Assembly: GCF_021531375.1 (NCBI RefSeq)
Contig: NZ_JADYTU010000020.1
Coordinates: 1 to 33,734, forward strand
Source of the DNA: Pseudoflavonifractor phocaeensis
Lineage (GTDB): Bacteria > Bacillota > Clostridia > Oscillospirales > Oscillospiraceae
DNA length: 33,734 nucleotides
Direction: 5' to 3'
Shown piece after piece: positions 1 through 33,734 of this stretch (position 1 is its first letter; every line of letters starts with the position of its first letter). The notes under the pieces are model-generated. The model saw nothing but the letters and a program-made list of their open reading frames with translations. It did no database searches and was not told the DNA's origin. The position numbers and the translations under genes are program-made.

Positions 1-72
1 GCCATATTGTAAACCGTGCGTAGGGGGCGGCGTCCCCGACGCCCCATAATACATCCATAAACTAAAATTTAC
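1..72. repeat. Right end of a dispersed MITE-like repeat (second copy of the element at 21537-21732)
   Basis: These 72 bases are identical to 21662-21733. They include the terminal repeat reading ATAAACTAAAATTTA and the GC-rich GTAGGGGGCGGC block. The left part of this copy lies outside the window. The terminal repeat runs into the 3' end of era and, read on the minus strand, its first TAA is the era stop codon. Confidence 0.85.
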
Positions 73-971
73 TCCTCCCCGCGGTATCCGAAATTCTGGA
101 TGGCCGCCGGGTTGTCCCGCCAATTCTCCTTGACCTTCACCCAGGTCTGGAGATACACCTTGGTCCCCATGAACCGCTCCATATCCTGACGGGCCAGGGT
201 GGACACCTTTTTCAGCATGGCGCCCCCTTTGCCGATGATGATGCCCTTATGGCTGTTCTTCTCGCAGTAGATGGTAGCCTCCACCTCCACCACTTCGTCA
301 TCCCGCTCGGCAAAGCGGACGATCTCCACAGCGGTGCCGTGGGGGATCTCCTTGTCCAGACAGAGCAGCAGCTTTTCCCGCAGGATCTCCGCCATCATCT
401 GCCGCTCAGGCTGATCGGAGGTCATATTCTCGGGGAACAGCTGAGGGCCCTCAGGCAGAAAGCCCTCCAGCACGTCCAGCAGCTCCTCCACCCCCTCGCC
501 GGTCTTGGCGGAGATGGGGACCACGGCGGTGAAATCACAGGCCTGCTGGTACAGGGCAATGACCTCCAGCAGCTTTTCCTTCTGCTCCAGAGTGTCCACC
601 TTGTTGACCACCAGCACGGACGGGCAGTTCAGGGTCTTGATTCGGTTGATGAGCTGCTGCTCCGGGGCGCCGATATTGGGGATGGGCTCCACCAGCAGCA
701 TGACGCCGTCCACATCGGCCACAGACTCCTTGACCACATTGACCATATAGTCGCCCAGCCGGGTACGGGCCTTGTGGAGCCCCGGGGTGTCTACAAACAC
801 GAACTGGCTCTCCCCCCGGTTTTTGATGCCGCAGATACGGTTTCGGGTGGTCTGGGGCTTGTTGGTGACGATGGCCACCTTCTCCCCCACCAGGGCGTTG
901 GTCAGGGTGGACTTGCCCACGTTGGGCCGCCCGCAGATGGTAATGATCCCAGATTTTTTAATCATAGACAT
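69..971 (-). CDS. era: GTPase Era
   Basis: Era is a GTPase that binds the 3' end of 16S rRNA and acts in maturation of the small ribosomal subunit. The 300-residue product has the usual family length. G1 is GRPNVGKS at 14-21, G3 is DTPG at 61-64, G4 is NKVD at 123-126 and G5 is SAK at 154-156. A C-terminal KH domain has its GKGG loop at 247-250. The first ATG is chosen because GAGGA lies 9 bases upstream; the ATG two codons later would be 15 bases away. It is the last gene of rluD-ybeY-VOC-era, 37 bases after the VOC gene. Its stop codon comes from the end of a dispersed repeat, so the present C-terminus may have been set by that insertion (inference). Confidence 0.97.
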   Translation of the reverse strand: MSMIKKSGIITICGRPNVGKSTLTNALVGEKVAIVTNKPQTTRNRICGIKNRGESQFVFVDTPGLHKARTRLGDYMVNVVKESVADVDGVMLLVEPIPNIGAPEQQLINRIKTLNCPSVLVVNKVDTLEQKEKLLEVIALYQQACDFTAVVPISAKTGEGVEELLDVLEGFLPEGPQLFPENMTSDQPERQMMAEILREKLLLCLDKEIPHGTAVEIVRFAERDDEVVEVEATIYCEKNSHKGIIIGKGGAMLKKVSTLARQDMERFMGTKVYLQTWVKVKENWRDNPAAIQNFGYRGEE

Positions 972-1008
972 AACAGATGATCCTCAACTTTCTTTGAGCG
1001 TTTTTCTC

Positions 1009-1476
1009 TCAGCGCATACAGGCCCTGATGAATTTCTCGGGCACATCCATGCGCTGAGCGGTCTCCTCAATGGTCATGCCGCTGTCCAGAAATCGCCGGC
1101 ACACGGTCTTCATATTCTCTCCCACCTCGATGATATGCCCGTCCAGGTCGTACAGACGGACCACCCGCTGGCCCCAGCGGTGCTCCAGAGGCTGGTGGAC
1201 ATAAGAGAGCTCCGGGTACGACTCCAGCTTGGCCAAAAAGCCGTCGAAATCATCCTCCTCAAAGTATAACTCCGCCGCCCGTCCGCCAAACCGGATGTCG
1301 TTGGGCTCCACACCAAGAAATCCCTGCCAGCTGTCCAAAGTCTGGAGGCAGACGCCCCCGGTCAGGGTGACGTTGGCCCCGAAGTCCTGGATCACCCGCA
1401 GGCCCAGTATCTCCCGGTAAAATTGTTTGGAACGCTCCAGGTCGGTCACCACTAACAAAGGATTTTTAAATTTCAT
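1009..1476 (-). CDS. VOC-family (glyoxalase/bleomycin-resistance fold) protein
   Basis: The 155-residue protein begins with the typical beta-strand and helix of a vicinal-oxygen-chelate module (NPLLVVTDLERSKQFYREIL). Near residue 130 it has YDLDGHIIEVGE, where the final Glu is a usual metal ligand of the fold. The last 30 or so residues (MTIEETAQRMDVPEKFIRAC) look like a small added helical segment. The fold is clear but the substrate is not; family members include glyoxalases, dioxygenases and antibiotic-binding proteins. The start has GGAG 7 bases upstream. It lies 12 bases after ybeY and before era, so it is probably co-transcribed with these housekeeping genes. Confidence 0.85.
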   Translation of the reverse strand: MKFKNPLLVVTDLERSKQFYREILGLRVIQDFGANVTLTGGVCLQTLDSWQGFLGVEPNDIRFGGRAAELYFEEDDFDGFLAKLESYPELSYVHQPLEHRWGQRVVRLYDLDGHIIEVGENMKTVCRRFLDSGMTIEETAQRMDVPEKFIRACMR

Positions 1477-1488
1477 CGTCTTTCTCCT

Positions 1489-1977
1489 CTATTCCCGGGT
1501 GATGCCCAGCTTTCCCAGGATAGCTTCTTCCCGCGTCCGCATCTGGGCCTTCATGGGTCCCTCGTCCAGGTGGTCATAGCCCAGCAGGTGGAGCACCGAG
1601 TGGACGGTGAGGTAGCAGACCTCCCGCTCCAGGGAGTGGCCAAATTCCTTGGCCTGGGCCTCTGCCCGCTCCAGCGAGATACACATATCCCCCAGGGGGC
1701 ACAGCTCCGTGGCCGGGTCCAGGTACTCTTCCCCCTCGGGGGGCACGCCGGGCTCCAGTTCAAACATGGGGAAGGACAGCACGTCGGTGGCCCGGTCCAC
1801 CTCCCGCATGTCCAGATTGACCTGGTGAATGCCCTCGTCGTCGGTGAGCAGGACGTTGATCTCGCAGGGCAGGCCTACTCCCTCCGCCTCCAGGGCCGCG
1901 GAGATCACCGCCTCCATCCGTCCGGTCAGCCCCTCCGGGACCTCCACGTCCGCGTCAAACAGGATCTCATGATCCAT
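1489..1977 (-). CDS. ybeY: Endoribonuclease YbeY (rRNA maturation factor)
   Basis: YbeY is a zinc-dependent endoribonuclease that acts in 16S rRNA 3'-end maturation and 70S quality control. The signature HSVLHLLGYDH, three zinc-binding histidines in H-x3-H-x5-H spacing, lies near residues 126-136 of the 162-residue product. An upstream in-frame extension to 2049 exists, but the ATG at 1977 has GGGGAG 8 bases upstream and matches normal family length. The start overlaps the stop of the rluD-like gene by 11 bases, which suggests translational coupling. In many Firmicutes ybeY sits near era, as here. Confidence 0.96.
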   Translation of the reverse strand: MDHEILFDADVEVPEGLTGRMEAVISAALEAEGVGLPCEINVLLTDDEGIHQVNLDMREVDRATDVLSFPMFELEPGVPPEGEEYLDPATELCPLGDMCISLERAEAQAKEFGHSLEREVCYLTVHSVLHLLGYDHLDEGPMKAQMRTREEAILGKLGITRE

Positions 1978-2974
1978 GGTTCTCTCTCCCCTCTTTGCTC
2001 CCGCCCAATCCCGGCAGGGCGCCGAAATATTCCTCCACAAAGTCCACATCCTCCACCTGGAAGGTCCGGCCGTTCAGGTGCTCCAGCGGCCCGGCGTCGG
2101 TGGTGAAGCGGAAGGTCAGCTTATAGGAGTACAGGGCCTGTCCGTGACGGCCGTACTTCCGGTTCTCCCGCTCGCTTCCGTACTTGCCGTCCCCGATGAG
2201 GGGGTGGCCGGCGGCGGCGAACTGAGCCCGGATCTGATGGGTCCGGCCTGTAATGAGGTCGCACTCCACCAGGGACAGGCCGTTTTTCACCGCCAGGGTC
2301 TTATATAAGGTAACGGCGGTCTTGGCCCCCGGCTCAGGCCGGGACCGGACATAGACCTGCTTTTTTACCTCGTCCTTGAACAGATAGCCCTCCAGCTTCC
2401 CCTCCCGGGGCTCCATCCTCCCGCGGACGGCGCACAGATAATATTTGTTCAGCTCCCGGTCCTTGATCTTCTGGTTCATCACCCGCAGACCCTCGGCGGT
2501 CTTGGCCGCGATGACGATGCCCCCGGTATTCCGGTCGATCCGGTTGCACAGGGCCGGGGCGAAGGAGTTCTCCCAATAGGGGGACCACTCCTTCTTCTGA
2601 TACAGGTAGGCCTGAATGTGGGTGAGCAGGGTGTTCACCCGCTCGTTCTCGTCGGGGTGGACCACCAAACCGGGCCGCTTGTCCAGAAGCATGATATGCT
2701 CGTCCTCATAGAGGATGTTCAGCTTGGGCTGGTACAGGGACAGAAAGGCGTTTTCCGGAGTAGGCTTGTCAAAAAACTCGTCGTTGATATATAATTGCAG
2801 CACGTCCCCCACGTTGAGGCGCACATCCCGCTTGGAACCTTTTCCGTTCACCTTCACCCGCTTCAGGCGGATATATTTCTGGGCCAACGGGGCGGGCAGC
2901 AGGGGCAGCGTTTTGGCCAGCCAGCGGTCCAGCCGCTGTCCTGCGTCATTTTTTCCAATGGTAAATTCCTTCAT
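1967..2974 (-). CDS. RluA/RluD-family 23S rRNA pseudouridine synthase
   Basis: The 335-residue product has an N-terminal S4-like RNA-binding segment (about residues 1-75, including DRWLAKTLPLL and KRVKVNGKGSKRDVRLNVGD). A catalytic domain of the RluA family follows: the NRIDRNTGG motif contains the catalytic Asp, and GRTHQIRAQFAAAGHPLIGDGKYG is the conserved C-terminal motif. Members isomerise uridines in 23S rRNA; which position cannot be told from sequence alone. The ATG at 2974 is preferred because AAGGACGG precedes it by 9 bases. An in-frame TTG 11 codons upstream has no good ribosome site. It is the first gene of the minus operon towards era. Confidence 0.93.
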   Translation of the reverse strand: MKEFTIGKNDAGQRLDRWLAKTLPLLPAPLAQKYIRLKRVKVNGKGSKRDVRLNVGDVLQLYINDEFFDKPTPENAFLSLYQPKLNILYEDEHIMLLDKRPGLVVHPDENERVNTLLTHIQAYLYQKKEWSPYWENSFAPALCNRIDRNTGGIVIAAKTAEGLRVMNQKIKDRELNKYYLCAVRGRMEPREGKLEGYLFKDEVKKQVYVRSRPEPGAKTAVTLYKTLAVKNGLSLVECDLITGRTHQIRAQFAAAGHPLIGDGKYGSERENRKYGRHGQALYSYKLTFRFTTDAGPLEHLNGRTFQVEDVDFVEEYFGALPGLGGSKEGRENHGS

Positions 2975-3015
2975 CCCCGCCAACCGTCCTTTGGTCAAAA
3001 TAATCAACTACCATG

Positions 3016-3044
3016 ATTCCAACACAAAAAAATGTTTTTGTCAA
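3016..3044 (-). promoter_or_regulatory. Likely promoter of the rluD-ybeY-VOC-era operon
   Basis: On the minus strand a perfect -35 TTGACA (3039-3044) is followed after 17 bases by TGGAAT (3016-3021), a weak -10. It lies about 40 bases before the chosen rluD-like start, back to back with the yceD promoter. Confidence 0.5.
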
Positions 3045-3060
3045 TATATGAAAAAAAGGT

Positions 3061-3089
3061 TTGACAAGTTCGTGGAACTTCTTTATAAT
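3061..3089 (+). promoter_or_regulatory. Consensus sigma-A promoter of yceD-rpmF
   Basis: TTGACA (3061-3066), a 17-base spacer and TATAAT (3084-3089) make a perfect match to the housekeeping consensus. The start site should be near 3096, giving a leader of about 45 bases before yceD. High constitutive expression would suit a ribosomal protein operon. Confidence 0.9.
3066..3080. promoter_or_regulatory. Perfect palindrome inside the yceD-rpmF promoter spacer (possible operator)
   Basis: AAGTTC-GTG-GAACTT lies between the -35 and -10 boxes: 6-bp arms and a 3-base centre. A protein bound here would block RNA polymerase. No known regulator is assigned; Zur or another zinc-responsive control of L32 would be a guess only. 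Confidence 0.35.
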
Positions 3090-3139
3090 ACTCTTCGTAC
3101 CATTATGCGAGTATGGGGCAAAACCCGGGGAGGAACGTT

Positions 3140-3643
3140 ATGCGTCTGGATCTGCGAGATATTATTCACGTCCCGGACGCCCAAAAAACCTTCCGGCTTC
3201 AGGTGGACCTGTCCGACCTGGATTTCTACGGAAGACGGCCCATCACCCGGCCCATCCTGGCCGAGGGCAGCGTGACCAACCACGCCGGCGCTCTGGTTTT
3301 GGAGGGGACGGCCCGTTCCGTGCTGGACTTGGCCTGCGACCGCTGCGGGAAGGAATTTTCCCGGGAAAAGGTGGTCCAACTGGACAGTCTGGTGGCTCAG
3401 ACCCTGGAGGATGACGAGAATGACGAGATCATCCTGCTGGACGGGACCGAGCTGGATCTGGACGAGGTCGTGACCACAGCCTTTGTCCTCGCGATGGATA
3501 CCAAAAACCTTTGCTCAGACGACTGCAAAGGGCTGTGCGCCGGGTGCGGAGTCAACCTCAATGAGGAACCCTGCCGGTGCAAACCTGAAGTAGATCCAAG
3601 ACTGGCGGCCCTGGCGCAGCTGTTGGATAAAGAAACTGAGTGA
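3140..3643 (+). CDS. yceD: YceD/DUF177 family protein (large-subunit/23S rRNA accumulation)
   Basis: The 167-residue protein is a DUF177 (YceD) member, a family linked to 23S rRNA accumulation and almost always encoded just before rpmF. It has the internal CDRCGKEF segment and the C-terminal cysteine group LCSDDCKGLCAGCGVNL...CRC, which looks metal-binding, and ends with the usual DPRLAALAQLL. The start is the ATG at 3140 with GGGGAGG 6 bases upstream; an earlier in-frame ATG at 3113 lacks a ribosome site. The gene is first in a two-gene operon and rpmF follows after 48 bases. Confidence 0.93.
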   Translation: MRLDLRDIIHVPDAQKTFRLQVDLSDLDFYGRRPITRPILAEGSVTNHAGALVLEGTARSVLDLACDRCGKEFSREKVVQLDSLVAQTLEDDENDEIILLDGTELDLDEVVTTAFVLAMDTKNLCSDDCKGLCAGCGVNLNEEPCRCKPEVDPRLAALAQLLDKETE

Positions 3644-3691
3644 GTAGTCGAAGTGCCTTGATCGGCACGAAAACCGAAGGAGGTGTCACCC

Positions 3692-3877
3692 ATGGCGGTT
3701 CCTAAGAGAAAAGTGTCTAAGGCCCGGCGCGATAAGCGGCGCAGCTCCGTTTGGAAGCTGGAGACTCCCGGTATCGTGACCTGCCCCAAGTGCGGGGCTT
3801 ACCGGCTGCCTCACCGGATGTGCAAAAATTGCCTGACCTACAACGGCCACACCTTTGGCCAGGTCGAGGCCCAGTAA
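3692..3877 (+). CDS. rpmF: 50S ribosomal protein L32
   Basis: The 61-residue product starts [18 protein letters not shown], the classic L32 N-terminus, and carries a zinc ribbon with CPKC and CKNC knuckles. The second cysteine pair is present, so this is the zinc-containing form. The ATG at 3692 follows AAGGAGGTG, an excellent ribosome site. A bidirectional terminator follows the stop codon closely. Confidence 0.98.
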
Positions 3878-3892
3878 TTTTCTTTTGCATGA

Positions 3893-3930
3893 AAAAAGTT
3901 CCCTGTGGAATAATCCACAGGGAACTTTTT
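3893..3930. terminator. Bidirectional intrinsic terminator between rpmF and the DUF5714 gene
   Basis: A perfect 17-bp stem has a 4-base loop (ataa), with A-tract and T-tract built into its ends. It can stop rpmF transcripts on the plus strand and the recO/DUF5714 transcripts on the minus strand. Confidence 0.93.
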
Positions 3931-3994
3931 ATGTTCATCAGACTGTTTACACACCGAACAAATACTGCGTCCGCGCCGTGATCTCTTGATTCGG

Positions 3995-4552
3995 TTATGT
4001 AGTTTCTTTAAAAAAGGGACAATTCGCACCGATACACTGCATATTTTCTTTGGAAAACTCACAGGCCACGTCATGCACCGGCACCTCCAGCCCATAGCGC
4101 TCCTTCACAAACTCCGCTGCCGTCATAATAGAGAGATAGGCGTTTCTCTTGCAGCATCTGGGCCCTCCGATCTCGGCGATCCCTTCGAGGGCCCGGGCCA
4201 CACAGCGCAGGTTGTCCTTATAGTATTCATTGCTGCTCAAGGGCCCCGTCTCGTGGACGATGGCCAGCGCCGCACCCACCGAGGCAGCCGATCCACAGAC
4301 GCCCCACTGTCCGCAGGTGGCTCCCGGCATCTTTTGCCCGCGCAGGATCATCTCGTCCAAGGCGGCATCCAGATCAAAGGGCAGCCCTGCATGGTGCAGC
4401 GCGGTCAGAAAACAGGCGCCGTCCAATATGTGGTGCACCGGGCCATGAATGGGAATCTCACTGTTGTGCATGATCTCCACGGCCAGCTCCAGGGGATCCC
4501 CTGTCCGGGCGCTGAGGCATGCTCGTTTGATCATCTCTTCGATCTGATTCAT
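3995..4552 (-). CDS. DUF5714 domain protein (cysteine-rich, function unknown)
   Basis: The 185-residue product matches what I know of the DUF5714 family. It has IPIHGPVHHILDGACFLTAL near the N-terminus, then RGQKMPGATCGQWGVCGSAASVGAAL, then EIGGPRCCKRNAYLSI, and ends CIGANCPFF. Conserved His, Cys and the GGPRCCKR block suggest metal or Fe-S binding, but the activity is unknown to me. In several anaerobes the same domain is fused to a methyltransferase or radical-SAM-like protein; here it stands alone. Its ATG overlaps the recO stop by 4 bases, so it is translationally coupled to recO and last in the tsaE-yqzL-recO gene string. Confidence 0.8.
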   Translation of the reverse strand: MNQIEEMIKRACLSARTGDPLELAVEIMHNSEIPIHGPVHHILDGACFLTALHHAGLPFDLDAALDEMILRGQKMPGATCGQWGVCGSAASVGAALAIVHETGPLSSNEYYKDNLRCVARALEGIAEIGGPRCCKRNAYLSIMTAAEFVKERYGLEVPVHDVACEFSKENMQCIGANCPFFKETT

Positions 4553-5328
4553 CTGATCCTCTCCCCTTCTCCTTCGCTCCCTGCCCGCATCTGTTTATAA
4601 AAGTCCAGCGTCCGAAAGCCCCGCTCCAACTGGGTGTGGAGGTATGCCTCGGTCAGATCGGCCAGCTGTTGAAGTCCCTCCCCTTCCGCACGGAAAGAGA
4701 ACAGCCGCTTGGGGTCGCCGTAGGCAATGTGCCGCATGGCCTCCAGGGCCTGACCGTTCAGAGGCATGGAGATGCCCTCCCCTACCTCACCCCGGCAGCG
4801 GGCACAGTGGAGCACTCCTTCCCGCAAATGGAACCGGGGCTCCTCCGGCGGCTCCGTCCCGCAGACGGCGCAGCCGTCCAGCAGGGGCTCATATCCTGCC
4901 AGACACATGGCCTTCAGCTCAAAGGCCGCCTTCACCAGGGGCAGGGGCTTGTTCAGCTTCTCCAGGGCGTGGAGGCTGTTCAGGATCAGGGACAGCAGCT
5001 CGGGACTGGGCATGTCCTCCACCGCCAACAGCTCGGTGACCTCGGCAAAGTAGCAGGCCAGAGCCAGTTTGTCCAGATCGTCACGGACGCCCCGGAACTG
5101 CCGCTGGGTAGAGGCCTCCTTTACCGTCCAGCGTCCCTGGTAGTCATAGAGCACCAGTTCCGACCAGCACAGCAGCTGGCAGCCCGCAGCAAGGGGGCTG
5201 CCCTTCTTCCGGCAGCCTCGGGCCGATGCCGTGACCTTGCCCAGATCCTGGGTCAACAGAGTCAGGATCTTATCCGACTCCTTATAGTCCACGGACCGAA
5301 GGACCAGCGCCTTGGTGGTGGTATGCAT
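4549..5328 (-). CDS. recO: DNA repair protein RecO
   Basis: RecO helps RecF/RecR load RecA on single-stranded DNA. The 259-residue protein has the N-terminal OB-fold start TTKALVLRSVDYKESDKILTLLT and a long helical middle. A zinc finger follows, made of CAVCG (near residue 155) and HCARC (near residue 177). Length is typical. It starts 39 bases after yqzL, a gene order seen in other Firmicutes, and overlaps the DUF5714 gene by 4 bases. Confidence 0.95.
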   Translation of the reverse strand: MHTTTKALVLRSVDYKESDKILTLLTQDLGKVTASARGCRKKGSPLAAGCQLLCWSELVLYDYQGRWTVKEASTQRQFRGVRDDLDKLALACYFAEVTELLAVEDMPSPELLSLILNSLHALEKLNKPLPLVKAAFELKAMCLAGYEPLLDGCAVCGTEPPEEPRFHLREGVLHCARCRGEVGEGISMPLNGQALEAMRHIAYGDPKRLFSFRAEGEGLQQLADLTEAYLHTQLERGFRTLDFYKQMRAGSEGEGERIR

Positions 5329-5367
5329 GAAACTCCTCCCATTGATGTACCGGGGCCGGCCGGCCCC

Positions 5368-5523
5368 TCAGACCTTCCCAGCCCTGCCCTCCGCCCCGCC
5401 AAAGGCCGTCTTGGCCGGCAGCTGCGGAAGGTCCGTCTCCCCTCTCCGCTCCCCGCGGAGGGCCAGATACGCTTCCGGCAGCCCGGTGGCAAAAAACAGT
5501 CTCCACAACCCCTGCTCGTCCAT
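5368..5523 (-). CDS. yqzL: Small YqzL-family protein
   Basis: This 51-residue frame runs from ATG at 5523 to TGA at 5368. AAGGAGG sits 7 bases before the ATG, the strongest ribosome site in this gene string. The N-terminus (MDEQGLWRLFFATGLPEAY, then LAL) resembles the YqzL family pattern of W-x-x-F-x-x-T-G-x-x-E-x-Y-L. In Bacillus and Clostridia yqzL lies next to recO and near era, as here. The C-terminal half (RGERRGETDLPQLPAKTAFG) is variable. Function is unknown. Two other frames overlap the region but have no such start signal. Confidence 0.78.
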   Translation of the reverse strand: MDEQGLWRLFFATGLPEAYLALRGERRGETDLPQLPAKTAFGGAEGRAGKV

Positions 5524-5626
5524 AGGCCAGCCTCCTTTTGTCTCTTTGACATTAGGCTGGCAAATGGAGCGGGGTGTTATGAGCGGTAAATTTTACTCGT
5601 CGATGCTTTCCGGTTCCCATGGTCCG

Positions 5627-6076
5627 TCAATCAGCCCGGTCCTCCAGGTCGGGGCCGTTGGAGACGGTGATCCGGCGCTGATCCTCCCGGTCCCCTCGAC
5701 GGATATCCACCCGGATGACATCGCCCTCCAGCGCGTCGTCCACGTTCTCGCTCCACTCCACGGCGCAGACCCCGCCCCGGGCCAGGTAGTCCTCCCAGCC
5801 GATATCAAACAGCTCCTCCGAGGAGCCCAGGCGGTACACATCAAAGTGGAACAGCGGCAGCCGTCCCCCCTCGTACTCGTTGACGATGGTGAAGGTCGGG
5901 CTGGTCACCCGGTCCGGGATGCCCAGCCCCCGGGCCAGTCCCCGGGTGAAGGCGGTCTTCCCCGCCCCCAGATCGCCGGTATAGGCAATGACTGTTCCCG
6001 GCTCCAGGACCCGGCCCAGCCGGCAGCCCAGAGCCTCGGTCTCCCCTTCTCCGTTGGTGATATAGTCCACGGTCAT
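5627..6076 (-). CDS. tsaE: tRNA threonylcarbamoyladenosine biosynthesis ATPase TsaE
   Basis: TsaE is the ATPase partner of TsaB-TsaD in making t6A37 on ANN-decoding tRNAs. The 149-residue product has the P-loop [14 protein letters not shown] near residues 34-47, the switch-like [12 protein letters not shown], and FDVYRL and VEWSENV motifs. The ATG at 6076 fits family length and has AAGGGG about 10 bases upstream; the in-frame ATG at 6100 is less likely. tsaB and tsaD are not adjacent. A gap of 103 bases separates it from yqzL, so a second promoter there is possible although I see no clear one. Confidence 0.94.
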
Positions 6077-6141
6077 ACGGTCTTTTCCCCTTGTTAACAA
6101 AAAATTTTCACTTACGGGTAGGATTATACCACAGCCGCGGT

Positions 6142-6169
6142 TTGCGTTTCTACTAAAATGTGATAAAAT
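6142..6169 (+). promoter_or_regulatory. Probable promoter of the RodA/FtsW-family gene
   Basis: TTGCGT (6142-6147), 16 bases, TAAAAT (6164-6169). The predicted start near 6176 is 15 bases before the AAGGAGGTG ribosome site. This supports the TTG start at 6205 over the ATG at 6160, which would lie in the -10 region. A TATAAT on the other strand (6123-6128) could serve tsaE. Confidence 0.55.
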
Positions 6170-6204
6170 ATGTTGTTAGATTCCAACCTCAAGGAGGTGA
6201 CGCC

Positions 6205-7398
6205 TTGGTCACCCTGTTTTCTCCCATTCGTGAGTTCTTCCGAAAGGGCGATCTGATCCTGCTGTCCCTGTGTCTGATGGCCAGCGGTTTCGGACTGGTC
6301 CTGATCTACTCCGCCACCCGCTATGAAGGCGGCATCAAGGCGGTCCTGGTCCAGGTGATCGGCATCTGCCTGGGCGTGATTGCCTACATGCTGCTCACTT
6401 TTGTAGATTTTCAGCTGTTCACGGAAAAGAACTGGAAGCTGCTGCTTGGTCTCAGCATAATTTTGATCCTCCTGCTCCTCACGCCTCTGGGAAAATCGGT
6501 GGGCGGAAACCGGAACTGGCTGGCTCTGGACCGGATTATTCCCGGATTTCCCATGAATCTCCAGCCCAACGAGATCGTCAAGCTCCCCTTCATCCTGCTG
6601 CTGGCGCTCCAGATCACCAAGATCCAGGACCGGGGCCACGACATCAGCTCTATCCCCTCCGTGATCCAGATCGGCGGCTTCACGGTGTTCATGCTGGGCC
6701 TGATCGCCGCCGTCTGCGGCGACATGGGCATGTGCGTCATTTATTCGATGATCTTCGTCTCCATGGCCTGGGTATCCGGGGTCAAGCTTCGGTGGTTCGT
6801 CCTGGTAGGCGGCGGCATTACGCTGGCCCTTGTGATTCTATGGCTGTTCATCCTTCCCGAGACCCATTTCTGGACCGATTACCGTATTATGCGCTTCCGG
6901 GTGGTCTTTGACCACGATCTGGACCCTCTGGGCAAGGGCTTCCAGCAGAGCCGCTCCATTCTGGCCATCGGATCGGGCCGTCTCTTCGGCCAGGGCTATC
7001 TGAAGGGCATCCAGACTCAGGCCTCCAACGACGACGCCCTCCCCGCCCGAAGCACCGACTTCATTTTCTCCGTCTGCGGCGAGGAGTTCGGACTGGTAGG
7101 CTGCGTGCTGCTTCTCCTCCTCCTGTCGCTCATTGTGCTTCGCTGCGTGTGGGTGAGCCGCCACGCCAGCTCTCCCTTCTCCGCCTATGTGTGCATGGGC
7201 ATGGCCGGGATGCTGCTGGCCCAGGTGGCCTTCAACGTAGGCATGTGCCTTTATGTCTTGCCCGTCATGGGCCTGACCCTCCCCTTCATCAGCTACGGCG
7301 GTTCCTCCATCATTACGCTGTTCGCCGCCATGGGCATCGTCTCCAGTGTAAAGGCAAAGGCCTTGCCCAGCTGGCTACGGGACCGGGGTCAAGTCTGA
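6205..7398 (+). CDS. RodA/FtsW/SpoVE-family SEDS peptidoglycan glycosyltransferase, RodA-like
   Basis: SEDS proteins polymerise lipid II glycans together with a class B penicillin-binding protein. The 397-residue product has about 10 hydrophobic segments and the family motifs NWLAL, LQPNEIVKLPFIL, ARSTDFIFSVCGEEFG and LPFISYGGSSII. The start is an unusual TTG at 6205, chosen because AAGGAGGTG lies just upstream (5-base gap) and the promoter overlaps the alternative ATG at 6160. Whether it is RodA, FtsW or SpoVE cannot be decided. The short N-terminus and the RxxP-type motifs favour RodA, but no mre or fts genes adjoin it. Confidence 0.9.
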   Translation: MVTLFSPIREFFRKGDLILLSLCLMASGFGLVLIYSATRYEGGIKAVLVQVIGICLGVIAYMLLTFVDFQLFTEKNWKLLLGLSIILILLLLTPLGKSVGGNRNWLALDRIIPGFPMNLQPNEIVKLPFILLLALQITKIQDRGHDISSIPSVIQIGGFTVFMLGLIAAVCGDMGMCVIYSMIFVSMAWVSGVKLRWFVLVGGGITLALVILWLFILPETHFWTDYRIMRFRVVFDHDLDPLGKGFQQSRSILAIGSGRLFGQGYLKGIQTQASNDDALPARSTDFIFSVCGEEFGLVGCVLLLLLLSLIVLRCVWVSRHASSPFSAYVCMGMAGMLLAQVAFNVGMCLYVLPVMGLTLPFISYGGSSIITLFAAMGIVSSVKAKALPSWLRDRGQV

Positions 7399-7428
7399 AC
7401 TTGTCTCCTCCCCTGTGCTTCAATGGAT

Positions 7429-7456
7429 GTAGGGACGCTTCATGAAGCGTCCCTAC
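7429..7456. repeat. Perfect 28-bp palindrome, GTAGGG-bounded
   Basis: Two exact 14-base arms (GTAGGGACGCTTCA and its complement) meet without a loop, between the rodA-like stop and the terminator. The outer GTAGGG...CCCTACGAAG resembles the core of the MITE-like element at 21537-21732, so it may be a reduced relative. Confidence 0.7.
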
Positions 7457-7470
7457 GAAGTATATTTTTC

Positions 7471-7507
7471 AAAAAACCCGCCGCACAGCTGTGCGGCGGG
7501 TTTTTTT
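7471..7507. terminator. Bidirectional intrinsic terminator between the RodA-like gene and rnfB
   Basis: A 16-bp stem (AAAAAACCCGCCGCAC and complement) with an AGCT loop, flanked by A and T tracts. It ends both the plus-strand rodA-like transcript and the minus-strand rnf operon. Confidence 0.95.
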
Positions 7508-7520
7508 ACGGATGTAAGCC

Positions 7521-8321
7521 TTACTCGTTGGCGGGGACATGGATGACGCCCACGGGGCACTCCTTGACGCAGAGCTGGCAGCCCTTGCACTTGTCCTGGT
7601 CGATGCGGGCCAGGTTGTTCTCCACGGTGATGGCCTCGAAGTGGCAGACCTTGGTACACTTCATGCAGCCGATACAGCCGGCGGTGCAGGCCTTCCGGGT
7701 TTCGCCGCCCTTGTCCTTGTTCTGGCACAGGACCACGGGCTTGCGCTTGTGCTCGGGCACGATGGAAATGATGGCATTGGGACAGGCGGCGGCACAGGCG
7801 CCGCAGCCCACGCACTTCTCCCGGTCCACCTTGGCGATGCCGTCCACAATGTGGATGGCGTCAAAGGGGCAGGCCCGGGTACAGTCGCCGTAGCCCAGAC
7901 AGCCGTACTTGCACATGCCGTCGCCGCCGTAGAGGCCCTTGACGGACTGGCAGGTCTGGATACCCTCGAACTCAAAGCGCTTGGAGGTCTTTTCGCAGGT
8001 GCCGGAGCAGGCCACCACGGCCTTCATGGGGACGGAGGAGCCGGCCTCCACGCCCATGATCTCGGCGATGGCGGCGGCAGTCTTGGCGCCGCCGGGGGTA
8101 CACTTGTTGACGGCGTTGCCCTCCTCCACGATGCTCTTGGCGTAGTCGGCGCAGCCGGCACAGCCGCAGGCGCCGCAGTTGGCGCCGGCCAGGACGGCGG
8201 TGATCTTTTCCACACGCTCATCCACAGGGACATACATGAAGATGGAGGCGGCCACCAGGATCACCGCGCCGATCAGGCCGATGACGGTGACAACGATAAC
8301 AGCCATTAAAATCGGATTCAT
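7521..8321 (-). CDS. rnfB: Rnf complex subunit RnfB (iron-sulfur, ferredoxin-entry subunit)
   Basis: RnfB receives electrons from reduced ferredoxin in the membrane-bound ferredoxin:NAD+ oxidoreductase. The 266-residue protein has one N-terminal membrane helix (about residues 5-30). It then has the Fe-S motif CGACGCAGCADYA and a C-terminal ferredoxin region with repeated cysteine groups: CLGYGDCTRACP, CVGCGACAAACP, CIGCMKCTKVC and CKGCQLCVKECP. This suggests four [4Fe-4S] clusters besides the N-terminal one. It is the last gene of the operon, 18 bases after rnfA, which is the usual clostridial order. The terminator follows 14 bases on. Confidence 0.97.
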   Translation of the reverse strand: MNPILMAVIVVTVIGLIGAVILVAASIFMYVPVDERVEKITAVLAGANCGACGCAGCADYAKSIVEEGNAVNKCTPGGAKTAAAIAEIMGVEAGSSVPMKAVVACSGTCEKTSKRFEFEGIQTCQSVKGLYGGDGMCKYGCLGYGDCTRACPFDAIHIVDGIAKVDREKCVGCGACAAACPNAIISIVPEHKRKPVVLCQNKDKGGETRKACTAGCIGCMKCTKVCHFEAITVENNLARIDQDKCKGCQLCVKECPVGVIHVPANE

Positions 8322-8339
8322 ACTACTCTTCCCCTCCTA

Positions 8340-8936
8340 TCAGACGCCGAAGATGGCGGTCACGATGCCGCCGAAGCCCATGAAGGACAGGGACGTCATA
8401 GCGGCGGCCACCAGAGTGATGGGCAGGCCCTTGAAGCACTCGGGGACGATGGCCTGCTCCACGCGGCGGCGGACGCCGGAGAACAGGACCATGGCCACCA
8501 GGAAGCCAATGCCGGCGCCGGCGGCGCAGACGATGGACTCGATGAAGTTATAGCCGTTGTCCAGGTTCAGAATGGTCACGCCCAGGATGGTGCAGTTGGT
8601 GGTGATCAGGGGCAGATACACGCCCAGAGCCTTGTACAGCGCGGGGATGAACTTCTTCAGGAAGTTCTCCAGCAGCTGGACCAGAATGGCGATGATCAGG
8701 ATGAACACGATGGTCTGGAGATAGGCCAGGCCGTTAGGCTCCAGGATGCCCGTATAGATGGGCCAGGTGGCGGCGGTGGCCATGACCATAACGAAGGTGA
8801 CGGCCAGGGACATGCCCACGGCGCTGTCCAGCTTCTTGGACACGCCCAGGAAGGGACAGATACCCAGGAACTTGGCAAGGACGTAGTTGTCCACCAAGAT
8901 CATGGTAAAGAAGATACTGGCGAGCTTCAGTGCCAT
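8340..8936 (-). CDS. rnfA: Rnf complex subunit RnfA (membrane)
   Basis: The 198-residue protein has about six membrane helices and the typical start FFTMILVDNYVLAKFLGICPFLG with its conserved Cys. It also has LPLITTNCTILGVTILN in the pseudo-symmetric half. RnfA and RnfE are inverted-topology homologues that form the membrane core and coordinate a [2Fe-2S] cluster through such cysteines in related complexes. Its ATG overlaps the rnfE stop by one base (TAATG). Confidence 0.97.
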   Translation of the reverse strand: MALKLASIFFTMILVDNYVLAKFLGICPFLGVSKKLDSAVGMSLAVTFVMVMATAATWPIYTGILEPNGLAYLQTIVFILIIAILVQLLENFLKKFIPALYKALGVYLPLITTNCTILGVTILNLDNGYNFIESIVCAAGAGIGFLVAMVLFSGVRRRVEQAIVPECFKGLPITLVAAAMTSLSFMGFGGIVTAIFGV

Positions 8937-9625
8937 TATGCGTTACCTCCTTCCGCAGTCTCGGCAGGCGCGGCGGCCTTTTCCTTCTTGGGACGGGTGG
9001 TGAGCCAGGTAGCGCCGGCCATCAGGACGCCGAACACGAAGAAACCGCCGGGGGCGCTGGTCATCAGGGAGAAGGAGTCGATGGACTCGGGGATGACGCG
9101 GATGGCGAAGTCGGAACCCAGAGCGGGGATCAGGCCGCCCAGGCCGGCCATCCAGGTGCCGGAGCCCAGGATCTCACGGATGGAGCCCATGATGGTCAGG
9201 GTGATGGTGAAGCCGATGCCCATGCCCAGACCGTCCAGAGCGGAATCCAAGACACCGTTCTTGGAGGCGAACATCTCGGCACGGCCCAGGATGATGCAGT
9301 TGACCACGATCAGGGGCAGGTACACGCCCAGAGCCTTATCCAGGGAGGGCACATAGGCCTTGACGATCATCTGCACCAAGGTCACGAAACCGGCGATGAC
9401 GGTGATGTAACAGGGAATACGGACCTGGTCGGGAATGATCTTCCGCAGGGCGGAGATGACGATGTTGGAACAGATCAGCACGAAGGTGGCCGCAAGGCCC
9501 ATGCCGATGCCGTTGGAAGCCATGGTGGTGACAGCCAGAGTGGGACAGGTGCCCAGGACAAGCCGCAGAACCGGGTTCTCGTTCAGAATGCCGTTGGTTA
9601 AAATTTTCATTTTGCTATTACTCAT
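8936..9625 (-). CDS. rnfE: Rnf complex subunit RnfE (membrane)
   Basis: The 229-residue membrane protein has the RnfE pattern NPVLRLVLGTCPTLAVTT near residue 17 and LPLIVVNCIILGRAEMFA, the paired Cys regions shared with RnfA. The C-terminal tail is basic and Ala-rich (RPKKEKAAAPAETAEGG). It lies 17 bases after rnfG and is coupled to rnfA by TAATG. Confidence 0.97.
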   Translation of the reverse strand: MSNSKMKILTNGILNENPVLRLVLGTCPTLAVTTMASNGIGMGLAATFVLICSNIVISALRKIIPDQVRIPCYITVIAGFVTLVQMIVKAYVPSLDKALGVYLPLIVVNCIILGRAEMFASKNGVLDSALDGLGMGIGFTITLTIMGSIREILGSGTWMAGLGGLIPALGSDFAIRVIPESIDSFSLMTSAPGGFFVFGVLMAGATWLTTRPKKEKAAAPAETAEGGNA

Positions 9626-9642
9626 CTTGACTCACCCGCCTT

Positions 9643-10176
9643 TCAAGGGATCATGTTGTAGGCTTCGATGGCGGCGTTGACGGCCGCGTTCAGAGCCTTA
9701 CTGGAGATGGTGGCGCCGGAGTAGGCATCCACGTCGGTGCCCAGCACCAAGGCCTTGTCGCCGGGCAGGCCGGCGTAATTCTCCCAATAGGAGGCGCTGT
9801 CAGCCACGTTGCTGCCGATGCCTTTGGTCTCGGCGGCCTCGGTGACCTTGATCTGCTTGATATTGCCCTCGGGGGTGAAAGCCACCATAACAGTCATGGT
9901 ACCGCCGTAGCCCTTGGCGGCGCTGGTGATCACAGTGCCCGCGCCGTTATTGGCCGCGTACACGTCGGAGACGTTGTCCACAGCGACACCTTCCACCTTG
10001 GAAAAGTCGTCGGCGTCGGGCAGCAGCTCGAACCGGGCCGCGTTCTGGGCGGCGATGGTAGCCGCTTCGATGATGGGAGCGGTGGCACTGTTGGTGACGG
10101 CCAGCGCGCCGGTAATGACGACGCAGATGACGCACAGCACCACGATGGGCTTGAATACCTTGTTCCAGTTACTCAT
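9643..10176 (-). CDS. rnfG: Rnf complex subunit RnfG (covalent FMN)
   Basis: The 177-residue protein has an N-terminal membrane anchor (about residues 9-29) and an extracytoplasmic FMN-binding domain. Near residue 155 it has YSGATISSKALNAAVN, the SGAT-type motif whose Thr carries phosphodiester-linked FMN. It also has the usual ETKGIGSNVADSASYWENYAG segment. A flavin transferase (ApbE) is needed for this modification but is not encoded in the window. The start overlaps rnfD by 4 bases. Confidence 0.97.
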   Translation of the reverse strand: MSNWNKVFKPIVVLCVICVVITGALAVTNSATAPIIEAATIAAQNAARFELLPDADDFSKVEGVAVDNVSDVYAANNGAGTVITSAAKGYGGTMTVMVAFTPEGNIKQIKVTEAAETKGIGSNVADSASYWENYAGLPGDKALVLGTDVDAYSGATISSKALNAAVNAAIEAYNMIP

Positions 10177-11123
10177 TTCGCTGCCGCCTCCTTTTCCTTC
10201 TTGGCCTTGGCGATGCCCAGCTTGTCCTGGCGGGTCAGCACATCAATGTAAGGCACCAGCAGGTTCATCAGCAGGATGGCGAAGGACACGCCCTCGTTCA
10301 TGGTGCCCAGGAACCGGATGGCGCAGGTGATGACGCCCAGGCCGATGCCGAAGATCAGCTTGCCCTTATCGGTGGTGGGAGAGGTGACATAGTCGGTGGC
10401 CATGAAGAAGGCGCCCAGCATCAGGCCGCCGGACAGCAGCTGAACGATGGGGTCCTTGCCGGCCAGCAGGGACAGGACGGCCACAGTGGCCAGATAAGTA
10501 ACGGGGATCATGGGGCTGATGACCTTGGTGACGATCAGGTAGATGCCGCCCAGCAGGATGGTGATGGCGCAGGTCTCGCCCAGAACGCCGCCGTGGTTGC
10601 CCAGCAGCAGGGTCACATACTGGCCGGCGCCCAGCTGGCCGGAAACAGCCAGAGGAGTGGCGGAGGCCAGCGCGTCGATGCCGTTGGCGGGCTTGGGGTA
10701 GTTGGCCATGCGGCTGGCAAAGCCAACGGCCAGGGCGATACGGGCCACAATGGCGGGGTTGGCAAAGTTATAGCCCAGGCCGCCGAAGAGCTGCTTGACG
10801 ATGACAATGGCGATGAACGCGCCCACAATGGCCATCCACCAAGGGAGGGTGGCGGGCAGGTTGAACGCCAGCAGCATACCGGTGACTACGGCGGAGAAGT
10901 CCGCCACGGGGATCTCCCGGCCCATCAGCTTGCAGTAGGCCCACTCGAAGAAAACGCAGGCGGCCACGGTGACGGCGGTCAGGATCAGAGAATTGATGCC
11001 GAAGATAAACACAGAAGCGATCAGCGTGGGGACCAGCGCGATGCAGACCCGCTGCATGATCTTCTGGGTGGAGTCAGGGCTGGTGATATGGGGCGCAGCC
11101 GTAACGATCAGCTTGTTTGCCAT
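10173..11123 (-). CDS. rnfD: Rnf complex subunit RnfD (membrane, covalent FMN)
   Basis: The 316-residue protein has 8-10 membrane segments. The DALASATPLAVSG motif near residue 170 includes the Thr expected to be flavinylated in RnfD/NqrB. PWWMAIVGAFIAIVIVKQLFGGLGYNFANPAIVAR and FFMATDYVTSP are other family-typical stretches. Length is usual for the family. Its ATG overlaps the rnfC stop by one base and its own stop overlaps rnfG. Confidence 0.97.
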   Translation of the reverse strand: MANKLIVTAAPHITSPDSTQKIMQRVCIALVPTLIASVFIFGINSLILTAVTVAACVFFEWAYCKLMGREIPVADFSAVVTGMLLAFNLPATLPWWMAIVGAFIAIVIVKQLFGGLGYNFANPAIVARIALAVGFASRMANYPKPANGIDALASATPLAVSGQLGAGQYVTLLLGNHGGVLGETCAITILLGGIYLIVTKVISPMIPVTYLATVAVLSLLAGKDPIVQLLSGGLMLGAFFMATDYVTSPTTDKGKLIFGIGLGVITCAIRFLGTMNEGVSFAILLMNLLVPYIDVLTRQDKLGIAKAKKEKEAAAK

Positions 11124-12433
11124 TACTTCTTACCTCCATTCTTCATCATGATCTTGGCCTGGGCGATGGAGGGGGCCAAAGGCCGCTTGGCGGGACAGAC
11201 GAAGGAGCAGGTGCCGCAGCTCATGCACAGGTCGGCGTTCAGCTCCTTCAGCAGATCCACGTTGCCGTCGTGATAGGCCTGGACGATCTCCTTGGCGGAC
11301 AGGCCCAGGGGGCAGGCGTTGGTGCAGCGCCCGCAGTGGATACAGTTGGTCTCCTTGGGGAGATGGGCCCACTTCTTGGAGAAGGCCAGCACGGCGTTGT
11401 TGTTCTTCAGGACGGGCTGGGACAGGTCGGCGAGACAGTTGCCCATCATGGGACCGCCGTAGAGCACCTTGCCGGGCTCGTCCGTCAGTCCGCCGCAGAA
11501 GTCCAGCAGCTCCTGAACGGGGGTGCCGATGACCACTTCCACGTTCTTGGGCTCCTTGACAATGTCGCCGTCCACGGTGAGACGCTTGGTGACCAGAGGC
11601 ATGCCGGTCTCCAGATACTTGCCCACGAAAGCCACGGAGGTCACGTTCATGACGATAACGCCCACGTCGGAGGGCAGGCCGGGGAAGGGCACCTCGCGGC
11701 CGGTGCAGTTCTCGATGAGGACTTTCTCAGCGCCCTGGGGGTAGCGGCACTCCAGTGTCTTGACCTCGACGCCGGGGACGTCGATGGCGTCCTTCATCTT
11801 GGCAATGGCCTTGGGCTTGTTGCCCTCGATGCCGATGACGCATTTGGGGATCTCCAGATACTTCATCACGGCCTTGATGCCGCTGAGAATGAAGTGGGTG
11901 TCCTCCAGCAGACAGCGGTTATCCGAGGTGATATAGGGCTCGCACTCGGCGCCGTTGATGAGCAGCGTGTCGATCTCGTCCAGATTCTTGGGGGCCAGCT
12001 TTACCGCGGCGGGGAAGCCGGCACCGCCCAGACCCACCAGGCCGCTGGCCCGGACCGCGTCCTGGAAGGACTTCAGGTCGGTGACCACAGGGGGAGCGAT
12101 AGAGGGGTCCACCTTCTGCTCGCCGTCCGGGATGATGACCACGGCGGTCTGCACCGCGCCGTTGGGGGCGGTGATGGTGGTGATGCCGTCCACGACGCCG
12201 GACACGCCGGAGTGGATGTCGGAGGAGACAAAGCCGCCGGCCTTGCCCACCACGGTACCCACATAGACCTGGTCACCCTTGGCCACAGTGGGCGCGGCCG
12301 GAGCACCGATGTGCTGGGCCATGGACAGGACGATCTTCGACGGCAGCGGCATCACTACCGTCTCAAGGCTGGAAGTCCGCTTCTCATGGGGGACTCCCGC
12401 GCCCTGCGCGGAACGTTTGAGAAATTTACTCAT
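11123..12433 (-). CDS. rnfC: Rnf complex subunit RnfC (NADH/FMN-binding, iron-sulfur)
   Basis: RnfC is the cytoplasmic NAD+-reducing subunit. The 436-residue protein has the flavin/NADH-binding GLVGLGGAGFPAAVKL (about residues 131-146) and a central SLBB-like region. Two [4Fe-4S] motifs, CIHCGRCTNACP and CMSCGTCSFVCP, lie near residues 367-417. It is the first gene of rnfCDGEAB. The start has GGGAGGT about 10 bases upstream. The upstream 500 bases contain a promoter, a possible attenuator and a Rex-like site. Confidence 0.97.
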   Translation of the reverse strand: MSKFLKRSAQGAGVPHEKRTSSLETVVMPLPSKIVLSMAQHIGAPAAPTVAKGDQVYVGTVVGKAGGFVSSDIHSGVSGVVDGITTITAPNGAVQTAVVIIPDGEQKVDPSIAPPVVTDLKSFQDAVRASGLVGLGGAGFPAAVKLAPKNLDEIDTLLINGAECEPYITSDNRCLLEDTHFILSGIKAVMKYLEIPKCVIGIEGNKPKAIAKMKDAIDVPGVEVKTLECRYPQGAEKVLIENCTGREVPFPGLPSDVGVIVMNVTSVAFVGKYLETGMPLVTKRLTVDGDIVKEPKNVEVVIGTPVQELLDFCGGLTDEPGKVLYGGPMMGNCLADLSQPVLKNNNAVLAFSKKWAHLPKETNCIHCGRCTNACPLGLSAKEIVQAYHDGNVDLLKELNADLCMSCGTCSFVCPAKRPLAPSIAQAKIMMKNGGKK

Positions 12434-12480
12434 TCAGATTTCGACCTCCCTAATACTGCAATCGCTGGAACATTGGATAC

Positions 12481-12498
12481 ATGTTTCATTCTTAACAT
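12481..12498. promoter_or_regulatory. Candidate Rex operator in the rnf leader
   Basis: ATGTTTCATTCTTAACAT matches 10 of the 14 defined positions of the clostridial Rex consensus TTGTTAA-N4-TTAACAA, with one good half (TTAACA). It lies 47 bases before the rnfC start. A rex gene is encoded at 14305-14970. It is well downstream of the best promoter, so it would act as a roadblock or on a nearer promoter that I cannot see. Confidence 0.4.
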
Positions 12499-12607
12499 AC
12501 GTTCAGAATCCCACTTCCCCACCGGAACGAGGGCCGGTCCCAAACAATTTACCCTCCCTAAAATGAATCAAACCGCATCCCGCTTGCGCTTGTCCAGTTG
12601 ACGCACG

Positions 12608-12667
12608 ACAAAACCCGCCGATCCCTTTCTCCCGTTTTACATTGTAAAGTCAGGGGGGACCGTCGGC
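12608..12667 (-). promoter_or_regulatory. Terminator-like hairpin (possible attenuator) in the rnfC leader
   Basis: In the minus-strand transcript GCCGA-(CGG)-UCCC pairs with GGGA-UCGGC and is followed by GGGUUUUGU. The loop holds a second small palindrome, TTTACA-T-TGTAAA (12636-12648). It lies just after the predicted start site and about 180 bases before rnfC, so it could attenuate the operon. No known riboswitch is recognised. Confidence 0.35.
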
Positions 12668-12683
12668 TTTGTTTACAGGGGTT

Positions 12684-12712
12684 ATGATACACCCTTCCAC
12701 AATATATTTCAA
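12684..12712 (-). promoter_or_regulatory. Probable promoter of rnfCDGEAB
   Basis: On the minus strand TTGAAA (12707-12712), 17 bases, TATCAT (12684-12689). It predicts a leader of roughly 240 bases before rnfC. The rest of the 12434-12942 gap holds the leader elements listed and the end of the cysteine-rich gene transcript. Confidence 0.6.
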
Positions 12713-12885
12713 GATTGAAATGGAAAAAAGCCGCCTCTCCCCGGCCCGTTCCGAGTCAAATAACATCCCGGTTTTTCACAGGTTTTCAGGCCCCAGCTCT
12801 TGCCGCCCAAGGCATCCCGGACATCCCTCCAAAAGTCTCCCCGTCCGGGTCCCCGGGATTATTTTCCGGAAGGGGGCCGCAGCCC

Positions 12886-12918
12886 AAAAAAGGGGCGCGG
12901 ACCCGTAGGTCCGCGCCC
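12886..12918 (-). terminator. Terminator after the cysteine-rich peptide gene
   Basis: An 11-bp GC stem (GGGCGCGGACC and complement) with a 4-base loop is followed on the minus strand by a C plus six or more T. It lies 25 bases after the stop of the small gene. Confidence 0.85.
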
Positions 12919-12942
12919 GCGAAGCTCGCTCCGATCTCCGGC

Positions 12943-13107
12943 TCAGCAGCCGCAGCCGTTGTTGCAGCCACAGCCGTTGTTGCAGCCGCAGTTATTGTTG
13001 CCGCAGCCGCCCCAGTTCCCGCCGCCGCAGCAGCAGAACAGGATGATGATGAGGATGATGATCCACAGGCAGCCCCCGCCGCCCCAATTGTTATTGCAGC
13101 ACCCCAT
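12943..13107 (-). CDS. Cys/Gly/Asn-rich single-span membrane micropeptide
   Basis: The frame encodes 54 residues with an AGGAGG site 7 bases before the ATG and its own terminator. The order is a short MGCCNNNWGGGGC head, a hydrophobic span LWIIILIIILF (residues 14-24), a CCCGGG turn, then repeats of CGCNNG to the end. There are 13 cysteines. The Gly-rich head followed by an Ile/Leu span resembles the small YjcZ/SscA-type sporulation peptides, and the Cys-Gly-Asn tail resembles proteins annotated as high-cysteine chorion-like in Clostridia. Both resemblances are from memory and weak. A spore-coat or membrane role is inference only. Confidence 0.72.
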   Translation of the reverse strand: MGCCNNNWGGGGCLWIIILIIILFCCCGGGNWGGCGNNNCGCNNGCGCNNGCGC

Positions 13108-13198
13108 TTGAGTACCTCCTAATTTTATGAAGTCTTGAGAGAGACATCTGCCGCTCTCAATCTCATCTTATGCGCGGAGGGAAAATGGGTTCTGCCGG

Positions 13199-14308
13199 TC
13201 AGAGGATTTCTTCCGCGAAGGCCCGCAGCATGGCCGCCACCTCGGCCCGGTTGGCGTTCTTCTGGGGACTGAGGGTCAGGGCTCCGGAGGAGCTGCTGCT
13301 GATGATCCCCTCAGCCACCGCCCAGGACATGGCCTCCTGAGCCCAGCCGCTGAGCTGGGACAGGTCCTGGTAGCCGGACAGGTCAGCCCCCGGCGACAGC
13401 TCCAACCCCAGGTAGTTGGCGGCAAAGCTGTACAGCAGCACCACCACCTGCTGGCGGGTGACCTGCTGCTCCGGGCTGAACCTGCCCTCGCCGGTGCCGG
13501 CGGTGATCCCCTGGGCGGCTCCCCACTTCACATAGGGCGCGTACCAGGCGGAGGCGGGCACATCTGTAAAGCTCACGTCGGCGGAAGCCATCTGGTCCGC
13601 CGGAGCACCCGCCATCCGGTAGAGCACTGTCATCAGCATGGCCCGGTTCATGGCCGCCTGGGGCCCGAAGTGGTGATCGTCCATGCCGGAAAACAGCTCA
13701 TTATGGTAGACATAATTTACCGGGGCATAGTACCAGTCGGCCGTACACACATCATAGAAGGGGGTGGCCTTCACGCCTCCATCGACATAGTCATAAAAAC
13801 CCTGGACCCCCATCTGGGCGGCGCCGGACAGGACGGTGATCTCCGCCAGAGTATCCTCCCCCGCCAGATAGCGGTGATAGGGTGTCAGTCTGCCGCCGGA
13901 GGGCACCTCACCGCCGGTGGTTACGTCAATGAAGGCCCCGCTGTGGACCACGGAAGCCGTCCCCTCCAGCATCAGCACACCGGAGCCGGTGGGCACCTCC
14001 ACCCGGTCCCCCTCGGTCCAGTCCCGGGCCTGGAGGTCGGCGCTGTATGTGCCGCCCTCCTCGTCCCCGGTCATCTGGGCCAGATAGCCCTTCTGGAGCT
14101 GGTCCAGGGTGTCTTTTGCGCTGTCATAGGTCTGCTGAAGCTTCTCGTCCGCAGCCTGTTCCCCCCGGCTTACCGCCTGGGGCAGGAACGTGTTTTTCAA
14201 ATAGCTCAAAGAGATCAGGCTGTCCCCCGAGGTCAGGGCATAGGCCCCGCAGGCCATCAGCGCCAGGACGGCCAGGGCGCAGGTCAGCCGAAAGACAGGT
14301 CGTTTCAT
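13199..14308 (-). CDS. Secreted protein with three S-layer homology (SLH) domains
   Basis: The 369-residue product has a signal sequence (about residues 1-24); LMAC at 17-20 could be a degenerate lipobox. The N-terminal half has a helical stretch (EKLQQTYDSAKDTLDQLQKGY) and a beta-rich region without a recognised family. The C-terminal half has three SLH-like repeats, the second being FTDVPASAWYAPYVKWGAAQGITAG followed by FSPEQQVTRQQ. SLH domains bind pyruvylated secondary cell-wall polymers, so the protein is expected at the cell surface. Its ATG overlaps the rex stop by 4 bases, an odd partner for a redox regulator. Confidence 0.88.
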   Translation of the reverse strand: MKRPVFRLTCALAVLALMACGAYALTSGDSLISLSYLKNTFLPQAVSRGEQAADEKLQQTYDSAKDTLDQLQKGYLAQMTGDEEGGTYSADLQARDWTEGDRVEVPTGSGVLMLEGTASVVHSGAFIDVTTGGEVPSGGRLTPYHRYLAGEDTLAEITVLSGAAQMGVQGFYDYVDGGVKATPFYDVCTADWYYAPVNYVYHNELFSGMDDHHFGPQAAMNRAMLMTVLYRMAGAPADQMASADVSFTDVPASAWYAPYVKWGAAQGITAGTGEGRFSPEQQVTRQQVVVLLYSFAANYLGLELSPGADLSGYQDLSQLSGWAQEAMSWAVAEGIISSSSSGALTLSPQKNANRAEVAAMLRAFAEEIL

Positions 14309-14970
14309 GGCAGCTTCTCCTTCTCCTCATCGGGCATCTCACTCCGAGAGATCATATAGCTCAAGGCCAGAAGGCTATCGGAAAAATGGACAGACTCCAC
14401 CACCACTTCCGGGCGCTCAAAGGATATCTCGCAGTTGGTAAAGTTCCAGATCCCCCGGACCCCCGCCGCTACCAGCCGGTCGCCCATCTCCTGGGCCGCC
14501 GCGATGGGCACGGTGAGCAGGCCCACGTCCACCGGATGCTCCGCCAAAAAGGACTCCAGAGCGTCGGTGTGGTAGACGGGCACCCCGGCGATCTTGGTGT
14601 TCACCACCTGGGGGCTGACGTCGAAAGCCGCCAGCAGCCGGAATCCATTGCTGGAAAATTTGAAATTTCGGATCAGCGCGCGGCCCAGATTGCCGGTGCC
14701 CAGCACCACGATGGTGTGGCCCTGGTTGATGCCCAGGATCTCGCCGATCTCCTCCTTCAGGCTGTCTACCTTATACCCGTATCCCTGCTGTCCGAAGCCG
14801 CCGAAGCAAAACAGATCCTGCCGGATCTGGGAGGCGGTAAGACCCATGGATTTTCCCAGGGCACTGGAGGAGATCCGGACCACGCCGGCCTCCTGCAGCT
14901 CGGACAAATGCCGGTAATACCGGGGCAAACGGCGGATCACCGCCGTGGATACTTTGGAATTTCGTTTCAT
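14305..14970 (-). CDS. rex: Redox-sensing transcriptional repressor Rex
   Basis: Rex senses the NADH/NAD+ ratio and represses fermentation and electron-transfer genes when NAD+ is high. The 221-residue product has an N-terminal winged helix (ALGKSMGLTASQIRQDLFCFGGFGQQGYGY, about 37-66). A Rossmann fold follows with the GTGNLGRAL dinucleotide loop at 91-99. The C-terminal helix region (VVVESVHFSDSLLALSYMI) is typical. The ATG at 14970 has GGGGAG 8 bases upstream; the farther start at 15006 would lie at the transcription start. It is the first gene of a two-gene operon with the SLH protein. Confidence 0.95.
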   Translation of the reverse strand: MKRNSKVSTAVIRRLPRYYRHLSELQEAGVVRISSSALGKSMGLTASQIRQDLFCFGGFGQQGYGYKVDSLKEEIGEILGINQGHTIVVLGTGNLGRALIRNFKFSSNGFRLLAAFDVSPQVVNTKIAGVPVYHTDALESFLAEHPVDVGLLTVPIAAAQEMGDRLVAAGVRGIWNFTNCEISFERPEVVVESVHFSDSLLALSYMISRSEMPDEEKEKLP

Positions 14971-15009
14971 ATGTATTGCTCCCCATGTGGTCGGAAGATG
15001 ACGCATTCT

Positions 15010-15038
15010 AGTTTACTCTATCTCCCCCGCCGTGTCAA
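15010..15038 (-). promoter_or_regulatory. Promoter of rex
   Basis: On the minus strand TTGACA (15033-15038), 17 bases, TAAACT (15010-15015). The predicted start near 15003 leaves a leader of about 33 bases. Confidence 0.7.
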
Positions 15039-15070
15039 ACGCTTTTCCCTTTCGCTCAACGGAGCGTTGG

Positions 15071-15099
15071 TTGCAATTTTTTCCTCCCTCTGGCATAAT
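15071..15099 (+). promoter_or_regulatory. Promoter of the HTH-desulfoferrodoxin gene
   Basis: TTGCAA (15071-15076), 17 bases, CATAAT (15094-15099). The start site would be about 15106, directly at the GGAGG ribosome site, so the leader is very short. Confidence 0.65.
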
Positions 15100-15118
15100 G
15101 CGTTTGGAGGGATGAACT

Positions 15119-15703
15119 ATGGATCAGCAAAAAACCGGCTCGCTCATCCGCGCCCTGCGCACAGAGCGGCATATGACCCAAAAGGACCTGGCCGAAACGC
15201 TGGGCGTCACCGACCAGGCGGTCAGTAAATGGGAACGGGGCCTGGGCTGCCCCGACGTGTCCCTCCTGCCCATGCTGGCCCAGGCCCTTGGCATCCCCAT
15301 GGAGGGGCTGCTGGCCGGGGAGTTGGAGGAGCGGGAGCCGGATGGAGGAAGTATGCGTCAACTGAAATTCTATGTCTGTCCCCAGTGCGGCAATTTGATG
15401 ACCGCCACGGGACCCGCCTGCCTCTCCTGCTGCGGCAGAAAGCTGGAGGCCCTTGCGTTCCAAAAGCCCGACGAGGACCACCGGCTGACCGTGGAGCAGG
15501 TGGAGGACGATTGGTACCTCACCGCCCCCCACCCCATGGAGAAGGACCACCACCTCTCTTTCGCCGCCCTGGTCTCCGGAGATCAGGTCACGGTGGTCAA
15601 GCGGTGGCCCGAGTGGGATTTTCAGGTCCGCCTGCCCCGGCGGGGGCACGGGATGCTGTTCTGGTACTGCACCCGGCACGGGCTGTTTCGTCAGGCGTTG
15701 TAA
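15119..15703 (+). CDS. HTH (XRE) regulator fused to a desulfoferrodoxin-like two-domain body
   Basis: Residues 8-62 of 194 form an XRE-type helix-turn-helix (MTQKDLAETLGVTDQAVSKWE). Residues 84-112 match a desulforedoxin-type rubredoxin knot: CPQC at 87-90 and CC at 104-105. Residues 113-194 resemble the superoxide-reductase domain: EDH (H121), HPM (H138), DHH (H144 or H145), and YCTRH with C184 and H187, equal to the four His and one Cys that hold the active iron. The ligand alignment is my reading. This suggests a regulator sensing superoxide, iron or redox state; a zinc-only structural role is the alternative. It is divergent from rex and monocistronic, with an ATG 8 bases after GGAGG. Confidence 0.8.
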   Translation: MDQQKTGSLIRALRTERHMTQKDLAETLGVTDQAVSKWERGLGCPDVSLLPMLAQALGIPMEGLLAGELEEREPDGGSMRQLKFYVCPQCGNLMTATGPACLSCCGRKLEALAFQKPDEDHRLTVEQVEDDWYLTAPHPMEKDHHLSFAALVSGDQVTVVKRWPEWDFQVRLPRRGHGMLFWYCTRHGLFRQAL

Positions 15704-15727
15704 GCCATCAAAACCTTTACACAGCGT

Positions 15728-15766
15728 AACGGGGAGCCGGTCATCAGACCGGCTCCCCGTTGGTTT
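15728..15766 (+). terminator. Terminator after the HTH-desulfoferrodoxin gene
   Basis: A 14-bp stem (AACGGGGAGCCGGT and complement) has a 6-base loop and is followed by GGTTTT. It may also stop the symporter transcript, although the T tract on that side is poor. Confidence 0.8.
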
Positions 15767-15788
15767 TCCGTACATTCTTACGCGGTGC

Positions 15789-17225
15789 TTAGTTCCAGAA
15801 GTCCGTCTCCTGCTTCAGTCCAATGGAGGAAGCCTTGAAGACCGGGTCCTTGCCAGCTCTGCGCTGGCGCTGATAGTCGTCCAGAGCCTTCAGGGCGGTC
15901 TTGCCCAGGATGACGATGACGGGCAGGTTGATGAGGGCCATAATACCCATCAGCACGTCGGCAATGTCCCAGGCCATGCCGAACTCCAGCTGGGCGCCCA
16001 CGAACACGATGACCACGGCGATCAGGCGGAAGATGGTCATGCCGGTCTTGCCCACAGTGTGGCCGGCCACATAGTTCAGGCAGCCTTCACAGTAGAACAG
16101 ATTGCCCAGCAGGGTGGTGAAGGCGAACAGCAGCAGGGCGAAGGTGATGAAGTAGGGGCCGAAGCTGCCGAAGGTGGTGGCCAGAGACTGCTGGACAAAG
16201 GGAGCGCCCTTCAGACTGTCGGAGGGGATGATGCCGGTACACAGAGCCATCATGGCGGTGGCGGTACAGATGAGGATGGTGTCGATAAACACAGACAGCA
16301 TCTGGACCAGGCCCTGCTTCACAGGGTGGGACACGTTGGCCGCGGCGGCGGCGTTGGGTGCGGAGCCCACACCGGCCTCGTTGGAATACAGACCGCGCTT
16401 GATGCCCTGCATCATGGCGGAACCGGCGAAGCCGCCGAAAATGGCCTTGAAGTCGAAGGCAGCGGAGAAGATCTTGCCCAGGACCACGGGCACCATGCCG
16501 ATGTTCAGCACCATGACCACCAGAGCCATGAGGATGTACAGCACGCCCATGACGGGGACCAGCACGCCGGTGACCTTGACGATGCGCTTGCCGCCGCCCA
16601 TGATGCACACACCCACCAGAATGGCCAGCAGAGCGCCGCCCACCAGGGCCACCACACTGTAGTTCCCGCCCATGATGCTGACATAGCCGGCGGTCTCATA
16701 GAAGCCGTAGCCGGACATGCTGTCGATCAGGTTGAAGGAAGCCAGCATATTGAAGCCGCCGGCGTAGGTGGCGATCAGCGCCAGGGCGAACACCACGCCC
16801 AGGACGCGGCTGTTCAGGGCCGCCTGGATGTAGTAGGACGGGCCGCCGTAGCTGGAGCCGTCGGGGGCCTTCTTCTTGTAGACCTGGGCCAGGGTGCTCT
16901 CCACAAAGGCGGAAGCGCCGCCCACCAGGGCGATGATCCACATCCAGAACACCGAGCCGTAGCCGCCGATGGCGATGGCGTTGGCCACGCCCACAATGTT
17001 GCCGGTGCCCACACGGCTGGCCGTGGACACCATCAGCGCCTCAAAGGCGGAAACGGAATTTTTGTCCCCGCTCTTCTCTCCCACCACTCGGATGGACTCG
17101 CCCAGCAGACGGAACTGGACAAATTTGGTCCGCAGGCTGAAGTAAAGTCCCACGGCCAGCAGGAGAATGATCAGGATGTAGCTGTACAGTGCGTTGTTGA
17201 TTGCTCCAATCAATTCTGCAAACAT
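15789..17225 (-). CDS. Alanine/glycine:sodium symporter (AGCS family)
   Basis: The 478-residue product has 11 or so membrane segments and clear AGCS signatures: FSLRTKFVQFRLLGESIRV, the VSTASRVGTGNIVGVANAIAIGGYGSVFWMW motif in the first helices, and GIKRGLYSNEAGVGSAPNAAA. Members import alanine, glycine or glutamine with sodium. The start at 17225 is set by GAGAGGAG 8 bases upstream; an upstream extension to 17303 is basic and unlike the family. It ends just before a hairpin terminator. Sodium dependence fits the other ion-coupled systems in the window. Confidence 0.93.
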   Translation of the reverse strand: MFAELIGAINNALYSYILIILLLAVGLYFSLRTKFVQFRLLGESIRVVGEKSGDKNSVSAFEALMVSTASRVGTGNIVGVANAIAIGGYGSVFWMWIIALVGGASAFVESTLAQVYKKKAPDGSSYGGPSYYIQAALNSRVLGVVFALALIATYAGGFNMLASFNLIDSMSGYGFYETAGYVSIMGGNYSVVALVGGALLAILVGVCIMGGGKRIVKVTGVLVPVMGVLYILMALVVMVLNIGMVPVVLGKIFSAAFDFKAIFGGFAGSAMMQGIKRGLYSNEAGVGSAPNAAAAANVSHPVKQGLVQMLSVFIDTILICTATAMMALCTGIIPSDSLKGAPFVQQSLATTFGSFGPYFITFALLLFAFTTLLGNLFYCEGCLNYVAGHTVGKTGMTIFRLIAVVIVFVGAQLEFGMAWDIADVLMGIMALINLPVIVILGKTALKALDDYQRQRRAGKDPVFKASSIGLKQETDFWN

Positions 17226-17346
17226 GTAGAAAACTCCTCTCTCTTCTTCTCTTTTCCTCTTCTTGCTGTTCTCTCCGGTCATCCGCGAAAAACAGGAGCC
17301 CAAGCCTCCGTCTTGCCTGTGCTCCCTTTCTTCGCGTCTTGGTATA

Positions 17347-17375
17347 AGAATAGCATATTTTTATTGAATTGACCA
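17347..17375 (-). promoter_or_regulatory. Possible promoter of the AGCS symporter gene
   Basis: On the minus strand TGGTCA (17370-17375), 17 bases, TATTCT (17347-17352); each box matches 4 of 6 consensus positions. A leader of about 115 bases would follow. Confidence 0.35.
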
Positions 17376-17416
17376 GAATTCCTGTCTTACTTCAGAAAAA
17401 TGGGCAAGAAACGACA

Positions 17417-17446
17417 AGTACAGTGCTGTACTGCGCTACAGTGCTG
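17417..17446. repeat. Palindrome and direct repeats between sigE and the symporter gene
   Basis: AGTACAG-TG-CTGTACT is a perfect inverted repeat (17417-17432). TACAGTGCTG occurs twice as a direct repeat (17419-17428 and 17437-17446). It has no T tract, so it is more likely an operator upstream of the symporter promoter than a terminator for sigE. Confidence 0.45.
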
Positions 17447-18169
17447 CTACATCATGCGGACGATCTCCTTCTTCAGGCGGGCGATGATCCGCTTCTCCAG
17501 CCGGGAAATGTAGGATTGGGAGATGCCCAGCCGGTCGGCCACCTCCTTCTGGGTCCGCTCCCGGCGGCCGTCCAGGCCGAAGCGCATGGTGATGATGGTC
17601 CGCTCCCGCTCCTCCAGCCGGTCCATGGCCCGGCGAAGGAGCTGCCGGTCCACGTCGGCCTCGATGGGCCGCATGACCAGATCCCCGTCGGTGCCCAGCA
17701 CATCGGACAGCAGCAGCTCGTTGCCGTCCCAGTCTGTGTTCAGCGGCTCGTCGAAGGACAGCTCCGTCTTCTGGCTGGCCGTCTTACGCAGATACATGAG
17801 GATCTCGTTTTCGATACACCGGCTGGCGTAGGTGGCCAGCTTGATGCTTTTGGCCGGCTGATAGGTGCCCACCGCCTTGATCAGGCCGATGGTGCCGATG
17901 GAGATCAGGTCCTCGATATTGATGCCCGTGTTCTCAAAGCGCCGGGCGATGTAGGCCACCAGACGCAGGTTGTGCTCGATGAGCAGGTTCCGGGCCTGGC
18001 CGTCCCCCTGCTCCAGGCGGGCGATGAGCGCGGCCTCCTCCTCCCGGGTCAGGGGCGCGGGGAGCGTGTCGCTGCCGCCGATGTACATCACCTTTCCCGG
18101 CAGGCCCAGCTCCAGCCATGTCAGGACCCGGCCCACCTGTTCCCCTATGGTCACCCAAATATTCTTCAT
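17447..18169 (-). CDS. sigE: Sporulation RNA polymerase sigma-E factor
   Basis: The 240-residue product begins with a pro-sequence (about residues 1-30), as expected for pro-sigma-E. Region 2 motifs are [37 protein letters not shown] and [17 protein letters not shown]. Region 4 is [41 protein letters not shown]. Sigma-E drives early mother-cell gene expression after SpoIIGA cleaves the pro-sequence. It follows spoIIGA by 22 bases, the conserved spoIIG arrangement, and this assigns it against other sigma-70 paralogues. Confidence 0.96.
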
Positions 18170-18191
18170 GTACCTCTCCGCCCTTTCCGTC

Positions 18192-19061
18192 CTAGCGCCT
18201 TGGAACGCCGCCGATCAGCGCCCGGTATCCTCCGCCGTCCGACACCGGCGTGGGGGACAGGGCCACCAGCAGCGGTCCCTGGTCCGCCCCATCCAGCTCC
18301 AGCCGGTCCACCCGCAGGGCCAGCAGCAGCCCCCGATCCACCCCCACAGCCCGGTAGGGCAGCAGGTGAAAGCGCCCCTTGCAGCTCCCGGCGCTCAGCC
18401 TGGCCACCGCCCCCGCCGGGTCCCGCAGATCCTCCGGCCCGGGGCGGCAGTCCTGTGGGAGAAGCTCCTTCACGCTGTCCCCCTCAGCCACCATGACAGG
18501 CCGCCCGGTGGCCGGGTCGGACAGGGTGTTTCCCGTGTCCACCAGAGCGGTCAGCTCCGCCGTCCGCTCCCCCAGGGTCAGCCGGGCGGACACCAGTTCT
18601 CCGGACAGCGCGGTGTGCCTCCCCATCCGCTGGAAGGCCAGGGTCAGCACCCCGTAGCAGACCGCCGCCGACAGCAGGACGATCTTCAGATCCAAGGGAG
18701 AATAGAACACTCCCCGGTCTCCCAGGGCCAGCCCCTGTCCCCCCAGCAGGCCAATGGCCACCACTCCGCCGCCGAAGGCGCAGGTCAGGGCTAAAAAAAT
18801 GATCCCCTGCCGCAGCAGCCGCCTGCTCCCGCCGTAGGCTGTCAGCAGCATAAGAACCCCGGCGGCTGCCCGGCACAGGGGATGGGCCAGGAAAGCCAGC
18901 CGGGGCAGGAAGATGACCACGGCGTACAGCCCTCCCAGAACCGCCCCCAACCCAAACCGCAGCCGCCGCAGGGGCTCCCCCGCCAGCCGCGCCGCCGCCA
19001 ACAGCAGCAGATAGTCCACCAGTGCGTTGAGGAGAAACAGGGTATCCGCGTAAATCACCAC
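18192..19061 (-). CDS. spoIIGA: Sigma-E processing peptidase SpoIIGA
   Basis: SpoIIGA is a membrane aspartic protease that cleaves pro-sigma-E on a signal from the forespore. The 289-residue product has about five N-terminal membrane helices ([19 protein letters not shown] onward). A soluble domain follows with the catalytic [12 protein letters not shown], Asp near residue 175. The start is GTG at 19061, chosen because AAGGAGG lies 8 bases upstream. The in-frame extension to 19145 has no such signal and overlaps the promoter. C-terminal ALIGG is also typical. It directly precedes sigE. Confidence 0.94.
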
Positions 19062-19143
19062 AGCCTGTTCCTCCTTCCGCAGTCCCCGTGTTCCAAAACA
19101 ACGCCCGCCGGCAAGCTCCTTCACGTCCGATTCGGCAGTCCTC

Positions 19144-19184
19144 ATTATAGGGGCTTGGACGGGAAAAAGAAGTCAGATTCGGCG
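19144..19184 (-). promoter_or_regulatory. Probable Spo0A-type promoter of spoIIGA-sigE
   Basis: A TATAAT -10 (19144-19149, minus strand) lacks a -35 at 17 bases. A CTGACT box lies 21 bases upstream (19171-19176), and CGCCGAA (19178-19184) matches 6 of 7 positions of the Spo0A box TGNCGAA. The Bacillus spoIIG promoter has the same extended spacing and is Spo0A-activated. Confidence 0.5.
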
Positions 19185-19225
19185 GCGGCGGACGGGGAGT
19201 TTTGGGCAGACCCCCTCCCCCCCTC

Positions 19226-19254
19226 TTGACAACAGCCCCGTCTCATCCTATCAT
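19226..19254 (+). promoter_or_regulatory. Promoter of the padR-DUF2812 operon
   Basis: TTGACA (19226-19231), 17 bases, TATCAT (19249-19254): a strong sigma-A promoter, back to back with that of spoIIGA. Confidence 0.85.
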
Positions 19255-19265
19255 ATCATTACTCG

Positions 19266-19282
19266 ATATCGTGTCGCGATAT
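19266..19282. promoter_or_regulatory. Likely PadR operator
   Basis: ATATCG-TGTCG-CGATAT is an inverted repeat starting 11 bases after the -10 box, over the expected transcription start. PadR-type repressors usually bind such AT-rich palindromes at their own promoters. Confidence 0.55.
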
Positions 19283-19303
19283 ATCAGGAAGGATGGTGTA
19301 GCC

Positions 19304-19615
19304 ATGGGAAGCAAAGAACGCGGTCCCCTGACCGAGCCCATGTTTTATGTCCTCATGTCCTTCCTGCGGCGGGACATGTGCGGCACCGAGATCACCGAAT
19401 TCGTGGAGCAAAAGACCCGGGGGCGGGTGCGGCTCGGCCCGGGGACGCTCTATACCCTGCTGGCCAAGTTTCAGGACGAAGGACTCATTGAGGAAACCAA
19501 GGTGGACGGACGGAAGCGGACCTACCGGCTTACCGGAAAGGGCTGGGCGGCCTATCGCGAGGAGCTGGACCGGCTGCGCGCCTGCGTGGCTGACGGAGAG
19601 GAGGAAGCACGATGA
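19304..19615 (+). CDS. PadR-family transcriptional regulator
   Basis: The 103-residue product is a compact PadR winged-helix protein: LTEPMFYVLMSFLRRDMCGTEITEFVEQKT, then LGPGTLYTLLAKFQDEGLIEETKVDGRKRTYRLTGKG. It has only the single C-terminal helix of subfamily 2. The start at ATG 19304 has AAGGA about 10 bases upstream and follows the operator-like palindrome. The stop overlaps the DUF2812 start by 4 bases. PadR/DUF2812 pairs are common in Firmicutes, where the regulator controls the membrane protein in response to an unknown signal. Confidence 0.93.
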   Translation: MGSKERGPLTEPMFYVLMSFLRRDMCGTEITEFVEQKTRGRVRLGPGTLYTLLAKFQDEGLIEETKVDGRKRTYRLTGKGWAAYREELDRLRACVADGEEEAR

Positions 19616-20874
19616 GCAAGCTGTACTTCCGGGTCACTCCGGTCAACAGATATGACATCCCTGCCCTGGAGAGCTGGCTGGAGGACATAGCCCGCCGGGG
19701 ACTCTTTTTAAAAAAGTTCCGCCCCCTGTTCTGCACCTTTGTCAAGGGGACGCCCCGGCCGACCCGCTACCGGGTGGAGCCCCACAAGCGCATTCTGGAC
19801 GAGGATCTGCCCCAGTCCATGCTGGAGCTGTACCGGGACTTTGGCTGGGACTATGTGGATGAGATCTCCAATTCCATGCTCATTTTCTCCACCCAGGACC
19901 TGGCCGCCCCGGAGCTCCACTCCGATCTGGAGCTCCAGGGAGAGCAGTGGAACAAGCTGCGGCGGTCGGCCCTTTGGTCCTGCTGGATAAACGTGATCCT
20001 CACGCTGGCCCTTCTGGCCCTGTTCCTGTATGCCGAGTTCGGCAGCGGCAGTCCGGTGCTGGCCCTGGCCACCACCACCGCCCCTGTGCTGGGACTGTTC
20101 GCCCTCTGCAGCTTCCTTTTCCTTCTGCCGGACAGCTTCACCGACCTTCGGCATCTCACCGCCATCACCCGGCAGTTGGAGGCAGGCATCCCCTTGGACC
20201 ACCGCACGGTCTATCCCAAACGGCGGCCTCAGACGGTGATTGCCTTTCTGGCGCCGGCGGTCCTGCTCACGCTGATGATCGCCGCCGACTGGATCCTTCC
20301 CCTGGCCGGGGGACAGATGGAGCCGCTGGACCGGCTGGATTCCTTCACGCCTCTGTCCCTGGCCTCACTGGAGGGAGAGGGATTTCAATCCGCCACTCGG
20401 GTCAGCCCAGAGTATCAGAGCAGTCAGTCCCAGGTCCTGCCCCGTTCTGAAACCCGGTATGTAGACTACGGAAATTTCTGCCGCCGGGAGCGGCACCTGC
20501 TGTGCCCCAATCAGTGGCAGGTGGTCCAGACGGGGGAGCAGGACCTGTCGGACGGTATCTGGGTGCGGATGGAGATCATGTGGTACGACCTGCCCGGCTC
20601 CCTGCTGGCCGTCCCCCTGGCCCGGGAGCAGCTGGACGCGGCCATGGAACTGGACGACGGCATCTGGTGGACCTCCCAGCAGCCCGGTCCATGGACCACG
20701 GACTATCTTCCGGAGACGGGGACCGATTTTCTGGCGGTGGCCCGCCGGACAGGCACCCCCTTCCAGGCGGCGGCTGCTGCCAGCGGTGACAAAGTGGTCA
20801 TGGTGCGGTACACCGGCCACGGGGAGCTGGCCGACCATCTGGACGAGATCGCCGCCATGGTCCGATGCCGATAA
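19612..20874 (+). CDS. DUF2812 membrane protein
   Basis: The 420-residue protein starts with the DUF2812 pattern (FRVTPVNRYDIPALESWLEDIARRGLFLKKF, then YRVEP and YRDFGWDYVDEISNSMLIFST, residues 6-95). It has membrane helices near 125-145, 150-170 and 207-230. The C-terminal 190 residues are soluble, with no family I can name, and include a DYGNFCRRERHLLCPNQWQVVQ stretch. Function is unknown. It is coupled to padR (ATGA overlap) and ends at a strong terminator. The local pairing suggests an envelope-stress or antimicrobial response unit (inference). Confidence 0.85.
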   Translation: MSKLYFRVTPVNRYDIPALESWLEDIARRGLFLKKFRPLFCTFVKGTPRPTRYRVEPHKRILDEDLPQSMLELYRDFGWDYVDEISNSMLIFSTQDLAAPELHSDLELQGEQWNKLRRSALWSCWINVILTLALLALFLYAEFGSGSPVLALATTTAPVLGLFALCSFLFLLPDSFTDLRHLTAITRQLEAGIPLDHRTVYPKRRPQTVIAFLAPAVLLTLMIAADWILPLAGGQMEPLDRLDSFTPLSLASLEGEGFQSATRVSPEYQSSQSQVLPRSETRYVDYGNFCRRERHLLCPNQWQVVQTGEQDLSDGIWVRMEIMWYDLPGSLLAVPLAREQLDAAMELDDGIWWTSQQPGPWTTDYLPETGTDFLAVARRTGTPFQAAAAASGDKVVMVRYTGHGELADHLDEIAAMVRCR

Positions 20875-20877
20875 AAA

Positions 20878-20911
20878 ACAAAGCTGTGACCTGAAAAGGT
20901 CACAGCTTTGT
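20878..20911. terminator. Bidirectional terminator between the DUF2812 gene and rnmV
   Basis: A 15-bp stem (ACAAAGCTGTGACCT and complement) has a GAAA tetraloop, with an A tract on the plus-strand 5' side. Its last base is also the first base of the rnmV stop codon. Confidence 0.9.
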
Positions 20912-21504
20912 TATGTCAGCTTCAAAAGCGCTCTGGCCTCCCGCCGGGAGTAACACCCGTTGAGGACAGCCAGCAGGGCGTTGGCACTCATGTGTTCCGG
21001 AAGGGACAGCTCCTTCAGCAGGGCCAGCCGGCGGGCGGCGCTGTCCGGCCCGCCGGTCAGCCCGGCGGCAAACAGGTCGGCCTTGGTCAAGGGCGGGGCG
21101 CTCTCGACTTCCGGGTTTTCTTCGTCCAGGAAGGTAGCTCCCGCCTGGCGGAGGACCCGCTCCAGCACCTGGGGCGGCATTCCCTCCACCCCCAGTTTGC
21201 CCTCCTTGCCCGCCTGCTTTTTCCGCTTCTCCTTGCCGTAGACGTCAGGGATGTAGGCGTGCTTGACAGATTGCCGGGGGATAGCGCCTTTGATCCGGTT
21301 CCGGATGACAAAGCCCGCCCCGTCGGAGTCGGTAAGGACGATCAGCCCCCGTTTTTCCGCCGCTCGCCGCAGCAGGGCCATCTGCTCCGGGTTTTTGAAG
21401 ATGCCGAAACCGGAGGTCTCCAGGATCAGGGTGTCCACTACCTGGGACAGGGTGTTTTTGTCGTAGCGGCCCTCGACCACGATGGCCTCTCGGATACGGA
21501 GCAT
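20911..21504 (-). CDS. rnmV: Ribonuclease M5 / Toprim-DUF4093 protein
   Basis: RNase M5 completes 5S rRNA maturation in Firmicutes. The 197-residue product has a Toprim domain: IVVEGRYDKNTL with the catalytic Glu near residue 11, then LIVLTDSDGAG with the DxD pair near 58-60. The C-terminal DUF4093-like part (LTKADLFAAGLTGGPDSAARRLALLKELSLP) is characteristic of M5. The stop codon touches the shared terminator. It is followed upstream by a repeat element, not by ksgA as in Bacillus. Confidence 0.9.
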   Translation of the reverse strand: MLRIREAIVVEGRYDKNTLSQVVDTLILETSGFGIFKNPEQMALLRRAAEKRGLIVLTDSDGAGFVIRNRIKGAIPRQSVKHAYIPDVYGKEKRKKQAGKEGKLGVEGMPPQVLERVLRQAGATFLDEENPEVESAPPLTKADLFAAGLTGGPDSAARRLALLKELSLPEHMSANALLAVLNGCYSRREARALLKLT

Positions 21505-21536
21505 GTGGGTGTTCTCCCTTCAGGTTGATTGGAATA

Positions 21537-21732
21537 TAAATTTTAGTTTATCGTTTCATGTAGGGTGAGGGCTTGCCCCCGCCGTCCGACGGCTGCCATT
21601 TTGGCGGCGGCCCCAAGGGGCCGCCCTACGGGCGGGGCGTCCAGAGGCCGCCCCCTACGAAGCCATATTGTAAACCGTGCGTAGGGGGCGGCGTCCCCGA
21701 CGCCCCATAATACATCCATAAACTAAAATTTA
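21537..21732. mobile_element. MITE-like repeat element with 15-bp terminal inverted repeats
   Basis: Perfect 15-base ends (TAAATTTTAGTTTAT at 21537-21551 and its complement at 21718-21732) bound about 196 bp of very GC-rich DNA with no gene. Inside are repeated GTAGGG/CCCTAC blocks and a 9-bp hairpin GGCGGCCCC-AA-GGGGCCGCC (21606-21625). The right 72 bases recur exactly at 1-72. The AT-rich ends and TA at each border suggest TA-target insertion by an IS630/mariner-type enzyme (inference). It lies between rnmV and holA. Confidence 0.75.
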
Positions 21733-21749
21733 CATCAAGTTATATCTCT

Positions 21750-22793
21750 TTATCCCGCCGCGGGCTGGGCCAGCTCCAGCAGGAGCGCGGTCAGCAGCTC
21801 CTGGCCGTCCTGCCCCGTGGACTTCATGGCCAGATCGGTCTGGCCGCAGCGGACCACCGCCCGGCGGCACCATTGCAGAGAGAACCGCCTGGCGCTGTGC
21901 ATCAGTTTATCCGCCGGGTAGGGCTTGATCCCCCACAGAGAGGCCACATAGGAGGCCCCTCTCCCCTGCTCCAGGGCCAGCCGGGCGGAGTAGAGCTGGC
22001 GCATCTGCCGCCCCAGGGACCACATGATCTTGATGGGCGGCTCCTGCATCTGGTACAGCTCCCCCAGCACCGACATGGCCTTGTCAAAGCTGCCCTCGCC
22101 GATGGCGTCGGTCATGCGAAACACCACCGCGTCCAGCTGGGGGGTGGCTACCGCCTCAATATCCGCCTTGGTAATATGCTTCTGCTTGGAATAAGCGCCG
22201 ATCTTCTCGATCTCGCCGATCAGGTTGGTCATCAAATCACCGCACAGGAAAATCAGATCCAGGGCCAGCCGGGAGTCGATGTCCTTCCCCAGAGCCTTGA
22301 AACGCCGGCGGACCCAGTCCACCAGGTCCCCCTGGTCCTGGCGCACGAAATTCACCACCGTACCGTACTGCTTCAGGGCGGCCGCCAGCTTAGTCCGGGC
22401 GTCCCCCTTGTAGTCGATCAGGTCGTAGAGGAACACCAGGCAGCAGTAGTCGGGCAGCTGGGAAAAGAGCTTGATATAGGCCTCCCGGTCCTTCTCCCCC
22501 GCCTTGAACAGGTCAAAGTCGGTGACCAGCACCAGGGTCCGCTCCGCCATCATGGGCAGGCAGTCCACCGCTTCCTCCAGAGCGTGGGGCGTCATGTCTC
22601 TGGCCTTGATCTCGTGGAGGTTAAAGGCGCCCATCCCTCCGGTGAGGATCTGCTCCCGCAGACGGCCCAGGTAGTAGTCCCGGAGGTAGGTCTCCTCCCC
22701 GTGGAAAAGATACAGCTGTCCCGGCTTGCCCGCAGTCAGGTCCTTTTTCAGCTTCTGATAACCGGCGTTGTCCGGCTTGGTCTTGGGCGGCAT
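21750..22793 (-). CDS. holA: DNA polymerase III delta subunit
   Basis: HolA is the delta subunit of the clamp loader, which opens the beta sliding clamp. The 347-residue product has the N-terminal LYLFHGEETYLRDYYLGRLREQI, a degenerate P-loop region as usual for delta. It also has ERTLVLVTDFDLF, LVFLYDLIDYKGDARTKL and the C-terminal helical collar domain. Length is normal. AGGAGG lies 7 bases before the ATG. It follows comEC by 45 bases, the order common in Firmicutes. Confidence 0.95.
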   Translation of the reverse strand: MPPKTKPDNAGYQKLKKDLTAGKPGQLYLFHGEETYLRDYYLGRLREQILTGGMGAFNLHEIKARDMTPHALEEAVDCLPMMAERTLVLVTDFDLFKAGEKDREAYIKLFSQLPDYCCLVFLYDLIDYKGDARTKLAAALKQYGTVVNFVRQDQGDLVDWVRRRFKALGKDIDSRLALDLIFLCGDLMTNLIGEIEKIGAYSKQKHITKADIEAVATPQLDAVVFRMTDAIGEGSFDKAMSVLGELYQMQEPPIKIMWSLGRQMRQLYSARLALEQGRGASYVASLWGIKPYPADKLMHSARRFSLQWCRRAVVRCGQTDLAMKSTGQDGQELLTALLLELAQPAAG

Positions 22794-22838
22794 GGCGGCC
22801 CCTCCTCTTTCCTATTTGGCGTTTACGCGGTATTTCGG

Positions 22839-25151
22839 TCAGGGGCCCGCTGTTCCCCCGGACCGGACCACCACCGTCCCCTGGAGGTCGGTGCGGTAGA
22901 TGTCCGCTCCAAACTCGGCCAGCCGCTCCAAGGTCTCCTGGGCCGGGTGGCCGTAGCGGTTGCTCCTGCCCACAGAGATGACGGCCATCTCGGGCCGGAC
23001 GGTCTCCAGCAGTTCCGGCGTGGTGGAGTACCGTGAGCCGTGGTGCCCCGCCACCAGCAGTTCCACGTCGGGCAGATCGGCGTGGTCCAGCAGCAGCTGT
23101 TCCGCCTGCCCGCCCATATCCCCGGTGAGCAGCACGTCAAAGTCTCCGGCGGAAGCCAGGACGGTGAGCCCCAGCTCGTTGGTATCGGCCCCCTGGCCCA
23201 GGGGCGCGTACAAGGTAAATTCCTGATCCTCCCCCAGGGAGATGTGGGTGTCCTCCCGGATGAACCAGACCTCCATTTTCTTCTCCTCTGCCAGCTCCAG
23301 GATCTCCCGGCGCAGAGGGTCGCCCTCCTCCACGTCGGGCAGGGCGATGGCGGACACGTCCATCCGCTTCAAAAGCTGAGGGATGCCGTTGGCGTGGTCC
23401 GTATGGTAGTGAGACACCACCAGAAGATCCAGGGAAAACCGGCCCAGGGATTGGATATAGTCCGCCGCCACGTCGCCGGCATTGTCCGGACCGTCTCCGC
23501 CGCAGTCCACCAGGGTCAGATAGTTCCCCGCGCTGAGCAGGACGCTCTGGCCCTGGCCCACGTCCAGCACCGCCGCCGTCAGCTCTCCCGTCCGGAAGGT
23601 CAGGGAGGTAAACAGGACGCAGACAGCCAGGGTGCCAAGACCGGAGGCCAGGGGAAAGATCATCCGCCTCCTGCCCTTGGATAAAAGGGTCACGGCCACA
23701 AGCAGGCACAGGAACACCACCCATGCCCGGTAATAGAAGGAGTGCAGCGGAATGGAGGCCATGGGCAGGCGGCCCAAGCCCTCCACCACCCGAACCAGCC
23801 AGCGGGCAATAGCTGTAAAGGGAATTGCCAGCACAGTGGCCGGACCGGGCAGAAAGATGCCCGTCAGTCCGACGGCCAGCCCGCCCAGGAACAGCAGAGC
23901 CACCGCCCACAGGGTGAACAGGTTGGACAGCGGGGCGATCAGGGAGAAGGACTGAAAATGCAGGGCCACCAGAGGCACCGTCAACACCGAGGCCCCCAGG
24001 GTGGCGCACAGGACAGACACCAAAAACCGGGGCGCCTTGACCAGCTGGCGGACCAGCCAGCGCTTGGACCGCCTGTCCAGTCTCAGCTTACGCAGCATCC
24101 AGCCCTGGATGCTGTCTGATACCATCAGGATGCCCGCCACGGCCCCAAAGGACAGCTGAAGCCCCACATGGGCGGCGGAAAAGGGATTCCACAGCAACAG
24201 GAGCATCAGGGCAAAGGCCAGGGCCGTGGGGCCATCCCGCTCCCGGCCCAAGAGGGGTGCGATCTGGAGCAGGAGGATCATCACCGCCGCCCGGGTCACC
24301 GAGGGGGTGTTGCCCGCCACTCCGCAAAACAGCAGCACAAACAGGCTGGTCACCAGGGCGGTACTCCGCTTTCCCCGCCCGAGCAGGGCGGAGACCATGG
24401 CGGCCAGAAAGGCCAGGTGCATTCCGGACACCGCCACCGTATGGGACAGGCCCACCCGCTGCAAAGAGCTGGTAAATTCGTCGGTCAGGCTGTCCCGGTT
24501 TCCGGTGACCAGGCCCCGGATCACCGGCGACACGTCCTCCGGAAAGGCGGCGTCAATGCCCTGCTTCAAATACTTGGACAGCACCGCCGGCCAATACCGG
24601 AGGGGGATCCGCTCCGGCCGTTGGAGCTCCAGCCCGCCGTAAGTCTTGGCCCGGAGAAAAATGCCCTTGGCGGTGTAGTAGGTGATCTCCTCCCCGGAGA
24701 AGGTCCGGTCTCCCAGGGTCCCGTGGGCCACCACGGAGATCCGGTCCCCGGGGCGCAGGTCCGCCCCCTGTCCGTCCAAATAGAGGATAACAGACAGTCG
24801 GACAAAGGAGTCGGTATCCGCCCGGACCAAGACGGAGTATCCGTAATCGGTTGATTGAGGCCAATCGGCCACAGTAGCCGACAGGCGGACGGTGCGCCCG
24901 TCCAGCTCCCGGGCGGGTCCAAAAAAGACGGCGCTGTAGGCCGCCGTCCAAAGCAGTCCCAGAGACAGCCCGGCACACAGGAGGGTACAAAACCTCCGGG
25001 GCCTGGTCCGTCTCCGCAGCACCAGCCACGCGCCCACCGCCAGCAGGGCCAGCAGACCTCCTCCGGGCAGCAGGAGCCCCTCCGGCAGCAGGTAATTGGC
25101 AAGGAAGACCGCCCCCGAAAAGGAGAAGGCAAAAATGGCAAGTATTCGCAT
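22839..25151 (-). CDS. comEC: DNA internalization competence protein ComEC/Rec2
   Basis: ComEC forms the inner-membrane channel for single-stranded DNA uptake. The 770-residue protein has N-terminal membrane helices and a DUF4131-like region, then the competence domain with SLTDEFTSSLQRVGLSHTVAVSGMHLAFLAAMV. A C-terminal metallo-beta-lactamase domain has LDVGQGQSVLLSAG, LVDCGGDG and the HYHTDH metal motif. All three parts are intact at full length. comEA is not in the window. It is 36 bases downstream of rarA and probably co-transcribed with rarA and holA. Confidence 0.96.
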   Translation of the reverse strand: MRILAIFAFSFSGAVFLANYLLPEGLLLPGGGLLALLAVGAWLVLRRRTRPRRFCTLLCAGLSLGLLWTAAYSAVFFGPARELDGRTVRLSATVADWPQSTDYGYSVLVRADTDSFVRLSVILYLDGQGADLRPGDRISVVAHGTLGDRTFSGEEITYYTAKGIFLRAKTYGGLELQRPERIPLRYWPAVLSKYLKQGIDAAFPEDVSPVIRGLVTGNRDSLTDEFTSSLQRVGLSHTVAVSGMHLAFLAAMVSALLGRGKRSTALVTSLFVLLFCGVAGNTPSVTRAAVMILLLQIAPLLGRERDGPTALAFALMLLLLWNPFSAAHVGLQLSFGAVAGILMVSDSIQGWMLRKLRLDRRSKRWLVRQLVKAPRFLVSVLCATLGASVLTVPLVALHFQSFSLIAPLSNLFTLWAVALLFLGGLAVGLTGIFLPGPATVLAIPFTAIARWLVRVVEGLGRLPMASIPLHSFYYRAWVVFLCLLVAVTLLSKGRRRMIFPLASGLGTLAVCVLFTSLTFRTGELTAAVLDVGQGQSVLLSAGNYLTLVDCGGDGPDNAGDVAADYIQSLGRFSLDLLVVSHYHTDHANGIPQLLKRMDVSAIALPDVEEGDPLRREILELAEEKKMEVWFIREDTHISLGEDQEFTLYAPLGQGADTNELGLTVLASAGDFDVLLTGDMGGQAEQLLLDHADLPDVELLVAGHHGSRYSTTPELLETVRPEMAVISVGRSNRYGHPAQETLERLAEFGADIYRTDLQGTVVVRSGGTAGP

Positions 25152-25187
25152 GGAGCCCTCTCCTCCCGGTCATAATATTGGCGGCTC

Positions 25188-26465
25188 TCAGGGCTTCCCG
25201 CCCTGCTTCTTCAGTTCATCCCAGTACCGCTTGGCGGCCTGTTCGGTCTTGTTGTCCCCGAAGCGGTAATAGCAGGCCCCCTTCAGCTCGTCCGGCAGGT
25301 ACTGCTGCGCCACCCAATGGCCGGGGAAGTCGTGGGGATACAGGTAGCCCTGCTCCCGCTCCAAGCCGGAGGAATCGGCGTGGACGTTCTGGAGCTGCCG
25401 GGGGATATCTCCGGCCTTGCCGCCCCGAACGTCGGCCATCGCGGCGGCGATGCCCTCATAGACCGAGTTGGACTTGGGGGAGGTGGCCAGCAGCACCACC
25501 GCCTGGGCCAGGGGCAGCCGGGCCTCAGGCAGCCCCAGCTGGAGGGCGTTATCCACACATGCCTTGACGATGGGCACCGCCATGGGGTAGGCCATGCCCA
25601 CATCCTCGCTGGCCGAGCACAGGATGCGTCGGATGGCGGTGATCATGTCCCCCGCCTCCAGCAGACGGGCCAGATAGTGCAGGGCAGCGTCCGGATCAGA
25701 CCCCCGCATGGACTTCATCAGGGCGGAGGCGATGTCAAAATGGGCGTCTCCCTCCCGGTCGTAGCGCATCGCCGACTTCTGGGCCACGGTCCGGGCGTCC
25801 TCCATGGTGACAAGGAGTTTTCCTTGCTGGCGCTTGGCGGCGTTCAGCAAAAGCTCGATGGCGTTCATGGCCTTTCGGATATCTCCGCCGCAGGCCCAGG
25901 CAATATGCTCCTTTACACCCTCCTCGCAGACCGCTTCCGCTCCCAGCCGCTTCTCCATGATGGAGATCCCCCGCTGGACGGCAGGGAGGGCGTCCTCCGC
26001 CGTGATCTGCTTGAACTCAAAGACGGTGGACCGGGACAGCACCGCCCCAAAAACGGCAAAAAACGGGTTCTCCGTGGTGGAGGCGATGAGGGTGATCCGC
26101 CCGTCCTCCATAAACTCCAGCAGAGACTGCTGCTGTTTTTTGTTGAAGTACTGGATCTCGTCCAGGTACAGCAGCACCCCTTCCGGGGCCATGAGGGTGC
26201 CGATGTCCGCCATGATATCCTTGATGTCGGAGATGGAGGCGGTGGTGGCGTTGAGCCGGTGGAGGGGCCGGTTGGTCCGCTGGGCAATGATATTGGCCAC
26301 CGTGGTCTTGCCCGTCCCCGAAGGGCCGTAAAAAATCAGGTTGGGGACATTGCCCCCCTCGATGATCCGGCGGAGCAGGCCGTCCCTGCCCAGAATATGC
26401 CGCTGACCCACCACATCGTCCAGGGTCTGGGGCCGTATCTCATCCGCCAAAGGGCGGTACGCCAT
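25188..26465 (-). CDS. rarA: Replication-associated recombination ATPase RarA (MgsA)
   Basis: RarA is a clamp-loader-like AAA+ ATPase that acts at stalled forks. The 425-residue product starts PLADEIRPQTLDDVVGQRHILG, a family signature. Walker A GPSGTGKT is near residue 49, LLYLDEIQYF is Walker B near residue 98, and SRSTVFEFK follows. The C-terminal tetramerisation region (GSDPDAALHYLARLLEAG and CSASEDVGMA) is complete. The start has GGGAG 7 bases upstream. It begins a rarA-comEC-holA string. Confidence 0.96.
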   Translation of the reverse strand: MAYRPLADEIRPQTLDDVVGQRHILGRDGLLRRIIEGGNVPNLIFYGPSGTGKTTVANIIAQRTNRPLHRLNATTASISDIKDIMADIGTLMAPEGVLLYLDEIQYFNKKQQQSLLEFMEDGRITLIASTTENPFFAVFGAVLSRSTVFEFKQITAEDALPAVQRGISIMEKRLGAEAVCEEGVKEHIAWACGGDIRKAMNAIELLLNAAKRQQGKLLVTMEDARTVAQKSAMRYDREGDAHFDIASALMKSMRGSDPDAALHYLARLLEAGDMITAIRRILCSASEDVGMAYPMAVPIVKACVDNALQLGLPEARLPLAQAVVLLATSPKSNSVYEGIAAAMADVRGGKAGDIPRQLQNVHADSSGLEREQGYLYPHDFPGHWVAQQYLPDELKGACYYRFGDNKTEQAAKRYWDELKKQGGKP

Positions 26466-26522
26466 AAAAACACTCCCTTTCAGAGCTGTAAAGCCGATCC
26501 TTTTGTGATCCTGCGGCCAGCC

Positions 26523-27188
26523 TCAGCTTCCCGCCGCCGCCGTTTCGTTCAGACCGGCGGCCCGGCACATCTTCTCCTTGAAGAAGTGATTGACCACCGC
26601 CACCGAGCGGCCCACGCCCAGCATGGCCACGATGGTCCCGACGCCGATGCCCACCACATGGCCCACCGTCACCAGGCACAACAGACAGGTGAAGGTCACG
26701 CAGCCGATGTCAAAGATATTCTTGGCAAAGCCCTGATCTTTCCCGATCCGCTCCGCCAGGGCCTGGACGATCCCGTCCCCCGGATTGGGGACCAGACGCA
26801 TGTTCACCGTCATGGTGATCCCGACCCCGGTGACCGCAATGCCCAGGACCAGCACCGCCAGATTGGGGGTGAGGCCGTGGGTCAGCGGGTCATAGGCGAC
26901 GAACCTGTCGAACAGGTTCAGCAGCCGGCTGAACAGCAGACTGAAGGGCAGCTGCAGCAGGTCGTACCAGCGGCAGTTCTTCCCCCGCAGGACAAACTCC
27001 CCCGCCACGAAAAGGCAGTACAGCACAAAGGTGGCGTCGCCCAGGCTGACTCCCAAAATCTGCGCGGCGCTGTAAGACACCGACAGGATGGGGGCCACCC
27101 CCATTCCGGTTTTCGTATTCAGGGTCAGGCCCAGGGCCAGCACCAAGATCCCCGCGCCGTAAATGGCGCCGCGATAAAAGCGTTTCAT
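26523..27188 (-). CDS. YczE/YitT-like integral membrane protein (DUF6198-type)
   Basis: The 221-residue protein has about five membrane helices. It resembles YczE-like proteins: FYRGAIYGAGILVLALGLTLNTKTGMGVAPILSVSYSAAQ at the start, then MRLVPNPGDGIVQALAERIG and GVGTIVAMLGVGRSVAVVN. In Bacillus YczE has been linked to lipopeptide production, but the family is broad and the function here is unknown. The ATG at 27188 overlaps the nth stop by 4 bases. The longer frame to 27302 runs antisense-like through nth and is not used. Confidence 0.75.
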   Translation of the reverse strand: MKRFYRGAIYGAGILVLALGLTLNTKTGMGVAPILSVSYSAAQILGVSLGDATFVLYCLFVAGEFVLRGKNCRWYDLLQLPFSLLFSRLLNLFDRFVAYDPLTHGLTPNLAVLVLGIAVTGVGITMTVNMRLVPNPGDGIVQALAERIGKDQGFAKNIFDIGCVTFTCLLCLVTVGHVVGIGVGTIVAMLGVGRSVAVVNHFFKEKMCRAAGLNETAAAGS

Positions 27189-27871
27189 TCCAGCGCCTTC
27201 TTTGCTTCTGATTTCTGGGGCTCCTCCCCGCCATTTTTGGCAAAATGATCGCACCAGGGACGCAGGGTACAGCTCTGGCACTGGGGCCGCCGGGCGATAC
27301 ACACCGCCCGCCCGTGGAGGACCAGCCGGTGGCAGAAGTCGTTGGACTCCTCTGGAGGCAAAATGGCCCGCAGCTGCTGTTCCACCTTGCCCGGGTCCTT
27401 GGACCCGTCGGTAAGACCCAGCAGTCCGGAGATTCGGATGCAGTGGGTGTCCGCCACCACCACGCCGGGGGTGTGGTATACGTCCCCCAGGATCAGGTTG
27501 GCGGTCTTTCTCCCCACGCCGGGCAGCCGGAGCAGGTCCTCCATGGTGTCCGGCACCCTTCCGCCGTACTCCCGGAGCAGCATTTGGGAGGCCAGGACGA
27601 TATCCCGCGCCTTGGCCCGGAAAAAGCCGGTGGAGTGGATGTACTCCTCCACCTCTCCGATATCTGCCTGGGCCAGGGATTCCAGGGTGGGGAACCGGGC
27701 AAAGAGGGCCGGGGTCACCTTGTTGACCCGCTCATCGGTACACTGGGCCGCCAGACGGACCGAAAAAAGCAGCTCATAGTCCTTTTTGTACTCCAGGGAA
27801 CAGATGCCCTCCGGATACAGCTTCTTCAATGCCTCCACGATGGCCCAGACCTGAGCCTGCGTCTTTTTCAT
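27185..27871 (-). CDS. nth: Endonuclease III (DNA glycosylase/AP lyase)
   Basis: Nth removes oxidised pyrimidines and nicks AP sites. The 228-residue product has the helix-hairpin-helix LPGVGRKTANLILGD with the catalytic Lys. The catalytic Asp is in VVVADTHCIRI. A C-terminal [4Fe-4S] loop has the spacing C-x6-C-x2-C-x5-C (CIARRPQCQSCTLRPWC). The ATG at 27871 gives normal length and follows a GGAG sequence; an in-frame extension to 28072 crosses the predicted promoter. It leads a two-gene unit with the YczE-like gene. Confidence 0.96.
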   Translation of the reverse strand: MKKTQAQVWAIVEALKKLYPEGICSLEYKKDYELLFSVRLAAQCTDERVNKVTPALFARFPTLESLAQADIGEVEEYIHSTGFFRAKARDIVLASQMLLREYGGRVPDTMEDLLRLPGVGRKTANLILGDVYHTPGVVVADTHCIRISGLLGLTDGSKDPGKVEQQLRAILPPEESNDFCHRLVLHGRAVCIARRPQCQSCTLRPWCDHFAKNGGEEPQKSEAKKALE

Positions 27872-27927
27872 CTCTCCGTCACTCCCATGCCGCGTTTTCT
27901 CAAAGGGGCGGTGCAAGTTATTTTTAT

Positions 27928-27956
27928 ATGATACCACACTTCCATGAAATTTTCGA
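27928..27956 (-). promoter_or_regulatory. Probable promoter of nth
   Basis: On the minus strand TCGAAA (27951-27956), 17 bases, TATCAT (27928-27933), about 55 bases before the nth ATG. Confidence 0.55.
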
Positions 27957-28078
27957 CTGCTTTTTTTACCTGGGCTTGTCCAAAAATTTGGCACCATGGG
28001 CCTCAAAATTTCCCGGAAATGAAAAATCCATGGCCGTCCTGCAGGGCGGAGTCTTGCCTTCTCCCTATCCAAGCCCGC

Positions 28079-28113
28079 AAAATTTGCCCAGGGGCCGTAG
28101 GCCCCTGGGCAAA
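28079..28113 (-). terminator. Terminator after the class V aminotransferase gene
   Basis: A 14-bp stem (TTTGCCCAGGGGCC and complement) has a GTA loop and is followed on the minus strand by ATTTT. It lies 20 bases after the gene. The rest of the 262-base gap before nth holds the nth promoter and leader. Confidence 0.85.
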
Positions 28114-28133
28114 CGAGGGAAAAGAGGAGCTTT

Positions 28134-29258
28134 TCACCTGCCGGTCAGCTGTTCCATGGCCCGGAGGAACTGGCGGACCTCCCAGTCCTGGTTGAAGGGG
28201 GAGACGCTGGCCCGGACGGTGCCGGTCTCCAGAGTCCCCGCGGTCTTGTGGGCAAGAGGAGCGCAGTGGAGCCCGGCCCGGAGTGCGAATCCCCGGTCTC
28301 CCAGGAGCTCCCCCAGTTCCTCACAGTCCCGGCCCTCCGGCAGGAAGGACAGCACCCCTGCCTGTGCCTCCGGGTCCTCCGACAGAAAGACCCGGAGCCC
28401 CGCCATGCCGGCCAGTCCGGCTCCCATCCGGCGGATGAGGCGCCGCTCCTGGCGGGCGATGTTCCGGATCCCCTGCCGGCGGACAAAGCGAAGGCCCTCC
28501 AGCAGGCCGGCGATCCCGGTGATATTATGGGTGCCCGCCTCCAGTTGGTCAGGCAGAAAGTCGGGCATGGTCTGGAGGATGGATTGGCTGCCCGTCCCCC
28601 CCTCCAGCAGCGGTTCCGCCTCCCTGCCGCACAGCAGCAGGCCCGTGCCCTGAGGGCCAAGGAGGCCCTTGTGTCCCGGCATGGCCACGAAGGCGGCTCC
28701 CAGGGCCTGGAAGTCCAGCGGCAGACACCCCGCCGACTGGGCGGCGTCCACAATGAGGGGCACCCCCCGGTCCCGGCACAGGGCGGCGATCTCCTCCAGC
28801 GGCAGGACAAAGCCGAAGACGTTAGACACATGGGTGCAGACCGCCGCGTCCGCTCCCTGGTCCAGAGCCTGGCGGAAGGCCTCCGTCATGGCGTGCTGGT
28901 CAAAAAGAGGGGCCTCGGCCACCCGGAGTTCCACCTTCGGAATGGCATAAAGGGGCCGGGTCACCGCATTATGCTCATAGCCAGAGATGACCACCCGGCT
29001 GCCCGGCTTCACCAGGGTCTTGATGGCGATATTCAGGGCGTGGGTCGTATTAAAGGTAAAGACCACCTGCTCCGGAGAGGGCACATGGAACAGGGCCGCG
29101 GCCTCCTCCCGGCAGGCAAAGGCCGTCTCCGAGGCGGCCATAGCGGGCTTGTGTCCCCCCCTGCCTGGGCTGGCCAGGTGATTGATGGCCCGGGCGGCGG
29201 CCCGGGCCACCGCGGGCGGTTTTTGCAATGTGGTGGCGGCGCTGTCCAAATAGATCAC
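28134..29258 (-). CDS. Class V aminotransferase, cysteine desulfurase/selenocysteine lyase-like
   Basis: The 374-residue PLP enzyme starts IYLDSAATTLQKPPAV. It has TFNTTHALNIAIKTL, the DAAQSAG motif, the PLP lysine in MPGHKGLLGPQGTG, and an active-site loop Cys in RAGLHCAPLAHK. This pattern fits the SufS/Csd-like desulfurase or selenocysteine-lyase branch rather than housekeeping IscS. The start is GTG at 29258, chosen for AGGAGG 7 bases upstream and because GTGA overlaps the DUF3343 stop. The adjacent Se/S-carrier-like gene suggests it hands sulfur or selenium to that partner (inference). Confidence 0.88.
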   Translation of the reverse strand: MIYLDSAATTLQKPPAVARAAARAINHLASPGRGGHKPAMAASETAFACREEAAALFHVPSPEQVVFTFNTTHALNIAIKTLVKPGSRVVISGYEHNAVTRPLYAIPKVELRVAEAPLFDQHAMTEAFRQALDQGADAAVCTHVSNVFGFVLPLEEIAALCRDRGVPLIVDAAQSAGCLPLDFQALGAAFVAMPGHKGLLGPQGTGLLLCGREAEPLLEGGTGSQSILQTMPDFLPDQLEAGTHNITGIAGLLEGLRFVRRQGIRNIARQERRLIRRMGAGLAGMAGLRVFLSEDPEAQAGVLSFLPEGRDCEELGELLGDRGFALRAGLHCAPLAHKTAGTLETGTVRASVSPFNQDWEVRQFLRAMEQLTGR

Positions 29259-29509
29259 AATTCCACCTCCTGGTAGCTTCCGTCCCCGGCGGTGATGAAG
29301 ATCCGTTTGGGCGACAGCTCCGCCCGCTGTAAGATCCGAAGCGCTTCGGGCAGACTGCGCTGGGACACCTTGACGGAATGGCTGCACCCCTCCCCCGCAA
29401 TGCTCTTAGGAGAGCGCAGGATGCGGGCCGTAATCCCTCCCCGCTCCAGAGCGGCGGCGGTCCGCTGTGCATGGGTCAAGGAGCGGCACACAATGAGATA
29501 GTAGAGCAT
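29255..29509 (-). CDS. DUF3343 putative Se/S carrier-like protein
   Basis: The 84-residue protein matches the small DUF3343 (Se_S_carrier) family: YYLIVCRSLTHAQRTAAALE at the start, SIAGEGCSHSVKVS in the middle and PKRIFITAGDGSYQEV at the end. Cys42 in GEGCSHS fits the conserved Cys proposed to carry persulfide or selenide. The gene is translationally coupled to the class V aminotransferase by a GTGA overlap, a recurrent pairing in anaerobes. No selD, selA or selB is in the window, so sulfur handling is equally possible. Confidence 0.85.
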   Translation of the reverse strand: MLYYLIVCRSLTHAQRTAAALERGGITARILRSPKSIAGEGCSHSVKVSQRSLPEALRILQRAELSPKRIFITAGDGSYQEVEL

Positions 29510-29626
29510 AGCATAGTTCCTTTCCTGAACGGCGGCGGCATCCGGGGCTCCGGAGCCGCCGGGAGAGAACTCGCCTCTCTATCTACAGTGTATGTGACCG
29601 CCCCGGCTACGGTGCCTCAAAACAAC

Positions 29627-29650
29627 AAAAAAGGCCCGCCGGTTTCGGGC
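29627..29650 (-). terminator. Weak terminator just outside the left end of the inserted element
   Basis: GCCCG and CGGGC arms (29634-29638, 29646-29650) are followed on the minus strand by a six-T tract. The short stem makes it weak. Between here and 29509 I see only GC-rich leader of the DUF3343 gene and no certain promoter. Confidence 0.45.
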
Positions 29651-29667
29651 GTTATTCATAAGACAGT

Positions 29668-29709
29668 AAAAATTTTCAAAAGGCGTGACTTTCGTGGTCA
29701 CGCCTTTTG
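29668..29709 (-). terminator. Hairpin and T tract at the left end of the element (terminator for the DUF1275 gene)
   Basis: A 13-bp stem CAAAAGGCGTGAC/complement (29677-29709) is followed on the minus strand by AAAATTTTTAC. It is the first strong stop after the DUF1275 gene and adjoins the left terminal repeat. Confidence 0.65.
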
Positions 29710-29722
29710 CCATAAGAGGATA

Positions 29723-29860
29723 GCTGCAAAGCAGCGCAAGGGATACAGTCCCTTGCGTGGAACTCAGTGACGTAAAACGCTCCGGGCATTTGAAGGTATC
29801 CGGGGTGTTTTGCCTCGCAAGCGCACATACGGGGTTGCCCCGTACAGAAGTGCGCCCTTG
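29723..29860. other. Candidate transfer origin (oriT) with IncQ/MOBQ-like nick region
   Basis: Successive hairpins lie at 29723-29735, 29735-29757, 29773-29811 and 29829-29843 (ACGGGG-TTG-CCCCGT). The last is followed by AGAAGTGCGCCCTTG. AAGTGCGCCCT (29848-29858) equals the nick-region core I recall for RSF1010-type oriT, where an inverted repeat also sits directly 5'. GCGCAC at 29821-29826 pairs with GTGCGC at 29850-29855, an outer arm. No relaxase gene is near, so it would need a helper in trans. Confidence 0.5.
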
Positions 29861-29882
29861 TATTTGTTTGACAAACAGGAAT

Positions 29883-30530
29883 TTACCGGTACTCCTTAAT
29901 CATCATTACGATAACGAAAGTTAAGAGTATTGTGGAGACCAAAATCGTTTTTATACCGAAGATATTCGATAGGACTCCTCCGATTCCGGCCCCGATTGCA
30001 AAAACTATAATTATACCCCAAAAATGAATTGCTTTATATAAAGATTCCTTATCCTTATTCCGGAGGTAATGTGATAAGCTTTCTGTTCCACTTCTCAGAT
30101 TTCCTATACACATAGTGCTCGCATATCCGTACCCATGTACTTTTCTGAAAGTTTGCACCTGCATAGCACATGAAAAGGAAACTAACATATTGGCAATCAT
30201 ATTTAATTTGAGCGGCATAAATCCGACAAGGCCAAGCATTAGCATTTCTATAAACAGAATGATTTGTCTCCAGTGTATGCCCTTACTGTTCTTGAACTTG
30301 TTTTCAATTTGCTCGGCAATAAAAATACCTGCAGCAAATGAAAGCAAAGGAAACATATAATGGAACCCCATAACCGCATTGCCTTGCATAAAATTCTGAC
30401 TCATCAGAACAACATTACCTGTTTGAGCATTTGCAAAAACGTGGTCTCTTACATTGTAAGTATATGCATCCTGAAATCCACCCGAAAACGACAAGATAGC
30501 ACTTAATCTAAAACTCTCTGATGTTTGCAA
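29883..30530 (-). CDS. DUF1275 (YoaK-like) membrane protein, AT-rich foreign gene
   Basis: The 215-residue protein has about six membrane helices and the DUF1275 signature SFSGGFQDAYTYNVRDHVFANAQTGNVVLMSQ at residues 14-45, plus KVHGYGYASTMCIGNLRSGTESL. The family function is unknown; transport has been suggested. The start is a TTG with GGAGGTG 10 bases upstream, and no ATG lies near. Base composition and AT-ending codons (for example ATA and TTA-rich) differ sharply from every neighbour. Together with the flanking inverted repeats this indicates recent acquisition. Confidence 0.88.
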   Translation of the reverse strand: MQTSESFRLSAILSFSGGFQDAYTYNVRDHVFANAQTGNVVLMSQNFMQGNAVMGFHYMFPLLSFAAGIFIAEQIENKFKNSKGIHWRQIILFIEMLMLGLVGFMPLKLNMIANMLVSFSCAMQVQTFRKVHGYGYASTMCIGNLRSGTESLSHYLRNKDKESLYKAIHFWGIIIVFAIGAGIGGVLSNIFGIKTILVSTILLTFVIVMMIKEYR

Positions 30531-30575
30531 TGTGAATAAACACCTCCAAAATTCCGATTTGTAGGCCTGCTCGGT

Positions 30576-30607
30576 CCTGTTTTATCACATAACAGGATAA
30601 AAAACAA
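30576..30607 (-). promoter_or_regulatory. Promoter and operator-like repeat of the DUF1275 gene
   Basis: On the minus strand TTGTTT (30602-30607), 17 bases, TAAAAC (30579-30584). An inverted repeat CCTGTT-N9-AACAGG (30576-30596) covers the -10 region and could be an operator. Confidence 0.5.
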
Positions 30608-30640
30608 GAACAGCCACAGCAGTTTATACTACTGTGACTG
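30600..30640 (-). terminator. Terminator-like hairpin at the right end of the element
   Basis: In the minus-strand RNA a 13-bp stem (30611-30640, two G-U pairs, AUAA loop) is followed by UUCUUGUUUUUU. It would stop ispF read-through and insulate the element gene; its T tract overlaps the -35 box of that gene. Confidence 0.65.
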
Positions 30641-30718
30641 TTAACTGTCTTATGAACACCGCATTTTCCCGGCGGACTCCAAAGTCCGCGATATTTCTCC
30701 GGCCCTTGGCCGGGAAGC

Positions 30719-31192
30719 TCAGGCCCGCTCCAGCAGACAGACCGCGTGGGCGGCAATGCCCAGTCCGGCGCCGGTGAAGCCCAGGCCCTCCTCCGTGGTG
30801 GCCTTTACATTGACCCGGTCCAGGTCCGTCCCCATGTGAACGGCCAGGTTTTCCCGCATCTGGGGGATATGGGGAGCCAGTTTGGGACGCTGGGCCAGAA
30901 TGGTGGCATCCACGTTGCCCACCTTCCAGCCCCGGGCCCGCAGCAGCTCCATCACATGGTCCAGCAGGACCAGACTGTCCGCCCCGGCGTAGGCGGGATC
31001 GGTATCGGGAAAATGCCGGCCGATATCCCCCAGAGCGGCAGCCCCCAGCAGGGCGTCCATGACGGCGTGGACCAGAACATCGGCGTCGGAGTGGCCCAGC
31101 AGCCCCTTTTCATAGGGGATGTCCACCCCGCCCAGGATCAGCTTCCGTCCCTCAGTCAGCTTATGTACGTCATATCCGTGTCCGATCCGCAT
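30719..31192 (-). CDS. ispF: 2-C-methyl-D-erythritol 2,4-cyclodiphosphate synthase
   Basis: IspF catalyses the cyclisation step of the MEP isoprenoid pathway. The 157-residue product has the zinc-site start [12 protein letters not shown] and the [32 protein letters not shown] region with further ligands and the loop closing the active site. [23 protein letters not shown] is the usual C-terminus. The ATG at 31192 has GAGAGGAG 7 bases upstream and lies 2 bases after the ispD stop. The gene is followed by the right end of the inserted element 62 bases on. Confidence 0.97.
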
Positions 31193-31194
31193 CG

Positions 31195-31929
31195 TCAAAC
31201 TCCTCTCACTCTGGATTCCAGGATGGCCTCCCCCAGCAGCAGGTCAAAGGGGGTGGTGATCTTGATGTTCTCTCGGCTGCCGGCGGTCAGGGACACCTTC
31301 ATGCCGATGCGCTCCACGGCGGCGCAGTCATCGGTCAGATTTTCGCCGTCCTGGACCGCCTTTTCCAGTGCGGCCCGGATCAGGCCCGCCTCAAAGACCT
31401 GGGGGGTCTGGACCGCCCGCAGCTGGGACCGGTCCACCGTCTCCACCGTCTGGCCGTTCTCCTCCCGCTTGATGGTATCGGTGACGGGGATGGCCGGAGC
31501 GGCCGCTCCAGTGGTCCAGGCCCGGGCCACCGCCTCCTCCAGCACCTCCCGGGTGACCAGAGGCCGCGCTCCGTCGTGGATGGCGATGAGTCCCGCCTCC
31601 GGATTTACCTCCTGAAGGCCGGCCCGCACAGAGTGGATGCGCTCCGCGCCCCCCACCACCACCTTGGTCACCTTGTCCAAGCGGTACTCCTTACACAGCC
31701 GGCTCACCTCCACCAGCAGGTCCTCCCGGGTGACCACCACCACCTCGTCAAAGGCGGGACAGTCCTGAAAGGCGTACAGGGTGTGGACCAGCACGGGCAG
31801 TTCCCCCAAGGGAGCCAGGATCTTGTCGATCCCCTCCATCCGCCGGGCCGAGCCGGCCGCCACGATCACGGCGGAGCACAGCCCCGGCGGTGTTTTTTTC
31901 TTTTGGAACAGAGACAAAAATCCAGCCAT
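31195..31929 (-). CDS. ispD: 2-C-methyl-D-erythritol 4-phosphate cytidylyltransferase
   Basis: IspD makes CDP-methylerythritol from CTP and MEP. The 244-residue product has the nucleotide-binding [23 protein letters not shown] (about 19-41), the [11 protein letters not shown] motif and [11 protein letters not shown], and ends as expected. A short Lys-rich N-terminus ([12 protein letters not shown]) precedes the domain. Two in-frame ATGs exist (31935 and 31929). The second is 9 bases after GGAGG and is preferred. ispD and ispF are adjacent here and probably translationally linked, giving two consecutive-pathway genes in one unit. Confidence 0.95.
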
Positions 31930-32019
31930 AGTCATTGACCTCCATCACCGCGCCGGCGCGTTCTCCATATCGCGCGGAAAAAGATTCCCGGGCAGTCCCG
32001 TCGGACCGTCCCGTCATAG

Positions 32020-32042
32020 AAAAAGGGAGCCTGTGGGCCCCC
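32020..32042 (-). terminator. Terminator after carD
   Basis: In the minus-strand RNA GGGGGCC pairs with GGCUCCC (one G-U), loop CACA, followed by UUUUU. It separates carD from ispD, so ispD needs its own promoter in the roughly 90 bases that follow. I do not see a clear one. Confidence 0.65.
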
Positions 32043-32082
32043 TCCTTTCAGGTATTCCACTTTATTCCCCAAGGGAACTTGT

Positions 32083-32562
32083 TTATGCCAGAGCGGTGTC
32101 CAGCTCCCGCTCCACCGCCTCATAGCTCAGGCTCTTGGACAGGACCAGCTCGGAGATCAGGATCTGCCGGGCCGAGTGGAGCATCTTCCGCTCCCCGGTG
32201 GACAGGCCCCGGGCGGCGTCCCGCGCGGTCAGACCCTTGACCACCCGGGCCACCTCCAGCAAGTCGCCGCTTTTCAGTCGTTCCATATTCTCCCGGTAGC
32301 GATGGTTCCAGTTGGCCGTCATCTCTACCTGGATCCCCGGGATAGCCGCCAGCACCGCATTGGCCTGGTCCTGATCCACCACAGGCCGGACCCCGATCTC
32401 CTCGCTGCTTTCCACCGGGATCATCACGACCATGGACCGCTCCGGCAGCCGCATGATGTAATACTCCCGCGTGACTCCGCCCACTTTTTTCTGGATGACG
32501 CTCTCCAGCACACCGGCGCCATACATGGGATGGACCACCTTGTCCCCGATTTGGAACGACAT
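32083..32562 (-). CDS. CarD-family transcription regulator
   Basis: CarD-type proteins bind the RNA polymerase beta subunit through a Tudor-like N-terminal domain and tune promoter opening, often for rRNA genes. The 159-residue product has FQIGDKVVHPMYGAGVLESVIQKKVGGVTREYYIMRLPERSMVVMIPV (residues 3-50), then a helical C-terminal domain with LSTGERKMLHSARQILISELVLSK. The ATG at 32562 has GGAGGTG directly upstream (4-base gap). It is monocistronic between its promoter and terminator. CarD is often near ispD in Firmicutes, as here. Confidence 0.93.
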   Translation of the reverse strand: MSFQIGDKVVHPMYGAGVLESVIQKKVGGVTREYYIMRLPERSMVVMIPVESSEEIGVRPVVDQDQANAVLAAIPGIQVEMTANWNHRYRENMERLKSGDLLEVARVVKGLTARDAARGLSTGERKMLHSARQILISELVLSKSLSYEAVERELDTALA

Positions 32563-32614
32563 TTGACACCTCCAGTCCGTAAAAAGCCTCTGCCTCCTCT
32601 TAATTTTCCCCTTT

Positions 32615-32643
32615 ATTATAACAATCCAAACTCTTCCACGCAA
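32615..32643 (-). promoter_or_regulatory. Promoter of carD
   Basis: On the minus strand TTGCGT (32638-32643), 17 bases, perfect TATAAT (32615-32620), about 53 bases before the ATG. Upstream, 32644-32766 is AT-rich and holds no gene that I can see. Confidence 0.8.
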
Positions 32644-32766
32644 GGGAATTCCACAAATTTAACCGAAATCTCTACATTTTTTACACAATTCCGTGGTTTT
32701 GCCGAAAGAAATCTCTCATTTGTATAAGTCCGTGCACCCGTTGGCCATCCGGACTTTTCTGAACAG

Positions 32767-32800
32767 AAAACCCGAAGGACGGCCGGGGCCGTCCTTCGGG
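32767..32800 (-). terminator. Terminator after the biotin-carrier genes
   Basis: A near-perfect stem of 12-14 bp (CCCGAAGGACGGCC and complement) is followed on the minus strand by TTTTCTG. It ends the decarboxylase operon 33 bases after the last gene. Confidence 0.88.
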
Positions 32801-32833
32801 CAAATGTGATCTGTGATTCAGTTAAGAACGGGC

Positions 32834-33454
32834 TCAGCCCAGGACCACCAGCAGATCGTCGGTGTTGACGGTGCTGCCCACGGTGGCGGAGACGGACTTG
32901 ACGGTGCCGGCCACAGGAGCGGAGACCTCGATCTCCATCTTCATGGCCTCCAGGACCACCAGCACATCGCCGGCGTTGACCTGCTGGCCGACCTTGCACT
33001 CCACCTTGAACACATTGCCGGGCATGGGGCTGTTCACGGCAGTCTCGCCGGCAACAGGAGCAGGGGCGGGAGCGGGAGCAGCCACAGGCGCGGCAGCTAC
33101 AGGAGCAGCCGCCACAGGAGCCACATTGGTGATCTGGAAGGAACCCATGGGCATACCGGACTCCTCGGCAATGGCGGCCATCATGACGGCCACCATCTCA
33201 CCCTCGTCAACAGCGGGGGCCGCGGGAGCAGCAGCGGGCGCGGCAGCAGGAGCGGCCTTCTTGGCAGCGGGAGCGGCGGCAGGCTTCTTCTTGCCCTCAA
33301 GAGCACCCACGATCTTGGAGATGACCACGATGACCACGGCCAGGATGGCCAGCATCATGAACACCACCAGGATACCGCAGACCGCGACCATCAGAGCCTG
33401 GGGGACAGAAAGCGGGTCAAAGGGGTTCAGAATGGCTTTACTTGCATTAGGCAT
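32834..33454 (-). CDS. Sodium-pump decarboxylase gamma (OadG-like) subunit fused to a biotinyl domain
   Basis: The 206-residue protein has one membrane helix (about 20-48), as in OadG/MmdD-type subunits, then an Ala/Pro/Lys-rich linker. A short conserved piece (EGEMVAVMMAAIAEESG, 84-100) comes next, then a second Ala/Pro linker. A biotinyl domain at 137-206 has [12 protein letters not shown], with the biotin lysine at about 172. In biotin decarboxylases of anaerobes (glutaconyl-CoA, methylmalonyl-CoA, oxaloacetate) such subunits carry carboxybiotin to the sodium-pumping beta subunit. Which substrate cannot be told; the alpha and beta subunits are outside the window. It starts 16 bases after another biotin carrier. 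Confidence 0.85.
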   Translation of the reverse strand: MPNASKAILNPFDPLSVPQALMVAVCGILVVFMMLAILAVVIVVISKIVGALEGKKKPAAAPAAKKAAPAAAPAAAPAAPAVDEGEMVAVMMAAIAEESGMPMGSFQITNVAPVAAAPVAAAPVAAPAPAPAPVAGETAVNSPMPGNVFKVECKVGQQVNAGDVLVVLEAMKMEIEVSAPVAGTVKSVSATVGSTVNTDDLLVVLG

Positions 33455-33470
33455 ACGTTATGACCCCCTA

Positions 33471-33734
33471 TTAGCCCAGGGTGACCAGCAGATCGTCAGT
33501 ATTGACGGTGCCGCCCACGGTGGCGGAAATGGCCTTGACGGTGCCAGCCACGGGAGCGGAGACCTCGATCTCCATCTTCATGGCCTCCAGGACCACCAGC
33601 ACATCGCCGGCGTTGACCTGCTGTCCGACCTTACACTCCACCTTGAACACGTTGCCGGGCATGGGGCTGTTCACGGCAGTCTCACCAGCGGCCACAGCGG
33701 GGGGGGCGGCGGCGGGAGCGGGAGCAGCGGCAGG
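33471..33734 (-). CDS. Biotin carboxyl carrier protein (5' part beyond the window)
   Basis: The visible 87 codons begin inside an Ala/Pro-rich linker ([14 protein letters not shown]) and continue into a complete biotinyl domain with [17 protein letters not shown] and [12 protein letters not shown]. The frame is open to the window edge, so the start is not seen; the GTG at 33695 lies inside the linker and is not a likely start. The domain differs from that of the next gene at only 5 of about 72 residues, and the DNA shares a 71-base identical stretch. Two biotin carriers in tandem recall the two gamma subunits reported for some clostridial glutaconyl-CoA decarboxylases (from memory). Confidence 0.88.

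Follow-up and report, generated by a model that had tools for sequence, protein, structure and literature searches.

A compact unit of about 1 kb occupies positions 29646–30665 of the 33,734-nt stretch of Pseudoflavonifractor phocaeensis DNA analysed here (the window), its extent placed by comparison with related elements. Perfect 13-bp inverted repeats (TTCATAAGACAGT at 29655–29667 and its exact reverse complement at 30644–30656) lie just inside the borders, as first described, and extend imperfectly to 35 nt at 74% identity. The initial annotation had set the boundaries at these repeats (29655–30656). The repeats are real, but the crossovers lie 9 bp further out, at TT dinucleotides at 29644–29645 and 30666–30667. 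Comparing the ends of related elements gives attachment half-sites of CGGGCGTTATTCATAAGACAGT at 29646–29667 (plus strand) and, in reverse complement, AATGCGGTGTTCATAAGACAGT at 30644–30665 (minus strand).

Read from right to left, the unit comprises a hairpin, a promoter position, a single cargo gene, a folding oriT-like stretch and a hairpin terminator. The right-end hairpin (30609–30642, minus strand) and the left-end terminator facing the cargo gene (29677–29709, minus strand) bear out the earlier mention of hairpins at both inner ends, and the terminator scan finds 6 terminator-like sites in this stretch against 1.3 expected. The sole sizeable gene by open-reading-frame list and Pfam is the DUF1275 gene recognised at the outset (29883–30530, minus strand; PF06912, E 1.2e-56), which encodes 215 aa from a TTG start. 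A promoter position, TTGTTT-17-TAAAAC at 30579–30607 (minus strand), is weak by consensus and keeps its place and spacing in related elements. The one promoter originally reported thus rests on this conserved position, since a generic sigma-70 scan of the window finds none. A preQ1 riboswitch match at 30571–30613 scored 20.9 bits (E 0.21), below the gathering score of 39, and was taken as chance. GC content descends in steps from about 0.6–0.7 in the flanks to about 0.5 in the unit's left 230 bp and 0.35–0.39 in the cargo, the oriT module being intermediate, so the sharp changes fall near 29880 and at the unit's right end. A composition shift exactly at the repeats, as initially described, therefore holds on the right but not on the left.

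The oriT-like module may link the unit to conjugative mobilisation. It spans 29718–29862 (plus strand) and folds strongly (DNA fold z −4.3). Over 128–144 bp it is 77% identical to the sequence that precedes the DUF3847 gene at each of two DUF3847/MobA-MobL loci elsewhere in the genome (C22 and C44). Within it, GAAGTGCGCCCTT at 29847–29859 (plus strand) resembles the Gram-positive oriT consensus NcgtNtaAgtGCGCcCTta as given in the accessible part of PMC10333310. Transfer-origin-like DNA had been noticed here from the letters alone, and the similarity agrees with that reading. The same holds for the unit's lack of a mobility enzyme: tblastn searches with recombinase, relaxase and DUF3847 proteins gave no match anywhere in the 33.7-kb window.

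Ends of this kind bracket many different genes across one bacterial family. We searched 101 stretches (the window, plus 20, plus 80) for inward-facing ends judged by core mismatches and spacing only, and obtained 36 pairs, 35 of them distinct and including the window unit, with L213 and L216 among the doubtful ones. Counted from genome handles, these candidates cover 23 genomes, 17 genera and a single family; many other ends run into contig breaks and hence stay unpaired. The common end is approximately GGTGTTCRTAARACAGTTAA. Allowing up to two mismatches, a search of 400 family genomes located this pattern at 130 sites in 61 of them, whereas the reversed control gave 14 sites in 13; with up to one mismatch, the pattern occurs in 4 of 391 genomes of a class-wide sample, the unit's own genome counted. 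IMG/VR contains no exact copy of the end pattern, and a comparison of the left module with PLSDB plasmids at E 1e-5 found nothing.

Family members share an architecture and differ in their cargo. The compact order end, terminator, oriT, gene, promoter, hairpin, end is found repeatedly in several genera with different genes, and the oriT motif (up to two mismatches) is present in 31 of the 35 elements, including the recombinase elements L161 and L159, the latter with a weak match. Several of 300 family genomes hold the left module and the right end close together with different DNA between (L010, L012 and L014, for example). The window unit's right 140 bp recur at 99% identity in another genus, at another site beside different DNA. 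Among 30 proteins scanned from related elements are glyoxalase, GNAT, NUDIX, alpha/beta hydrolase, arylamine N-acetyltransferase, Ada, MazG, CDP-alcohol transferase, peptidase S51 and DUF559 families; 9 of the 30 have no Pfam family at E 0.001, and none belongs to a transposase family. A DUF559-like gene near oriT recurs in L164, L169, L174, L202 and L226; the assignment comes from Pfam for L164 and L226 and from visual inspection for the other three. The unit's own genome carries a second small oriT-bearing element (G000:C11, L160 7370–8248) with a 175-aa orphan frame, crossover AA/TT and an unclear terminator. L329 (1794–2803) holds a tandem of two units of another kind, each consisting of motif, gene and motif with a hairpin on one side.

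A shared dinucleotide points to the class of enzyme involved. The window's crossover is TT/TT, and across the set 27 of 35 elements have an identical dinucleotide on both sides, 9 bp outside the TTC core of the end and read along one strand; permuting partners 2,000 times gave a mean of 8.4 matches and a maximum of 18. The matching dinucleotides (left/reverse-complemented right) are TT/AA in 10 elements, AT/AT in 9, AA/TT in 5, GA/TC in 2 and TC/GA in 1. Correcting one wrongly paired left end (L160) raises the count to 28 of 35, with 7 lacking a match, and leaving out the self-complementary AT/AT cases gives 19 of 26 in the corrected set. At no other dinucleotide position do more than 11 of 35 elements match, the palindromic TA in the core excepted, and outside the core the maximum is 9 of 35. 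A shared 2-bp crossover is the mark of a serine recombinase, and a 2-bp overlap is stated for Tn4451, TnpX and Tn6104 in the available text of PMC5704250 and PMC3158075. Because the direct repeat is only 2 bp long, we amend the initial view and take the mover to be, most likely, a large serine recombinase rather than a transposase.

The flanks add a feature that the initial annotation did not contain, namely that the unit's target is most likely a terminator hairpin. An A-run plus GGCCCGCCGG at 29627–29643 appears to form the left half of that terminator and 30668–30680 the right half of its stem, with CCGCCGG at 29636–29642 pairing with 30669–30675. Judging from their base pairing, the flanks of related elements are mostly two halves of a terminator hairpin as well. 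Left and right flanks have a median stem score of 12.5 over the 35 elements versus 5.0 for swapped flanks, and 27 of the 35 exceed the swapped flanks' 95th percentile; the window's own stem is short (score 7, below the 95th percentile of 8). Joined flanks fold with a median of −26.9 kcal/mol, versus −13.9 for swapped flanks and −17.0 for random 58-mers, and the structures formed tend to be terminator hairpins whose loop contains the crossover. A fold of −25 is reached by 22 of 35 joined flanks, 2.1% of 1,190 swapped and 8.7% of 1,050 random controls. The cut-off of −15 is passed by 33 of 35 yet is little informative, since 43% of swapped controls and 60% of random GC-rich DNA pass it too. The window's joined flanks fold at −22.4, a value equalled or bettered by 5.3% of swapped flanks and 16.8% of random 58-mers, and L160 and L188 show no clear terminator in their joined flanks.

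An empty site in the nearest relative supports an insertion. In that genome (G039) the same flanks lie 126 bp apart, versus 1,100 in the window, and enclose an uninterrupted terminator with stem GGGCCTTCCGG-CACA-CCGGAAGGCCC. Eight other relatives also lack the unit at this site by eye, three of them holding longer unrelated DNA there. The two observations that the initial annotation had named as arguing against mobility, vertical synteny of the segment and repeats confined to this locus, were looked for and not found; similar paired ends occur elsewhere and enclose other genes. In L290, L291, L292, L296 and L300, visual inspection suggests that genes for more distant large serine recombinases also stop next to terminator halves, there with different end sequences, and terminator targeting may be wider than this recombinase group.

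Candidate helpers reside in the same genome, on other contigs than the unit's. Three loci (C22, C44 and C4) encode 572-aa large serine recombinases, 97–100% alike, and at each of them an end of this type follows closely after the gene; within the unit's own 33.7-kb contig tblastn finds no helper-like element alongside. These recombinases carry Resolvase, Recombinase, Zn_ribbon_recom and DUF4368 domains (Pfam), and their closest solved sequence is TnpX (2mhc, E 5e-35). C22 and C44 additionally encode DUF3847 and a MobA/MobL relaxase, that of C22 matching MobA_MobL in Pfam and scoring above the NCBIfam MobQ cut-off. The C22 element (G000:C22:56984-67705) has both ends, with AA/TT by eye and flank stems only partly complementary. 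C4 is a 4.1-kb recombinase element with both ends, a strong terminator and AA/TT, and gave no match to the C22-type relaxase. For C44, a second end was looked for and not found. The window's ends differ from those of the resident recombinase elements at 2–3 bases, and mixed ends occur within single elements.

The association between recombinase and end extends beyond this genome. Among 30 loci, an end lies 52–95 nt past the recombinase gene in 16 of 18 at 50% identity or more, versus 1 of 12 below; the exceptions are L285 and L286, the latter with only part of the protein aligned. A recombinase at least 57% identical was present in 3 of 19 carrier genomes (G000, G039 and, as a partial gene, G031), the 19 being those taken as within the recombinase sample (handles up to G249), with at most five candidates scored per genome. 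In the near-complete genome G125, which has three units, five recombinase loci at 36–42% identity showed no end with up to two mismatches. In carriers that lack a close helper, such elements may be transient, may have been lost or may belong to another subtype.

We conclude that the unit is probably a non-autonomous integrative mobilisable element, or mini-IME, because a serine-recombinase-type 2-bp repeat coincides with terminator-halved flanks and an empty site. This supports, as far as sequence allows, the initial suggestion that the unit is either a small passenger mobilised in trans or a mobilisable element that has shrunk. What can be read in the DNA itself are the ends, the 2-bp repeat, the terminator halves, the relative's empty site, the oriT similarity and the helper-like elements of the same genome; from these we infer excision, a circle, action in trans, transfer and expression. 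A TnpX-kind large serine recombinase from larger elements with the same kind of ends would cut both ends of the unit in trans, and strand exchange over 2 bp would circularise it. The circle would then integrate at the loop of a rho-independent terminator, with the terminator's palindrome acting as an attB-like target. A MobQ-family relaxase, again in trans, would nick oriT on the circle, which would leave the cell by some conjugative system. Once inserted, the right-end promoter would drive the cargo and the left-end hairpin would end transcription, so the insert would replace the terminator that it had split with a stop of its own.

Three other accounts of the segment fare less well. It is unlikely that the unit is a plain decay product resembling a CIME, an autonomous IME stripped of genes by internal deletion and now immobile. 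Such decay could explain why L186 retains the last 31 codons of a recombinase, why the ends of six elements read into a tnpV-like frame and why most sampled carriers lack a close helper, but the compact order recurs in several genera with different genes and the right 140 bp are nearly unchanged at another site in another genus. Moreover, oriT in the C22 element lies about 4 kb from the right end and 6.5 kb from the left, so the unit's order is not reached by simple deletion.

Improbable, in our judgement, is a MITE-like or passenger transposon that a DDE transposase would mobilise in trans by recognising the 13-bp repeats, with oriT playing the part it has in MTnSag1/tISCpe8. Perfect terminal repeats fit that idea, and small oriT-bearing IMEs with an IS1595-type transposase exist (PMC5704250, available portion). 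Against it, the 35 elements give no sign of a target duplication longer than 2 bp, ends of this type lie just past serine recombinase genes, and transposase families are missing from the 30 scanned proteins; we rejected DDE transposition for want of a duplication of several base pairs. Barely credible is the notion that the repeats are by-products of terminators or regulatory palindromes in a segment of ordinary vertical inheritance. Terminator halves do flank the unit, but in the nearest relative the matching flanks enclose no such segment, and similar ends enclose different genes at other loci.

Within the mini-IME, the cargo appears to be a module of its own. Fifteen of 29 small oriT-bearing elements carry a promoter of the form TTGNNN-17-TANNA(T/C), versus 0.7 expected by shuffling, and it starts 45–64 nt from the end opposite oriT. 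In six other elements an end reads, in place of the promoter, into a frame that we take to be tnpV-like. A short, quasi-palindromic boundary motif, GAYAAAYYGGAATTTG, lies between these fixed parts and the gene. In the window it occurs with two mismatches on each side, as GACAAACAGGAATTTA at 29870–29885 (plus strand) next to oriT and as TACAAATCGGAATTTT at 30548–30563 (minus strand) next to the promoter. Over the 29 elements, the best oriT-side match has at most three mismatches in 20 (mean 2.8 versus 6.4 shuffled) and the promoter-side match in 12 (mean 3.7 versus 5.4 shuffled), with the motif on both sides of the cargo in 10. Geneless element L211 (378 bp) holds one palindromic copy.

DUF1275 genes illustrate how homology stops at this motif. 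Genes with 90–98% protein identity occur in other contexts, many in Lachnospiraceae records. Seven upstream contexts have pairwise identities of 0.94, 0.76 and 0.28 per 10-base step outward, diverging after the motif; nine downstream contexts give 0.98, 0.81, 0.41 and about 0.37 over 20 bases, then about 0.25. These contexts are not all independent, since L034, L035 and L105 share further bases. In the same three loci a hairpin joint of about 48 bp (TTTCAGTCTTG...GACTGAAAGCAACAGAAGATTTGAATTT) beside the DUF1275 gene looks like a joint between cassettes. Two genera share an identical 516-bp stretch that includes a glyoxalase gene, attached in each case to a different left module, the joint falling inside the motif. 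Because homology stops at the motif in several contexts, the comparison suggests that cargo genes are exchangeable promoterless cassettes. DUF1275 genes 94–99% identical to the window's adjoin other left-end modules and other hairpins in L122 (G124:C110) and L091, the latter with a related but different end, CTTAAGGACAGT; further element families may thus carry the same cassettes.

The motif is also found outside these elements. With up to one mismatch it occurs at 57 places versus 1 for the reversed control in nine genomes chosen as carriers, and exactly at 37 places versus 1 in 196 class genomes, 25 of which have it. At 19 loci with the exact motif we saw by eye no constant recombinase neighbour; most have no second copy bracketing a gene, and some single hits are likely chance, such as that at a gene end in L354/L355. 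A list of 53 candidate cassettes includes overlapping and chance pairs, and we do not rely on that number. L362 (1087–1516), from a different family's genome, has a row of three genes: a GNAT gene, a glyoxalase-like gene and a further small gene, which lies between copies of the inner motif. We tentatively advance, as somewhat short of an even bet, an integron-like, two-layer mode of gene sharing in gut Clostridia: GAYAAAYYGRAATTTG-bounded, promoterless single-gene cassettes would be captured by a putative recombinase behind a fixed promoter on oriT platforms of about 1 kb, themselves satellites of TnpX-like elements that enter terminators.

If the mini-IME reading is true, a pair of ends, an oriT and one gene, together about 1 kb and without any mobility protein, may be all that is required for genes to spread by conjugation in the gut. 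Annotation keyed on integrases or relaxases would miss such units. A terminator loop would be a safe and abundant landing site, and a terminator-favouring recombinase would interest genome engineers. The inner cassette layer, if true, would be integron-like capture outside known integrons, more than a mini-IME.

Known elements each share part of this design. The TnpX-type IMEs of Clostridia, Tn4451/Tn4453 and Tn6104, resemble it in the helper recombinase, which is closest to TnpX among solved sequences, and, in the available text of PMC3158075 and PMC5704250, in the 2-bp repeat and mobA/mobL. An identical 2-bp crossover at both ends is likewise found in the window and in 27 of the 35 elements. 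However, those elements encode their own recombinase and mobilisation gene, whereas the unit has neither and encodes no excision or integration of its own; the word 'terminator' is absent from that text of both papers. MTnSag1/tISCpe8, according to the accessible part of PMC5704250, is likewise a small mobilisable element with terminal repeats, and oriT is the sole sequence involved in mobilisation of MTnSag1, but the IS1595-family transposase and 8-bp direct repeats described there are both missing from the unit, as is any target duplication of several base pairs. With iOriT elements, IMEs with oriT and without relaxase in the portion of PMC11389934 available, the unit shares a putative oriT and a window in which tblastn finds no relaxase; unlike them it also lacks an integrase and measures just 1 kb. 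CIMEs, as the accessible text of PMC5704250 defines them, keep attachment ends and lack integration and transfer genes, as the unit does. In contrast to a CIME, the unit stands alone, neither in tandem with an ICE or IME nor moved by one in cis, has its own oriT-like DNA and follows a compact layout that recurs with other genes. Within openly licensed papers we found no such element or terminator preference, which is weak evidence of newness.

For the inner layer the nearest counterpart is the integron. Its cassettes are promoterless single genes that come to lie next to a fixed promoter and are bounded by short quasi-palindromic sites. The unit resembles them in its cassette-like boundaries and fixed promoter, a likeness of sequence layout.
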